DNA of 64,000 nt, from the NCBI GenBank assembly GCA_015067545.1, contig SVMG01000002.1, positions 62,001-126,000 of the forward strand, in the 5' to 3' direction. Within the stretch, counting starts at the first letter, position 1; each line of letters starts with the position of its first letter. The position numbers and the translations under genes are program-made. Below the pieces are notes generated by a model that was not told the DNA's origin, ran no database searches, and was given only the letters and a program-made list of their open reading frames with translations. Positions 1-64,000 of this stretch are shown piece after piece. Source of the DNA: Oscillospiraceae bacterium (GTDB taxonomy: Bacteria; Bacillota; Clostridia; Oscillospirales; Oscillospiraceae).

Positions 1-1
1 C

Positions 2-1303
2 CAGGACACCGCCCTGGTAGGCTGCGCCATTGACATCGGCACGACTACTGTCACCATGGTGCTGGTGGATATGGAAAATGGCAAAATTCTGGCCAAGGGT
101 TCTTCCGGCAACGGTCAGATCCGCTACGGCGCGGATGTGATCAACCGGATCATTCAGCAGAGCCGTCCCGGCGGACGGAAGAATCTGCAAAAGGCCATTG
201 TGGAGGAGACCCTGAATCCCATCATCCGCAATCTGTGCCGCAGCGCCAGGATCAGCCCGGAAAGCATTGTCCGGCTGAGTGTGGGCGCGAACACCACCAT
301 GAATCACCTGCTCATTGGCGTGGATGCCGATCCTGTGCGGATGGATCCCTACATTCCCAGCTTCTTCGGTTGGGAGGGCTTACTTGGCGGAGATCTGAAG
401 CTGCCCGTCAATCCCCTTGCCCCTGTTATCATTGCTCCCAACATCGGCTCTTACGTGGGCGGTGACATCACTGCCGGTACGCTGGCAAGCCTCATTTGGG
501 ACAAGGACGAAATGAGCCTGTTCATCGATCTGGGCACCAACGGCGAGATCGTTTTCGGCAACCGGGATTTCCTCATGTCCTGCGCCTGCTCTGCAGGCCC
601 TGCCTTTGAGGGCGGCGATATTTCCTGCGGCATGCGTGCCACCGACGGCGCGGTGGAAGCCTGTGTGCTGGACAAGCAAACCATGGAGCCCGCACTCACC
701 ATCGTAGGTGACCCCGGGCAAAAGTGTGTGGGCATCTGCGGCAGCGGCATCATCGATATCATTTCCGAGCTGTACCGCTGTGGCATCATCAATGCCAAGG
801 GTCTGTTTGTCCGGGAGGGCAAGCGGGTGGCCCGGGATCAGCACGGCATGGGCCGTTACATCCTGGCATTCCCTGAGGAGACCGAAACCGGCCGGGAAGT
901 ATCCATCAACGAGGTGGATATCGACAACTTCATCCGTGCCAAGGGCGCGATCTTCTCCGCCATCGACACCCTGCTCCAGTCCGTGGACATGAGCGTGGAG
1001 TGCATTGACCATGTGTATGTGGCCGGCGGCATCGGCTCGGGCATTAACATGAAAAACGCGGTAAACATCGGCATGCTGCCGGATGTGGAGCTGGAGAAAT
1101 TCAGCTACATCGGCAACTCGTCACTGACCGGCGCGTATGCCATGGTCATCAGCGACCAGGCAACCGAAAAGTGCGCAGAGGTGGGCGCGAATATGACCTA
1201 TCTGGAGCTGTCTACCTATCCCGGCTACATGGATTCCTTTGTGGCTGCCTGCTTCATTCCCCACACCGATGCAAGTCTGTTCCCCAACAGCAAACAGGAG
1301 TAA
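2..1303 (+). CDS. ASKHA-domain / DUF4445 protein, RACo-like corrinoid-protein reductive activator (5' truncated by window edge)
   Basis: Frame is open upstream of the listed ATG at 56 (QDTALVGCAIDIGTTTVTMVLVD...). ASKHA motifs DIGTTTVT, IDLGTNGEIV, GICGSGIIDIISEL, VAGGIGSGI. Confidence 0.8.
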   Translation, partial: QDTALVGCAIDIGTTTVTMVLVDMENGKILAKGSSGNGQIRYGADVINRIIQQSRPGGRKNLQKAIVEETLNPIIRNLCRSARISPESIVRLSVGANTTMNHLLIGVDADPVRMDPYIPSFFGWEGLLGGDLKLPVNPLAPVIIAPNIGSYVGGDITAGTLASLIWDKDEMSLFIDLGTNGEIVFGNRDFLMSCACSAGPAFEGGDISCGMRATDGAVEACVLDKQTMEPALTIVGDPGQKCVGICGSGIIDIISELYRCGIINAKGLFVREGKRVARDQHGMGRYILAFPEETETGREVSINEVDIDNFIRAKGAIFSAIDTLLQSVDMSVECIDHVYVAGGIGSGINMKNAVNIGMLPDVELEKFSYIGNSSLTGAYAMVISDQATEKCAEVGANMTYLELSTYPGYMDSFVAACFIPHTDASLFPNSKQE

Positions 1304-1306
1304 GTT

Positions 1307-1915
1307 ATGCAAATTGAGAATCACAAGGAAGAAGTTCCTTTTTCCTACTATGAAAATCTGTTCCGGGATTTAGACCCGGCAGAAGCCGCCCAGCGCACAA
1401 ATGTGAAATGGGATGGAAAAGAATTTTATGTAAACCTGTTGGGCAAGGAGTACGCCATTTCCCACCCGGATTATGCCCTCCGGGCTTTGGACGGCGGCAA
1501 AGAGCCTCCCCTGCCCACCCAGACCTTCCTGCTGCGCTATCTGCTGGAGGGAAAGGCCGTGGCCGACACCGGCGCATGGCTGACTTTCCGGGAAATGCCC
1601 TGGGGCGAGCTGTACATCAAGCCCTACACCGGCCGGGTGCTGACCCGAGCAGCGTTCACCTTCGGCACTCGGATCGCCGCGTTCCGGGCGGCCTGCGAAA
1701 AAATGGGCGCAATGCCCGTCAATCATGGTGACGCAGGCTTCCAGTTTGACTTTATCGGCGGCTACCGGATGCAGATCCTGGTCTGGGAGGGTGACGACGA
1801 ATTTCCCCCCAACGCCCAGGTGCTGTATTCCGACAATTTCGGGGGCGGCTTTGCCGCGGAAGACCGCGTTGTCGCCGGTGATATTCTGATCTCCGCAATT
1901 AAAGGAAATATGTAG
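1307..1915 (+). CDS. DUF3786 domain-containing protein
   Basis: 202-aa ORF 4 bp after the RACo-like gene; 'VNHGDAGFQFDFIGGYRMQILVWEGDDEFPPNAQVLYSDNF' resembles DUF3786 proteins. Confidence 0.65.
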   Translation: MQIENHKEEVPFSYYENLFRDLDPAEAAQRTNVKWDGKEFYVNLLGKEYAISHPDYALRALDGGKEPPLPTQTFLLRYLLEGKAVADTGAWLTFREMPWGELYIKPYTGRVLTRAAFTFGTRIAAFRAACEKMGAMPVNHGDAGFQFDFIGGYRMQILVWEGDDEFPPNAQVLYSDNFGGGFAAEDRVVAGDILISAIKGNM

Positions 1916-1916
1916 C

Positions 1917-1947
1917 AAAAAGCCTGCCGTCCGGCAGGCTTTTCCTA
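1917..1947. terminator. Bidirectional intrinsic terminator between convergent genes
   Basis: aaaaagcctgccgtccggcaggctttt hairpin with A/T tracts. Confidence 0.8.
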
Positions 1948-1948
1948 T

Positions 1949-2728
1949 TTACGACACTGTCACGCTTTTGCGCATGGCAGAAATAGCACCCTTTTCCAGT
2001 CGCGACACCTGTGCCTGGGAGATGCCCACCATGTCGGCCACCTCCATTTGGGTTTTGCCGTCATAAAAACGCAGGGATAGGATTTCCTTTTCCCGCTTTC
2101 CCAAGGCGTTGAAGGCATTTTGCAGAGTGATGTGCTCCATCCAATGCCCCTCCGTGTTCTTGTTATCCCGCACCTGATCCATCACCGTCAACGGGTCTCC
2201 CCCGTCGGCATACACCGGCTCATACAGGCTCACCGGGGCGCACACCGCATCCAGCGCCTCGCTGATGTCCTCTATGGGCAGATCCAGCTCCTTGGATATC
2301 TCCTCCATTGTGGGCTCACGGCCAAGCCGCAGGAGCATGGCCTCCTTGCACTGCAAAACCTTATATGCCACATCCCGGATGGACCGTGAGACCCGGATCG
2401 CACTGTTATCTCTAAGGTAGCGACGCACTTCCCCTGCGATCATGGGCACGCCATAGGTGGAAAATTTCACCTGTTTTGTCGGATCAAAATTGGAAATGGC
2501 CTTGATCAGACCGATGCACCCCACCTGGAACAGATCGTCGGGACTCTCCCCCCGCTTGTCAAATCGCTGGATCACAGAAAGCACCAGCCGCAGATTTCCC
2601 TCGATCAGAGCCTGCCGGGCTTTTTCATCTCCTGTACTGGCCTTTTTGAGCAGCTCCTCCATTTCATCCGGTGGCAAGGTCTTCAGCTTTGCTGTGTTAA
2701 CGCCGCAGATCTCTACTTTTCCCTGCAT
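1949..2728 (-). CDS. sigG: RNA polymerase sporulation sigma factor SigG
   Basis: MQGKVEICGVNTAKL... matches the SigG N-terminus; sigma-70 regions 2-4 visible. RBS aggagg precedes the ATG at 2728, so the longer ORF start (2788) is unlikely. Confidence 0.92.
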   Translation of the reverse strand: MQGKVEICGVNTAKLKTLPPDEMEELLKKASTGDEKARQALIEGNLRLVLSVIQRFDKRGESPDDLFQVGCIGLIKAISNFDPTKQVKFSTYGVPMIAGEVRRYLRDNSAIRVSRSIRDVAYKVLQCKEAMLLRLGREPTMEEISKELDLPIEDISEALDAVCAPVSLYEPVYADGGDPLTVMDQVRDNKNTEGHWMEHITLQNAFNALGKREKEILSLRFYDGKTQMEVADMVGISQAQVSRLEKGAISAMRKSVTVS

Positions 2729-3029
2729 GGTGTATCCTCCTCTTGGCTTTGATTCCAGTATTTCCATTTGAAGGTGGATGATACCCATAAGGGCTTTGTG
2801 TATTTTACCAAATAATTTGGGAGTGTTTTCCTGTACTCCGGCTTTTTAAGGACAACGTCTGCGAAAAATCCAACTTTTTCAGCAAAAATCACTGGAACTG
2901 TTTGACATTTCCCGTTTCCGTAACACGTAATTACCGCAACCGCCAAGGTTCTGATTTTTCTCAAAAAATTGGACAATCCCTCCCCTGCGCACCTTGGCGA
3001 ATTGGGGGTTTCCCCTTGTCCGGATTGAC

Positions 3030-3059
3030 TTTTCCACATTTTCCACAACCTTTTCCACA
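3030..3059 (+). promoter_or_regulatory. Cluster of three TTTTCCACA 9-mers (DnaA-box-like)
   Basis: TTTTCCACA at 3030-3038, 3039-3047 and 3051-3059; one mismatch from TTATCCACA. Confidence 0.4.
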
Positions 3060-3278
3060 GCCCCTTTTTCGGTCAAAAAGTAGGCGGTGGTTTTCGGCTT
3101 GTTTACATAATTATTCTCGACGCTTTTCGACCTTTTTCCACTTTTTTCGCTGTTGTGTTTTTCACAACGGCCAAAAACTTACCTCCGATTTTTCTTCTTG
3201 ACAATTTTGTGTTTCCTGGCTCCTTCGGTTTTTCGAAAATCTTTTCTTAAAAAATCCGCCTTTTTTCAAAAAAAGGGA

Positions 3279-3307
3279 TTGATTTTATTGAAAATACGCG
3301 CTATAAT
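3279..3307 (+). promoter_or_regulatory. Sigma-A-type promoter of rpsT
   Basis: TTGATT - 17 bp - TATAAT, 40 bp upstream of the rpsT ATG. Confidence 0.7.
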
Positions 3308-3346
3308 GTGGAACTGTATGAGATTATCACAAGGAGGTGGAACACG

Positions 3347-3610
3347 ATGCCCAATATTAAGTCCTCTAAGAAAGATGTTATTTCTTCCAAGATCGCTTAC
3401 GAGAAGAACAAGGCAAACAAGTCCGAGCTGAAGACCAACCTGAAGAAGTTCGACGCCGCTCTGGCTAACGGCGACAAGGCCGAGGTCGAGGCTGCCTACA
3501 AGGTCGCCATCAAGGCTGTTGACCAGGCTGTCAACAAGGGTCTGCTGCACAAGAACAATGCTGCCCGCAAGAAGAGCTCCATGACTCTGAAGCTGAGCAA
3601 GCTGGCCTGA
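3347..3610 (+). CDS. rpsT: 30S ribosomal protein S20
   Basis: MPNIKSSKKDVISSKIAYEKNKANKSELKTNLKKF...; RBS aaggaggtgg upstream of the ATG at 3347. Confidence 0.95.
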   Translation: MPNIKSSKKDVISSKIAYEKNKANKSELKTNLKKFDAALANGDKAEVEAAYKVAIKAVDQAVNKGLLHKNNAARKKSSMTLKLSKLA

Positions 3611-3631
3611 TTTCTCTGAAAATATCTCCTT

Positions 3632-3659
3632 CCGAGTTTTCCTTGGAGGGAGTTTTTTC
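3632..3659 (+). terminator. Intrinsic terminator after rpsT
   Basis: ctccttcc...ggagggag stem followed by a T-run. Confidence 0.55.
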
Positions 3660-3733
3660 ATACCATTTTTACCTCTTCCATTCCATGTAAAAATGGTGTA
3701 TAATTTTTTCTATCACACATGTAGGAGCCCGAT

Positions 3734-5578
3734 ATGCGAATTTTGTTCGACAGCAAGCTGCTGATGTATAAAGATCCCTTTGGAACGCTGATCCCGGGGC
3801 AAGGGTGCACCTTGCACATCCACATTCCCGAAACCGTGCCCGCCACCAAGGTGGAGTGTATTTTGTGCCACCCTGACGGAGGGTTATACAAAGCGGTCAC
3901 CATGCCCTTCCAGGAGCAGGTGGGCGCATATCACATCTTCCGGGGAGATTTTTCCCTGGAGGACACCGGGCTGTTTTTTTATCATTTTTATATCACCACC
4001 CGGGACGGCGGCTTCCGCCTGTTCAAGTATGGCAACGACACCAATATGGAAGACGGCGCGCTTTGGCAGCTAAGCTGCGTGCCGGCAGATTTCCACACCC
4101 CCGATTGGTCCAAGGGCGCGACCATCTATCAGATCTTCCCCGACCGGTTCTGCAAGGCAGGCAGCTGTGACCTCACCGGAAAATTAGAGCCCTACACCGT
4201 TCATAACAGCTGGGACGAGGAAGTAGATTGGCGGCCCAACGCCAGGGGCGAGGTGCTGAACAACGATTTCTTTGGCGGCAATTTCCGGGGCATCATGGAG
4301 AAAATGGACTACCTTGCATCCCTGGGCACCACCGTCCTGTACCTGAACCCCATCAGCAAGAGCTTTTCCAACCACCGTTACGACACCGGCGACTACAAGA
4401 CGCCCGATCCCATGCTGGGTACGATGGAGGATTTCCGTGACCTCTGCCATGCCGCCCATGAAAAGGGCATCAAGGTGATTTTGGACGGGGTATATTCCCA
4501 TACAGGCTCGGATAGCCTCTATTTCGACAAAGAGCGCACCTTTGGCGGCAATGGCGCATACTGCACCAAGGACTCCCCTTATTACAGCTGGTATCAGTTC
4601 AAGTCCTGGCCCGACAGCTACGAATCCTGGTGGGGCTTCAAGACCCTGCCCACAGTCAACAAGATGGATCCCAATTTTTTGGAGTACATCATCACGGGGC
4701 AGGACAGCGTCATCGCCCATTGGCTGAGGGCCGGCTGTGACGGCTTCCGGCTGGACGTGGCTGACGAGCTTCCCAATGGATTTCTGATGCTCTTGAAAAA
4801 GCACCTGCGCCAGCTGAAGCCCGATGCCCTCCTTATGGGCGAGGTGTGGGAGGATGCTTCCAACAAATGCGCCTATGGGCAGTGCCGCCACTATTTTGTG
4901 GACGGCGAGCTGGACAGCATCATGAATTATCCCTTCCGCACCGCCATTTTGAATTTCCTCCGGGGACAGGATGATGGCCGGGGTCTTGAAAACACAGTGA
5001 TGACCATTGCAGAAAACTATCCGCCGGAGGTGCTGCTCAGCAATATGAATCTGCTGAGCACCCACGACAGTCCCCGGATCCTGACTGCCCTTGTAGATGA
5101 TTTTGACGGAAGCCGGGAGGAAAAGGCAAACCGCCGCCTGTCTCCCGAGCAGAGAAATATCGCCTTAGAACGACTGCGTTTGGCGGCTTTTTTGCAGTTT
5201 ACACTGCCGGGCAGCCCCAGCATTTACTATGCCGACGAAGCCGGTATGGAGGGTCACAACGATCCTTTCAACCGCCGCCCCTATCCCTGGGGACGGGAAA
5301 ACGAGGCATTGCTGGCTTTTTTCCGGGAGCTGGGCACGCTGAGAAAGAACTTGGAAGCTCTGCGGCTGGGTGATATTCGGTTTTTCCACGCGCAGGAGCA
5401 GAAGATCGGCTTCACCCGGGAATACAAGGGAAAGTCCCTTAGATGTTATGTAAACTTCAGCGGTGAAGACTGGGATGTTTCTGGCGGCAAGGTGCTCTTT
5501 GGATATAATCTGCACTCCGCCGCTCCCGACTGGGTGACGCTTTCGCCCATGGGCCTGTGCATCACGGAGGCAGAATGA
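3734..5578 (+). CDS. Glycoside hydrolase family 13 (neopullulanase / alpha-glycosidase-like)
   Basis: GH13 motifs: VILDGVYSHTG, GCDGFRLDVADE, LLMGEVWED, LLSTHDSPR; N-terminal beta-sandwich-like region. Confidence 0.9.
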   Translation: MRILFDSKLLMYKDPFGTLIPGQGCTLHIHIPETVPATKVECILCHPDGGLYKAVTMPFQEQVGAYHIFRGDFSLEDTGLFFYHFYITTRDGGFRLFKYGNDTNMEDGALWQLSCVPADFHTPDWSKGATIYQIFPDRFCKAGSCDLTGKLEPYTVHNSWDEEVDWRPNARGEVLNNDFFGGNFRGIMEKMDYLASLGTTVLYLNPISKSFSNHRYDTGDYKTPDPMLGTMEDFRDLCHAAHEKGIKVILDGVYSHTGSDSLYFDKERTFGGNGAYCTKDSPYYSWYQFKSWPDSYESWWGFKTLPTVNKMDPNFLEYIITGQDSVIAHWLRAGCDGFRLDVADELPNGFLMLLKKHLRQLKPDALLMGEVWEDASNKCAYGQCRHYFVDGELDSIMNYPFRTAILNFLRGQDDGRGLENTVMTIAENYPPEVLLSNMNLLSTHDSPRILTALVDDFDGSREEKANRRLSPEQRNIALERLRLAAFLQFTLPGSPSIYYADEAGMEGHNDPFNRRPYPWGRENEALLAFFRELGTLRKNLEALRLGDIRFFHAQEQKIGFTREYKGKSLRCYVNFSGEDWDVSGGKVLFGYNLHSAAPDWVTLSPMGLCITEAE

Positions 5579-5751
5579 TGGAAAGAGAAATCTTTTTAAG
5601 CGGCTACTGCCGCTGTATGGACGCCAGCCGAATGGTGGCAGTCACGATTGAAGATAGCAACATCACCGATGTGGACTGCAATTTCGGTTCTTGCCCCTAT
5701 GAACAGGACTGCGTTTTGGCGCAGAAGATCAAGGAAACCACTTTAGAATAA
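5578..5751 (+). CDS. Small Cys-rich hypothetical protein (57 aa)
   Basis: ATG overlaps the GH13 stop; CRCMD...DCNFGSCPYEQDC cysteines. Confidence 0.65.
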   Translation: MEREIFLSGYCRCMDASRMVAVTIEDSNITDVDCNFGSCPYEQDCVLAQKIKETTLE

Positions 5752-5776
5752 CTTTAGCAAAAGGAGCGTGCCATTT

Positions 5777-6052
5777 ATGAAAAAGTATCTTCCCTACTTT
5801 CTTTTCTCCGCCATTGCTTTGATCATTTCTTTGGTTCTTTCCTTTCTGTTTGATTTTTCATTATCCAACACTTGGCAGGCATGCGTTGCATTGCTACTTG
5901 TATTTGGCCCACTTTGGATATGCGGCTGGAAAGAGGTATGCGTGCAAAAGCATAAGCATCCCGTTATTTGTTTCTTGGCCCGTTTTTATCTGATTTTGGT
6001 GTTGGTAGGTTATTTGATTTCAACGCTCGTATTTCTGATTGTTGGATTCTAA
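5777..6052 (+). CDS. Small hypothetical membrane protein
   Basis: Three hydrophobic segments (YFLFSAIALIISLVLSF; ACVALLLVFGPLWICG; FYLILVLVGYLISTLVFLIVGF); RBS aaggagcg upstream. ORF track gives 5768; the second Met is at 5777. Confidence 0.55.
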   Translation: MKKYLPYFLFSAIALIISLVLSFLFDFSLSNTWQACVALLLVFGPLWICGWKEVCVQKHKHPVICFLARFYLILVLVGYLISTLVFLIVGF

Positions 6053-6062
6053 GATTGTATCG

Positions 6063-6227
6063 CAGGGGCGGATATCATCCGCCTGTAAAGGCTCCCCTTG
6101 AGGGGAGCTGCCGAACGAATGTGAGGCTGAGGGGTGTAACACCCTTCCGTCATTTGCTCGTTCCTCGCAAATGCCACCTCCCCTCCAGGGGAGGCTTTGG
6201 GCGATTCGTGAATCGCCCCTACTTGTT
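6063..6227. repeat. Intergenic multi-hairpin repeat R1
   Basis: ggctccccttgaggggagctg...cacctcccctccaggggaggc. 38 bp (6147-6184) is an inverted copy, 36/38 identical by eye, of 22763-22800. Confidence 0.7.
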
Positions 6228-6241
6228 AGGAGGTGAACACC

Positions 6242-8290
6242 ATGGCAAGACTCACAGATCCCATTACCATCTTAAAAGGCATCGGCCCCACTACGGCAAA
6301 GCGGTTTGCCGCTTTGAACATCTACACCTTGGGCGACCTGATCTGCCACTTCCCCCGGGGCTACGAAGACCGCACAAAACTCCTGCCCATTGAAACAATG
6401 GAGGTGGATGTGCCGGCCTGCTTCAAAGCCATGGTGATGAACACCCCCCGCACCGCCCACATCCGCAAGGGCTTGGATCTGACCCGGGTGCAGGTGGCTG
6501 ACCACACCGCACGGCTGACACTGACCTTTTTTAACAACAAATTTGCCGCCGAGCAGCTTCAGTACGGCAGAGAATATATCTTCTACGGCACACTGACCGG
6601 GGATTTTGTGGGCTACAACATGACAAACCCCGTGTTTGAAGCCCTGGACTCCCAGCCGGTGACTACCCGGCGGGTGCTCCCCATTTATCCCCTGACCGCC
6701 GGCCTTTCCAACGCCGCCATGCTCAAGGCGGTGCGGCAGGCTCTTAGCATTTGCGACACGCCTGCGGAGATCATCCCGGAGTCCGTGCGCCGGGAGTTCG
6801 GCATTCTGGATGCCCAGCGGGCATACTATGCCATCCACGAGCCTGCCAACATGGCAGAAGCAGAGCTGGCAAAAAAGCGACTGATTTTTGAGGAATTTTT
6901 CGTCTTTTCCGCAGGACTTTCCCTCATGCGGGCCTCCCGGGCGGAGAAGAAGACGACCCCCTACAAAAATTTGAATCTTTCGTCTTTTGTCGATGCCCTG
7001 CCCTTTTCCCTCACCGGGGCGCAGAATCGGGCGATCCATGAGATCGTCAGCGATTTCGCGTCCGGCGCACCCATGAACCGGCTGGTGCAGGGTGATGTGG
7101 GCAGCGGTAAGACCATGGTAGCTGCCGCCGCGGCGTATTTGGCCATCCAAAACGGCCACCAGGCCGCGCTGATGGCGCCCACGGAAATTTTAGCAGAACA
7201 GCACCATCATTCCCTGTCCAAATTGCTAACGCCCTTGGGCATTCGTACTGCCCTGCTCACCGGCTCCATGACCCCCAAGCAAAAAGGTGCGGTGCGCACC
7301 GCCCTGGAAAACGGCGAAATTGACCTTGCCATCGGCACCCATGCACTGTTGTCCGATGCCACGCAATTTGCTGATCTCGGCCTGGTGATTGCAGACGAAC
7401 AGCACCGCTTTGGCGTTGCCCAGCGGGCCAAGCTGTCCGCCAAGGGGAGTGATCCCCACCTTTTGGTCATGTCCGCCACCCCCATTCCCCGCACACTGGC
7501 ACTTTTAATGTACGGCGATCTGGAGGTCTCCATCATCGACGAGCTGCCCCCGGGGCGGAAAGCTGTGGATTCTTTCCTGGTGAACGAATCCTATCGTGCC
7601 CGGATCAATGCGTTTATCCGCAAGCAGGTGCAGGAGGGGCATCAGTGCTTCGTGGTCTGCCCTGCGGTGGAGGAAAATGAGGATTTAGGCATCAAAGCCG
7701 CCACGGTTTGGGCGGAAACGCTGCAAAAAACCGTCTTCCCGGATCTGCGCATTTTGCTGATCCACGGTCAAATGAAGGGCGCAGAGAAGGAAGCCACCAT
7801 GGCCGCCTTTGCCCGGGGCGAGGCGGATGTATTGGTGGCTACCACTGTTATCGAAGTGGGCGTGGATGTGCCCAATGCGACCTTGATGGTCATTGAGGAC
7901 GCCGACCGGTTCGGCCTCAGCCAGCTTCATCAGCTTCGCGGCCGTGTAGGACGGGGCGGGCATCAGAGCTACTGCATCCTCACCTCTCACAACCGAAATC
8001 CCGAGACCCTCGCCCGGCTGAAGGCCCTGTGCAAAACCACCGACGGCTTTAAGATCGCGGAAGAGGATCTGAAAATGCGCGGCCCGGGCGACTTCTTCGG
8101 CGCGCGGCAGTCGGGTCTTCCCACCTTCCGGGTGGCAAACTTAAGCATGGATCTGCAGACCCTCAAGGATGCCCAGGCGGCATCCGCCAGGTGGATCGAC
8201 ACCGAGGGCACAGCCGATACTCCCGAAGCCATTGCCCTGCGCCAGCGGATCGGTACGCTGTTCCAGCGGGCCGAGGGCACAATGAATTAA
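6242..8290 (+). CDS. recG: ATP-dependent DNA helicase RecG
   Basis: ITILKGIGPTTAKRF, RLVQGDVGSGKTMVA, DEQHRFGVAQR, QLRGRVGRGGHQSYC; RBS ttaggaggtg before the ATG at 6242. Confidence 0.95.
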   Translation: MARLTDPITILKGIGPTTAKRFAALNIYTLGDLICHFPRGYEDRTKLLPIETMEVDVPACFKAMVMNTPRTAHIRKGLDLTRVQVADHTARLTLTFFNNKFAAEQLQYGREYIFYGTLTGDFVGYNMTNPVFEALDSQPVTTRRVLPIYPLTAGLSNAAMLKAVRQALSICDTPAEIIPESVRREFGILDAQRAYYAIHEPANMAEAELAKKRLIFEEFFVFSAGLSLMRASRAEKKTTPYKNLNLSSFVDALPFSLTGAQNRAIHEIVSDFASGAPMNRLVQGDVGSGKTMVAAAAAYLAIQNGHQAALMAPTEILAEQHHHSLSKLLTPLGIRTALLTGSMTPKQKGAVRTALENGEIDLAIGTHALLSDATQFADLGLVIADEQHRFGVAQRAKLSAKGSDPHLLVMSATPIPRTLALLMYGDLEVSIIDELPPGRKAVDSFLVNESYRARINAFIRKQVQEGHQCFVVCPAVEENEDLGIKAATVWAETLQKTVFPDLRILLIHGQMKGAEKEATMAAFARGEADVLVATTVIEVGVDVPNATLMVIEDADRFGLSQLHQLRGRVGRGGHQSYCILTSHNRNPETLARLKALCKTTDGFKIAEEDLKMRGPGDFFGARQSGLPTFRVANLSMDLQTLKDAQAASARWIDTEGTADTPEAIALRQRIGTLFQRAEGTMN

Positions 8291-8324
8291 AAAAATGGCA
8301 CACCCATGGGTGTGCCATTTTCAT
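8290..8324. terminator. Intrinsic terminator between convergent genes
   Basis: aaaaaatggcacacccatgggtgtgccatttt perfect palindrome. Confidence 0.8.
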
Positions 8325-8327
8325 TTG

Positions 8328-10028
8328 TCACAGCAGCTCCTGGGCGCTTTTCTTCTTTTGTATCCAAAAGAATACGCCTACACCGCTGCCAAGGATCACC
8401 AGCGCCACCGGGATCAGCCACCGGGCGGTGGATTTTTCTTCCGCCGGAGCTTCCTGCCTGAGGGTCAATGGTTCGGTTTCCGGAGCTGTAACCGGCTGTG
8501 TAGGTGCTTCCTCCGCTTCCGGTTCTGTGGGGATCGTGGGTTCGGTCTGCTGGGGAATTTCCTCCCATTTGGGATGCAGGGTCATGTCCCCGGTGGGGAC
8601 GGTTTCAGCGGTCACCGCTTCCCCATTTTCCGTGAACCAGCCCAGAAACATTTGCCCCTCCATGCTTAGGACAGGTAATTCTCCCAAAGGGTTTCCCTCC
8701 TGCACAGTAATCGCTGTGCTCTCCTGTCCTACAAAGGTAACGGTAAAGCTTTGCACGGTCTTTTCGATCACAAATGCGGCCTGAAACACCTGCGCCGCAT
8801 CCCGGCCTGTGGAATCCGCTGCAAAGATCGACAGGGTATGCTGTCCGGGCTCTAATTCCCCAAAGCTCAGCTTTTTGTTCAGAGCCGTGGAGCGCAGGCT
8901 CAGTTCCCGGACGCCGCCAGTGCCGGACCAGGAGGCATACTGCTTTCCGTCCAAATATCCCTCCACCTTGCGCAGAGGGTATACGGAACTCACTTTGCCA
9001 TCCAGGCGGTAAGACGCCTGCTGCAGCGTCATGCCGTCTTCCACGGTGCAGTTGCTGAGCTTGATCTGCGAATCAAAATAGCCCATAAATGTCAGCACAG
9101 CTTTGGGAACATAGCCTATCTTTGCATCCTGCAATGTCACTTCATACCAGGTTTCTCCCAGGCCGTTGACCACTGTTGCATTGACGGACACCGTCCGTCC
9201 GGCACCCAGCACTGCGCCATCGGCCTGGGTATAAGGAATGCCGTTGGCCTTCGTTTCCGCTGCAACGGTGTAATTGCCCATGGCGTCGATATCCCGGGTT
9301 GCCTTCCAGTCGTATACATAGCCGCAATCGGTGCAGGCACCTTGGCTGTTGTACTGGGCATGGACGCACCGGGGATACAGCTGTTTTACATAGGCCACAT
9401 ATTCCTGACAGCACTTGCCGAAGGTGGTATGCAGCTCCTCCGGCAATTCCAGCAGCTCATTTATGTACGGATCCAGGGAATAGGATTTGGTCGTTCCGCC
9501 CTTGAGGATATCGTAATCCAAATGTGGGCCGGAGCTGCGGCCGGTAGAACCCACGGTTCCCACCTTTTCACCCTTGGCAACGGGCTGTCCCACCTTGACG
9601 CTGACATCTGTCAGGTGGGCATACCGGCTGTACAAGGTAACGCTTGTTCCGTTTTTTAAGGTATAGGAATGCTCCAGCAGCACATAATTGCCCCAGCTGG
9701 AGCAGCAGCTGCCGGATTTGCCCCAGTTATGCTCACAGTCTGTAAAAATATCGATGACCTTGCCTGCATAGGACGCCACCACCCGGGTGCCCATGGGCGC
9801 CGCAATGTCCAAAGAGCGATGGTTGCGGTTATCCAGATAGCAGCTGGACAGATTGTACTGCCCGGGAACGGGCCAGGCAAAATCCCGCTGGCCACCCTCC
9901 AATTTTCGCTCCCCTGCCTGGGAAGGTGGGCTGGCAGCAAATATGGATACCGGCAGCAGGCTGAGAAGCAACAGCACGCAGCCCAGCCGGAATAAAAGTT
10001 TTGTATGTTTCAAAGGGAAAACCTCCAA
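8328..10028 (-). CDS. Secreted, membrane-anchored M23-family peptidase with C-terminal InlB-B-type repeat and TM anchor
   Basis: Signal peptide; NHRSLDIAAPMGTRV and SGPHLDYDI (M23-like); FTVTFVGQES...LGWFTENGEAVT (Flg_new/InlB B-repeat); C-terminal TM followed by KKK. Confidence 0.8.
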   Translation of the reverse strand: MEVFPLKHTKLLFRLGCVLLLLSLLPVSIFAASPPSQAGERKLEGGQRDFAWPVPGQYNLSSCYLDNRNHRSLDIAAPMGTRVVASYAGKVIDIFTDCEHNWGKSGSCCSSWGNYVLLEHSYTLKNGTSVTLYSRYAHLTDVSVKVGQPVAKGEKVGTVGSTGRSSGPHLDYDILKGGTTKSYSLDPYINELLELPEELHTTFGKCCQEYVAYVKQLYPRCVHAQYNSQGACTDCGYVYDWKATRDIDAMGNYTVAAETKANGIPYTQADGAVLGAGRTVSVNATVVNGLGETWYEVTLQDAKIGYVPKAVLTFMGYFDSQIKLSNCTVEDGMTLQQASYRLDGKVSSVYPLRKVEGYLDGKQYASWSGTGGVRELSLRSTALNKKLSFGELEPGQHTLSIFAADSTGRDAAQVFQAAFVIEKTVQSFTVTFVGQESTAITVQEGNPLGELPVLSMEGQMFLGWFTENGEAVTAETVPTGDMTLHPKWEEIPQQTEPTIPTEPEAEEAPTQPVTAPETEPLTLRQEAPAEEKSTARWLIPVALVILGSGVGVFFWIQKKKSAQELL

Positions 10029-10061
10029 AGATATATGTCATCCTATACAACTGACGCACCC

Positions 10062-10250
10062 ATACCTTCCCCCGGGGGGAAGGTGCTCCAGTGGGCACAC
10101 TGGGGCGGATGAGGAATGCGGGCGGTAACCTGTAAATTCCGGAAACGTATAGGCATATTCAAGTCTCTGTTCTGCCGCCGTTCCTCACCCGTCTTCAAAT
10201 TTGTCCTATAAGGCCAAATTTGAATCCACCCTCCCCCCGGGGGAGGGTAT
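10062..10250. repeat. Intergenic repeat R2 (inverted homologue of R3)
   Basis: ccttcccccggggggaagg...ggcggatgaggaatgcgggcggtaa...gttctgccgccgttcctcacccgtc...ccaccctccccccgggggagggta; aligns to the reverse complement of 14192-14363. Confidence 0.75.
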
Positions 10251-10470
10251 TTACCCGCTAACGCCCTTCAAAATGACAACGCAATAGATTTCCCCCATAT
10301 TATCACAAAAACCGCCCGGGGGCAATAGAAATCCCTGCCATTTCTGCCAAAGAAATTCCCATTTACTTAAAAACTTCGTAATATTTATCGGTATTGCTAC
10401 CGAAAATTGCCTGGCTGTCCGTCCTTTCTTTTCCGTATTTGGACAATTTATCTAAAACCGAAAAAATTAC

Positions 10471-10499
10471 TTGTATCTAGCGCCGAAATGTTGTAGAAT
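10471..10499 (+). promoter_or_regulatory. Sigma-A-type promoter of gpmI
   Basis: TTGTAT - 17 bp - TAGAAT, 60 bp upstream of the gpmI ATG. Confidence 0.6.
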
Positions 10500-10558
10500 A
10501 GTAGGACTGGTAATATGCAATTAGCGGATGAATTCCGTTTTGGAGGTAAAGATAATCT

Positions 10559-12121
10559 ATGAAAAAACCCATCGTTCTGGTAATTATGGACGGCGTGGGC
10601 AAGGGCGACGGCGGCAGCGGTGACGCTGTGGCAGTTGCCAAGACTCCCACACTGGACAATTTGCTCGCTACCTGCCCTCACACCTATATCAAGGCTCACG
10701 GCACCGCTGTCGGTCTGCCCTCTGACGAGGATATGGGCAACTCCGAGGTGGGCCACAATGCCCTTGGCTGCGGCCAGGTCTATTCTCAGGGTGCAAAGCT
10801 GGTTGGCGAGTCCATCGAAAGCGGCAGCCTGTATCAGTCCGCCACCTGGCAGGATCTGATTGCCAACGCTAAGGAAGGCAAGGCCCTGCACTTCATGGGC
10901 CTGCTGTCCGACGGCAATGTGCACTCCAACATTTCTCACCTGATCGCCCTGCTGAAGCAGGCAAAGGCTGCGGGTGTGAAGAAGGCTTACTGCCACATCC
11001 TGCTGGATGGCCGTGACGTTCCCGCCACTTCCGCATTGGAATACGTGGGCCAGCTGGAAGACGTGCTTTCCGAGCTGAACACCGAAGGCTGTGACTACGC
11101 CATCGCCTCCGGCGGCGGCCGTATGCAGGTGACCATGGACCGTTACGAAGCTAACTGGGCTATGGTTGAGCTGGGCTGGAAGACCCACGTTCAGGGTCAG
11201 GGCAGAATGTTTGCATCTGCCAAAGAGGCTATTGAAACCTATCGTGCAGAGACCGGTGTCATCGACCAGGACCTGCCTGCCTTCGTTATCGCCCGCAACG
11301 GCGAGCCTGTTGCCAAAATCGCAAACGGCGACAGCGTAATTCTGTTCAACTTCCGTGGCGACCGGGCGCAGGAGATCTCTCTTGCCTTCGACCGCAAGGA
11401 TTTTGATAAATTCGACCGTGGTGACTATACCGGCGTGAAGTTTGCCGGCATGCTCCAGTACGACGGCGACCTGAACATTCCCGAGCATTATCTGGTTCAG
11501 CCCCCCGTCATCAAGAACACCCTGACGGAAGTGCTGTGCGACGCAGGTCTTACTGAGTACGCAGTATCCGAGACCCAGAAATACGGCCATGTGACCTACT
11601 TCTGGAACGGCAACCGCTCCGGCAAGGTCTGCGAGGAGCTGGAAACCTACGAGGAGATCCCCTCCGATGTGATCCCCTTCGAGCAGGCACCTGCCATGAA
11701 GTCCAAGGAGATCACCGAAAAGATGGTGCAGGCCATGGCTTCCGGCAAGTACCGCTTCATCCGCTGCAACTACCCCAACGGCGACATGGTGGGTCACACC
11801 GGCGTTATGGATGCTGTGGTGTACGCCATGGAATGCGTGGACAGTGGCCTGAAGGCCATTTTGGATGCCGCTGACAAGTACGGCTACACCGTCCTCATCA
11901 CTGCCGACCACGGCAACGCAGACCAGATGACCGAAACCAAGAAGGGCAAGACTGCTGTGCGTACCGCCCACTCTTTGAACCCTGTTCCCTTTATCATTTA
12001 CGATAAGGACAATGACTGGGCCATCAAAGACGGCGCTTACGGCCTTGCCAATGTAGCTCCCACCATCGTTAAGATGATGGGTCTGACCGCTCCTTCCTGC
12101 TGGGAAGAAAGCATGATTTGA
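10559..12121 (+). CDS. gpmI: 2,3-bisphosphoglycerate-independent phosphoglycerate mutase
   Basis: MKKPIVLVIMDGVGKG, MGNSEVGHNALGCG, RDVPATSALEYV, ITADHGNADQM. Confidence 0.95.
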   Translation: MKKPIVLVIMDGVGKGDGGSGDAVAVAKTPTLDNLLATCPHTYIKAHGTAVGLPSDEDMGNSEVGHNALGCGQVYSQGAKLVGESIESGSLYQSATWQDLIANAKEGKALHFMGLLSDGNVHSNISHLIALLKQAKAAGVKKAYCHILLDGRDVPATSALEYVGQLEDVLSELNTEGCDYAIASGGGRMQVTMDRYEANWAMVELGWKTHVQGQGRMFASAKEAIETYRAETGVIDQDLPAFVIARNGEPVAKIANGDSVILFNFRGDRAQEISLAFDRKDFDKFDRGDYTGVKFAGMLQYDGDLNIPEHYLVQPPVIKNTLTEVLCDAGLTEYAVSETQKYGHVTYFWNGNRSGKVCEELETYEEIPSDVIPFEQAPAMKSKEITEKMVQAMASGKYRFIRCNYPNGDMVGHTGVMDAVVYAMECVDSGLKAILDAADKYGYTVLITADHGNADQMTETKKGKTAVRTAHSLNPVPFIIYDKDNDWAIKDGAYGLANVAPTIVKMMGLTAPSCWEESMI

Positions 12122-12152
12122 TCCAACCACTATCAACAAGGAGGTACGATCT

Positions 12153-12506
12153 ATGATCCGCCAAACCAACGAATACGGCTCCGTCAATGTCAGCGCCAAC
12201 GTCTATTCCGACATCGCCGGTACTGCCGCCTCCAACTGCTTCGGCGTCAAGGGCATGGCCGCACGCTCCGTTTCCGACGGCGTGTACCACCTGCTGCGCA
12301 AGGAATCCATGTCCAAGGGTGTCCGCGTGGAATTCCATGAGGATGACACCATTTCCATTGATCTGCACATTATGGTGGACAACGGCGTGAACCTGAACGC
12401 CGTGGGCGCTTCGATCATTTCCGAAGTGCGCTATGTGGTCGCCAAGTGCACCGGCACCGAAGTACGGGCCGTAAATGTATACGTCGATTCTATGATGATC
12501 GGCTGA
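12153..12506 (+). CDS. Asp23/Gls24 family envelope stress protein
   Basis: 117-aa Asp23-like protein (ISIDLHIMVDNGVNLNAVGASIISEVRYVV) directly upstream of the YloV/FakA gene, the usual linkage. Confidence 0.85.
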   Translation: MIRQTNEYGSVNVSANVYSDIAGTAASNCFGVKGMAARSVSDGVYHLLRKESMSKGVRVEFHEDDTISIDLHIMVDNGVNLNAVGASIISEVRYVVAKCTGTEVRAVNVYVDSMMIG

Positions 12507-12524
12507 TAATCGGAGGTTAACAAC

Positions 12525-14153
12525 TTGAGACAGACCATCCATGGGGCCGAGTTCAGACGACTGATTATCAATGCGGCCGCTTCTATCGAGATCAACAAGC
12601 AAGCGCTGAATGATCTGAATGTTTTCCCTGTTCCCGACGGCGATACGGGAACCAATATGTCCATGACCATCAATGCCGCAGCCAACGACCTGCGCAAGAC
12701 GGAAGATCCCACCTTGGAGCAGGCCGCCGCTACCGCTGCAGCTTCCATGCTGCGGGGCGCAAGAGGCAACTCCGGCGTTATCTTGTCCCTGCTGTTTCGG
12801 GGCATCTCCAAGCGGCTGAAGGGCTGCACCGCCTGTGACGGCGTGCTGTGGGCCAAGGCTCTGCAGGAGGGCGTGGATGCTGCCTACAAGGCAGTTATGA
12901 AGCCCGCTGAGGGCACGATCCTCACCGTTGCCCGTCTGGCTGCCGCCAAGGCACATCAGGCATCCGAGGAGAATAACTACTTTGAGTATGTCCACGAGGC
13001 TGCCATTGAGGAAGCCAAAGTGGCGCTTGCCAATACCATCAACCAGAACCCGGTGCTGAAGAAGGCCGGCGTTGTGGATGCAGGCGGCAAGGGCTGGGTG
13101 GTGGCTATGGAGGCCATGCTGCTGGCTCTGCGGGGCGAGGACATCATCGTGCCCGAGAACCTGAGCAGCGGTGAGGCCAAGGCACAGGCAGATTTCTCCG
13201 ACTTTGACGACGAGGAGATCACCTTCACCTACTGCACCGAGTTCATCATCTCCCGGGAGAACGACAACGATCCGGAAAAGCTGAGAGATTTCCTGTCCAG
13301 CTTGGGCGACAGCCTGGTGCTGGTGGATGACGAAGAGATCATCAAGGTCCATGTCCACACCAACGACCCCGGCAAGGCGCTCCATGAAGCCATTGAGTAT
13401 GGCTCTTTCGTTACAGTCAAGATCGAGAACATGCGCCTGCAGCACACCGAAAAGGTGATGAGCGAGCAGGAGCTGGCTCCCAAGATCGCAGAGCCGGAGA
13501 AGCCCTTTGGCGTGGTCTCCGTGTGCGTGGGTGACGGCATTGGCGACGTGTTCCAGAACCTGGGCGTGGACGGCCTCATTTCCGGCGGCCAGACCATGAA
13601 TCCCAGCACCCAGGACATTCTGGAAGTGGTGAACCAGGTTCCCGCGGAGACTGTCTTCGTGCTGCCCAACAACAAGAACATCATCATGGCCGCTCAGCAG
13701 GTGGACGCGCTGACCCCCAAGAATGTGGTGGTCATTGAGAGCAAGACCATCCCCCAGGGCATCACCGCCATGCTCAGCTTCAACCCCGAGGGTACAACGG
13801 AGGAGAACACCGAAGCTATGACCGAGGCGCTGGGCTCTGTGGAGACCATGCAGATCACCTACGCCGCCCGGGATTCCGATTTCGACGGCCATATCATCCA
13901 CGAGGGTGACTACCTGGCCATTTGGAACGGCCTGTTCGGCACAAGTCGTGATATCAAGGTTCTGCTGAAGTCCCTGGCCGAGAAGGTGCGGGATGAGGGT
14001 AAGGATTACATCACCATCTACTATGGTGCGGATATCACCGAGAAGCAGGCACAAAAAGCCGCTGATCTGTTCAGCGACATCTGCCCCGATGCGGATGTGA
14101 ACCTCTTAAACGGTGGACAGCCTGTCTACTATTACCTGATCTCTGCTGAATAA
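12525..14153 (+). CDS. fakA: DAK2-domain fatty acid kinase-like protein (YloV/FakA family), TTG start
   Basis: NVFPVPDGDTGTNMSMTI, GARGNSGVILSLLFRG, VDAGGKGWVV (DAK2) plus C-terminal DegV-like part. Confidence 0.85.
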   Translation: MRQTIHGAEFRRLIINAAASIEINKQALNDLNVFPVPDGDTGTNMSMTINAAANDLRKTEDPTLEQAAATAAASMLRGARGNSGVILSLLFRGISKRLKGCTACDGVLWAKALQEGVDAAYKAVMKPAEGTILTVARLAAAKAHQASEENNYFEYVHEAAIEEAKVALANTINQNPVLKKAGVVDAGGKGWVVAMEAMLLALRGEDIIVPENLSSGEAKAQADFSDFDDEEITFTYCTEFIISRENDNDPEKLRDFLSSLGDSLVLVDDEEIIKVHVHTNDPGKALHEAIEYGSFVTVKIENMRLQHTEKVMSEQELAPKIAEPEKPFGVVSVCVGDGIGDVFQNLGVDGLISGGQTMNPSTQDILEVVNQVPAETVFVLPNNKNIIMAAQQVDALTPKNVVVIESKTIPQGITAMLSFNPEGTTEENTEAMTEALGSVETMQITYAARDSDFDGHIIHEGDYLAIWNGLFGTSRDIKVLLKSLAEKVRDEGKDYITIYYGADITEKQAQKAADLFSDICPDADVNLLNGGQPVYYYLISAE

Positions 14154-14156
14154 AGC

Positions 14157-14190
14157 TACACGCCCCTGCCGGGTTCGGCAGGGGCGTTCT
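14157..14190 (+). terminator. Intrinsic terminator after fakA
   Basis: cgcccctgccgggttcggcaggggcgttctt. Confidence 0.75.
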
Positions 14191-14191
14191 T

Positions 14192-14363
14192 ATACCCTCC
14201 CCCGGGGGGAGGGTGGATTTTTGCGAAGCAAAAAGACGGGAGAGGAACGGCGGCAGAACGGAAATTGGAATATGCCTATACATTCCCTAAATCAGCACAT
14301 TACTGCCCGCATTCCTCATCCGACCTCGCTAATGCTCGGCCACCTTCCCCCCGGGGGAAGGCT
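14192..14363. repeat. Intergenic repeat R3 (inverted homologue of R2)
   Basis: ataccctcccccggggggagggtgg...gggagaggaacggcggcagaacgg...gaatatgcctata...cccgcattcctcatccg...ccaccttccccccgggggaagg. Confidence 0.75.
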
Positions 14364-14368
14364 TAAAT

Positions 14369-14433
14369 ACCCTATTGACAAGGCGTACAATAGGGTGTAT
14401 AGTATTGGTATACATATGAATGATTGCTCATAT
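14369..14433 (+). promoter_or_regulatory. Promoter/operator region of the metal P-type ATPase
   Basis: TTGACA(14375-14380) - 17 bp - TATAGT(14398-14403). Perfect 9-bp inverted repeat ACCCTATTG/CAATAGGGT across the promoter; ATATGA-N8-TCATAT dyad at 14414-14433. Confidence 0.65.
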
Positions 14434-14456
14434 ATGGAAATAAAGGAGGATCTTGT

Positions 14457-16541
14457 ATGGAGCAGAAGGTCTATTATCTGAAGAATTTGGACTGCGCCAA
14501 CTGCGCGGCAAAAATAGAAGCAAAATTCAACGCCCTCCCGGAGGTGGAGTCTGCCACCATCACCTTTGCCACCCGACAGCTGCGGCTGACCGCCGAAGAC
14601 CCGGATACATTGATCGAAAAACTGACAAAAATCGCCCGGACGGTGGAGGGCGAGGTGGAAATACATATGCATGAACACCACCATGCGCATCACGGCCATA
14701 GCCATGACCATGACCACCGGCATCATCACCGGGAAACCGAATCCCCTGTGGGCATCCTTATCGGTGCGGGACTGTTTGTGGCCGGACTGCTGTTTGGCAG
14801 CATGCCGGTAATCAGCATTCTGCTATTTGTGGCTGCTTATCTGCTCCTTGGTTGGGAAGTGCTGACCACAGCCGCCAAAAACCTTGTAAAAGGCCACATT
14901 TTCGACGAAAACTTCCTCATGAGCATCGCCACCCTGGGCGCATTCGCCATCGGTGAATTCCCGGAGGCCGTGGGCGTGATGCTCTTTTACCGGGTGGGCG
15001 AATTCTTTGAGCACCGGGCGGTGGCGCGCAGCCGCAGTCAGATCATGCAGGCCCTTGACCTGCGCCCGGAATCGGTTCAGCGGTTGGAAAATGATATGCT
15101 CGTGACCATTCCTGCGGAGAATGCCCAAATTGGGGATCTGCTTGTGGTGCGTCCCGGCGACCGCATCCCCCTGGACGGCGTGGTGGTCAGCGGCGAGAGC
15201 CGCATTGACACTGCTCCCATCACCGGCGAGAGTGTACCCGTATCCGTTCGCCCGGGCAGCGAAGTGATCTCCGGCTGTGTGAATATTGCAGGATTACTGA
15301 CCGTCCGTGTGGAAAAGACCCTGCAGACCTCCATGGTCACCCGGATCTTGGAGAGCGTGGAAAATGCCGCCGCAGGTAAACCGAAAATCGACCGGTTCAT
15401 CACCCGCTTCGCCAGAATTTATACTCCCATCGTGGTAGGCACCGCCGTACTGGTGGCCGTCGTTCCCTCATTTCTCACCGGAGATTGGAATTACTGGGTC
15501 TACACCGCCCTGTCCTTTTTGGTCATGAGCTGTCCCTGTGCCCTGGTGCTCAGCGTACCGCTTGCTTACTTCTGCGGAATTGGCGTGGGCAGCAAGCAGG
15601 GTATTCTGTTCAAAAGCGGACTGACTTTGGAAGCCTTGGCATCCGTCAAGGCAGTGGTGCTGGATAAGACCGGCACGGTCACCAAGGGTGATTTTTCTGT
15701 GCAGGAGATCGTAGGCGGCGAGAAAGTTTTGACCCTCTGCGCAGCCTGCGAACAGCATTCCACCCACCCCATCGCCATGAGCATCCTGGCTGCCGCCGAA
15801 AATTATTCCCTGCCCCAGCCGGAAGCCGTGGAAGAGATTGCCGGTCACGGCATCCGCGCCACGCTGGATGGCAAGCAGATCCTCTGTGGCAACGAAAAGC
15901 TGTTGGCCCAACACGGCATCCAAGTACCGCATGCAACCGGCACACGGGTATATGTGGCCGAAAACGAAACGCTTTTGGGCTGGCTGGTGCTGGGTGACAC
16001 CGTCAAAGCAGATGCAAGCGATGCAATACGCAGTCTCAAGCGGATGGGCATTGCCACTGCCATGCTCACCGGTGACGAAGCATCCACCGCCCAGGAGGTG
16101 GGCGCACTTTTGGGCATTGATGAGATCCACGCCCGGTTGCTCCCCCATGAAAAATTGGAAGCCTTGAAAAAACTCCGTCAAAAATACGGCCCTGTCATGT
16201 TCGTGGGCGACGGCATCAACGATGCGCCGGTGCTCTCCGGCAGTGACGTGGGCGCAGCCATGGGCAGCGGCGCAGATGCCGCTATCGAAGCAGCGGATGT
16301 GGTATTTATGCGTTCGCAGGTTTCTGCCATTCCGGAATCCATCCGCATTGCCGCGCAGACCCGGCGGACAGCACGGCAGACGGTGATTTTCGCTCTGGCC
16401 ATCAAGCTGATCGTCATGCTTTTGGGGATTTTTGGTTATGCTTCCATGTGGGCGGCAGTTTTTGCGGACTCCGGCGTGGCCGCGGTGTGCGTTGCCTATG
16501 CAATTTCTCCCCTGTATTTGAAAAAGTCCGGGAAAAAGTGA
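14457..16541 (+). CDS. Heavy-metal-translocating P1B-type ATPase (Cd/Zn/Co-type) with N-terminal HMA domain and His-rich linker
   Basis: YYLKNLDCANCAAKIEAKF (HMA), HEHHHAHHGHSHDHDHRHHH, SCPCALVLSVP, DKTGTVTKGD, GDGINDAPVL; RBS aaaggagga before the ATG. Confidence 0.92.
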   Translation: MEQKVYYLKNLDCANCAAKIEAKFNALPEVESATITFATRQLRLTAEDPDTLIEKLTKIARTVEGEVEIHMHEHHHAHHGHSHDHDHRHHHRETESPVGILIGAGLFVAGLLFGSMPVISILLFVAAYLLLGWEVLTTAAKNLVKGHIFDENFLMSIATLGAFAIGEFPEAVGVMLFYRVGEFFEHRAVARSRSQIMQALDLRPESVQRLENDMLVTIPAENAQIGDLLVVRPGDRIPLDGVVVSGESRIDTAPITGESVPVSVRPGSEVISGCVNIAGLLTVRVEKTLQTSMVTRILESVENAAAGKPKIDRFITRFARIYTPIVVGTAVLVAVVPSFLTGDWNYWVYTALSFLVMSCPCALVLSVPLAYFCGIGVGSKQGILFKSGLTLEALASVKAVVLDKTGTVTKGDFSVQEIVGGEKVLTLCAACEQHSTHPIAMSILAAAENYSLPQPEAVEEIAGHGIRATLDGKQILCGNEKLLAQHGIQVPHATGTRVYVAENETLLGWLVLGDTVKADASDAIRSLKRMGIATAMLTGDEASTAQEVGALLGIDEIHARLLPHEKLEALKKLRQKYGPVMFVGDGINDAPVLSGSDVGAAMGSGADAAIEAADVVFMRSQVSAIPESIRIAAQTRRTARQTVIFALAIKLIVMLLGIFGYASMWAAVFADSGVAAVCVAYAISPLYLKKSGKK

Positions 16542-16609
16542 TCCGGGGACTGGCTTTTTTGCCGATTATCCTGTATAATAGGCTACAACCCCCGGAAAGG
16601 AGAATTCTT

Positions 16610-17551
16610 ATGAAATATGGCTTTGGCGTTGACCTTGGCGGTACCACTGTCAAGATCGCATTTTTTGACCAAACCGGCACAATGCTGGACAAATGGGAGA
16701 TCCCCACTGTAACCGCAAATAACGGCAGTCAGATCCTGCCGGACATTGCAGCCTCTGTGCTGAATTATCTGGAAGATAAGAAAATTTCCAGGGAGCAGAT
16801 CATCGGCATCGGCATCGGCGTTCCCGGCCCTGTGGATGATGCCGGCGTTGTAAACCGCTGCGGAAATCTGGGTTGGGGCGTATTCAATGTGCATACCGCC
16901 TTGGGCGAATTGACAGGCTTTCCCATCAAAGCCGGCAATGACGCCAATGTAGCTGCCCTGGGCGAAGCCTGGAAGGGCGGTGCGGTAGGCTGCGACAACA
17001 TGGTGCTGGCAACCTTCGGTACCGGCGTAGGCGGCGGCATCGTGGTAAACGGCAAGCCTGTGAACGGCGTTCACGGTGCAGCCGGCGAGATCGGCCATGT
17101 GGTCGTGGAGCGGGACGAAAAAGAACCTTGCACCTGCGGAAAATACGGATGTGTGGAAATGTATTGCTCCGCTACCGGTGTTGTTCGTCTTGCAAAAAGG
17201 CGTATGGCTCAGGATCAACGCCACAGTGTTTTACGGGAAATCGACAATTTGACCTGCAAGGATGTCTTCGACGCAGGTAACCGGGGCGATGCGTTGGCAT
17301 TGGAGGTTTTGGAGCAGGTTTATACTTATATGGGCCAGTTCTTGGCCGCCGTTTGCTGTGTCACCGATCCGGAAGTGGTGGTGCTGGGCGGCGGTGTCAG
17401 CAAGGCAGGCCAGCCCCTTTTGGAGGGTGCAAAGCGCTATTTCGACAAATATATTTTCCACGCTTCCGCATCCATCCGTTTTGCCCTGGCAACCCTGGGC
17501 AACGACGCCGGTGCTTACGGCGCATTTAAGCTGATTTTGGACGCACAATAA
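16610..17551 (+). CDS. ROK family glucokinase
   Basis: YGFGVDLGGTTVKIAFFD, GIGVPGPVDD, HVVVERDEKEPCTCGKYGCVEMYCS (ROK Zn motif); RBS aaaggag. Confidence 0.88.
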   Translation: MKYGFGVDLGGTTVKIAFFDQTGTMLDKWEIPTVTANNGSQILPDIAASVLNYLEDKKISREQIIGIGIGVPGPVDDAGVVNRCGNLGWGVFNVHTALGELTGFPIKAGNDANVAALGEAWKGGAVGCDNMVLATFGTGVGGGIVVNGKPVNGVHGAAGEIGHVVVERDEKEPCTCGKYGCVEMYCSATGVVRLAKRRMAQDQRHSVLREIDNLTCKDVFDAGNRGDALALEVLEQVYTYMGQFLAAVCCVTDPEVVVLGGGVSKAGQPLLEGAKRYFDKYIFHASASIRFALATLGNDAGAYGAFKLILDAQ

Positions 17552-17562
17552 AGGAGAAAACT

Positions 17563-19398
17563 ATGTACAACTATCGTAAAATCCAGTCCGACCTGTTTTG
17601 GGTAGGCGCAAATGACCGGCGGCTTGCCATGTTCGAGGGCGTGTACTCTGTGCCCGACGGCGTATCTTACAATTCCTATGTTCTGCTGGATGAAAAGACC
17701 GTCCTGTTTGACACTGTGGACAAGGCCGTGGCCAAGGTCTTTTTTGAAAATGTGGCCGCCGTGCTGAATGGCCGCGACCTGGACTATGTGTTCGTGCACC
17801 ACATGGAACCCGACCATTCCGCCGTTTTGGAGGATGTGGTGCTGCGCTATCCGGGCGTGAAGATCGTGTGCAACATGGCCACCCGGAACATGATCAAGCA
17901 GTTCTTTGACTTTGATTTGGACAGCCGTTGGGTAGAGGCCAAGGAGGGCGAGGTGTTCTCCACCGGCCGGCACAATTTCTGCTTCGTCAAAGCCCCCATG
18001 GTCCACTGGCCGGAAGTTATGGTCTCCTTTGACACCACGGACGGCATTTTGTTCTCCGCCGATGCTTTCGGCACGTTCGGTGCACTCAACGGCGCGCTGT
18101 TTGCTGACGAGGTGGACTTTGACCGGGATTATCTGGACGAAGCCCGTCGCTACTACACCAACATTGTGGGCAAATACGGCCAGCAGGTCACCGCTTTGCT
18201 GACCAAGGCCGCCATGCTGGACATCAAGATGGTCTGCCCCCTGCATGGTTTCGTGTGGCGCAAGAATATCGGCTATTTCATCGACAAATACCTGCACTGG
18301 GCATCCTACACCCCGGAGGAAACCGGTGTGATGATCGCCTACGCATCCGTCTACGGCAACACCGAAAATGCTGTAGAGATTTTGGCTGTCAAGCTGAGAG
18401 AAAAGGGCATTAAAACCCGGATCTTCGATGTGTCTGTCACGCCGGCGTCGGACATCGTTGCCGCCGCATTCCGTTACAGCCACCTGGTCTTTGCCTCGAC
18501 CACCTACAATGCAGGCATCTTCGTGTGCATGGAGGCTCTGCTCAGCGATCTGGTTGCTCACAATCTGCAAAACCGCACCGTTGCCCTGCTGGAAAACGGT
18601 TCCTGGGCTCCCACCTCCGGTAAGCTGATGCGGGAGATGCTCTCTAAGTGCAAGAATATGAACATCCTGGACACCGGTCTGACCATCCGCTCCGCGCTGA
18701 AGGAAAATCAGCTATCTCAGCTGGAGGCCGTTGCCGATGCTTTGGCTGCAGATATCCTGCCTGCACCCAGCAATGCGCCCGCGCCCAAAGTGGATAACAA
18801 CGCTGTATTCAAGCTGTCTTACGGTCTGTACGTCCTGACCGCCCGGGAAAACGGCAAGGACAACGGCTGTATCATCAACACTGCCGGCTTGATCACCGAC
18901 ACTCCCAAGCGGATCCAGATCGCCGTGAACAAGGCAAACTACACCCACGACATGATCCTGCGCACCGGCGTTTTCAATGTATCCGTTTTGAATGTGGATG
19001 CTCCCTTTGCTACTTTCCAGCAGTTCGGCTTCTGCTCCGGACGGGACACCGACAAGTTTGCTGAGGTTTCCTATGCTGACCGCACAGAAAACGGCCTGCG
19101 CTATATCCCGGAAAACTGCAACGCAGTCCTGTCCGGCAAGGTGGTGGAGAGCTATGACTGGGGCACTCACACCCTGTTCATCGCCGAGGTCACCGAGGCG
19201 CACACCCTCAACGATGTGCCCAGCATGACCTATCAGTACTACTTTGACCATGTCAAGCCCAAGCCCGCCCCCTCTGCCGAAAAGAAGAGCGGCTGGGTGT
19301 GCAAGATCTGTGGCTATGTGTACGAGGGCGAGGAACTGCCCGCAGACTTCATCTGCCCCCTGTGCAAGCACGGCCCGGAGGATTTTGAAAGAGTATAA
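17563..19398 (+). CDS. Flavodiiron protein fused to flavodoxin, flavin-reductase-like and rubredoxin domains
   Basis: HHMEPDHSAVLEDV (diiron ligands), MIAYASVYGNTENAV (flavodoxin), middle flavin-reductase-like segment, C-terminal WVCKICGYVYEGEELPADFICPLCKHGPEDF (rubredoxin). Confidence 0.9.
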   Translation: MYNYRKIQSDLFWVGANDRRLAMFEGVYSVPDGVSYNSYVLLDEKTVLFDTVDKAVAKVFFENVAAVLNGRDLDYVFVHHMEPDHSAVLEDVVLRYPGVKIVCNMATRNMIKQFFDFDLDSRWVEAKEGEVFSTGRHNFCFVKAPMVHWPEVMVSFDTTDGILFSADAFGTFGALNGALFADEVDFDRDYLDEARRYYTNIVGKYGQQVTALLTKAAMLDIKMVCPLHGFVWRKNIGYFIDKYLHWASYTPEETGVMIAYASVYGNTENAVEILAVKLREKGIKTRIFDVSVTPASDIVAAAFRYSHLVFASTTYNAGIFVCMEALLSDLVAHNLQNRTVALLENGSWAPTSGKLMREMLSKCKNMNILDTGLTIRSALKENQLSQLEAVADALAADILPAPSNAPAPKVDNNAVFKLSYGLYVLTARENGKDNGCIINTAGLITDTPKRIQIAVNKANYTHDMILRTGVFNVSVLNVDAPFATFQQFGFCSGRDTDKFAEVSYADRTENGLRYIPENCNAVLSGKVVESYDWGTHTLFIAEVTEAHTLNDVPSMTYQYYFDHVKPKPAPSAEKKSGWVCKICGYVYEGEELPADFICPLCKHGPEDFERV

Positions 19399-19420
19399 CT
19401 CGTACGCACAAAACGAAAAT

Positions 19421-19452
19421 AACGCCTGCCGCAAAAGCGGCAGGCTTTTCTT
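19421..19452. terminator. Bidirectional intrinsic terminator
   Basis: aacgcctgccgcaaaagcggcaggctttt. Confidence 0.75.
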
Positions 19453-20302
19453 ATACATCCATTCGGGAAACAATGGTCATTGGCGCTGAGGTAACCGGGT
19501 GGGTAAACTCCAGCAGCTTTGCACACAGCAACTGGGTTTTGATGCCGAAACGATCCGAAAATGCCACAGATTCTTCTGTCCCGTACTGGGGGTCGCCCAA
19601 AATTGGGTAGCCCATGTGGGCGCAATGAAGGCGAAGCTGATGGGTGCGGCCTGTGATGGGGCGCAGTTTGAGTTTACATAACTTTCCGTTTCGTTCCAGT
19701 ACCTCATATTCCGTCACCGACGGCTTGCCGTCCTCCCGGATCTCCCGGAGCAGACTGGGCAAGGGTTTCCGGGCGATGGGCGCATCGATGACGCCGGTAT
19801 CCTCTTCCGGGCCGCCAAACGTAACGGCGTAATAGGTTTTCTGCAGGTCACCCGCCTGCAAAAGGGCACTGATATGGGAATTTTTCGCAAGCAGTACCAC
19901 ACCAAAGGTATCCCGATCCAGCCGGGTCAGGGGGTGGAAGGCACAGGTCTGCCCCGTCTTTTCATAATAACCCAGGACGAAATTTGCCAAAGTGCCGGTA
20001 TTCTTGGAACGGGAGGGATGGATCAGCATACCAGCCGGCTTATCCACAGCCAGAATGTGCTCGTCTTCATAGAGGATGGTAAGATCCCCCTGCTCTGCCG
20101 GGTATTGGATTTGCGGCGCATCCAGGAGTATGGTGATGGTATCCCCTATCTGCACCGCATAGTCCGTATGCTCCGGTTTTCCGTTGACCAGTATCTTTTC
20201 GTGCCATTTCAGCCGGTTGATGAGCCCTGCGGACATGGCCATTTCCTCCCGCAAAAAGGAGGACAGTCTCCCGGCCCGGGCAGCAATATGGGTAAGGTTC
20301 AT
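19451..20302 (-). CDS. RluA family pseudouridine synthase
   Basis: VDKPAGMLIHPSRSKNTGTLANFV, HPLTRLDRDTFGVVLLAKN, LRPITGRTHQLRLHCAHMGYPILGD. Confidence 0.9.
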   Translation of the reverse strand: MNLTHIAARAGRLSSFLREEMAMSAGLINRLKWHEKILVNGKPEHTDYAVQIGDTITILLDAPQIQYPAEQGDLTILYEDEHILAVDKPAGMLIHPSRSKNTGTLANFVLGYYEKTGQTCAFHPLTRLDRDTFGVVLLAKNSHISALLQAGDLQKTYYAVTFGGPEEDTGVIDAPIARKPLPSLLREIREDGKPSVTEYEVLERNGKLCKLKLRPITGRTHQLRLHCAHMGYPILGDPQYGTEESVAFSDRFGIKTQLLCAKLLEFTHPVTSAPMTIVSRMDV

Positions 20303-20338
20303 AGAGATATTTCACCTGCCGATCAAGCGCATAATGCG

Positions 20339-20545
20339 GCGAAGCCGCCTTGGCTCCCCTTGCGAGGGGTAAGCGAAGCGCAGTCGCGGTAGTGAATGAC
20401 AGTCCAGTGGACTGTCAGAGCCGCGACCGGGCTCACCACAGTGAGCTGTCAGCCGAACAGGCTGACTGAGTGGTAGTCTTCTCTCCCCCAGTCAAAAATC
20501 AAATAGATTTTTGACAGCCCCCTCCTCAGAGGGGGCCAAGGAAGA
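20339..20545. repeat. Intergenic multi-hairpin repeat R4
   Basis: Succession of dyads: gacagtccagtggactgtc, gctcaccacagtgagct, gtcaaaaatcaaatagatttttgac, with ggctccccttgcgagggg / cccctcctcagagggggcc ends. Confidence 0.6.
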
Positions 20546-20571
20546 TATTTACAACATTGTTCGGTATAGCA

Positions 20572-20604
20572 AAAGGTCTGCCGCATTTGCAGCAGACCTT
20601 TTAA
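20572..20604 (-). terminator. Intrinsic terminator after rplT
   Basis: aaaaggtctgccgcatttgcagcagaccttttaa. Confidence 0.7.
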
Positions 20605-20608
20605 GCAC

Positions 20609-20965
20609 TTAGTTCAGAGCAGCCTTAGCCTTCTCAACAATAGCTGCGAATGCAGCGGTGTCGTTGATCGCCATCTCGGACAGGCTCTTGCGGTTCAGCT
20701 CGATGCCGGCCTTCTTCACGCCGTTCATGAACTTGGAGTAGTTCAGACCGTAGGGAGCGACAGCTGCGCTCAGACGGGCGATCCACATGGTGCGGTATGC
20801 ACGCTTCTTCTGCTTACGGCCTTCGAAAGCGTAGTTGCCGGACTTCATAACGGCCTGCTTGGCCATCTTGAAGTGCTTGGACTTGGAACCCCAGTAGCCC
20901 TTGGCCAGCTTCAGGGTAGCATTTCTTCTCTTGCGCGTCATCATTGCGCCTTTAACTCTTGCCAT
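20609..20965 (-). CDS. rplT: 50S ribosomal protein L20
   Basis: [55 protein letters not shown]. Confidence 0.97.
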
Positions 20966-20983
20966 TTGTCTATCCTCCTATTC

Positions 20984-21181
20984 TTACTTGTAGGGAATCA
21001 TCTTCTTGATTGCTTCTACGTTGGTAACATCAGCGTAGGCAGTTGTACGAAGATGACGGGTCCGCTTGGTGGTCTTCTTAGTGAGGATGTGGCTCTTGTA
21101 AGCGTGAGCTCTCTTAACCTTACCGCTCTTGGTCAGGTTGAATCTTTTCTTAGCACCGCTATGGGTCTTCAGCTTGGGCAT
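20984..21181 (-). CDS. rpmI: 50S ribosomal protein L35
   Basis: [45 protein letters not shown]; start at 21181. Confidence 0.95.
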
Positions 21182-21212
21182 AGTAGGTTCTCCTTCCGTA
21201 TCTTTGGTTGTT

Positions 21213-21746
21213 TTATTTACTGTTCTTGGGGGTGAGGAACATCGCCATAAAGCGACCTTCCAGCTTGGGGTTCTTTTCCATATTGGCCGTTTCGGCACAA
21301 CTTGCAGCAAAGTCCATCAACAGTTTCTCACCCAGATTGGTGTGAGCCATTTCACGGCCGCGGAAGCGGACGCTGACCTTCACCCGGTTGCCGTCTGCCA
21401 GGAATTTCTGAGCAGCCTTGATCTTGGTGTTCAGGTCATTGGTGTCGATGCTGGGGCTCATGCGGATCTCCTTGATCTCCACGACCTTTTGGTTCTTTTT
21501 GGCTTCCTTCTCACGCTTCTTCTGGTCGAAGCAGAACTTGGAATAATCCATGATCTTGCAGACCGGAGGAACGGCGTTGGGAGAGATCTTCACCAGGTCC
21601 AGTCCCTGCTCATCTGCAAGGGCATTGGCCTGCTCGGCGGACATGATACCCAACTGAGTACCGTCTGCACCGATGACGCGAAGCTCCTTATCCCGGATCT
21701 CCTCATTGAGCTGATGATCTAACTTTGCGATGGTAAGCACCTCCAT
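21213..21746 (-). CDS. infC: Translation initiation factor IF-3 (start codon ambiguous: ATG 21746 or ATC 21731)
   Basis: [30 protein letters not shown]... is the IF-3 N-terminus. A GGAGGTG Shine-Dalgarno lies inside the ORF 6 nt before ATC 21731. Confidence 0.93.
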
Positions 21747-21751
21747 TATGC

Positions 21752-21895
21752 GCAAAAAAGCGGATGCCAAAGCATCCGCACATTCACACAGTACTCCCCT
21801 ATGGGGAAAGTGGAATATCAACCGTTTCGCGCTAGCTTGCGGTGAGGCGGATGTTCAGCCTTCTTGATTACCTGTGCATTCTAGCACAGTTTTTT
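21752..21895 (-). promoter_or_regulatory. Candidate infC-rpmI-rplT leader with terminator hairpin
   Basis: Minus strand GCGGATGCTTTGGCATCCGC followed by TTTTTTGCG (hairpin 21760-21779) immediately before the infC start; structured upstream leader. Confidence 0.6.
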
Positions 21896-21957
21896 TCCCT
21901 TGTCAAGGGTATTTTATTGAAAAATTTGTGTTTTATACCTGCAAAAAACGGATAAAT

Positions 21958-22698
21958 TTATTGTAAGGACTTTACAATCGTTCCCGGGCCCGGGCGGAAG
22001 GAGGAAAGCACCTGAATTTGCACCCCATGCTCTTTGGCCAGCTCCACACAGCGATCATGGAGCACCTGCGCCCCCTGCCTGGCAAGACAGAGCATCTCGT
22101 CATAGCCGATCTGATCATAGCGTACCGCGTCGGGGAATATCCTCGGATCCCGGTCGTAGATCCCATCCACATCGGTGTATATCTGGCATTTGTCCGCCTG
22201 CAAAAACGCTGCAAGGGCAACCGCGGTGGTATCCGAGCCGCCCCGGCCCAGAGTGGTTACATCTTCATCTGCATTTATCCCCTGGAAACCCGTGACCACA
22301 ACGATTCTTCCCGCATCCAGCTCCCGGCGAATGCGATCCTTGACAAGTCCCAGCACCCGGGCATCTGTGTGCACGCCGTCTGTAAGGAGTCCTGCCTGCC
22401 AGCCGGTGAGGCTGACCGCCCTGTGGCCCATGCTTTCCAGCGCCATAGCCATCAGACCCGCAGACATCTGCTCCCCGGCGGCCAGATACGCGTCCAGCTC
22501 CCGTTTGGACGGCGCAGTGGAAACCGCCGCGGCAGCGGACACCAAATGATCCGTGGTATCCCCCTGGGCGGACACCACCACGACCACTTGATTTCCCCCC
22601 TGGGATGCATGGATGGCCCGCTTTGCCGCCCGATGTATGCGCTTTGCATCTGCCAGCGAGCTTCCGCCGAATTTTTGCACGATCAGCATTTTGTTCAC
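21958..22698 (-). CDS. Aspartate kinase, catalytic domain only (no ACT domains)
   Basis: MLIVQKFGGSSLADAKRI, TTLGRGGSDTTAVALAA, YTDVDGIYDRDPRI; ends right after ...RPGPGTIVKSLQ. Confidence 0.85.
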   Translation of the reverse strand: MNKMLIVQKFGGSSLADAKRIHRAAKRAIHASQGGNQVVVVVSAQGDTTDHLVSAAAAVSTAPSKRELDAYLAAGEQMSAGLMAMALESMGHRAVSLTGWQAGLLTDGVHTDARVLGLVKDRIRRELDAGRIVVVTGFQGINADEDVTTLGRGGSDTTAVALAAFLQADKCQIYTDVDGIYDRDPRIFPDAVRYDQIGYDEMLCLARQGAQVLHDRCVELAKEHGVQIQVLSSFRPGPGTIVKSLQ

Positions 22699-22744
22699 CT
22701 CCGTTACATTTTACGCAATAAGGCGAATGATGGTGCAATCAGTC

Positions 22745-22878
22745 AAAAGCCTCCCCTGTGTAAGGGGAGGCGGCATTTGTGAGGAACGAGCAAATGACGG
22801 AGGGGTTGTCAATCCCTCAGTCTTTTTCTTCGCTTACGCAAAGAAAAATCCAGCTCCCTTTACACAAGGGAGCCTTAG
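22745..22878. repeat. Intergenic multi-hairpin repeat R5
   Basis: cctcccctgtgtaaggggagg...; 22763-22800 is an inverted copy of 6147-6184; ends in gctccctttacacaagggagc. Confidence 0.7.
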
Positions 22879-22889
22879 GATTTGAAATA

Positions 22890-23330
22890 TTAGCCGGCAA
22901 TGATATCCGCCTTGATGACACCGGGAGTAGCTCCCAGCTCTGCCAGCAGTTCCTCCAAAGATACTGCCACATCTGTCAATTCCGCAGAAATGGTCACCAA
23001 TGCATGGCCGTTTGTGGGGATGATGGAGTTGATGGTCAAAACATTTGCCTTTTCCTTGGCGTAGACCATCAAAAGTGCGGAAAGCACACCGGGCTCGTCG
23101 TGCAGCATCAGCTGGAAGGTGATGATACGGCCCTTCATCATGTTTTGGAAAGGCAAAATGGCATCCCGATACTTATAAAATGCACTGCGGCTGATGCCCA
23201 TGCGCTTGGTGGCCTCATTCACCGTGGACACCTCGCCTGTGGACAAAATTCTCTTTGCTTCCGCCACCTTCAGAAAGATCTCCGGCAGTGCGGATGCTTC
23301 GATAATATAATACTTGGGTTGCTTGGCCAT
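22890..23330 (-). CDS. ACT domain-containing protein (UPF0735/PheB-like)
   Basis: 146 aa: KYYIIEASALPEIFLKVAEAKRILSTGEVSTVNEATKRMGISRSAFYKYRDAI...FQLMLHDEPGVLSALL. Confidence 0.85.
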   Translation of the reverse strand: MAKQPKYYIIEASALPEIFLKVAEAKRILSTGEVSTVNEATKRMGISRSAFYKYRDAILPFQNMMKGRIITFQLMLHDEPGVLSALLMVYAKEKANVLTINSIIPTNGHALVTISAELTDVAVSLEELLAELGATPGVIKADIIAG

Positions 23331-23459
23331 AAAACAGTCTCCTTCGCCGCATTGTTGTCAGAATCAACAGATTTCCCCTGCTCTGACAATTTCATTGTAC
23401 CACATTTTACTCAAAAAGCAACCCCCAGTTACGGACTTTTGTCCAAGGAAGGAGTACAC

Positions 23460-24512
23460 ATGTCTCAGTTTTCTCTTCGTAAGCTATTGCTGATCCTCAT
23501 CAGCGCAGCCGGTCTTTGGCTGGGCGTGCGGTTTGTGCTGCCCATCGCCATGCCCTTTCTTCTGGCCGCGCTGCTTGCTTTGGCAGCAGAACCTCTTGTT
23601 CACGGTCTGAACAGGCATCTGCACATGAGCCGGGGTCTGGCCGCCGGCATCGGTGTCTCCGTTGCACTGGTACTGACTGTTTTGCTGCTGTTGGCTCTTT
23701 GTGCCCTGTTGGTGCGGGAATTGGGAGCACTCGCCGGGGTCTTGCCGGATCTGGAAAACGCCACCTTGTCGGGGCTTGATTCTTTGGAGCAATGGCTGCT
23801 CGGTCTTGCCCGCAGGGCACCCGACGGCATCAGCTCCCTTCTGACGCACAGTGTGGAGGGGATGTTCTCCAGTGGCAGCGCCCTGCTGGACTCTCTGGCC
23901 TCCCGGCTCTTGAATTTGGCAGCCTCCCTTCTGAAGGCGCTGCCGGACAGTGCTTTGGGTCTCGGCACATGGGTGCTTGCGGCCTTTATGCTGTCGGCCC
24001 GACTGCCCCGGATCCGCGCATGGCTCACCGCCCATCTGCCTGCGGCATGGCATGCGCGTTATGCGCCCTATCTTCAGACCCTGAAAAAGACTGTGGCAGG
24101 CTGGCTGACAGCCCAGGCAAAGCTGGTGGGTATCACCTTCTGCATCCTCACTGTGGGCTTTTTTCTTCTGCAGATCGACCATCCCCTTTTGTGGGCGGCA
24201 GCAACCTGTCTTGTGGATATCCTGCCGGTTTTAGGCACGGGAACTGTGCTGATCCCCTGGAGCTTGGTGTGCTTTTTACAGGGCAGCAGTCTGCAGGGCG
24301 TGGGGCTGCTGGCCATTTATGCCGTGATCAGCCTGCTTCGTTCTGTGCTGGAACCCCGGCTGGTGGGCAAGCAGCTGGGGCTGGATCCGTTGGTGACCCT
24401 GCTGGCTATTTATGCCGGATATCGGCTTTGGGGGCTTCCCGGAATGCTGATCGCCCCGGTTTTGGCCGTTGCCGCCACGCAGATCCTGCTTCAAACGAAA
24501 AAACAGCCCTGA
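23460..24512 (+). CDS. AI-2E family transporter / sporulation membrane protein YtvI-like
   Basis: Polytopic; PLLWAAATCLVDILPVLGTGTVLIPW and LEPRLVGKQLGLDPLVTLLAIYAGYRLWGLPGMLIAPVLA are family-typical. RBS aaggaaggag before the ATG at 23460. Confidence 0.8.
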   Translation: MSQFSLRKLLLILISAAGLWLGVRFVLPIAMPFLLAALLALAAEPLVHGLNRHLHMSRGLAAGIGVSVALVLTVLLLLALCALLVRELGALAGVLPDLENATLSGLDSLEQWLLGLARRAPDGISSLLTHSVEGMFSSGSALLDSLASRLLNLAASLLKALPDSALGLGTWVLAAFMLSARLPRIRAWLTAHLPAAWHARYAPYLQTLKKTVAGWLTAQAKLVGITFCILTVGFFLLQIDHPLLWAAATCLVDILPVLGTGTVLIPWSLVCFLQGSSLQGVGLLAIYAVISLLRSVLEPRLVGKQLGLDPLVTLLAIYAGYRLWGLPGMLIAPVLAVAATQILLQTKKQP

Positions 24513-24548
24513 TTTGTAAACATTTGCGACAAAATTCCAAAGTTCCTA

Positions 24549-24577
24549 TTGTGCAGACGCTTCATTTTTGGTATAAT
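24549..24577 (+). promoter_or_regulatory. Sigma-A-type promoter upstream of recJ
   Basis: TTGTGC - 17 bp - TATAAT. Confidence 0.6.
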
Positions 24578-24598
24578 ATCAAGAAAAAGTTATAATGG

Positions 24599-26656
24599 AT
24601 GTGTATTGCCTTGAAGTATGGAATTTGGAATGTATCGAACCCGGATGTCAATGCTGTTAACGCTTTGGTGGGAGCCGGATATTCTCCCTTAAGCGCTATG
24701 ATCCTCTCCTCCCGGGGGATCCATGATGCCGCCATGGCCCAGCAGCAGCTATCCTGCAACGCTCCCCTGCCGGATCCTTATCTGATGACGGATATGGACC
24801 TGGCCGCAGGACGGGTGGGGCTTGCCATGACCCGGGGAGAGAAAATTGCCGTTTTCGGCGATTATGATGTGGACGGCATCACCGCCACCTGCCTGCTGAC
24901 AGACTTTTTGCGTCGCCACGGAGCAGACTGCGTCAGCTATATCCCCGGTCGGCTGGAGGAGGGCTACGGCCTGAACCCTATTGCCATTCGCCACCTGCAC
25001 AAAAAGGGCGTCAAGCTCATTATCACCGTGGACTGCGGCATTACCGCCGTGGCAGAAGCACAGCTGTGCAAGCAGCTGGGCATTGACCTGGTGATCACCG
25101 ACCATCACGAATGTAAAGAGCAGCTGCCCGAAGCCATTGCTGTGGTAGATCCCCATCGCCCCGACTGCGGTTATCCTCACATGACCCTTTCCGGCGTTGG
25201 TGTAGCCTTTAAGCTGGCCGCCGCCCTGACGGGGGATCAGCAGGAGGTACTCCGGGAATATGCGGACATGGTGTGTCTGGGCACTGTTGCCGATGTAATG
25301 CCCCTTTTGGGAGAAAACCGGGTATTTGTGGCCCATGGCCTGGAATCCATCCGCCACACCCACCGTCCCGGCATCGCCGCGCTGATGAAAGAAAGCGGCT
25401 GCACTGCGGACAATGTCAGCGCCACCACCATCGGCTTCATGCTTGCTCCCCGGATCAACGCCGCAGGACGCATGGGTCAGATCGACTGGGCGGTGGAATT
25501 ATTCCTTACCGATGACGAGGAGCGGGCTGAATATCTGGCCAAGGCCCTTTGCGATCTGAACCGCCAGCGCCAGCAGGTGGAGTCTCAGATTTACGACGAA
25601 GCTGTGTCCATGCTCCCTGTGGGACAGCCCCCGGAGGCCATCGTCCTGGCAGACGAAAGCTGGCATCAGGGCGTTGTGGGCATCGTGGCCAGCCGGATGG
25701 CTGAGGAATACTGCTGTCCTACCTTCCTGATCTGTCTGGACGGCGAACACGGCAAGGCCAGCTCCCGCAGCTTCGGCGGATTTAATCTATTTGCATCCCT
25801 AACTGCCCTTTCCGATCTTTTGGAAAGCTACGGCGGTCACGAGCTGGCCGCAGGCTTTACCATTCACCGACAAAATATTGCCCAATTCCGTGAGCAGATC
25901 TGCAAGCTCGCGTCTGAATTTTACAGCGACTCCGGCATCCGCACGGTGCTGGATATTGACTGCACCATCACACCCGAGCTTCTGACGGTACGGGGCATTG
26001 ATTCCCTGTCCGCTCTGGAGCCCTGCGGAAACGGCTGCCCCAAGCCGGTGCTGATGATGAAAAACCTGATCGCGGAACGCATCAGCATGGTGGGCAATGG
26101 CCGGCATATGCGTCTGCGCCTGCGCTCCGCTCATCACAGCATCAACGCCATCTACTTCTCTGCCAATCCCGAGTCTGTCTCCATCGAGCCGGGGGATCTG
26201 GTGGATGTGGCATTCCACCCCCAAATCAATGAATTCCGGGGCGAACGGACTGTTCAGATGAATGTGCTGGATATCCGCCCCAGCTGCAGCTTTGCATGCT
26301 CAACGGAGCTGGGTGGGTATTCTCACATTGCCGCAGAAACACTGACCTCTGATGAGGCCGCCTTCTTGCTGCCGGACCGGGCCGTACTGGGCGCTGTTTG
26401 GCGGTATTTGGCAGGCTTGGAGCGCACTGTCAGGGAAGATCCCCTGTGCCTGTGCCGCAAGATCGTTCGCTGGGCGAATCGCCCCTTAAGTCTGGGGCAG
26501 CTGCTTACCTGTCTGGATATTTTCCGGGATGTGGGGCTGCTGCGCTACACCCGTCAACATAAAGACATTCTCATCGAGCTGACTGCCGGCGCAGAAAAGG
26601 CCGACCTGAATCAGAGTCAGACCATGCAAACCCTTCTTCACGCGAAAGAGAGCTGA
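24599..26656 (+). CDS. recJ: Single-stranded-DNA-specific exonuclease RecJ
   Basis: IAVFGDYDVDGITATCLLTDFL, ITVDCGITAVAEA, ITDHHECKEQLPEAIAVVDPHRPDC. Confidence 0.93.
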   Translation: MCIALKYGIWNVSNPDVNAVNALVGAGYSPLSAMILSSRGIHDAAMAQQQLSCNAPLPDPYLMTDMDLAAGRVGLAMTRGEKIAVFGDYDVDGITATCLLTDFLRRHGADCVSYIPGRLEEGYGLNPIAIRHLHKKGVKLIITVDCGITAVAEAQLCKQLGIDLVITDHHECKEQLPEAIAVVDPHRPDCGYPHMTLSGVGVAFKLAAALTGDQQEVLREYADMVCLGTVADVMPLLGENRVFVAHGLESIRHTHRPGIAALMKESGCTADNVSATTIGFMLAPRINAAGRMGQIDWAVELFLTDDEERAEYLAKALCDLNRQRQQVESQIYDEAVSMLPVGQPPEAIVLADESWHQGVVGIVASRMAEEYCCPTFLICLDGEHGKASSRSFGGFNLFASLTALSDLLESYGGHELAAGFTIHRQNIAQFREQICKLASEFYSDSGIRTVLDIDCTITPELLTVRGIDSLSALEPCGNGCPKPVLMMKNLIAERISMVGNGRHMRLRLRSAHHSINAIYFSANPESVSIEPGDLVDVAFHPQINEFRGERTVQMNVLDIRPSCSFACSTELGGYSHIAAETLTSDEAAFLLPDRAVLGAVWRYLAGLERTVREDPLCLCRKIVRWANRPLSLGQLLTCLDIFRDVGLLRYTRQHKDILIELTAGAEKADLNQSQTMQTLLHAKES

Positions 26657-26661
26657 TTACA

Positions 26662-28857
26662 TTGGAAACCTTTGAATTCCATTATGGGCAGCTGCGCGAG
26701 ACCCTCGCCAAGCACCTGCCCGGCGCAGATATCGCCACCATTGACCGGGCGGTGGAATACGCCCAAAACAAACATAAGGAGCAAAAGCGCAAGGACGGAT
26801 CCCCCTACATCATCCACCCTCTGGCGGTGGCCAAGGTGGTTGCGGAAATGGGCCTGGATGTGGACGCGGTTCTGGGCGCTCTGCTCCACGACTGCATCGA
26901 AGACACCGACGCTTCCCACGAGGAGATCGAAAAGCTCTTCGGGCAGACTGTTGCAGAACTGGTGGAGGGCGTTACCAAGCTGACCCGTGCCAATTTCTCC
27001 AGCACCGAGCAAGCGCAGATGGAGAATCTGCGCAAAATGTTCATGGCCATGTCCAAGGATATCCGTGTGGTGCTGATCAAGATCGCCGACCGTCTTCACA
27101 ACATGCGCACCATGCAGTATCAAACTCCTGCCAAGCAGGTGCTAAAATGCCGGGAGACCATGGATATCTATGCGCCCCTGGCTCACCGCCTTGGTATGCA
27201 GAAGATCAAATGGGAGCTGGAGGATATTGCTCTGCGCTATTTGGAGCCGGAGGAATATGACGGCATCATGGCCTATCTGAATGCCCACAAGGAGCAGGAC
27301 GAGGCTTTCATGCACACCATTCAGGACACCATCACTCAGCGGCTCAACGCCATGGATATCCACCATACCGCCTACGGGCGCATCAAGCATGTGTATTCCA
27401 TTTACCGCAAGATGCGCGCTCAGGACAAGAGCCTGGATGAGCTGTACGATGTATACGCCTTCCGTGTCATCGTGGACACCATCCCCGACTGCTACAATGT
27501 GCTGGGTCACATCCACGACCTGTTTAACTTGGTGCCCGGCCGGTTTAAGGATTATATCTCCACTCCCAAGCCCAACATGTATCAATCCTTGCACACCACC
27601 GTCATCGGCAAGCAGGGCATTCCCTTTGAGGTGCAGATCCGCACCTGGGAAATGCACGAAGTGGCCGAATACGGTGTTGCCGCCCACTGGAAATACAAGC
27701 AGGGCACCGGCGCAGGCAATGAAAAGGACTTTGAATGGGTGCGCCGTCTGCTGGAAAGCCAGCAGGACACCGATGCGGAAGACTACCTGCAATCCCTGAA
27801 GATCGACATGTTCGACGACGAGGTATTCGTCTTCACCCCCAAAGGCCGGATCGTCTCCCTGCCCGCGGGCTCTACCCCCATTGACTTTGCCTATGCCATC
27901 CACTCCGGCGTGGGTAACTCCATGATCGGTGCAAAAATCAACAACCGGATCACCACCATCGATGCCACGCTGAAAAATGGCGACATCATCGAGGTGCTTA
28001 CCTCTAAAAATGCCAAGGGCCCCAGCCGTGACTGGCTGACCATCTGCAAGAGCAACCAGGCCCGCACCAAGATCAAGCAGTGGTTCAAGAAAGAAAAACG
28101 GGAAGAAAATGTGATGCATGGCCGCTCCTCCTTTGAAGCGGAAATGCGCCGCATGGGCCTGCCGCTGAATTTGACCATTGACCCGGAACTGGGTCCCCAG
28201 CTGCTGAAAAAGCTGGCCTTTGACAACTGGGAGGACATGTACGCCGCCATCGGCTACGGCGGTCTGACCGCAGTCAAGGCCGTAGGCCGCATCCGGGACG
28301 ACATCAACCGTGCGCTGAAGAATCAGCAGAACGACAAGCTGCTGCAGCCGGCAGCCCTGCGCAATATTTCGGACACCGAAGCCGGCAAAACAAACCGCCA
28401 TGCGGTCAACGGTATCATCGTGGAGGACATTGACTCCTGCATGATCAAGTTTGCCAAGTGCTGCACCCCCGTGCCCGGCGATGACATCATCGGCTTTATC
28501 ACCAAGGGCTTTGGCGTGTCCATCCACCGCACCGACTGTCCCAACACAGCACAGCGCCACGAACCCATTCAGGCTGCCCGTTGGGTGAATGTCCGCTGGG
28601 CCAATCAGGACGCCCAGCCCTTCGATACCACTCTGGAGCTGGAATGCCGTACCCGCGACGGTCTTTTGCTGGATGTTGCCACCACCATGACCACCAACCG
28701 GGTACGCACCAAGGAGCTCAACGGCAAGGATCTGCCCGGCGGCAAGAGTGTGTTCACCGTCCGCTTTGAGGTCAAGGATGTGGCAGAGCTGGAGACCATC
28801 CGCAACAAGCTGCTGGCCATCCCAGATGTGCTCAGCTCCAGAAGAGGACAGAACTGA
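26662..28857 (+). CDS. RelA/SpoT bifunctional (p)ppGpp synthetase/hydrolase, TTG start
   Basis: HD domain (ALLHDCIEDTDASHEEI), synthetase (YDVYAFRVIVD, HTTVIGKQGIPFEVQIRTWEMHEVAEYGVAAHWKYK), TGS and ACT domains. Confidence 0.95.
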   Translation: METFEFHYGQLRETLAKHLPGADIATIDRAVEYAQNKHKEQKRKDGSPYIIHPLAVAKVVAEMGLDVDAVLGALLHDCIEDTDASHEEIEKLFGQTVAELVEGVTKLTRANFSSTEQAQMENLRKMFMAMSKDIRVVLIKIADRLHNMRTMQYQTPAKQVLKCRETMDIYAPLAHRLGMQKIKWELEDIALRYLEPEEYDGIMAYLNAHKEQDEAFMHTIQDTITQRLNAMDIHHTAYGRIKHVYSIYRKMRAQDKSLDELYDVYAFRVIVDTIPDCYNVLGHIHDLFNLVPGRFKDYISTPKPNMYQSLHTTVIGKQGIPFEVQIRTWEMHEVAEYGVAAHWKYKQGTGAGNEKDFEWVRRLLESQQDTDAEDYLQSLKIDMFDDEVFVFTPKGRIVSLPAGSTPIDFAYAIHSGVGNSMIGAKINNRITTIDATLKNGDIIEVLTSKNAKGPSRDWLTICKSNQARTKIKQWFKKEKREENVMHGRSSFEAEMRRMGLPLNLTIDPELGPQLLKKLAFDNWEDMYAAIGYGGLTAVKAVGRIRDDINRALKNQQNDKLLQPAALRNISDTEAGKTNRHAVNGIIVEDIDSCMIKFAKCCTPVPGDDIIGFITKGFGVSIHRTDCPNTAQRHEPIQAARWVNVRWANQDAQPFDTTLELECRTRDGLLLDVATTMTTNRVRTKELNGKDLPGGKSVFTVRFEVKDVAELETIRNKLLAIPDVLSSRRGQN

Positions 28858-28860
28858 TTA

Positions 28861-29024
28861 TGTCATTCCGAGCCAGTGACCGATGTCACTGGCGTGGGAA
28901 TCCGTTGCCGCAAAAGATGCGGATTGCCACACCAGTGTGCGCAGAATCAAGGTGTGATTGCCACCGGCAATCATTTTATTTGATTCGCTGCGCGACGCAC
29001 CGCTGGTTCGCAATGACAGCATAT
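28861..29024. repeat. Intergenic multi-hairpin repeat R6
   Basis: tcattccgagccagtgaccgatgtcactggc...gcgacgcaccgctggttcgcaatgaca; several internal dyads, different family from R1/R5. Confidence 0.6.
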
Positions 29025-29040
29025 TTTAGGAGGTCGCATC

Positions 29041-29508
29041 ATGCGCGCAGTGTTAACAAGAGTTAATTCCGCCTCGGTCACCATTGACGGCCAGGTGGTT
29101 GGAAAAATCGGAAAGGGCTTTTTGATCCTGCTGGGCGTCGGCCCTAACGATACGGAAAGAGAATGCCGGTATCTGGCAGAAAAAGCCCTGGGTCTTCGTA
29201 TTTTCGAGGACGAAAACTGCAAAATGAACCTGGGTCTGGATGCAGTGGGCGGTGAAGTACTGGTTGTCAGCCAGTTCACCCTCTACGGCAACTGCCGCAA
29301 GGGCCGCCGGCCCAGCTTTGCTGAGGCCGCAAACCCGGAGCTAGGCAACGAACTGTACGAAAAATTCCTGTCTGTCTGTGCAGAACTGGGCTATCCCCCT
29401 CAGCATGGCCGCTTTGGCGCGGATATGCAGGTACAGTCCGTCAACGACGGCCCGGTGACCTTGATTTTGGACACCGAACAGCTGATGGATACCCCCAGAA
29501 GAGGTTAA
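29041..29508 (+). CDS. dtd: D-aminoacyl-tRNA deacylase
   Basis: MRAVLTRVNSASVTIDGQVVGKIGKGFLILLGV..., VVSQFTLYGNCRKGRRPSF, FGADMQVQSVNDGPVTLILDT. Confidence 0.95.
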   Translation: MRAVLTRVNSASVTIDGQVVGKIGKGFLILLGVGPNDTERECRYLAEKALGLRIFEDENCKMNLGLDAVGGEVLVVSQFTLYGNCRKGRRPSFAEAANPELGNELYEKFLSVCAELGYPPQHGRFGADMQVQSVNDGPVTLILDTEQLMDTPRRG

Positions 29509-29511
29509 ACC

Positions 29512-30126
29512 ATGCTGAAGATCGTTACCTTGCCCTTGGGCGATTATCAGACAAACTGTTACATTCTTTTTGCCGAAGGCAGCACCACCTGTGCTGTTAT
29601 CGACCCGGGCTTTGCGCCGGAATTGGTGCTGGATCGGGTTGCGCAGTTGGGCCTTTGTGTGGAAGCCATCCTGCTGACCCACGGGCATTTTGACCATGTA
29701 GGTGCGGTAGAAGCCATTGTGCGTGCTACCGGCTGTAAGCTTTGGATGAGTGAAAGCGATTGGTCGCAATTTGCCAATCCCACCACCGCTTTCTTCTATC
29801 CCTTAGCCAACTGCGACTTCACTGAAGTCTGGTTCTGCGAGGAAGGCGAGATCATCCGCGCCGGCGGCCTGCGGTTTGACGTATTGGCCACACCGGGCCA
29901 TACCCACGGCTCTGTCTGCTACTGCTGCGAGGATGCCATATTCAGTGGCGACACCTTGTTTGCAGGCTCCTGCGGCCGCACTGACCTGCCCGGCGGCGAC
30001 TGTGAAACCATCCAGTCCTCCTTGAAGCGGCTGAGAGACTTGCCCGGCGATTACCGGGTATTTCCCGGCCACGGTGAGGGCACTACCTTGGCCCAGGAAA
30101 GGCAGTACAATCCCTATCTGAGGTAA
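29512..30126 (+). CDS. MBL-fold metallo-hydrolase (glyoxalase II-like)
   Basis: LLTHGHFDHVGAVEAI, VLATPGHTHGSVCY, FSGDTLFAGSCGRTDLPGGD, VFPGHGEGTTLAQE. Confidence 0.9.
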   Translation: MLKIVTLPLGDYQTNCYILFAEGSTTCAVIDPGFAPELVLDRVAQLGLCVEAILLTHGHFDHVGAVEAIVRATGCKLWMSESDWSQFANPTTAFFYPLANCDFTEVWFCEEGEIIRAGGLRFDVLATPGHTHGSVCYCCEDAIFSGDTLFAGSCGRTDLPGGDCETIQSSLKRLRDLPGDYRVFPGHGEGTTLAQERQYNPYLR

Positions 30127-30130
30127 CACT

Positions 30131-31561
30131 ATGAAACTGACACTCATCGGTCATGAGGACCGATATGCTGTGGAGCAACTGCAAATGGCCCTGTTCTCCA
30201 CCAGCCAGGAGGGCGAAGCCGTTTCGTCACTGCACCGGGGCAAAACCTGGCTAACCGCCACTGCGAAGATCACCTTCGACGGCAAAACCGCCACCGCTTG
30301 TCGCCGGCTGAAAGCAAGTGAGGAGACCGTGCGCCTGCGCCGCCGGATCTTACAGCAGAGCTACTATCTGGCGGCGATCCAACTGCTGGAACAGCCCAGC
30401 GCGTGGGGCGCATTGGCCGGTGTCCGGCCCACAAAAATCTCTACCAAGCATCTTTTGGAGGGCGGCACGGCAAAATCGGCAGAGAAATTGCTGAAAGACG
30501 TGTATTATGTAACGCCGGATCGCCGAAAACTGGCTGTGGACTGCTCCATTTCCACAGTAGATGCCACCAAAAAGCTGGAAGACACCGACATTTCCCTGTA
30601 TGTGGGCATCCCCTTCTGCCCCACCCGGTGCAGTTATTGCAGCTTTGTCAGCCGCACCATCGGCAAGCAGACCGATCTCATGGAGCCCTATTTGGAGGCG
30701 CTGTTGCAGGAGATGGCGGTCACCGGCAAGCTTTTGGCAAATTCGGGACGCCATGTGCGTACCATTTACATAGGAGGCGGTACGCCCACCACTCTGACCA
30801 CGCCTCAAATGATCAGGCTCTTGGATGCCATCCGGGACTGCTTTGATCTTTCCCGGTGCATCGAATTCACCGTGGAGGGTGGACGCCCAGACACTCTGGA
30901 CGCAGAGAAGCTGCGTGCCATCCGGCAGCATGGGGCTGACCGCATGAGCATCAATCCCCAAACCATGGTGGACAGTGTCCTTGCTGCCTGCAAGCGCCCT
31001 CACACCGCTGACGATGTTCTGCGTGCCTACAAATGGGCGCAGGATGCCGGTTTTGAGGCCATCAACATGGACTTGATCGCAGGCCTGCCCACCGATGATT
31101 TTGACGGATTCCGGTACTCCTTGGATACCGTAGCCGCGCTGACCCCCGCCAATATCACTGTACATACTCTGGCGCTGAAAAAGGGCGCGGACCTGTTTGA
31201 AAACCGGGAATCCCTCTCCCACGCGGATCAGGTTGCCCGGATGGTGGACTACGCAAACGCGACCCTTCGCACCCTGGGCTACAAGCCCTACTACCTGTAC
31301 CGGCAGAAATATATGTCCGGCTCTTTCGAGAATGTGGGCTGGTCGAAAAATGGCCTTGACTGCCTTTATAACATCTACATGATGGAAGAAGTACACACCA
31401 TCCTCTCCCTGGGTGGCGGCGGCATGAATAAAGTCAATCTGCCGGATGGGTCACTTCAGCGATTCCACAACCCCAAGTTCCCGGAGCAGTACATTGAAAT
31501 GCTGAGCCAGGTGCTATATGACAAGAAGCAGCTTTTTGAACTGATGAAAGGAAGCCTTTGA
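30131..31561 (+). CDS. hemZ: Coproporphyrinogen dehydrogenase HemZ (radical SAM)
   Basis: YVGIPFCPTRCSYCSFVS, YIGGGTPTTL, FTVEGGRPDTLD, NPQTMVDSVLAACKRPHTADDV. Confidence 0.9.
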   Translation: MKLTLIGHEDRYAVEQLQMALFSTSQEGEAVSSLHRGKTWLTATAKITFDGKTATACRRLKASEETVRLRRRILQQSYYLAAIQLLEQPSAWGALAGVRPTKISTKHLLEGGTAKSAEKLLKDVYYVTPDRRKLAVDCSISTVDATKKLEDTDISLYVGIPFCPTRCSYCSFVSRTIGKQTDLMEPYLEALLQEMAVTGKLLANSGRHVRTIYIGGGTPTTLTTPQMIRLLDAIRDCFDLSRCIEFTVEGGRPDTLDAEKLRAIRQHGADRMSINPQTMVDSVLAACKRPHTADDVLRAYKWAQDAGFEAINMDLIAGLPTDDFDGFRYSLDTVAALTPANITVHTLALKKGADLFENRESLSHADQVARMVDYANATLRTLGYKPYYLYRQKYMSGSFENVGWSKNGLDCLYNIYMMEEVHTILSLGGGGMNKVNLPDGSLQRFHNPKFPEQYIEMLSQVLYDKKQLFELMKGSL

Positions 31562-31562
31562 T

Positions 31563-32879
31563 TTGAATACCTTGATCTCCAATGTGACCATCGTCACCAT
31601 GAATGAGAAAATGGAAGTGCTCTTCGGCGCATACCTGGGCGTGGAAGAGGGTAAAATTTCCTACATAGGCAAATCCGCCCCGGAGGAAAAGCCTCAGACC
31701 ATCATCGATGGCACGGGCATGGTTTTGCTGCCCGGTCTGATCAACTGCCACACCCAGCTGGCTACCACGGTGCTGCGCAGTTATCTGGATGATCTGAGCA
31801 GTGCAGAAGCCCTGGACGAACAGCTGAAAAAAGAGGCGAAAATGGACGCCCGCAGCGCTAAGGCCGCTGCCCTTTTGGGTATTGCCGAGTGTTTGCGCTT
31901 TGGCGTCACTTCCGTTTCCGATCTTTACTACTATCCCGATGCCACCGCCGAAGCTATCGCAGAAAGCGGCATCAAGGGCAATGTCGCGCTTTCCGCTTAC
32001 CGCTTCATCGACCAGAATGAGGAGTTCGATTTCGACACCGATGAGCAATGCCGGGAGCTGGTGCGCATCACAGAAAAATGGCACGGCCATGACGGTGGCC
32101 GCATCAAGATCGATGCGGGCATCCACGCAGAATATACCAGTAACTACAAGCTGTGGGAGGGCCTTGTGGGCTTTGCCGCAGAGAAAAAGCTGGGCTTCCA
32201 GCTTCATTTGGCAGAAACCAAGGGCGAAACAGAGTCCTGCCTGGACAGAACCGGCCTTGGCCCGGCTGAGCTTCTGGGCTGCCACGGAATTTTCAATTTA
32301 CCGGTGACTGCCGTGGGCTGTGCAACGATTTCCGAAGAGGAGCAGAAGCTGCTGGGCAAAAAGAAGGCCACCGCTGTTGCCTGCCCCCTCACTGCCGCCA
32401 AAAAGGGACAGCCTGTCACTCCGGTTTTGGAGTGTGTCCGTGCCGGCATGAATGTGGCGTTGGGTACGGGCGGCGCGCTGGATGCGGGAAATCTTGACCT
32501 GTTTGAGGTCATGCGCGGTCTTGCCATGGCTGCCAGAAGCACCCGCGAAAACGCCTCCGCCCTGCCGGCCTCCGCTGCGCTGATGATGGCTACCTCCTGC
32601 GGTGCACGGGCACAGGGACGGGAAAACGAGTGTGGCATGATCAAGGTTGGCATGGATGCCGACCTGTGCCTGGTGGACTTCTCCGCACCCCACCTGATGC
32701 CCTGCCACAATGTGCCCAACGCTCTGGTATTCAGCGCCAAGGGCGGTGATGTGGCCATGACCATGGTCAAGGGCAAAATATTGTATCAGAACGGCCAGTT
32801 CCCCACCATTGATCTGAAAAATGTTGTGGAAGAGCTGACTTCTTACGCCATACCCCGTCTGTTTGCGGGTGAGAATTGA
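31563..32879 (+). CDS. Amidohydrolase family protein (MTA/SAH deaminase-like), TTG start
   Basis: GTGMVLLPGLINCHTQLATTVLRSYLDD; metal motif altered (NCHTQ rather than NxHxH). Confidence 0.75.
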   Translation: MNTLISNVTIVTMNEKMEVLFGAYLGVEEGKISYIGKSAPEEKPQTIIDGTGMVLLPGLINCHTQLATTVLRSYLDDLSSAEALDEQLKKEAKMDARSAKAAALLGIAECLRFGVTSVSDLYYYPDATAEAIAESGIKGNVALSAYRFIDQNEEFDFDTDEQCRELVRITEKWHGHDGGRIKIDAGIHAEYTSNYKLWEGLVGFAAEKKLGFQLHLAETKGETESCLDRTGLGPAELLGCHGIFNLPVTAVGCATISEEEQKLLGKKKATAVACPLTAAKKGQPVTPVLECVRAGMNVALGTGGALDAGNLDLFEVMRGLAMAARSTRENASALPASAALMMATSCGARAQGRENECGMIKVGMDADLCLVDFSAPHLMPCHNVPNALVFSAKGGDVAMTMVKGKILYQNGQFPTIDLKNVVEELTSYAIPRLFAGEN

Positions 32880-32889
32880 GGAAATTACC

Positions 32890-34488
32890 ATGTCTGAAAC
32901 ACCGAAAAAACAATCCTTCCTCCACGGCACAGCGCTCCTTGCCATGGCCACTGCCGTAGTAAAAGTGATCGGTGCACTGTATAAGATCCCGCTGAACGCC
33001 ATCATCGGCGAGCAGGGCTTCGGCTATTACAGCACCGCCTATGAAATTTACACTGTGCTTCTTATGATCTCCACTGCCGGTCTGCCGGTGGCTATGAGCC
33101 GGATGATTGCTCAGGCCAGTTCTCTGAGCCATTACCGCCAGGTGCGCAAGGTCTATACCGTCTGCCGCACCATTTTTCTCACCCTGGGCCTTGTGGGCGC
33201 ACTGCTGATGACGCTCTTCTGCCGTCAGCTGGCCCAATTCCAGCAGCAGCCGGATGCATGGGCGGCCATTGGTGCCCTTGGCCCCTGCTGCTTCCTGATC
33301 TGCTTGATGAGTACGTACCGGGGCTTCTTCCAGGGACAGGGTAATATGCTCCCCACTTCCGTTTCCCAGGTCATCGAGGCCATCACCAAGCTGGTGGTAG
33401 GCATTGCCGGTGCGCTCTTGGTGGTCTACTACTCCCAAAGTGTCTCCCTGGCTGCAGGCGCAGCCATCATGGGCGTGACCGTCAGCTGTCTGGTGTCCTC
33501 CTTCTATCTCAATCACTGCTTCCGCAAGGCGTATAAGCAGATGCCTCAGTCCTGCGAGGAGGTCTCCTCCGGCAAGGACATTGCCAAGGGACTGCTGTCC
33601 ATCGCCATTCCCATTACCATCGGCTCTGCCGGACTGCAGCTGCTGACCGTCCTGGAGACCAAGATCTACATGACCCAGCTGCTGAAGACTCTGACTCAGG
33701 ATGTGGCCGACACCCAAAAGGGTATTTACAGCATGGCGCTGACCATTTTCAATATGCCCTGCGCTTTTATCACACCCATCACCATTTCCATCATCCCGGC
33801 CATCACCTCCCAGCTGACTCTGGGTAATACAAAAGCCGCCAAGGCCACAGAGGAATCCTCCGCCCGGATCAGCGCACTGATCTCCATGCCCTGTGCATTC
33901 GGTCTTGCGCTCCTTGCCCAGCCGGTGACCCAGCTGCTGGGCGGATACAGCGGTGAAAAGCTGGCCTTAGCCACGCGGCTCATGTCCGTGCTGGGCGTGT
34001 GCATCATATTTAATTCCACGGTGCTGTTGACCACCGCCATCATGCAGGCCCACGGCCACGAAAAGCTGCCGGTGGTAAATATGTTCATCGGTGGCTTTGT
34101 GAAGCTGGCCACAGTATTCATCCTCACGGGCAATCCCAACATCGGCATCGTGGGCACACCCATCGGAAGCCTGCTGTGCTATCTTTGCATCACCGTTCTG
34201 AACCTGTTTACCATGCGTCGGGTGCTGACCGATCCTCCCGCCATCGTCAAGCATATGCTTCGCGCACTTCTGGCCGCAGCTCTGATGGGAGCCTGCGCCT
34301 GGGGCACCTGGAAGGGGCTTCAAATGCTGCTGGGAAATGACCTCAGCCGGCTCATCAGCTGTGCCGTTCCCATTGCGGTAGGCGTGGTCGTATATGTATT
34401 TTGTGCCGTAAAGTTCCGCGCAATCACCCGGGAGGACTGTTTATTGCTTCCTAAGGGCGAAAAAATTGCAAATTTGTTGCATTTGTGA
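32890..34488 (+). CDS. Polysaccharide biosynthesis / SpoVB (YabM)-like MOP flippase
   Basis: FLHGTALLAMATAVVKVIGALYKIPLNAIIGEQGFGYYSTAYEIY; about 14 TM segments. Confidence 0.85.
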   Translation: MSETPKKQSFLHGTALLAMATAVVKVIGALYKIPLNAIIGEQGFGYYSTAYEIYTVLLMISTAGLPVAMSRMIAQASSLSHYRQVRKVYTVCRTIFLTLGLVGALLMTLFCRQLAQFQQQPDAWAAIGALGPCCFLICLMSTYRGFFQGQGNMLPTSVSQVIEAITKLVVGIAGALLVVYYSQSVSLAAGAAIMGVTVSCLVSSFYLNHCFRKAYKQMPQSCEEVSSGKDIAKGLLSIAIPITIGSAGLQLLTVLETKIYMTQLLKTLTQDVADTQKGIYSMALTIFNMPCAFITPITISIIPAITSQLTLGNTKAAKATEESSARISALISMPCAFGLALLAQPVTQLLGGYSGEKLALATRLMSVLGVCIIFNSTVLLTTAIMQAHGHEKLPVVNMFIGGFVKLATVFILTGNPNIGIVGTPIGSLLCYLCITVLNLFTMRRVLTDPPAIVKHMLRALLAAALMGACAWGTWKGLQMLLGNDLSRLISCAVPIAVGVVVYVFCAVKFRAITREDCLLLPKGEKIANLLHL

Positions 34489-34498
34489 AAAAAAGCAC

Positions 34499-34527
34499 TT
34501 GCATTTAGCATAATATTGTGATAATTT
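34499..34527 (+). promoter_or_regulatory. Sigma-A-type promoter of hup
   Basis: TTGCAT - 17 bp - TAATTT, about 40 bp upstream of the HU ATG. Confidence 0.5.
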
Positions 34528-34565
34528 AATAGTGCTTTTAATAAAACAGAAAAGAGGTAATTTCC

Positions 34566-34841
34566 ATGAATAAAACCGAACTCATCGCTGCTACCGCCGA
34601 AAAGGCCGGTCTCAGCAAGAAGGATGCCGAGCGTGCTCTGAACGCTGCCATCGACGCCGTCACCGCTTCCCTGGTCGCAGGTGAAAAGGTGCAGATCTCC
34701 GGCTTTGGCATCTTCGAAACCAAGAACCGTGAAGCCCGTACCGGCCGCAACCCCCACACCAAGCAGACCATTCAGATCCCCGCTACCCGCGTTCCCGCAT
34801 TCAAGGCCAGCAAGAGCCTGAAGGACGCTGTGGCAAAGTAA
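34566..34841 (+). CDS. hup: HU family DNA-binding protein
   Basis: MNKTELIAATAEKAGLSKKDAERALNAAIDAVT...GFGIFETKNREARTGRNPHTKQTIQIPATRVPAFKASKSLKDAV. Confidence 0.95.
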   Translation: MNKTELIAATAEKAGLSKKDAERALNAAIDAVTASLVAGEKVQISGFGIFETKNREARTGRNPHTKQTIQIPATRVPAFKASKSLKDAVAK

Positions 34842-34842
34842 G

Positions 34843-35082
34843 ATGCGTCTTGACAAGTATCTGAAGGTCTCCCGGCTGATCAAGCGGCGGACCGTTGCCA
34901 ATGAGGCCTGCGACAATGGGCGCATCAGCGTCAACGGTCGTGTGGTGAAGGCCAGTTACGAAGTGAAGATCGGCGACAGAATCGAGATCACCATGGGCCA
35001 GCGTACTGTGGCTGTGGAGGTCCTGCAGGTTGCCGAGACCGTCCGCAAGGACGATGCAAGCGCCATGTACAAAGAAGTCTAA
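34843..35082 (+). CDS. rqcP: S4-domain RNA-binding protein (RqcP/YabO-like)
   Basis: MRLDKYLKVSRLIKRRTVANEACDNGRISVNGRVVKASYEVKIGDRIEI, 79 aa. Confidence 0.85.
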   Translation: MRLDKYLKVSRLIKRRTVANEACDNGRISVNGRVVKASYEVKIGDRIEITMGQRTVAVEVLQVAETVRKDDASAMYKEV

Positions 35083-35085
35083 AAA

Positions 35086-35118
35086 AATGAGGGAAGCTTT
35101 CGCTTCCCTCATTTTTTA
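35086..35118. terminator. Bidirectional intrinsic terminator
   Basis: aaaaaatgagggaagctttcgcttccctcatttttt. Confidence 0.85.
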
Positions 35119-35634
35119 GAAATTGACCTTTTTAATAACCCTCGTCAGGGGATGGAACAGCAGCATCACCGTCACAGCGGTACAGATCATTTGGGGAATC
35201 ATCGCCGTCAGCGACTGGTAAAAATAGGCCCTCGTGGCGTTCTCGTTAAAGCCATAAATAAGCGGTGTAATCACATCGTCCAACAATGTAAACATAGCGG
35301 TAAACACCACGGCGGATGCAACAACCATGACCGTTTTCAGCAGCGCATTTTTCCCAGTAAAACGCGCGCCCAGCCAGCCAAAGAAAAGCGCAAACAGGTT
35401 GTAGTACACCAGATACAGCACGATCACATTGATCTGAAAACCAAACACAAAGCACCGCAGCAGCGAAAAAGTGGTGGCAGTGGCGATACCGTGGCGGATG
35501 CCATAGCAATCGCAAAAGCACAGCAGCATCACCGTTATGATCTCAATGCCGGTCACACTGCTCAGCGCCAGCTGTCCGGCAATGAGCAGTGCCACGCACA
35601 TGGCCACGCGGACGACAAATTTTGTCTTGTTCAT
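35116..35634 (-). CDS. ECF-transporter S component-like membrane protein (candidate cobalamin/corrinoid substrate-binding subunit)
   Basis: 172 aa, about 5-6 TMs; start overlaps the stop of the DUF4430 gene (TAATG) downstream of a cobalamin riboswitch. Confidence 0.65.
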   Translation of the reverse strand: MNKTKFVVRVAMCVALLIAGQLALSSVTGIEIITVMLLCFCDCYGIRHGIATATTFSLLRCFVFGFQINVIVLYLVYYNLFALFFGWLGARFTGKNALLKTVMVVASAVVFTAMFTLLDDVITPLIYGFNENATRAYFYQSLTAMIPQMICTAVTVMLLFHPLTRVIKKVNF

Positions 35635-36056
35635 TAGCTAAAAGACTTAAATACCCAAATATACAGCTGATCCGGCTTGACCTTCAGCACTTCCGCACCG
35701 GAAATGGCAGAGCCGTACTCTTTCCCCTCGTACTCCACTGTACCCCAGGACGCATTGGCATTGTCGGCGTCGCTGGTATAGAGCATCCAGCAGCTGCTGT
35801 AATCGGTAGGATTGTCAATGCCGTTGATGGATGTGATCATACCGTCGCTGATGGTAAATTCCAGGTCACCCTTCTCCTTCAGCTTGGTCATATAGTCCAT
35901 CAGGGTCATGTCGGCTGTTTCCTGGCCGGTGGTCTTGACCACGATGTAGGTGTCAGAATCCTTGATCACCAGTTTTTCCTCCTGGCAGGCGGACAATCCG
36001 GCAAGGATCACCAACACCAGCAGAACGGACAGCGCTTTTTTCATTTTGTTTTTCAT
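35634..36056 (-). CDS. DUF4430 (transcobalamin-C-terminal-like) lipoprotein
   Basis: Lipobox VILAGLSAC; TLMDYMTKLKEKGDLEFTISDGMITSINGI...SSCWMLYTSDADNANASWGTVEYEGKEYG is DUF4430-like; RBS aggagg. Confidence 0.75.
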   Translation of the reverse strand: MKNKMKKALSVLLVLVILAGLSACQEEKLVIKDSDTYIVVKTTGQETADMTLMDYMTKLKEKGDLEFTISDGMITSINGIDNPTDYSSCWMLYTSDADNANASWGTVEYEGKEYGSAISGAEVLKVKPDQLYIWVFKSFS

Positions 36057-36074
36057 AATTTTTTCCTCCTGAAA

Positions 36075-36118
36075 AATGATACGGCTGCGGCGTCGATTTG
36101 ACGCCGCAGCCGTTTTTC
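36075..36118 (-). terminator. Strong hairpin between riboswitch and DUF4430 ORF (candidate expression platform)
   Basis: ACGGCTGCGGCGTCAAATCGACGCCGCAGCCGT on the minus strand followed by a short T-rich tail. Confidence 0.6.
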
Positions 36119-36159
36119 TGCGACAAACGCACATCCTCGTAATCACGCGAAGATGGGGA

Positions 36160-36385
36160 GATCCATTCCGTAGGTCTTCTGACTCGTGGCTCTTGGATTC
36201 TGGGAGGATCCGCAGCATCCTCTGCCTTCCCGGAAATATTCCAGTGACTGGCTTTCGCCAAAAGAAGATGCCATACCACATACAGCGGCGGTACCGTTCG
36301 GGATTTTCACCCGATTATCTTGTTCAGCAGCCAAGGTTCATCGCCCCGGCCGCCACGGAACTTCTATCAAATTGTCGTAATTATC
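36160..36385 (-). ncRNA. Cobalamin riboswitch
   Basis: Minus strand: ...GATAATCGGGTGAAAATCCCGAACGGTACCGCCGCTGTAT...GGCGAAAGCCAGTCACTGG...CCGGGAAGGC...AAGAGCCACGAGTCAGAAGACCTACGGAATGG; matches conserved blocks of the class (GGUGAAAAUCCC..., CCGCcgCUGUA, GAGcCA-GA-GACCU). Confidence 0.88.
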
Positions 36386-36436
36386 ATAGCACTTTGCATT
36401 CTAAATGTCAAGCCCGTGTCGAATAGCTCCGCGTAC

Positions 36437-36598
36437 AAGGCTTCCCCTTGAGGGGAAGCTGGCAAAAATCTTTGATTTTTGACTGATGAGGTGTAGGCTG
36501 CAAAGCAGCCGTATAAATCTTAATTGTCGCTTTGCGACACCACCACATCCGTCACGCCTATCGGCGTGCCACCTTCTCCTCAAGGAGAAGGCTTTTCA
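36437..36598. repeat. Intergenic multi-hairpin repeat R7
   Basis: ggcttccccttgaggggaagctg...tgatgaggtg...gtgccaccttctcctcaaggagaaggc; same end architecture as R1. Confidence 0.6.
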
Positions 36599-37228
36599 TC
36601 AACAGCAAAGGCCGCCACGGCAGCAGAAAATATTAAAGAACCAGCACAGCAGCAGATTGGCGCAGGGACTGCCCCGCATCTCAAAGCCTCGGAAAGAGCC
36701 GGCCTGGCGGCGGTACTGCGTACCTCCGTTTTCAATGTACTGAAGCATCTGCAGATACTCGTAGTTGTCCGGCTCCATGGAAACAGCCTTTTTGATATGC
36801 TCCAAAGCCGTCACCTGATTGCCCAGGCCGTTGTTGGCTATGGCGCTGATGTAGTACCAGCGGGCATCCTTATTGGTGGAGTTGCTGAGGATGTTCAGCG
36901 CCTCCTGATGCCTGCCCATGCGCACATACTGATAGGCAGCATTCTGATACCGGTCACCGGTCTCCTGCCGGGTATAGGTGCGTTGGCCGTAAAAGCCGCC
37001 AAAGGGATCGTAGCTGTAGCCGCCGCCTTGATTGGGCACGGCCTTTTCCGGGTTTTTGATTTGCTCGTAGGCGGCGTTGACCTCCTGCATCTTTTGCGCG
37101 GCCATCTGGTCACCCGGATTCAGGTCGGGATGGTATTTTTTCGCCAAGCGTCGATATGCTTTTTTGATCTCTTCATCGGATGCGTCCGGGCTGACGCCCA
37201 GCACCTTATAGGGGTCCGTCATTTCCAT
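36599..37228 (-). CDS. J-domain (DnaJ) protein with TPR-like region and Cys-rich hydrophobic C-terminus
   Basis: [36 protein letters not shown]; start ATG 37228, not the 37669 ORF start (out-of-frame overlap with the next gene). Confidence 0.85.
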
Positions 37229-38051
37229 CCCTCCCCTCTTTCTTTTTTCTGCGGAAATTGCCCCACACGCCGCTGTACAGGATGTTGTCCAAAATGGGCT
37301 TGTCCTGCACCAGGGGCAATTTTTCAAATTCTGCGGTACAACGGCCCATGGCCAGCACCAAATATTCTTCCCATCGGGGCCAGTCCTCTCCCGTACCCAT
37401 GGCAAGATAGGGATTGTACTTTCCTTTCCGCTTATCCCGGCGGTAGTCCACCGCCGCATCTGCCAGGTAGATGAAACGACCCAGCGCCATGCCCATTTGC
37501 CGCAGCGTGGGTGCCCACATATCCTCTTGGCAGACCAAAAGCTCACCCATGAGCTCGCCGAATAAGCCTGCCGGCAAATCCGGATTGGGGCAGTTTTCCT
37601 TTTCCAGGAGGTTGATCCTGTGAATGCAGTCGGCCACGGCTTTGCATTGCCGTGGATAACGCGCCGCAATTTCCTTGTAATTCTTGCCGAACAGGCCGGA
37701 TTTCATCCGGGCTGTCAGTGCCTTGTCGTCCTGCCAGTCATCCTGAGCCTTATAATAAGCCAGCGCCACATTCATATCGGCGGCGTATTGGATGTACTTG
37801 TTATCCACCCAGCTCTTGGGTCGAATGGGATGAAGGCTGCACGCCCGGTTTCCGGCCGTCTCCTCCGGCTCGTACAGACTCATGAGCAGCAGGGCCAGGA
37901 AGGCCATGTCGTAGCTCAGCGCCAGCCGGGCGCTCTGAGATGCACGGATGCGGATCTGCCGGCAAATGCCGCAGTAAACGGCGTTGTAACGCGTCTGCTG
38001 CTGTTTATTCAATTCCTTGTAGCTGGCGGTGACGAAGCCAAACATTTCCAT
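37206..38051 (-). CDS. DUF5685 family protein
   Basis: [33 protein letters not shown]..., 281 aa; 3' end overlaps the J-domain gene start. Confidence 0.7.
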
Positions 38052-38112
38052 TCCCCCTTTTTTATTGTATCATAAAAAAGGAATATGAACAGAGGATAAA
38101 CGAAAATAATTT

Positions 38113-38973
38113 TTATTCCTTCATCAGCAGCCGATTCAATGCGCCGCCGCAAAAAACCAGGCAAAGACAAAAATATAGCCACAGCATACTCAGCGCGATG
38201 GCGTAAACCGACCCGTAGATGCTGGCGTAGTTTGAAAAATACTCCACATAAACGGAAAACAGGTTGGAAAACAGCAGCCATCCAAAGGATGCCAGCACCG
38301 CGCCGGGAAAGCTGTCAGAAAATTTGTTTTTCCGATTGGGCAGTGCCATGAACATGGCGGTAAACAATGCGGTTTGCAGAAGCAGCAAAAGCACAAAGCG
38401 AAGATCAATGATTTCCCACAAGAACTCCCACAGTGCGCCCTGCACCGGGGGCAGCATCTCCAAAATGGACTCACCGAATACATTGAGCACCAATGTTAAA
38501 ATGAGCACCAGCAGAAACAGAAAGGTATAAAACACACTGATGGCGCGGGTATAGAAATAGCCACGGTCTTCCCGAACGCCGTAAATGGCATTGAGCCCCA
38601 CCAGCAGGCCGTAGATCCCCCGGCTTGCAGACCACAGCACACCCACCGCTGACACGGACACCACAGCGGTGGAAGTGTAGGCGTAGGTGGTGATGATCAG
38701 CTTCTCCGCTGCCGGCATCAGCACCTCAGGCAGGATGCCGGAGAGTGCGCTCAGCAGATTTCCGGCATCCAAGCCGGTATAGCGGAGCAGTCCCAGTAAA
38801 AGCACCAATGTGGGAAAGACCGACAGGACAATAAAATATCCCGCATTGGCTGCATGCAGACCGATGTGCATTTGCGAGAATTGCCGGAGATATCCCCAGG
38901 CCTTTCCGATCAGGCCACCCTTTGGCAGTTCCATACGCGCCCTCCTTCCCATAGGCTCTTTTAGTGTATGCAA
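38113..38973 (-). CDS. YihY/BrkB family inner-membrane protein
   Basis: 286 aa; AANAGYFIVLSVFPTLVLLLGLLRYTG and LYFCLCLVFCGGALNRLL. Confidence 0.85.
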   Translation of the reverse strand: MHTLKEPMGRRARMELPKGGLIGKAWGYLRQFSQMHIGLHAANAGYFIVLSVFPTLVLLLGLLRYTGLDAGNLLSALSGILPEVLMPAAEKLIITTYAYTSTAVVSVSAVGVLWSASRGIYGLLVGLNAIYGVREDRGYFYTRAISVFYTFLFLLVLILTLVLNVFGESILEMLPPVQGALWEFLWEIIDLRFVLLLLLQTALFTAMFMALPNRKNKFSDSFPGAVLASFGWLLFSNLFSVYVEYFSNYASIYGSVYAIALSMLWLYFCLCLVFCGGALNRLLMKE

Positions 38974-38991
38974 AAAATGGGAAGGTTACTA

Positions 38992-39021
38992 CAAAAGCGG
39001 GGGCTTTCGCCCCCGCTTTAT
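38992..39021 (-). terminator. Intrinsic terminator after glmS
   Basis: aaaagcgggggctttcgcccccgcttta. Confidence 0.75.
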
Positions 39022-39023
39022 GC

Positions 39024-40865
<1,842 letters not shown>

Positions 40866-40989
40866 AGAATAACCTCCTAACGAAATGGCGGCCCGCCCAG
40901 TGGCAGACCGCGTTGGCATTTCCTATTGTATATTCTCTATGTGTATTTTTCAACTATAATTTTGCTTTTTTCGACTTTTTGTCAGTTCC

Positions 40990-41877
40990 TCAAAAGAAAC
41001 TAACCGTCTGCGGCTGTAATTCGTTGAAATTCTCCAGGCTTTCCCGGCTAATTCCACATACTCCCAACTGCACCAACTGCCGGGCCGCCTCACTGCCGTC
41101 GGAAAAGCAGAACAGCGGACTCCAGCCTTCCTTGAGATTGCGCACCGTTCCGCTCCATGTGCCGCCCTTGCCCACAGAACACTGGGCAACAAAGGTCTTT
41201 TCTCCCAGAGCATGGATCACCCGGTTGCGGCTCAGCGCCCGGGCTGATGTAAACGCACAGTCAAAGCCCTCTTCACTGAGGTACAGTACATTATCCCAGT
41301 CTCTCTGGGTCATCAGCGCATCCGCTACCACGCTGATGACTTGCCCGCCTGCATCCAGGCACGCCTTTTGGGCAATGCTGTCTGCGCCCCGGGCGTTACC
41401 GGACACCAGCACATATCCCTGCCGGGCCGCCTCACGCCCCACCGTGGCGGCAAATTCTGCATTTGGCGGAGCAATATCCCGGCTTCCCACCAGGGCGATC
41501 CGCGGCCTGTGCAGGATGGATGTATCCCCTTTTGCCCACAAAACACCGGGACTGTCCAGTCCCAAACGGCGACGCAGCTCCGCCGGGTAGCCCTCACTGA
41601 CCCGGGTGATGGGCATGCAGTCCGCCTGCCAGCCCTTGGCATGATAGTAGCGCAGCAAGGGAAGATCACTCAGCAGGGAGAGAATGCGCTCCGACATCTC
41701 CGGGCCATAGCCTAGGGCGGTCAAATCCGCAGCTGTAAGCTCCCGATCTGTTTCCGGACGCTCCATTGTCGCCACGCGCATGGCAAGGGTGCGCAGCTGC
41801 GCTGTGGTAAGTATCTTTCGCTGCGGATCTCCCAGGGTGCTGCTCAGCAGCAGGAAGCCTTCCTCTCTGGCGTTCAT
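40990..41877 (-). CDS. dprA: DNA-processing protein DprA (Smf)
   Basis: YPAELRRRLGLDSPGVLWAKGD, RIALVGSRDIAPPNAEFA, VLVSGNARGADSIAQKACLDAGGQVISV; ATGA overlap with the helicase gene. Confidence 0.85.
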   Translation of the reverse strand: MNAREEGFLLLSSTLGDPQRKILTTAQLRTLAMRVATMERPETDRELTAADLTALGYGPEMSERILSLLSDLPLLRYYHAKGWQADCMPITRVSEGYPAELRRRLGLDSPGVLWAKGDTSILHRPRIALVGSRDIAPPNAEFAATVGREAARQGYVLVSGNARGADSIAQKACLDAGGQVISVVADALMTQRDWDNVLYLSEEGFDCAFTSARALSRNRVIHALGEKTFVAQCSVGKGGTWSGTVRNLKEGWSPLFCFSDGSEAARQLVQLGVCGISRESLENFNELQPQTVSFF

Positions 41878-43064
41878 CGGAATCTTCTCCGGGGCTTGGG
41901 AGCAACCGGTGCAGGTGCTTCCTCGCACAGAGTACCGTCGGCGTTCAGCACCATGGGACGAATGGTGTAACCGGAGAACTTTGCGATCTCGTCCAGCTTC
42001 GCCTTTTCCGGGAAGTTGCCTATCATAGAATATGCACTGCCCTTCCGTCTTGCCCGGCCGGTACGGCCAATGCGGTGCACATAGTATTCATTTTCTTCCG
42101 GGATGTCATAGTTGATGACGCATTCCACATCATCCACATCAATGCCCCGGGATGCCACGTCCGTGGCGATCAGCACCGCCAGCTTTCCTGCACGGTAGCG
42201 CTGCATGGTCTTTTCCCGCTGGCTCTGCTTGATGTCACCGTGGATGCACTCGCAGTCCAGTCCTGCCCGCTGAAATTCATCGCATAGCCGCTGGCACATA
42301 TGCTTGGTGTTGCAGAAAATGATCACCCGCTCGTAGCCCTGGGTGCGGATCAGCCGCAGGGTGGTCTCAGCCTTTTCCAGGGGCGTGACGGTCATACTGT
42401 ACTGGTCGATATCCGGCTTGTCCTGCTGCTTGGGCTCTACGGTGATCTCCACCTCGTCCCGCTGATACATCCAGGAAACGGTCATGACCTCCTGGGAGAT
42501 GGTGGCGGAAAACAGGCCCAAATTCTTGCGGTTTTTCACCTTTTCGATGATCTTGGTCACGTCCTTGAAAAAGCCCATATCCAGCATCCGGTCTGCTTCA
42601 TCCAGCACAACCGTCTGAATTTTGTCCAGTCGGATGGTCTTGCGGTTGTAGTGATCCATCAGCCGGCCGGGGGTGGCCACCACGATCTGCGGATTCTTCT
42701 GCAACTGCTGGATCTGTCCGCCGATGCCTGCGCCGCCGTACAAAACGGCTACACGGATGCCCTGGTAATGGGTCAAAAGGCCGCGCAATTCGTCACCGAT
42801 CTGAATGGCCAGCTCCCGGGTGGGCGCAAGAATCAGACCCTGAACGGCAGGGTTTTCCCCATCGATATGCTCGATCATGGGAATGCCAAAGGCAAAGGTC
42901 TTTCCCGTGCCGGTGGGAGCTTTGGCGATCACATCCCGCCACTGCATGAAATGGGGAATGGCCTCTGCCTGGATGGTGGTGGGGTAGCCGTAGCCCTTTT
43001 TCTCCAACGCCTTCAGCATGGGCTCGGACAGGCCCAGGTCGGCAAAAGTTATGTTTTCGTTCAT
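41874..43064 (-). CDS. DEAD/DEAH-box RNA helicase
   Basis: TFADLGLSEPMLKALEKKGYGYPTTIQAEAIP, APTGTGKTFAFG, LDEADRMLDMGF, HRIGRTGRARRKGSAYSM. Confidence 0.95.
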   Translation of the reverse strand: MNENITFADLGLSEPMLKALEKKGYGYPTTIQAEAIPHFMQWRDVIAKAPTGTGKTFAFGIPMIEHIDGENPAVQGLILAPTRELAIQIGDELRGLLTHYQGIRVAVLYGGAGIGGQIQQLQKNPQIVVATPGRLMDHYNRKTIRLDKIQTVVLDEADRMLDMGFFKDVTKIIEKVKNRKNLGLFSATISQEVMTVSWMYQRDEVEITVEPKQQDKPDIDQYSMTVTPLEKAETTLRLIRTQGYERVIIFCNTKHMCQRLCDEFQRAGLDCECIHGDIKQSQREKTMQRYRAGKLAVLIATDVASRGIDVDDVECVINYDIPEENEYYVHRIGRTGRARRKGSAYSMIGNFPEKAKLDEIAKFSGYTIRPMVLNADGTLCEEAPAPVAPKPRRRFR

Positions 43065-43585
43065 ATTTTTTCGTCCTTTTGTAGGTTTTTTCTTATTATA
43101 GCAGTTTTTCCGCGCTTATGCAACAAAGCACAAATCAACAATGCACCTGCGATCACGCCGGCGCTGTCGATCATCACATCCCGCACGGATGGGCCGCGAC
43201 CAGCCACAAAGCCCTGGTGGAATTCATCACTTGCCGCGTACAGCGTGCCAATTCCCCACGACCACAGCCAAGGCAGTCGCACGGCAATTTTCTTCCCGAT
43301 CTGTGCAATGTGGAGCATCAACGAAAAGCCCAGCAGGGCATACTCGGAAAAATGCGCCAGCTTGCGCACCGCAAAGCCTACGGCGCTGCGGATCGCCTCC
43401 TGCTTTTCTGGAGAAAAATCTCCAAATCCGGGCACGACCAAATTCAACACCCATGTGGTGATCCGGCCGCTCATCGCCCCGGACTGCGTTCCGGTCTGGG
43501 CGGAAAAGCAAAAGATCGTCACCATCACGGCGATCACCAGCAGCAAGGAAAGCAGAATGCTATGCTTTTCGATCCAATGTTTCAT
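43061..43585 (-). CDS. VanZ family protein
   Basis: RKLAHFSEYALLGFSLMLH, GTLYAASDEFHQGFVAGRGPSVRDVMIDSAGVIAG. Confidence 0.9.
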   Translation of the reverse strand: MKHWIEKHSILLSLLLVIAVMVTIFCFSAQTGTQSGAMSGRITTWVLNLVVPGFGDFSPEKQEAIRSAVGFAVRKLAHFSEYALLGFSLMLHIAQIGKKIAVRLPWLWSWGIGTLYAASDEFHQGFVAGRGPSVRDVMIDSAGVIAGALLICALLHKRGKTAIIRKNLQKDEKI

Positions 43586-43651
43586 GTCATTTCTCCAGCT
43601 ATGTTTTTCTTCATTTTATCACATTTTTCGCCCCGTGTATACAAAAAGTTC

Positions 43652-43678
43652 CGGCAGCGTAAAACTGCCGGAAATCGC
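43652..43678 (-). terminator. Intrinsic terminator after spoVT
   Basis: ttccggcagcgtaaaactgccggaa. Confidence 0.6.
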
Positions 43679-43679
43679 A

Positions 43680-44222
43680 TTAGTTCTCCATCTGGCTGCC
43701 CAGGAAGGTGGCGGCGATCTGCGCTAATTTCTGATCGGACTCCTGCAAGGGGTCATCGTGCTCGCCCAGCAGGAGCATCACACATCCCATGAGATCCCCC
43801 TGGCACAGAATGGGCGATGCCACACCCAGGTGATACTTGTCCACCCCATCGGTGACCCGCACCGGAGTGTCCCCCGTAGTAAAACGGTAGTGCTGACGCT
43901 GCTCCATCAGCCTTTCCAGCTCCTCAGAATTGGGCTTGTCCATGAGGTCGCGCTTGGGAAGGCCCGACAGGGCGATGATGGCATCCCGGTCCGCCACAGC
44001 GGCCATGTGCCCCGTGCCGGAGCCAATGGCATCACACATCTGCGCGGCAAACTCCTGCAAGTCACCCATGGGAGAGTACTTGCGGAAGATCACGCCCCCG
44101 TCCTTCTCGGTGTAAATTTCAAGAGGGTCGCCCTCGCGGATACGGAGGGTGCGGCGAATTTCTTTGGGAATTACAATACGCCCGAGGTCGTCAACACGGC
44201 GTACAATACCTGTGGCTTTCAT
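43680..44222 (-). CDS. spoVT: Stage V sporulation protein T (AbrB-type regulator with GAF-like C-domain)
   Basis: MKATGIVRRVDDLGRIVIPKEIRRTLRIREGDPLEIYTEKDGGVIFRKYSPMGDLQEFA...; 180 aa. Confidence 0.93.
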   Translation of the reverse strand: MKATGIVRRVDDLGRIVIPKEIRRTLRIREGDPLEIYTEKDGGVIFRKYSPMGDLQEFAAQMCDAIGSGTGHMAAVADRDAIIALSGLPKRDLMDKPNSEELERLMEQRQHYRFTTGDTPVRVTDGVDKYHLGVASPILCQGDLMGCVMLLLGEHDDPLQESDQKLAQIAATFLGSQMEN

Positions 44223-44258
44223 ATATATCTATCTCCTTTAATTTACAAATTACGCTGT

Positions 44259-44287
44259 TAGTATCTGTAAACAGGGAAGATTTATAC
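44259..44287 (-). promoter_or_regulatory. Sigma-G/F-like promoter of spoVT
   Basis: Minus strand GTATA - 17 bp - GATACTA, about 40 bp upstream of the spoVT ATG. Confidence 0.6.
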
Positions 44288-44509
44288 TGATTACCCAACT
44301 TGTATTTTTATAACAAGTTAACTTTGTTTTGAAATTCGGAAAAGTGCAGCGCGGAGTTATTTTCACTGATAAGATAATCAACAGCGCCAAGTTCACACTG
44401 CATAAATGGCGCGCGGAGACCCCCCTGCGTTTAACTTGTCATATTTTCCTCCCTCACCCCTTGCAAAACGGGATTATACGATATATACTATTTTTAGCTT
44501 GAAAATTAG

Positions 44510-44695
44510 GGGCGGGGAAACGAAAGAAAACGTTTTTTGGTGACAGTTATTGGACCTTTAAGGGCTTTATACCCTGCTTCCCAAAAATACGGCGCAACTC
44601 CCGTTGCCTTTGATTACATTGATAAAAAATGTGGTCACCCAACCATACAGGATATGAAAGATATTAAAAACGTAGTTTTAGCTAATTTGAAATAA
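44510..44695 (+). pseudogene. Probable C-terminal gene remnant (SGNH/GDSL-hydrolase-like tail?)
   Basis: Open frame ...VTVIGPLRALYPASQKYGATPVAFDYIDKKCGHPTIQDMKDIKNVVLANLK* with no plausible N-terminus; stop 7 bp before the next gene's ATG region. Confidence 0.4.
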
Positions 44696-44705
44696 GGAGA
44701 TTCTT

Positions 44706-46280
44706 ATGAGTAACGAAATTGCAGGACACGTTTATTACGAATATTTAAACAATAAGGACGCCGACCTTTTTACCGTGGTTTGCAGACCAGATAAAAACGG
44801 CAAATACCCTACCGTTATAACCCGTAGCCCCTATGTTGATGACGATGCACTTTTAAGTGAAGAAAAAATTTGCGAAAACAGACTCAACGACTTTCAATCC
44901 TGGATTGAACGCGGATACGTCGTTATTATTCAGCACTGTCGCGGTTGCGGAAAAAGTACCGGCGACTGCGTGCCCTACATATACGAGCGCGAAGACGGAT
45001 TGTTCTTACAAGCGTGGGTTCGCCAGCAAGATTTCTACAACGGTGAAATTTATCTTGTTGGCTCAAGCTATACCGCCGCTATCCACTACGTAACCGCCCC
45101 ATTTGCCGACGATATAAAGGGTGCGGTGCTTCGCGTTAAAGACACCGAGAGATATAACTGTAACTACCGCAACGGTTTTTACAAAATGGGGCTACACGGT
45201 GGTTGGTACGTTGATATGTATAAAAAGAAAACGATTACGACCAAAAACTATACGCCTGAAAGCTATAATATGCTACCACTGTCAAATTTCTCAAAAACAG
45301 TTTTCGGTGAGAGCGCCGAGGATTTTGACGAAATATTAAAACACCCAAATCATAATGACAATTTTTGGGACACTCGTTACGGTGGCGGTGAAACGCGCGG
45401 CATATTAAACCATGCCAATATACCAATTTTGCTTATGACCGGCTTTTACGACATATTTACGGGTGGCATCTTTGATATGTGGAACGCCATCGATGATGAA
45501 ACGAAGGCAAAATCGGCATTGGCAGTACATCCATTTAACCACGATTGCAGTGGCGAGCTTGAGCCTGTAAATTTCGAGAACGGCGATATAAGCAAATTTT
45601 TTCCCGAGTACGATCTTGCCTGGCTTGACTATATACGCGGCAAAGAAAAACCTCCCTTTGAGCTCGGCAAGATAACCTATTACAAGGTTTTCGGTGATAA
45701 GTGGTGCTGTGATGATTTTTATACCGCTAACCACCTTGAAAAAATCGTTTTAGGCGACACATCGGTTACTTACAAGTACGACCCTCAAAACCCCGCCGTA
45801 TTTAAGGGTGGTTTATCAGCCAACTTCGGTGGTAACGCGTGGCAGGATGCGCCTGATTTGCGCGATGATATTATCACACTCTACACCCCCGAATTCAATG
45901 AGGATACCTTTGTAAAGGGTAAAATTAAGGCGCGCCTAAAGGTTAAATCGGATTGCGAGGACACCTGTTTTTATATTCGCATAAGCCTTTGCAAAGCTGA
46001 GGGCGACTACGGACTTCGCGATGATATAAATCAGATTTCAAACTTCTGTAATACTTATGTGCAGGGCAGCGAAATTACAATGGATTTTTCGTTTGACGAG
46101 CACGCTTTTATTATTAAAAAAGGCGAGAAAATTCGTATCGATATTTCGTCCTCTGCCTTCCCGCTTTACGTGCGACACACAAATAATAAGGGGCTTTTCT
46201 CAGAACTGACAACGACGAAAATTGCAAATAACACTGTGGTTTTGAGTGGATCATATATCGAATTGCCTATAGAAAAATAA
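44706..46280 (+). CDS. CocE/NonD family hydrolase (X-Pro dipeptidyl-peptidase-like)
   Basis: GYVVIIQHCRGCGKSTGDCVPY, YLVGSSYTAAIHYV, GFYDIFTGG, HPFNHD; CocE-type jelly-roll C-terminal part. Confidence 0.8.
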   Translation: MSNEIAGHVYYEYLNNKDADLFTVVCRPDKNGKYPTVITRSPYVDDDALLSEEKICENRLNDFQSWIERGYVVIIQHCRGCGKSTGDCVPYIYEREDGLFLQAWVRQQDFYNGEIYLVGSSYTAAIHYVTAPFADDIKGAVLRVKDTERYNCNYRNGFYKMGLHGGWYVDMYKKKTITTKNYTPESYNMLPLSNFSKTVFGESAEDFDEILKHPNHNDNFWDTRYGGGETRGILNHANIPILLMTGFYDIFTGGIFDMWNAIDDETKAKSALAVHPFNHDCSGELEPVNFENGDISKFFPEYDLAWLDYIRGKEKPPFELGKITYYKVFGDKWCCDDFYTANHLEKIVLGDTSVTYKYDPQNPAVFKGGLSANFGGNAWQDAPDLRDDIITLYTPEFNEDTFVKGKIKARLKVKSDCEDTCFYIRISLCKAEGDYGLRDDINQISNFCNTYVQGSEITMDFSFDEHAFIIKKGEKIRIDISSSAFPLYVRHTNNKGLFSELTTTKIANNTVVLSGSYIELPIEK

Positions 46281-46281
46281 A

Positions 46282-46312
46282 AAGCGAGGTGAATCACCTC
46301 GCTTTTTTCATT
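46282..46312. terminator. Intrinsic terminator of the CocE-like gene
   Basis: aaaaagcgaggtgaatcacctcgctttttt. Confidence 0.85.
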
Positions 46313-46496
46313 CGCATAATCCTTTATTCTTACACCATATGTATATATTCGTGATCGCTCGTTTGAATTGCTCCTCGGATGTAAATGTTGTACATAAGGG
46401 GTCTCCCTCGCGGATACGGAGGGTGCGTCTAATCTCTTTGGGAATGACGATTCGACCCAAATCATCCACTCTACGAACAATTCCTGTTGCTTTCAT
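46308..46496 (-). pseudogene. Truncated spoVT copy (copy B): intact 62-aa ORF whose first 34 aa equal SpoVT
   Basis: MKATGIVRRVDDLGRIVIPKEIRRTLRIREGDPL is identical at protein level to SpoVT residues 1-34 with several synonymous differences, then an unrelated tail CTTFTSEEQFKRAITNIYIWCKNKGLCE. Confidence 0.85.
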
Positions 46497-46533
46497 ATAT
46501 AAATCTCCTCTTTTTACAATTTTATTGTGATAT

Positions 46534-46562
46534 TAGTATCACACTATTTGTAGAAATTATGA
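46534..46562 (-). promoter_or_regulatory. Sigma-G/F-like promoter retained upstream of copy B
   Basis: Minus strand TCATA - 17 bp - GATACTA; same -10 and same spacing as the native spoVT promoter. Confidence 0.5.
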
Positions 46563-46606
46563 GTAGAATTTCCAATTGTTTTTTTAATTTTAAATTGAGA
46601 TGTGAA

Positions 46607-46641
46607 AAGGGCGATGACGGATTCTGTCATCGCCCTTTAGG
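46607..46641 (-). terminator. Intrinsic terminator of the surface-protein gene
   Basis: aaaagggcgatgacggattctgtcatcgcccttta. Confidence 0.8.
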
Positions 46642-46653
46642 GTTAATCTCTAT

Positions 46654-49600
46654 TTATCTATTGCTTGCCATTCTTCTCTTTCTGTCAACTACGGTCAGTG
46701 TAATTACTGCACCACCGCTGATGAAGAGAAGGGCAATCCAACGGAATATATGCCTGTTATCTCCGGTTGCGGGAGAATTTGCCTTTGCGTGGACATTGAA
46801 AGTACCATCGGTACTACCATCGGTGTAGACAACGGTAATGGTGTGTTCACCAACGGCGAGAGTATCCAAATAGGATGCCTTCAGCGTGATGATGGTGCTA
46901 CCGGCCTTGGCTTCGTAGTTGGCCTTGTCAACATCCTTACCATCAACCTTGATGCCAACGAACTTGCTGAACAAACCGTTGACGACGAAGGTGATGTTAT
47001 GGTTGCTGTCCTCCGTCCAGGAGCTGCCGTCGCCCTCTACGATGTCGTAAGCCACAAGAGCTGCTGCCAGCTTATCCAGATTTGCCTTGGCAGCTTCATT
47101 CACAAGGGACTTCTCGTAGTCGGACAAAGCGTTGTAGGCGGTCTGTGCATCGGTAATCGCCTTGATCACTTCTTCATCATCAGGCTTCACGGTATCGACC
47201 GCAGGCAGCTTGGATACAGTGTCTTCCACTACTTCTACATTGCCGATCACTTCAAGAGCATCGTCGATACGCCCCAACTCGTCCTCGATGGCTTTCTTTT
47301 CGTCCTCGGTGTAGTTGCCACTATTTTCCTCAAGAGCCTTCTCCAGGTCTGCCTTGGCATTTTCAAGATCAGTCTTGTTTTCCGGGGTTACGTTCTCCGG
47401 TGTGACATTCTCGACCTTGCCGACATTCTCGGTATCGGTTGCATCGGCTGCATCGTTGATGGTATCAATCAAAGATTCTGCAATATGCTTGTGTTGCTCT
47501 AATGTTTCACGTTCACCGTCGGACACATCTTCGTCAGCAAGTAACGCATCCAGCGTTTCCACCAGTTCTTCCAATGCAGGAGCATCATCAGAGGTGACGT
47601 TATCGTTGCCGAGATTTTCAGTTGCGCTCGCCAACGCCTTGATCGGCTTCATTGTTACGGTAACTGTGGTGGTGTTGCCTGCCTTGTCAGTTACCACGAT
47701 GGTATAGGTTGCTTCCTTGTTGCCAGCCAAAGTGATGTTTTCGGTAGCAGGGTTGCCGTTCAAAGTAATCGTGCCAACGTTCTTTTCCGTAACGGTGACC
47801 TTCTGCGTCGTGTAATAGGTCTTGCCGTTTTCAACACCATCGATAACGGGAGCTGTGGTGTCATACTCCGCACCGTCGGTGGAGAGATATGTCACGTTGC
47901 CTGCTTTATCGGTGATACGGACAAAGTATACAAACGTCTTTGCATCCTCCAAGGCAACACCAAAGCTGTCGGTGTATTCCGTCCAATCGGTAATTGCCTT
48001 TACCTCATCCAAGGTCATAGCTTTGTCAGCAGAAGCGTACTCGATTTTATCAACACCGGAGAGGGTATCGTTTGCCGTGGCCTTAACGGTCACTTCGTCC
48101 TTGAAAAACAGGCCGAAGGTGATGGTATTGACAAATTCCTCCCAAGCATTTCTGTTTACAAACGCAACCTTGCCGGTAGGAGCCGTCTTATCCAACTTGT
48201 AGGTTACGGTCTTGGCAAGAGAGATCGTGCCGTCAGTTTCGTTCTTCAAATAGAAGATAACGCTGCCATCGGCGGTTTCTCCGCTGTAGGTAAGAGCGTC
48301 CTTCCAATCACCGTCAGCGTTATTGGTAAGAGATACCTTATGGCCGTCATTGGCTGTAATAACAAAGTCGCTGTTCAGCCAACCGTTGCCGTTCGGAGTA
48401 GTAGCCGTATACTCAGTAGGAGACCAGTCGTTGTATATCGTCCAGCCAAGAACATTAATGGTCGGAGCATTATAGTTATTGATATCGTAAGCAAGGTTTA
48501 CTTCGGCATAGTAATCGCCCACTGCAGTAGCGGTATTGTTCTCGTAACTTTCCACAGTAACACCCGTAGGAAGTCCTACGACCTCAACCTTATGCTCTTT
48601 GCCGTCATACTTGAAGGGCTCTCTGTAATTCCACTTTGCGCCCCTCATATTGTAATCAGCCTTTGCGATGGTGAAATCAACCGATGTTTTCAGTCCCTTA
48701 TAGTCTTCTGTTTCCTGTACGATAAAGGTGGCTGTATAGCTACCCGCCTCGGTGGGTGCAGCTACGCCGTTGTAGGCTGCGCCGCCGTTCGTCGTGCCGG
48801 AATATTCCACGGAAACCTCACCGAATTTGGCTTCACCCACAGGCGCTTTTGCAGCTTCACCATAAGTCCAGCCGGTGATAGACGGATCGACCATCCATTC
48901 GTTTTCCGCACGAGTGATCTTAAACTGCAAAGTAACCTGTGCATTATCTGTGGTGCTCCACTTGTAGTTTGCGGGGTCCTTCAGCTCCAGAACAACGTCG
49001 TAACAACCGTTCTCCTTAACACCCGTACCGCCTTCATTTTTCACCACGGTGTAGAGATCGGTATCTGTGACATCCGCTGTCTGTTCAGAACCGGTGTAAG
49101 GCTTGGTTGCGATAGTAGGCTCGATGACGGTAGCCTTTTCTATCTCCACAAGGAACATGCCGTAATACGTATTATGGTTATCTGCAACGGCGATATAGTA
49201 AACTGTATGCGCCCAGCCTGCATTTGTGAAGGAAGGTATTTCAGTACTGTATGGACCTTCCGACTCCGTGCTGTAGGTAAAAGTAATCGGCTGATTATTG
49301 ACGGCGACCGCATTTGCAGAAACGGCAGGGGTCAGCGCTTCGCCGGTATAGGTCAGCGTTCCGACCTGCTCCACCTTAACATCGGCAAGATTTGCGGCAT
49401 TGATCGTGAACGTCCGCTCTGTCGTGCCTTCAAAATTGCCCTCGCCGGTTACGGTAACGGTATAAGTATCTGCGTTTGTAAACCCAGTTTTATTCCAAGA
49501 AAGGGTGTAATCCGTACCTTCTACAAGTGTACCAAAACCGTCAAGAGTAACAGAAACAGACGGGTTATATGCTGTTCCGGTATAGGTGCCGCTTGTGGGG

Positions 49601-50697
49601 TTAAGGGTGACGGCAGCACCGGAAATCTTTGCCGCGTTGATTTTGAAGGTGGTGGAAGCGGTTACACCTCCTGCGGTCATTGTTGCGGTGGCAGTACCAA
49701 CGTTGATGTGGTTGGTATAAGTAACGGCCAGTTCGCCGCTCTGCCAGCCGTCGGAGTATTCCACGGTGGCGATCTTCTTTTCGGTTCCGTCGTAAACAAC
49801 ACCCTCAGGTGCGGAAAGCGTGGCCGTGCCACTATTTCCACAGTCGCAGGTGGCGGTAATTGTGCTGCCGTTTGCGGTGTAGGCAAACACTCCATTACAA
49901 TGGGTGGAAATCGAACGGAAGGTGTAGCCGACAAAGGAGTTGCTGGTGGTATCCAAAGTGTTGCCGGTAGGCTGCCAGTAATTGCCGTTCTTGGTCAGCT
50001 CCTTTTGGACGTGGCCAAGGCGCAGATCAATCTGGTTGACGGAGCTTACTCCGTGGAAAATGCCGTAACCACCATGGTCGACCGAGGTGACGTTGCCGAG
50101 AGTCAGGGTGCTGAGATCGTTGCAGTTCTGGAAAGCGTATTTGCCGATGGAGCTGACTTGGGGCAGATGAATTGTCCTGAGATTCAAACAGACAAGGAAG
50201 GCAAAGTCGCCCAAAGATTCAGCCTGGGGCGCAGAAAATGCGCCGAGAGCTTTGCAGGACTCAAAGGCGCGGGCGGGGATGGCGGTGGCACCGAGAATCG
50301 TCAGATCCACGCTGCCGCCGGGTTTGGTTGCCCAGGTCAAGGCAGTGCATATGGCGTTAAAGGCGTCCTCGCCCGCATTGCTGGGCAGGATAACGGTGAT
50401 TTTATCAAATTTATCCAAAGCGCCGACCAGAGTCTTCATTAGATCCTCGCTTTGCATTGAGCCGGATGCGGCGTCAATGGTACCGTCGCCGGTGTATTCG
50501 GGGATATCCAAGGCACCGAAGCAATCCCTCCATTGCCCATGGGCGCAAAATGGGCACTCCATATTAATAGATTGCGCAAAACACTTCGTGGTGCAGGTGC
50601 ATCCGCCGGGAGCCGCAGAGGCAACCTGCACACCGGCCGAAAGCATACCAACGCAAAGCAGACAAGCCATCATTCTTTTAAATATCTTCGTTTTCAT
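46654..50697 (-). CDS. Large secreted surface protein: signal peptide, BspA-like LRR, MBG/Ig-like domains, helical region, sortase-type anchor
   Basis: Signal peptide MKTKIFKRMMACLLCVGMLSAGVQVASA; LRR (TIHLPQVSSIGKYAFQNCNDLSTLTLGNV); repeated TYTGTAYNPSVSV / LTYTGEALTPAVS modules; C-terminal NSPATGDN-TM-RKRR. Confidence 0.85.
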   Translation of the reverse strand: MKTKIFKRMMACLLCVGMLSAGVQVASAAPGGCTCTTKCFAQSINMECPFCAHGQWRDCFGALDIPEYTGDGTIDAASGSMQSEDLMKTLVGALDKFDKITVILPSNAGEDAFNAICTALTWATKPGGSVDLTILGATAIPARAFESCKALGAFSAPQAESLGDFAFLVCLNLRTIHLPQVSSIGKYAFQNCNDLSTLTLGNVTSVDHGGYGIFHGVSSVNQIDLRLGHVQKELTKNGNYWQPTGNTLDTTSNSFVGYTFRSISTHCNGVFAYTANGSTITATCDCGNSGTATLSAPEGVVYDGTEKKIATVEYSDGWQSGELAVTYTNHINVGTATATMTAGGVTASTTFKINAAKISGAAVTLNPTSGTYTGTAYNPSVSVTLDGFGTLVEGTDYTLSWNKTGFTNADTYTVTVTGEGNFEGTTERTFTINAANLADVKVEQVGTLTYTGEALTPAVSANAVAVNNQPITFTYSTESEGPYSTEIPSFTNAGWAHTVYYIAVADNHNTYYGMFLVEIEKATVIEPTIATKPYTGSEQTADVTDTDLYTVVKNEGGTGVKENGCYDVVLELKDPANYKWSTTDNAQVTLQFKITRAENEWMVDPSITGWTYGEAAKAPVGEAKFGEVSVEYSGTTNGGAAYNGVAAPTEAGSYTATFIVQETEDYKGLKTSVDFTIAKADYNMRGAKWNYREPFKYDGKEHKVEVVGLPTGVTVESYENNTATAVGDYYAEVNLAYDINNYNAPTINVLGWTIYNDWSPTEYTATTPNGNGWLNSDFVITANDGHKVSLTNNADGDWKDALTYSGETADGSVIFYLKNETDGTISLAKTVTYKLDKTAPTGKVAFVNRNAWEEFVNTITFGLFFKDEVTVKATANDTLSGVDKIEYASADKAMTLDEVKAITDWTEYTDSFGVALEDAKTFVYFVRITDKAGNVTYLSTDGAEYDTTAPVIDGVENGKTYYTTQKVTVTEKNVGTITLNGNPATENITLAGNKEATYTIVVTDKAGNTTTVTVTMKPIKALASATENLGNDNVTSDDAPALEELVETLDALLADEDVSDGERETLEQHKHIAESLIDTINDAADATDTENVGKVENVTPENVTPENKTDLENAKADLEKALEENSGNYTEDEKKAIEDELGRIDDALEVIGNVEVVEDTVSKLPAVDTVKPDDEEVIKAITDAQTAYNALSDYEKSLVNEAAKANLDKLAAALVAYDIVEGDGSSWTEDSNHNITFVVNGLFSKFVGIKVDGKDVDKANYEAKAGSTIITLKASYLDTLAVGEHTITVVYTDGSTDGTFNVHAKANSPATGDNRHIFRWIALLFISGGAVITLTVVDRKRRMASNR

Positions 50698-50816
50698 TAA
50701 AACTCCTCCAAAACGAGAACTTTGAACAACATTCAAATATCACTATAATCAGATTTCCCTTTTGGTAAAGATACTTAATAAATCTTACCACAGAAGCTCC
50801 CAAAAATCAATATACA

Positions 50817-51070
50817 AAAGACAGCGAGGGAAATTCCCCTCGCTGTTGCTATGTATAGATATTTTGTGCAAATTGAGTCCAATCAAATACCGCTAAAAGC
50901 CCAGCATTTATGCGGGTTTCTACAACTTTTGTCCTATTATACCATATTCCTCCACTCTACGAACAATTCCTGTTGCTTTCGTATATCTTTCTCCTTTTCC
51001 TGTAGGGAACAACCTATGTGTCGTTCCTTTTCGTTTTGCAATGTGGAACGGCACACAGGCCGTCCCCTAC
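50817..51070. repeat. Repeat module copy C: hairpin + spacer + truncated spoVT 5' end + 69-bp palindrome
   Basis: Aligns through its length with 51745-52009; contains tccactctacgaacaattcctgttgctttcgtatatctttctcctttt, the spoVT 5' end with start codon mutated to ACG. Confidence 0.75.
51002..51070. repeat. 69-bp MITE/REP-like palindrome (copy 1)
   Basis: gtagggaacaacctatgtgtcgttcc...ggaacggcacacaggccgtcccctac; about 26-bp inverted ends. Confidence 0.75.
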
Positions 51071-51179
51071 AATAATTTTACAAATTACTCTTGCTTTATT
51101 TGTAAAAGGGGAAGATTTATACTGACTGATTTACATTTTGATGGTGCTATGATATGATAAACAAAAAGGCGGTGATTTT

Positions 51180-51740
51180 GTGAAAATTCAGCTTCTAGAA
51201 AATGCTACAGAAATCCGGAACACTTTTATCAATACTTTTGTATTATCTTGGGATGAGTTTCAAATCAAGCAAAAAGATTGGATTGCCGAAATGGCAAAGA
51301 ATAAGTACACTATTGATATTAACTGGTATAAGCAAGCATATCTGTGGGATAAATTAAACTTTGACTTTTCAGTTTCCACATTTTCAAAAGCTCTTTCAGA
51401 ACTCAAAACTCACGCAGGAAGAGTATTAATTATGTCAGAAGATGAAACACTTTGTTGCCCGAGTGAATTGTTTTACAATAACGAAAAGGTTAAGAATTTC
51501 GTTGCCCAAGTTGATGGTAAAGAATTAGCAAAACTTATTGAAGATGAATGGTATGATTCTTATAAATTAGCCGCACAGAACATGTATAATCCTGATGCGG
51601 TTTTGCCCGAAGATCTATATGTTTTTGATGAATCAATGACTTGGCTTGTCGTGTTCACACATGAAACCACCGATTGGGAATTGGATGAAAATAATCCAAT
51701 GAAACAAGCCGAAACGCGTTACTGCATGATACACAAATAA
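51180..51740 (+). CDS. Hypothetical protein, 186 aa (DUF4275-/immunity-like flavour, uncertain)
   Basis: Good RBS-like ggcggtg; ...PEDLYVFDESMTWLVVFTHETTDWELDENNP...; no confident family. Confidence 0.65.
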   Translation: MKIQLLENATEIRNTFINTFVLSWDEFQIKQKDWIAEMAKNKYTIDINWYKQAYLWDKLNFDFSVSTFSKALSELKTHAGRVLIMSEDETLCCPSELFYNNEKVKNFVAQVDGKELAKLIEDEWYDSYKLAAQNMYNPDAVLPEDLYVFDESMTWLVVFTHETTDWELDENNPMKQAETRYCMIHK

Positions 51741-51744
51741 TATT

Positions 51745-52009
51745 ATTGAAGCGGAGTGAATTTTCACTCCGCCTTTGCTATGTATCGGTCAAAATATGCG
51801 TTCTTTGTCAAAAAATTTTCTTCAAAAATCGCTCGGAAGCCCAGTATTTATAAGGCTTTATCGCACTTTTGTGTTATTATAACACGAGCCTCCACTCTTC
51901 GAACAATTCCTGTTGCTTTCATATATCTTTCTCCTTTTCCGTAGGGAACGACCTATGTGTCGTTCCTTTTCGTTTTGCAATGTGGAACGGCACACAGGCC
52001 GTTCCCTAC
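51745..52009. repeat. Repeat module copy D: hairpin + spacer + truncated spoVT 5' end + 69-bp palindrome
   Basis: Direct repeat of copy C. On the minus strand from 51922 it encodes MKATGIVRRVEARVIITQKCDKAL*. Confidence 0.75.
51941..52009. repeat. 69-bp MITE/REP-like palindrome (copy 2)
   Basis: gtagggaacgacctatgtgtcgttccttttcgttttgcaatgtggaacggcacacaggccgttccctac; same position relative to the spoVT fossil as copy 1. Confidence 0.75.
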
Positions 52010-52040
52010 TCATGCGCAATGCAGATTATTGAAAAGAAAG

Positions 52041-52074
52041 GGAGACAGCTTCTTTGGAAGCGTCTCCCTTGTTG
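52041..52074 (-). terminator. Intrinsic terminator after the transaldolase-like gene
   Basis: aagggagacagcttctttggaagcgtctccctt hairpin. Confidence 0.65.
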
Positions 52075-52082
52075 ATAATTTT

Positions 52083-52778
52083 CTATTTGTCCAGGCCGCA
52101 ATTGAGCATGGTTTTGCCTTTTCCGCAAAGCTTTTCAAAATCATGCACAAAGGTAACATCCGCAGAATCCACACAGGGGTGCTTTATGAGGCCCTCGATG
52201 ACATCGGGTGCCACCGTAACAGCACAAATACCGGATTCGCAAAGCTCCTGCACCTGCAGAGAGTTCTTAAAACTGGCCGCAAGGATTCGGGTCTTATATC
52301 CGCTGGATACAAAGATATCCTGCATGGTTCTTGCAACCTCTATGCCGTTGCTTCCAAGGTTATCAATGCGGTTTATGTAGGGCGCTGCATAATCGGCGCC
52401 GCTTTTTGCGGCAAGATACGCCTGGAGGGGATTGTAGATCGCCGTTGCAGTAACCTTGTAGCCCTCGCGGGAAAGGGCACGCATTGCCTTCAGTCCTTCG
52501 GGAATGGTGGGGATCTTGATAAAGGTCTTTGACTTTTCACCCAAGACCTCAACCATATATCGTCCCTCTTTCACCATCTCCTCTGCAGTCAGCGAGATCA
52601 CCTGGGCATGAAGCTCGGCATCAGGGCCTATAAAATCCCGAATCTGCTTTAATGCCGCATAAGGGTTTTTCCCCTCCTTGGCAAGGATAGAGGGATTGGT
52701 AGTAACACCGTCTACCGGATAGTATTCATATATCTGTTTGATTCTTTCAAGGTTGGCATCATCGACAAGCAGTTTCAT
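52083..52778 (-). CDS. Transaldolase / fructose-6-phosphate aldolase (FSA-type) family protein
   Basis: MKLLVDDANLERIKQIYEYYPVDGVTTNPSILAKEG, FIKIPTIPEGLKAM, VTATAIYNPLQAYLAAKSGADYAAPYINRIDN. Confidence 0.9.
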   Translation of the reverse strand: MKLLVDDANLERIKQIYEYYPVDGVTTNPSILAKEGKNPYAALKQIRDFIGPDAELHAQVISLTAEEMVKEGRYMVEVLGEKSKTFIKIPTIPEGLKAMRALSREGYKVTATAIYNPLQAYLAAKSGADYAAPYINRIDNLGSNGIEVARTMQDIFVSSGYKTRILAASFKNSLQVQELCESGICAVTVAPDVIEGLIKHPCVDSADVTFVHDFEKLCGKGKTMLNCGLDK

Positions 52779-52916
52779 ATAAACACCTCATTTTTGTTGT
52801 AATTTGTATTTTTATGTTAGCATTGTAAAAAACATTTTTCAATTAGTGAAATATACAATCTTTTTTTGTTTCCCATTATTCGGATTGTTACATTTCATTC
52901 TCTTCGCCCGTTCGCG

Positions 52917-52946
52917 CAAAAGCGAGGGATAATTCCCTCGCTTTTG
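52917..52946. terminator. Intrinsic terminator after the flavoenzyme operon
   Basis: aaaagcgagggataattccctcgctttt. Confidence 0.75.
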
Positions 52947-52950
52947 TCCG

Positions 52951-54666
52951 TTAGTAAATATTACCGTTCTGTCTGAAGCTGCGCCATACATTTTCAAAGA
53001 AAGCATCGTCCTGGGGTATGGGGCGCACTTCGCGCACATTGATCTCGAAGCCCTTATCCGTCATGACGACCTCCTGCACCGTGCCGGGGTCGGTATGAGG
53101 CTCGGACATAGCAGTCAGCACCGCTGCCTGGGTCAAAAGCACATCCCGGAGTGCCGGATCTGCGGCTGTCTTCAGCTGCTCGATGGTTTGCTCCAGGATC
53201 TGCTTGATCTTCTCCGTATCCCGAACCGCGGCGGCATGATCGCTCATACGGCGCTGTGCAGCCTGAATGTGAAGCTGTGCATTGCTGTCGGTTTTGATTT
53301 TCGTTTCCGATGCAATGGTCAAAAACTCTTTTTCGTCGATCAACACGCCGGGGTGCTGTGAAATGTACTGTGCCGCACGCACAGATCCCACCTGGCCGGC
53401 ATTCAGCGCGCTTCCGCCCGGACGGGAGATGCCGTGGGTGCCGGCACACTCGCCAACGGCAAACAAACCCTTCACCGAGGTTTGCCACCACAGATCCACG
53501 CCAACGCCGCCGTTGCAGTGCTGTGCGCAAAGAGCGATCTGCAGATACTCGCTGTGCAGATCAACACCCTTGCTCTTATACAGTTCAATGGCCGGAGCGT
53601 TCATTTTTGCCAACCGCTCAATGGGTGTGCCGAAGGTCGCGCCCGCCTTGTCCAGGTAGTCAAAGGCCTCCTGCGACAGCTTGGAGAATGTAATATCAAA
53701 GGGATTTTTCGTGAAATCCAGATAAACTTTGCGTCCTCTGTCCACACACTCCCGGTAGACCAGCATATCGATCAGAGATGAGCCCTTCTCCGCTTTTTTC
53801 GGATCAAAGGGCCACTGGTAGCCCTTCAAAAACACCAGCGACAGGCCCTGATACTTGTCGTCAAAATAATCCCACAAAAAGTCGTGCTCGCAGCCATCCT
53901 TGTCGATGGACACAAACCGGGGCAGCACCTGCATGTAGGTGCCAGACACATTCCACCGGGGATCAACGGAGGCCAGACCGTACTGCCAAAGGGCAAGGCT
54001 CTGCATTTTGGCTCCCGCAGCAATGCCAAGGCCGGTGGAGCCCATGTGGCACTTGGGATATACGCTGTCAGCATAGATGCCCGCAGGCCCGCCGGTAGCC
54101 ATGATGATATCCCGGCAGCGGAAGGCCACCGGCTCTTCGCCCTTCAGACAAAGCAGTCCGCATACCCGGTCGTTTGCCTTTAGGATCTTGACTGCCTTAT
54201 AGCCGTCGAAGATCTCCACGCCAAGGCTTTCCGCCTTTTTCTGCAAGGCCTCAGTCATAAACTTCGAGGTCAGCGGCCCTGCACTGGTCGCCCGTTCATA
54301 GGGATCGTGGTCGGTCTTGTAGCCGATGTATTCGCCGTAGCGGTTCGTAGGGAACGGAACACCCAGCTCGCACAGATTCAAAAAGCACCGGGCAGACAAA
54401 GCCGCCTCACACAGGGCATTATCCCCGTCCACACAGCCACCGTCAAACAGGTTTTGCGCCATGGAACGCACACTGTCGGGACGGTCTCCGGAAAGGCCCA
54501 GCTTATAATAGGTCTGCTTGTCCGAGCCGGTATTTCTTGATGTGCCGCAGTTTACGCCCTCCGTGACCACGGCAGCCTCCACGCCCAGCTGCTTGAGCCG
54601 ACAGGCGGCATTGTAGCCCGCTGCGCCCGTGCCGATCACGATGGCATCATAGGTATACATTTTCAT
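52951..54666 (-). CDS. FAD-dependent oxidoreductase (fumarate reductase/succinate dehydrogenase flavoprotein-like)
   Basis: YDAIVIGTGAAGYNAACRLKQLG (FAD site); CRDIIMATGGPAGIYADSVYP; GLFAVGECAGTHGISRPGGSALNAGQVGSVRAA. Start at 54666 overlaps the SDR stop. Confidence 0.85.
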   Translation of the reverse strand: MKMYTYDAIVIGTGAAGYNAACRLKQLGVEAAVVTEGVNCGTSRNTGSDKQTYYKLGLSGDRPDSVRSMAQNLFDGGCVDGDNALCEAALSARCFLNLCELGVPFPTNRYGEYIGYKTDHDPYERATSAGPLTSKFMTEALQKKAESLGVEIFDGYKAVKILKANDRVCGLLCLKGEEPVAFRCRDIIMATGGPAGIYADSVYPKCHMGSTGLGIAAGAKMQSLALWQYGLASVDPRWNVSGTYMQVLPRFVSIDKDGCEHDFLWDYFDDKYQGLSLVFLKGYQWPFDPKKAEKGSSLIDMLVYRECVDRGRKVYLDFTKNPFDITFSKLSQEAFDYLDKAGATFGTPIERLAKMNAPAIELYKSKGVDLHSEYLQIALCAQHCNGGVGVDLWWQTSVKGLFAVGECAGTHGISRPGGSALNAGQVGSVRAAQYISQHPGVLIDEKEFLTIASETKIKTDSNAQLHIQAAQRRMSDHAAAVRDTEKIKQILEQTIEQLKTAADPALRDVLLTQAAVLTAMSEPHTDPGTVQEVVMTDKGFEINVREVRPIPQDDAFFENVWRSFRQNGNIY

Positions 54667-55379
54667 TATAATCTCCTGATGTGGAAGCCGCCGTCTACAT
54701 CGACGGACTGGCCTGTTACATAGGGCAGCGCGCCGCTGCACAGCGTCCATACTGCTGACGCGATGTCCTCCGGCTGTCCCCAGCGCTGAATGGGCAGCAG
54801 GCCGCCATCGATCAGGGTGTCGTATTTCTGCTTGACGCCGCCGGTCATATCGGTTGCGATGATGCCGGGCCGCACCTCATTGACCAGGATGCCAAACTCC
54901 GCCAGGCGGTCGGCAAACAGCTTGGTCACCATGGAAAGGCCTGCCTTGGAAATGCAGTATTCCCCCCGGTTTACGGAGCTTGTATAGGCAGAAAGGGAGG
55001 AAATGTTGCAGATATATCCGCCCTGTCCGTTTTCCTTCATTTTGTTGGCCGCCAGCTGCGTTAAGAAGAATGTACCCTTGAGATTGATATCCAGAACATA
55101 ATCATAGCTTTCCTCGGTCATTTCCAGAAGGTCAGCGCGCACCTTGGGTGCAACGCCGGCCACATTGACCAGCACATCGATGTGCTCTGCCGCGGCGATC
55201 AGTCTTTTCCGGTCGCTGTCAGCGGATATGTCTCCGGGCACATACACGAAATGCGGATGCTCCATAGGGGATGCTTCCCGTCTGCTCATGCCGACAACGC
55301 GGTAGCCCTCCTCCAGGAACTTCTTTACCACTGCCAGACCGATTCCCGATGCAGCACCGGTTACAATTGCCGTTTTCAT
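54666..55379 (-). CDS. SDR family oxidoreductase
   Basis: AIVTGAASGIGLAVVKKFLEEG, NVAGVAP, YCISKAG catalytic YxxxK, VRPGIIATDM. Confidence 0.92.
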   Translation of the reverse strand: MKTAIVTGAASGIGLAVVKKFLEEGYRVVGMSRREASPMEHPHFVYVPGDISADSDRKRLIAAAEHIDVLVNVAGVAPKVRADLLEMTEESYDYVLDINLKGTFFLTQLAANKMKENGQGGYICNISSLSAYTSSVNRGEYCISKAGLSMVTKLFADRLAEFGILVNEVRPGIIATDMTGGVKQKYDTLIDGGLLPIQRWGQPEDIASAVWTLCSGALPYVTGQSVDVDGGFHIRRL

Positions 55380-56701
55380 TTCTTTTCACTCCCGCACTGA
55401 GTTTTGTATATGGGCATGTACACATCCCTGTCTCTTATGACACAGCCGGGCGTACCACCCTTTGTGCGCATGATCTGCGTGCACTTGGAGCAGCAAATGC
55501 AGATCTTGTTTTTCTCCATTGCACCGCTTTTCAGAATATCTTTGGCGAAATCGGGATAGGCAAAGATGGTTCTTCCAAAGCCTGCAAGATCAAAGCCGCC
55601 ATTGCGGATATATGCTGCCACCACATTCGGAGCAGCCACACCAAGATAGGTCACCGCTGAGCAGATCAGTGCCATTTCGGGATTGCGTTCCTTCAGCTGA
55701 GCAATGCCGTTGAGCATCCGCGCAACGCCCTGCAGGGGATGCTCCGGGGCTTCGTAACCGCCCTGGGCATAGGGTCTGTTCACGTGGGGGTTAAAATAGG
55801 GGTTGCCCATGGTGATATTCAGCAGCCTTACTCCATATTGATAAAGCTCCTTGATCAGCCAGTCAGGCTCAGTGGGGTCAAAGTCCAGGCTGCCGTCATT
55901 TTTCACGCCGAAGCCATAGGGATAGGGAAAACCGTCATAGACATTCAGACGGGAGGATACGATAAAATCCTTCGGGCTGCACTCCAGTGCACCCTTTACG
56001 CTCTCACGCAGCAGTCTCGTTCTGTTTTCAAGACTTCCGCCGTATTTTCCCTGACGCTCGAAAGCGGACAGCAGTTCAGAATTGAGGTATCGGTGGCAGC
56101 ATTTGATGTCCACGCCGTCGAAGCCTGCCTTTTGGGCCAGTACCGTGCCATGCACCAGAGCCTCCTGCACCCGATCCAGGTAATCGTCGGTGACGATCCT
56201 GTCGGATGAGATGGGGCTGTCCTTTTCAAAGATCGGATTGTTGTATGCGATCAGGGGCGCGGGCGTTCCCTGGGGCTTGGAATATCTGCCGGAGTGGGTC
56301 GCCTGCATAATGACCACAGGCTCATAGCCGTTTTCCTTGAGCGCAGCTTCCTTAATGTCCTCGACTTGTTTTTTGAAATCGTCCAGATTGTTTTCCGTTA
56401 TGTAAAGCTGGCGCGGATTGGCTCTGCCTTCTTCCATGACCGCCGTTGCCTCGAACCAGATCAATCCCGCTCCGCCTTTGGCAAAACGGTCGTAACGTCT
56501 TTTCGTAAGAACGTCGGGAGATCCGTCCGCCGTGCCGTCGCAGCCCTCCATGGCCTGACAGGTCAGACGGTTGGGGATGACTTTTCCGCAGATCTCAAGG
56601 GGTGTGCTCAATACAGCGGTATCCTCCGCAAAGGGAAGACCTGTGCCCAACTGTGTGTTTTGCTCCTTAAATTCATCGAAAGTTGTATATACTTTTTGCA
56701 T
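55376..56701 (-). CDS. Old-yellow-enzyme-family NADH:flavin oxidoreductase, single OYE module plus C-terminal Cys cluster
   Basis: IPNRLTCQAMEGCDGTADG, FDGVDIKCCHRYLNSELLSAFERQGKYGGSLENRTRLLRE, GFGRTIFAYPDFAKDI, CICCSKCTQIMRTKGGTPGC. Confidence 0.9.
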   Translation of the reverse strand: MQKVYTTFDEFKEQNTQLGTGLPFAEDTAVLSTPLEICGKVIPNRLTCQAMEGCDGTADGSPDVLTKRRYDRFAKGGAGLIWFEATAVMEEGRANPRQLYITENNLDDFKKQVEDIKEAALKENGYEPVVIMQATHSGRYSKPQGTPAPLIAYNNPIFEKDSPISSDRIVTDDYLDRVQEALVHGTVLAQKAGFDGVDIKCCHRYLNSELLSAFERQGKYGGSLENRTRLLRESVKGALECSPKDFIVSSRLNVYDGFPYPYGFGVKNDGSLDFDPTEPDWLIKELYQYGVRLLNITMGNPYFNPHVNRPYAQGGYEAPEHPLQGVARMLNGIAQLKERNPEMALICSAVTYLGVAAPNVVAAYIRNGGFDLAGFGRTIFAYPDFAKDILKSGAMEKNKICICCSKCTQIMRTKGGTPGCVIRDRDVYMPIYKTQCGSEKK

Positions 56702-56771
56702 ACTGATCCCTCCTGTTATTATTGTACTGGAAACAGCGGAGATAATCTATATAAAAATTGCTTTATTCTAT

Positions 56772-56807
56772 GTAAATCTTGCAAAATTTACGCAAATATG
56801 CTATAAT
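56772..56807 (+). promoter_or_regulatory. Promoter and dyad upstream of the araC-type gene
   Basis: TTGCAA(56779-56784) - 17 bp - TATAAT(56802-56807); GTAAAT-N8-ATTTAC dyad (56772-56791). Confidence 0.6.
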
Positions 56808-56825
56808 TACGGCGAGGTGAGCCCT

Positions 56826-57617
56826 ATGCAAAAAACTGTACAAACCGTTTATCACTCTTCTCAGCCTTTACATAAGCATTCTCATTTTCACGATTGCCAC
56901 CAAATCATCCTTGTTGTGCGGGGAAATGTGGAGTTCTTCGTGAACGATCGGCATATCAGCGCGTCGGATGGCGACATCGCCATCTTCAGCCGCTATGAGA
57001 ACCATTCCGTTTGTAATTGCTCCGAGGAATACGAGCGATATGTTTTGCATATTGACCCAGATGTTGTCAACCAGAAAAGCCCCGTTTATTCCCTGTTGAC
57101 TGACCGGCCCGCAGGTTTTTGCAATGTGTTGAACATTTCTTCCTGCAAGGGCGAGATAATCGGTCTGTTCAAGCGAATGATCGTCGAGCACAACAGCCAG
57201 GCTCGGCTCTCCGACGAACTGGAGCAGCTGTTGGTCAAGCAGCTGCTGGTCATGGTCTACCGAAGCACAACTGTGACCTTCCACAGCACCTACGACGATG
57301 TGGTGGCAGATCTGAAGCGTCAGTTTGAAAACAACTGCCAGATCCATTATAATCTGGACAACCTGGCTCGGAAATACAGTATAAGCCCCTCCTCCCTGTC
57401 CCACCGCTTCCAGGCGGCCACCGGCGTTTCCGTTATGGAATATCTGCAATCCTGCCGTATGGCCAACGCCAAGCAGCTGCTTGCCGACACCCATCTCAGC
57501 ATTGGGCAGATCGTGGAGCGCTGCGGTTTTTCCGATAACAGCAACTTTAGCCGCGCATTCAAAAAGATGACGGGGATGTCTCCCTCCGCCTTCCGCAAAC
57601 AATACAAGGCGCGGTGA
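56826..57617 (+). CDS. AraC family transcriptional regulator
   Basis: Cupin-like N-terminus (HKHSHFHDCHQIILVVRGNVEFFVN) and C-terminal double HTH (LARKYSISPSSLSHRFQAATGVSVMEYLQ...IVERCGFSDNSNFSRAFKKMTGMSPSAFRK). Confidence 0.92.
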   Translation: MQKTVQTVYHSSQPLHKHSHFHDCHQIILVVRGNVEFFVNDRHISASDGDIAIFSRYENHSVCNCSEEYERYVLHIDPDVVNQKSPVYSLLTDRPAGFCNVLNISSCKGEIIGLFKRMIVEHNSQARLSDELEQLLVKQLLVMVYRSTTVTFHSTYDDVVADLKRQFENNCQIHYNLDNLARKYSISPSSLSHRFQAATGVSVMEYLQSCRMANAKQLLADTHLSIGQIVERCGFSDNSNFSRAFKKMTGMSPSAFRKQYKAR

Positions 57618-57666
57618 AGTCCGCCCGGCGGAGCGTGATAACACAGCCGTTCAGGAGGTATGCCCC

Positions 57667-58386
57667 TTGATAAACAAACTCACAGAAAACCGATTCCGAA
57701 TCCTCAGCGGCAGTATGCTGAAATTGCTGGCGATCATCAGCATGACCATTGACCATTCTGCCGTGATCCTTTATCCCGTGATCGACGCAATGCGCGTTCC
57801 CATCAGTATTGGCGGAAGGGCCATCACTTTGTACTGGGTCATGCGCAAGCTCGGCCGGCTGGCCTTTCCGATCTTTTGCTTTCTGATCTCGGAGGGCTAT
57901 GCGCACACCGGAAACAAGGTGCGCTACGGCCTTCGGCTGCTGATCTTCGCCCTTGTTTCTGAGCTCCCCTTCAATTTGCTTCATGGCAACCGTTGGTTGG
58001 ATGCCAGTGGGCAAAATGTCTTTTTTACTCTGTTTTTGGGGCTCATACTGATCCACGCCTACGAAGCAGAGGTCCATCAGCTTCTGAAATTTCTTGCTAT
58101 GGCCGCTGTGTGCACGATCGCCGTCGTGCTGAAGGCAGATTACGGACTGTACGGCGCGCTGCTGGTCCTTGTGATCCATCTTTTCAGAAATGCACCGTGT
58201 GTTCAGCCGCTTCTGGCCTATCCCCTGCTTTCCGGAGAAATTGCCGCCTGTGCCGCCTTCGTGCCCATCCATTTGTATAACGGCAAGCGCGGCTTTATCC
58301 GAACGCCATTTTTGAAGTTCTCCTTCTATGCGTTCTATCCCGCGCACATTTTGGTGCTCTACGGGATCCGCTATCTGCTGAAGTGA
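57667..58386 (+). CDS. TraX family protein, TTG start
   Basis: GSMLKLLAIISMTIDHSAVILYP, RKLGRLAFPIFCFLISEGYAHTGN, ELPFNLLHGN. Confidence 0.85.
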   Translation: MINKLTENRFRILSGSMLKLLAIISMTIDHSAVILYPVIDAMRVPISIGGRAITLYWVMRKLGRLAFPIFCFLISEGYAHTGNKVRYGLRLLIFALVSELPFNLLHGNRWLDASGQNVFFTLFLGLILIHAYEAEVHQLLKFLAMAAVCTIAVVLKADYGLYGALLVLVIHLFRNAPCVQPLLAYPLLSGEIAACAAFVPIHLYNGKRGFIRTPFLKFSFYAFYPAHILVLYGIRYLLK

Positions 58387-58388
58387 AT

Positions 58389-58434
58389 ACAAAGACCCAG
58401 CGCAATGGCACCGCCACCGCGCTGGGTCTTTTGT
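58389..58434. terminator. Intrinsic terminator between convergent genes
   Basis: aaagacccagcgc...gcgctgggtctttt. Confidence 0.75.
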
Positions 58435-58459
58435 CTGGAAACAGGTGATTTCAGAATTC

Positions 58460-59638
58460 TCACCTGTTGCTTTTTGTTTTTTGGGCCAGGTTAAGGTCTC
58501 TGAGCATTTTGTCGACACCCGAACCAGTCTCTTCGTACACTCTCGCGCCTCTTTTGAGCAAGCGGGCAGCGCGAACAATGCCGCCGTTAAAGATCAGACA
58601 GAGCCACCGATGGAGCTGGCAGAACGGATACAGCCATTTGTACTTGTAAAGAACCGGATACTGTCTTCTTAATTCATGGTACGGACGAAACACCAAGTAC
58701 ATGGCATATCCGACTCGCCCACCGTTTTTGGCACTTTTGACTGCTATGCTGTTGTTTACTCCTCCGTAAATCCCACCGCTGAGAACATAGCCTTCCATCC
58801 GTTTCGTTATTTCCGTATGAACGGCCTCGCCGAACCAAACCTCAGATAAATGCTCCGCATTTTGTGCAAATTCCAATAATTGTCCAGCCTGAAGCAATTC
58901 TGTTTTCTTTTGGTGATCATACTCCAGCCGATGATTCAGCAGCCACAGATCCACAAAAAACCGAATTCCGCAGCCAGCCTCTGTGAAATGCTTTGCCATA
59001 TGCGCAATATGGTAAAAATAGAACATCTCATTGCTCATGGCATATTGTTGTCCGCTGATGCACCAAGCATGCTCATCCCATATGCTTTTCAGCACTTCAT
59101 TGGCATTCGCCAAATAGTGTTCTTCGATGGTTTCAAAGTGCAGCTCCAAATGGACGCCGCTGGGCGCATACATCTGTACATCATGGTCATATGCGCCCTG
59201 ATTCTGATAGTTCAGTTTGCCGACAAGCGCATCCGTTGCCGCAGCAACATCCTTCGGTTTTACCAAAATATCAATGTCCGAGCTTGTCCGCATCCACGGC
59301 TCCGGATAATACCGACGCATCACCGCTCCCTTTAGGGGCATGTACGGAACGCCGGCTTCATCCAAAATGCGGCAGATCTCAGTTAGTTCATACCCGATCC
59401 GCTCGTAGCGATATACAGCAAGGATCTGCTGCTTTCTGAAAAGCTCGTTTATTTCGTTGTCCTGCAAGGCTTTTTGCGTGTTTAACTCTGCCGCAACAAG
59501 ATGCGCAACATCATGTGCCTTGGAAAGCGCATATGCCTCTTTCAGAATGTCCGGCGCAAGGTCGTGCTTGATGGGATACTGTTTCCCACAAACCTGTGCC
59601 CTTATTGTGCCCAAAACAATAGCTGTAATCGTGCTCAT
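58460..59638 (-). CDS. Nucleotidyltransferase family protein (PF14907-like, uncharacterised)
   Basis: GVPYMPLKGAVMRRYYPEPWMRTSSDIDILVKPKD is typical of this family. Confidence 0.85.
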   Translation of the reverse strand: MSTITAIVLGTIRAQVCGKQYPIKHDLAPDILKEAYALSKAHDVAHLVAAELNTQKALQDNEINELFRKQQILAVYRYERIGYELTEICRILDEAGVPYMPLKGAVMRRYYPEPWMRTSSDIDILVKPKDVAAATDALVGKLNYQNQGAYDHDVQMYAPSGVHLELHFETIEEHYLANANEVLKSIWDEHAWCISGQQYAMSNEMFYFYHIAHMAKHFTEAGCGIRFFVDLWLLNHRLEYDHQKKTELLQAGQLLEFAQNAEHLSEVWFGEAVHTEITKRMEGYVLSGGIYGGVNNSIAVKSAKNGGRVGYAMYLVFRPYHELRRQYPVLYKYKWLYPFCQLHRWLCLIFNGGIVRAARLLKRGARVYEETGSGVDKMLRDLNLAQKTKSNR

Positions 59639-59726
59639 TCCAAGCTCCTACCTTGTTATTTGTCGTAGTTTATTACAGGCAAAATGCGGCTCACGTCTAT
59701 CCCGTTTCTCGCCCTAAAAACGATAC

Positions 59727-60911
59727 TCAGTCTCTAAAGTATAAATCTCTGGTATAGATCTTATGCAAGACATCTGCAATTTCATCATTATATCGATTTG
59801 CAATGATTACATCCGATATTTCTTTAAATTCCTGCAGATCTTTGATTACACGGCTGTTAAAGAAATCATTTTCTTTCATGGTCGGCTCATAAACGACAAC
59901 TTCAATGCCCTTAGCCTTAATTCGCTTCATCACGCCCTGAATGGAAGACTGCCGAAAATTATCACTGCCTGCTTTCATAGTTAAGCGATATACACCAACT
60001 ATTTTGGGATTCTTGGCTATTATTTGATCTGCAATAAAGTCCTTGCGGGTGCTGTTTGCTGCAACGATTGCGGAAATGATATTCTGTGGCACATCGTTAT
60101 AGTTAGCCAACAACTGCTTTGTATCCTTTGGCAGACAATAGCCTCCATATCCAAAAGATGGATTATTATAATGTGTGCCAATTCTGGGATCCAGACCGAT
60201 TCCCTCAATAATAGATTTTGTATCGAGCCCACGAACTGCCGCATAAGTATCCAGTTCATTAAAAAAGGAAACACGAAGTGCTAAATATGTATTGGCAAAT
60301 AGTTTGACCGCCTCTGCTTCAGTGAGGTTCATATAGCGCACATCGATTTTCTCCTTGCATGCGCCTTGCACCAAAAGGCCAGCAAATGTCTCAGCCGCTT
60401 TTCGCATCTTTGCGTTTTCCATCGGCACGCCGATAATGATACGACTCGGATAAAGATTATCATAAAGGGCTCTACCCTCACGCAAAAACTCTGGGCTAAA
60501 CAGAATATTATCGCAATTGAAGTCCGTTCTAATCTTTTCTGTAAATCCCACCGGTACAGTGGACTTAATGATCATCACTGCATTGGGGTTTGCTTGCATG
60601 ACCTGTCTTATTACATCTTCAACAGAGGAAGTGTCGAAATAATTCTTGTCGGAATCATAATTGGTGGGCGTGGAAATGATGACCAACTCCGCCTCGTGAT
60701 ATGCAGATGCGCCATCGGTGGTTGCGGTTAAATCTAGCGGTTTGGTTTTTAAATACTCCTGAATATCTTTATCCACAATGGGCGACTTTTTGTTATTGAT
60801 CATTTCCACCTTTTGTGGAATAATGTCAACAGCGGTAACATGGTTATGCTGCGCCAGTAGCACAGCCATAGACAGACCAACATAGCCTGTTCCTGCAACT
60901 GCAATTTTCAT
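59727..60911 (-). CDS. UDP-glucose 6-dehydrogenase family protein
   Basis: [77 protein letters not shown]. Confidence 0.92.
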
Positions 60912-60957
60912 ACGCTTATCTCGCTTTCAAATGTGATGATGTATATTTTTATGGATA

Positions 60958-62031
60958 TTAAACGGAGTAAAATTCTTTATACCACTTTGCAAATCTGCGC
61001 AAGCCCTCACGCAGAGAGATAGACGGCTTGAAGCCAAAGTCCTGTTCCAGAGCTGCAATATCCGCATAGGTTACCGGAACATCACCAGGTTGCATGGGAA
61101 CTAACTTTTTATGGGCTTCAAAATCATAATCTGCTGGTAATACTTGAGCACGAACCAGTTCTTCCTGTAGCACACAGACAAAGTCCAACAGTTTTTCTGG
61201 ATTGTTGTTACCAATATTGTAGACTCTATAAGGCGGCAACGGCAGACCGTCTGCGCCGTTTTTCTTTTCGGGAGCACACTGCATTACCCGCTTGACTCCC
61301 TCTACAATGTCATCTACATAGGTGAAATCACGCTTGCAGTTTCCGTAGTTAAAAATTTCAATAGTCTGCCCTTTTAGGAGTTTGTTGGTGAAGCCAAAAT
61401 AGGCCATATCCGGACGGCCGGCGGGGCCATAGACAGTAAAAAAGCGCAATCCCGTGGAAGGAATATTATAAAGCTTGGAGTAAGCATGCGCCAGTAACTC
61501 ATTGGATTTTTTCGTAGCCGCATATAGGCTAACAGGATTATCCACCTTATCCTCGGTCGCATATGGGATCTTCTCATTGCTTCCGTAAACAGAGGAACTG
61601 GAAGCATAAACCAAATGTTCTACAGGATAATGACGACAGGCTTCAAGGATATTATAAAAACCAATAATATTGCTCTCTATGTACACGTCTGGATTGGTAA
61701 TCGAATACCGGACACCGGCCTGGGCCGCCAAATTGACCGCAACTGTAAAGCCAAACTTCTCAAACAGGTCTTCTACTAAAACTTTGTCTGCAATATTACC
61801 CTGAACGAATTCCCATTTGGAATTTGGATGTAACGCCGCCTCTTTCGTTATCTCCTGCAGTCGATATTCCTTAATGGAAACATCGTAGTAGTCATTCATA
61901 TTGTCAAGACCAATTACTGTCACAGGCTCTACAGTCCGCAGTAGTTCCAATACCAAATTGGCGCCAATAAATCCTGCTGCGCCGGTGACAAAAATGGTTT
62001 TGTTTTGAAGATGGATGTTTGAAGCTAACAT
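60958..62031 (-). CDS. NAD-dependent epimerase, UDP-glucuronate 4-epimerase-like
   Basis: IFVTGAAGFIGANLVLELL, YASSSSVYGSNEKIPY, GLRFFTVYGPAGRPDMAYFGFTNKLLKGQTIEIFNYG. Confidence 0.88.
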   Translation of the reverse strand: MLASNIHLQNKTIFVTGAAGFIGANLVLELLRTVEPVTVIGLDNMNDYYDVSIKEYRLQEITKEAALHPNSKWEFVQGNIADKVLVEDLFEKFGFTVAVNLAAQAGVRYSITNPDVYIESNIIGFYNILEACRHYPVEHLVYASSSSVYGSNEKIPYATEDKVDNPVSLYAATKKSNELLAHAYSKLYNIPSTGLRFFTVYGPAGRPDMAYFGFTNKLLKGQTIEIFNYGNCKRDFTYVDDIVEGVKRVMQCAPEKKNGADGLPLPPYRVYNIGNNNPEKLLDFVCVLQEELVRAQVLPADYDFEAHKKLVPMQPGDVPVTYADIAALEQDFGFKPSISLREGLRRFAKWYKEFYSV

Positions 62032-62123
62032 GATTCCTTATATTCCTTTTCAATAATTAATCTTGTCTTAATTAAGCCTTCAAGCGTTGTGCATTTACCG
62101 TTGCCATTGGTGTTGAACACATC

Positions 62124-63653
62124 CTACTTAATATTTTTGATCAAATTTTTATTTGTTAATAAAGTTACTGCTCCATATACCAAGGCCACTACAATACATA
62201 CAACAAGAGCTAATGCCAACAATTGTACATAGTTTGTTACATTGAAAATAAAATAGGGTTTAATAAGTAGGATCACAACAAAAACGATAGTATTAATAAC
62301 GAGTCGCTTGTATTCGCACCATGGACTTCTTTGTAGAATTACCCTATTCGCATAAATAATAATATCGTTCATTCGATATGCCAATGCAGTAATCGTTCCA
62401 ATCAAAACACCATAAATACCAATCCAATTTACAAGGATCACAGATGTTGTAATGTTGATTATCGCTTCCAGAATACTACGATATTTCGTTTTATCTGCAT
62501 GTCCAGTAACCGTAATCAATCGGGCTGCTACTGCTCGAACCCCTGACATCAAATTAATGATAACAAACAAAATTGGAAGACCCGACATCATATAATTCGC
62601 ATCTGCGACGCCTTTTGTATACAAGGACATAAATGGCGTAATCATGATATATGCCGCTGTCATTACAGTAAAAACGATTCCTGAATATAGTGCACTGTAT
62701 CGATCATACAATGCCAGAAACTTTTGTCGATCTTTATAAAAGTTCTGCCCCAACAGGAAGCCCAAACCTGCATTTGCGGTGTTTACCATTGTGTTCAGTG
62801 CACCAAAAACTAAATTATAGACACTGTAGACGCTTGCTAAAGCAAAGCTGCAAAAGGTCGAAATTAAAAATACATCTGTTCCCGAAAAAATTGTAGCAGA
62901 TATTTCGTGTACAACAAATGCTCCTCTCTCCTGCAGAGAATCGTATGCTCTTGTTTTGGTTGGTTTCAACCATGGATATTGCCTTCTGCAAAGCAGCAGT
63001 ACTGCGGGAATCTTGATCAAAGAAACCACTACAAATCCTGCTTGCACCCAAACAACATTACATCCTGCGGATACCAAAATAATTTTCGTGATTGACATAC
63101 CAACGCTGATTACGAACGATATTGCATCTACAAAATAGTTCTTTCCATCCGCAATCAAAAGTTGCATATATGCAGACGAACAATAATACGTCAGGCAATT
63201 ACCCGCGCCTTGTAGTATAATCACCAGGAAAATAGTCTGTCGGTCCACAGAGGAGTGCGACACTAACGGATATAGTATCGCAAAGCCCATAACGCCTAGT
63301 GTGTAAAAGATCGTTACTTTTCTAAAATAAGCTTTTGTTTGTCCAATTAAAATATTGATCTGTTCTTGATTCTGTTGATCCAACGGCTTGTATAGGGCAT
63401 TTATTGACGCAGTTCCAATACCCGCTTCTAACAACGCTAAATATCCAAAAATCTGCGTAATCGTTGATAGCAAGCCGTTTACCTCTGAGCCATAAGACAC
63501 AATAAAAAGCCTGGGAATAATAATATTGAGTAGCATTAGTACAATTTTTGTACCAAAACTAATGACTACATTTCTAACCACAAGGTTCCCTTTTCCTTGG
63601 ATGCGCAAAAAGCTACGACTCATAAATTGCTCCAATTTTTCTTGCAAACTCAT
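62124..63653 (-). CDS. Oligosaccharide flippase / Wzx-like MOP transporter
   Basis: 509-aa polytopic protein with a typical lipopolysaccharide-flippase TM pattern, next to GT and sugar-nucleotide genes. Confidence 0.8.
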   Translation of the reverse strand: MSLQEKLEQFMSRSFLRIQGKGNLVVRNVVISFGTKIVLMLLNIIIPRLFIVSYGSEVNGLLSTITQIFGYLALLEAGIGTASINALYKPLDQQNQEQINILIGQTKAYFRKVTIFYTLGVMGFAILYPLVSHSSVDRQTIFLVIILQGAGNCLTYYCSSAYMQLLIADGKNYFVDAISFVISVGMSITKIILVSAGCNVVWVQAGFVVVSLIKIPAVLLLCRRQYPWLKPTKTRAYDSLQERGAFVVHEISATIFSGTDVFLISTFCSFALASVYSVYNLVFGALNTMVNTANAGLGFLLGQNFYKDRQKFLALYDRYSALYSGIVFTVMTAAYIMITPFMSLYTKGVADANYMMSGLPILFVIINLMSGVRAVAARLITVTGHADKTKYRSILEAIINITTSVILVNWIGIYGVLIGTITALAYRMNDIIIYANRVILQRSPWCEYKRLVINTIVFVVILLIKPYFIFNVTNYVQLLALALVVCIVVALVYGAVTLLTNKNLIKNIK

Positions 63654-64000
63654 TAGGGGATAGAGATTTCAGTCTTATCTGTACTGCAGGCCAATCAACA
63701 TCATGCTCTTTAAGGATTTCTTCTACCCACGCCTCTACATCGTCGTATGGCAGATGCAATGCACCGCCAAGGTTGGCATCTTTAGGCACATGCTCAGACA
63801 TCAAGCACAGAATCCCTGCGGCTTGGGATTCCAATGCCACCAATGGTAATCCTTCACTGCGTGATGGCAGTAATGTGTAATCCATTGTACCAAACGCTTG
63901 GCGCTTATCCACATTGGACGGCAGAAAATGTACACAACCCCCAAGTTTCTCCGTCTCAATACATTCTATTAAACGGGCATAATATCCCTCGTCGACAACA
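63613..64000 (-). CDS. Glycosyltransferase (GT4-like), C-terminal part; truncated by the window edge
   Basis: Frame open to the window end: VVDEGYYARLIECIETEKLGGCVHFLPSNVDKRQAFGTMDYTLLPSRSEGLPLVALESQAAGILCL. Confidence 0.8.
   Translation of the reverse strand, partial: VVDEGYYARLIECIETEKLGGCVHFLPSNVDKRQAFGTMDYTLLPSRSEGLPLVALESQAAGILCLMSEHVPKDANLGGALHLPYDDVEAWVEEILKEHDVDWPAVQIRLKSLSPNEFARKIGAIYES

What the first reader, a model, noticed from the sequence alone, without database searches (positions are those of the whole stretch)
35116..36385. Cobalamin riboswitch controlling a transcobalamin-like lipoprotein and an ECF S-component
Seen: a cobalamin-riboswitch-like leader, a long GC hairpin, then a DUF4430 lipoprotein and a small membrane protein coupled by a TAATG overlap. 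Established: DUF4430 resembles the C-terminal domain of eukaryotic transcobalamin/intrinsic factor, and ECF S-components use a shared energising module encoded elsewhere. Inference: a compact corrinoid capture (surface lipoprotein) and uptake (S-component) module distinct from BtuFCD.
Basis: partly seen in the sequence, partly recalled or inferred. Interest (0 to 1): 0.6.

Follow-up and report, generated by a model that had tools for sequence, protein, structure and literature searches.

The report
Vitamin B12 capture and uptake pair
A vitamin-B12-sensing RNA switch sits in front of two genes, for a surface lipoprotein resembling part of our own B12-carrier proteins and for the substrate-binding part of a B12 importer; the arrangement is a divergent, so far unannotated branch of a B12 uptake system already known from lactic acid bacteria.

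Summary
On the minus strand lie a promoter, an RF00174 cobalamin riboswitch (36375-36152, 75 bits), a conserved terminator hairpin, a 140-aa lipoprotein and a 172-aa membrane protein that overlaps it by one base (TAATG). The lipoprotein is a divergent DUF4430 protein: its Pfam score is below the cut-off, but intrinsic factor and transcobalamin are the top structural and profile hits, and its profile matches known DUF4430 partners (hhalign 99%). The membrane protein has no Pfam or NCBIfam match but folds as an ECF S-component. Its clade (17 members) always has the DUF4430 gene directly upstream, usually behind a cobalamin or AdoCbl-II riboswitch. Its nearest relatives match CbrT, the proven cobalamin/cobinamide S-component, as their only PDB hit (E 8e-22). 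The Lactobacillus nrdJ-cbrS-cbrT-pduO order matches nrdJ-DUF4430-S-component-pduO in annotated plasmids, so this kind of module is known. The window clade is a separate branch: CbrT's invariant His and Trp are gone, and an invariant Cys sits at TM3/L3. The genome appears unable to make the corrin ring, and has B12-dependent enzymes, a shared ECF module and a second cobalamin-linked DUF4430-ECF locus. Verdict: new variant of a known kind. Substrate and lipoprotein role are inferred.

The parts
36383..36411 (-). sigma-70 type promoter TTGACA-N17-TATGAT with TG before the -10
   Evidence: 11 of 12 consensus matches, ending 8 nt upstream of the aptamer; a consensus match only, but its position fits
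36152..36375 (-). cobalamin riboswitch aptamer (RF00174)
   Evidence: 75.3 bits, E 9.9e-17, full model 1-189; conserved in L020, L021, L022
36081..36113 (-). GC-rich hairpin with U tract: intrinsic terminator, presumed expression platform of the riboswitch
   Evidence: 14 bp, 11 G-C; 13-bp consensus stem kept in 4 sequences, 3 pairs changed on both sides; U-rich tail conserved
36066..36071 (-). Shine-Dalgarno AGGAGG, 9 nt before the ATG
   Evidence: sequence
35634..36056 (-). lipoprotein (140 aa, lipobox Cys24) with a divergent DUF4430 / transcobalamin beta-type domain; CbrS-like
   Evidence: PF14478 sub-threshold; 14 homologues; hhalign to DUF4430 CbrS-like proteins 99.2%, E 7.8e-20
35116..35634 (-). 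ECF transporter S-component (172 aa, 6 helices), sister clade of clostridial CbrT; start overlaps the lipoprotein stop (TAATG)

Best explanation
A B12-repressed, two-gene corrinoid uptake module. When adenosylcobalamin is scarce the riboswitch lets transcription pass the terminator hairpin (shown: aptamer, conserved terminator, promoter; inferred: ligand and direction). The lipoprotein, anchored in the cell envelope by Cys24, uses a DUF4430 domain like the beta-domain of transcobalamin and intrinsic factor to hold a corrinoid near the membrane (fold supported; binding inferred). It passes the corrinoid to the co-translated S-component, a divergent CbrT relative, which docks with the shared EcfA-EcfA'-EcfT module encoded elsewhere in the genome and carries the corrinoid across (family supported; transport inferred). 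The cell would use it to feed B12-dependent enzymes such as the glutamate-mutase type pair, because it appears to lack the genes for the corrin ring and keeps the late cobinamide-salvage steps.
For: Riboswitch at high score. The same gene pair stands behind two different cobalamin riboswitch classes in relatives: RF00174 in L020-22, L027-29 and L031; RF01689 in L023, L024 and L038; weaker ones in L025 and L030. DUF4430-type gene directly upstream in all 13 loci found from the S-component alone and in all 17 class-level loci scoring at least 38 bits. AF2 models: S-component pLDDT 89, top 16 Foldseek hits all ECF S-components; lipoprotein pLDDT 85, top hit intrinsic factor. Only profile hit in the PDB: transcobalamin-2 (weak). 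Near relatives have CbrT 6fnp as only PDB hit, E 8e-22; profile-profile with them 99.4%, E 2.7e-21. CbrT imports cobalamin and cobinamide (PMC5997447). Genome context: group II ECF module by truA, CobT/U/S, glutamate-mutase-type B12 subunit, adenosyltransferase, no CobQ/CbiA (the sole hit is HisH).
Against: No direct test of binding or transport. DUF4430 in the window protein is below Pfam's cut-off, and the Foldseek match to intrinsic factor is not significant on its own (E 0.1, TM 0.46). The window clade lost the His, Trp and Asn residues invariant in CbrT-type proteins, and its own profile does not reach 6fnp directly. L026, L032, L039 and L041 show no cobalamin riboswitch. ECF-CbrT works in E. 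coli (PMC5997447); that paper names the lipoprotein gene only as part of the cluster, so the lipoprotein may be dispensable.
Confidence: 0.85

Rival explanations
1. The S-component imports another molecule of the B12 pathway (alpha-ribazole, dimethylbenzimidazole or cobalt), and the lipoprotein serves that substrate.
For: Cobalamin riboswitches also control such genes (own knowledge). The genome keeps CobT/CobU/CobS. The CbrT-invariant pocket residues are absent. On plasmid pMF1298-5 an S-component next to cobS and a hypothetical gene (CblT/CblS in PMC6722938) serves this role.
Against: The clade sits with CbrT, while the pMF1298-5 CblT candidate is a very distant outgroup. The partner is a transcobalamin-type domain, as at CbrT loci, whereas no DUF4430 gene adjoins that CblT candidate. 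No CbiM/N-like features were seen.
Confidence: 0.1
2. The S-component imports corrinoids through the dedicated ECF module of contig C15 rather than the shared module, so the window pair is a spare substrate arm of that locus.
For: C15 encodes its own two EcfT-type proteins and a fused double ATPase, a DUF4430 protein and CobT/U/S, beside a cobalamin riboswitch.
Against: That module has its own S-component of PF07155 type. Solitary S-components, as CbrT in L. delbrueckii, use the shared group II module (PMC5997447), and such a module is present on C1.
Confidence: 0.15
3. The lipoprotein does not bind corrinoids but acts as an assembly or docking factor for the S-component.
For: It is small, the match to intrinsic factor is only fold-level, and published ECF-CbrT transport is reported without a role for the lipoprotein (PMC5997447).
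Against: The domain belongs to the cobalamin-carrier beta-domain family. A different-type cobalamin locus in the same genome also carries a DUF4430 protein.
Confidence: 0.2

Closest known systems
CbrS-CbrT of Lactobacillus (nrdJ-cbrS-cbrT-pduO; ECF-CbrT, PDB 6fnp)
   Same: DUF4430 lipoprotein gene directly upstream of an ECF S-component; linked to B12 (riboswitch here, B12-dependent nrdJ and adenosyltransferase there); same S-component superfamily branch. Identity of cbrS with the DUF4430 gene is inferred from matching gene order.
   Different: Window S-component is a separate clade without CbrT's invariant Asn/Trp/Asp/His residues and with its own RCFVFGF and D-x3-TP motifs; lipoprotein has a longer beta-hairpin; no adjacent B12 enzyme genes.
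Human intrinsic factor / transcobalamin beta-domain (DUF4430)
   Same: Top Foldseek hit and only profile hit in the PDB.
   Different: No alpha/alpha-barrel domain, membrane-anchored, low sequence identity (about 10%).
BtuM (Thiobacillus denitrificans)
   Same: S-component-like cobalamin transporter with a functionally essential Cys in loop L3 (PMC6072759); window clade has an invariant Cys61 at the TM3/L3 border.
   Different: No sequence match found; BtuM is a solitary protein; equivalence of the two cysteines is not shown.
CbrV-CbrU-CbrT ECF locus of plasmid pMF1298-5
   Same: Resembles the second cobalamin locus of this genome (contig C15): EcfT, double ATPase, S-component, DUF4430 protein.
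   Different: Not the window locus: the S-component belongs to another family and the ECF module is encoded alongside.

Membership tests
Cobalamin riboswitch (RF00174) | covariance-model score above the gathering cut-off | tested here: met
   75.3 against 31.5 bits
Cobalamin riboswitch (RF00174) | binds adenosylcobalamin and switches expression | not testable with these tools
   only a conserved terminator downstream was seen
DUF4430 (PF14478) | Pfam gathering score reached by the window protein | tested here: not met
   19.9 against 23.8 bits; 9 of 14 family members match at E<=0.01, one relative above cut-off
DUF4430 (PF14478) | homology to accepted DUF4430 proteins by profile and fold | tested here: met
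   hhalign 99.2%, E 7.8e-20 against CbrS-like proteins; intrinsic factor top fold hit
ECF transporter S-component | six-helix S-component fold | tested here: met
   AF2 pLDDT 89; top 16 Foldseek hits S-components, TM up to 0.71
CbrT | direct profile match to 6fnp | tested here: not met
   no hit at E<=10 from the window-clade profile; reached only through intermediates
CbrT | residues invariant in CbrT-type proteins (His in the FDxxH motif; Trp in the TWW region) | tested here: not met
   His is Gln in 15 of 17 window-clade members but His in 24 of 24 CbrT-type rows; other invariant residues
CbrT | phylogenetic grouping with CbrT apart from other S-components | tested here: met
   sister to clostridial CbrT, 99/96; the whole group with Lactobacillales CbrT 91/63, a moderate value
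CbrT | adjacent DUF4430 lipoprotein gene and B12-linked control | tested here: met
CbrT | transports cobalamin and cobinamide | not testable with these tools
   needs transport assay
BtuM-type Cys-ligated binder | Cys in loop L3 as axial cobalt ligand | tested here: inconclusive

The most novel reading that the evidence does not exclude
The window clade is a functionally distinct corrinoid S-component family: the histidine of CbrT is replaced and an invariant cysteine at the TM3/L3 border (Cys61) binds the cobalt of a base-off corrinoid, as Cys80 does in BtuM, with the DUF4430 lipoprotein forming the lid over the other corrin face, so that two membrane-bound halves recreate the clamp that transcobalamin makes within one protein.
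Probability: 0.15. Interest if true: 0.65.

Novelty: new variant of a known kind. Interest (0 to 1): 0.42.

Why it matters
Most gut bacteria must take up corrinoids, and standard annotation leaves this pair nameless: no Pfam or NCBIfam match for the S-component, and DUF4430 below threshold. Naming the clade would add a B12 uptake route for gut Oscillospiraceae and other Clostridia. It also gives a compact system in which the role of the bacterial transcobalamin-like lipoprotein, unstudied even at the known CbrT loci as far as I found, can be tested directly.

Tried and rejected
Direct phmmer of either protein against the PDB gave only chance hits. The window-clade profile has no PDB hit even at E 10. 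NCBIfam gave nothing useful. P0002 has no relative in plasmid records. Absence of BtuCD was considered as an argument, but contig C15 ends inside a btuF-like gene and FecCD genes occur in most genomes of the genus, so it is inconclusive. A de novo corrin pathway was considered; the only GATase_3 hit is HisH, so this 97.5% complete genome most likely has none. A riboflavin- or thiamin-type S-component was rejected: the hits of the window-clade profile at 38 bits or more are CbrT-type with a DUF4430 gene, while the PF07155-type protein of C15 scores only 23 bits. An antiterminator pairing in the leader was looked for by eye and in one fold without a clear result. Rodionov 2009 was not held.

Full report
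What is there. The feature lies on the minus strand of a 1.80-Mb genome of Oscillospiraceae type (97.5% complete; window = contig C7 62001-126000; the nearest named relatives are Oscillospiraceae MAGs). From upstream to downstream: a promoter TTGACA-17-TATGAT (36411-36383), an RF00174 cobalamin aptamer (36375-36152, 75.3 bits, E 9.9e-17), a GC-rich hairpin with a U tract (36113-36081), a Shine-Dalgarno AGGAGG, a lipoprotein gene (36056-35634) and a membrane-protein gene (35634-35116) that share one base in TAATG. The flanking genes (HU, an S4-domain protein, a DnaJ-like protein) are not B12 genes, so this is a self-contained two-gene unit. In three relatives (L020-L022) the aptamer and hairpin are conserved; three stem pairs of the hairpin show changes on both sides, and it is followed by a U-rich tail in all four, so it is a maintained terminator and not a chance palindrome.

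The lipoprotein. Pfam places residues 51-93 in DUF4430 at 19.9 bits, below the 23.8 cut-off, so a single-sequence reading would be weak. Three further tests agree. Nine of 14 family members match DUF4430 at E<=0.01. The family profile has one PDB hit below E 1, transcobalamin-2, at E 0.18. The AF2 model (pLDDT 85) has human intrinsic factor as its best Foldseek match among 350,542 chains (probability 0.96, E 0.1), with a second intrinsic-factor structure at rank 4. Each is weak alone, but they are different methods and point to the same family. Profile-profile comparison with DUF4430 proteins of CbrT loci gives 99.2%, E 7.8e-20. The window family has a longer segment between the CWMLY strand and the last strand (two extra strands in the model).

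The membrane protein. It has no Pfam or NCBIfam match. The AF2 model (pLDDT 89) has six helices, and its first 16 Foldseek hits are all ECF S-components (PanT, ThiT, RibU, folate, biotin), TM-score up to 0.71. A scan of the collection of 84,980 species genomes with two peptide patterns found 13 relatives; a profile search of 391 genomes of the class found matches in 28 besides its own. All 13, and all 17 class-level loci scoring at least 38 bits, have a DUF4430-type gene directly upstream. Neither search used the neighbours, so this linkage is a fair test.

Riboswitch linkage. RF00174 precedes the pair in L020, L021, L022, L027, L028, L029 and L031; the distinct AdoCbl-II class RF01689 does so in L023, L024 and L038; L030 and L025 carry sub-threshold ones (36.1 and 26.6 bits). 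CbrT-type relatives L042-L049, L053, L058 and L064 also carry RF00174. Two riboswitch classes placed before the same gene pair is strong evidence for a role in corrinoid supply. L026, L032, L039 and L041 showed none, and L040 is cut too close to tell.

Relation to CbrT. A profile of the class-level relatives (A5, which also includes the window protein as one of 20 rows) has exactly one PDB hit at E<=10: 6fnp chain A, the CbrT of L. delbrueckii, E 8.3e-22. The window-clade profile matches the relatives without the window protein (A6) at 99.4%, E 2.7e-21. In the tree the 17 window-clade proteins form one group (100/99), sister to clostridial CbrT (99/96), with Lactobacillales CbrT outside (91/63 for the whole); the stem is long (2.05), so the exact place is less certain than the neighbourhood. 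CbrT is an experimentally shown cobalamin and cobinamide S-component (PMC5997447). That paper gives the order nrdJ-cbrS-cbrT-pduO; L. intestinalis shows nrdJ - DUF4430 - ECF S component - adenosyltransferase, and L. plantarum and E. raffinosus also pair DUF4430 with the S-component. I infer that cbrS is the DUF4430 gene. A proteomics paper lists an 'Additional lipoprotein component of putative cobalamin ECF transporter' in L. rhamnosus and a DUF4430 protein next to rtpR (PMC9963975). The kind of module is therefore known.

What differs. CbrT-type proteins have an invariant His (19 of 19 clostridial, 5 of 5 Lactobacillales rows); the window clade has Gln there in 15 of 17. The window clade has its own invariant R60-C61 (17 of 17), D119 and T123-P124. 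Cys61 is near the end of helix 3 (46-64), next to loop L3, by the model. In BtuM the cobalt ligand Cys80 is in L3 (PMC6072759). This is a lead, not a shown equivalence: I could not superpose the structures.

Genome context. A shared EcfA-EcfA'-EcfT module lies by truA on contig C1. Contig C15 holds a second cobalamin locus: an RF00174 riboswitch (104.6 bits) and, divergently, a large DUF4430 protein (58.9 bits), EcfT, a fused double ATPase, a PF07155-type S-component, a second EcfT, CobT, CobU and CobS, with a btuF-like gene running off the contig end. A glutamate-mutase-type B12-binding subunit with its MutL-like partner (named from the sequences) and a cobalamin adenosyltransferase indicate demand. 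The only GATase_3 protein is HisH, so corrin-ring synthesis is most likely absent. Of nine same-genus genomes checked at the syntenic site, one (L083) carries the pair: presence is patchy.

Mechanism and confidence. Shown by sequence: riboswitch, terminator, lipobox, fold families, conserved pairing. Inferred: repression by adenosylcobalamin, corrinoid capture by the lipoprotein, hand-over to the S-component, use of the shared ECF module. I put 0.85 on corrinoid uptake overall. ECF-CbrT rescues an E. coli uptake mutant at 1 nM (PMC5997447), and that paper mentions the lipoprotein gene only within the cluster, so I see the lipoprotein as an accessory capture factor rather than an essential subunit.

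Verdict. The system is a divergent, unannotated variant of a known kind; its interest lies in the changed S-component signature and in the untested role of the transcobalamin-like lipoprotein.

Noticed in passing
L018 (contig C15 of the same genome) 11133-13086(+): A second, stronger cobalamin riboswitch precedes a 514-aa lipoprotein with collagen-type Gly-x-Asp repeats and a Listeria-Bacteroides repeat; its C-terminal 278 aa have no PDB match and no relative in 150 other genomes of the family. Possibly a new cobalamin-controlled surface protein.
   Followed up: partly
L018 1855-10764(-): DUF4430 - EcfT - double ATPase - PF07155 S-component - EcfT - TIM barrel - CobT - CobU - CobS operon: a dedicated corrinoid ECF locus, similar in its ECF part to CbrV-CbrU-CbrT of plasmid pMF1298-5.
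   Followed up: partly
window 36436-36597: Intergenic stretch with matching ends (CCTTGAGGGGAAGC ... CCTTCTCCTCAAGGAGAAGG) that looks like a small mobile or palindromic repeat element; the end motif occurs only here within the window.
   Followed up: partly
L039 2-397(+) and 899-1498(+): Two lipoproteins of the window family lie upstream of one S-component, suggesting duplication of the capture protein.
   Followed up: no
L027, L028, L029, L031, L032, L039, L040, L041: S-components of the window clade with an extra segment of roughly 50-80 residues between helices 4 and 5; function unknown.
   Followed up: no
L082 (contig C7 261919-262377): The only cobalamin adenosyltransferase found lies next to an aldehyde-dehydrogenase-like gene, possibly an ethanolamine or propanediol utilisation locus.
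   Followed up: no
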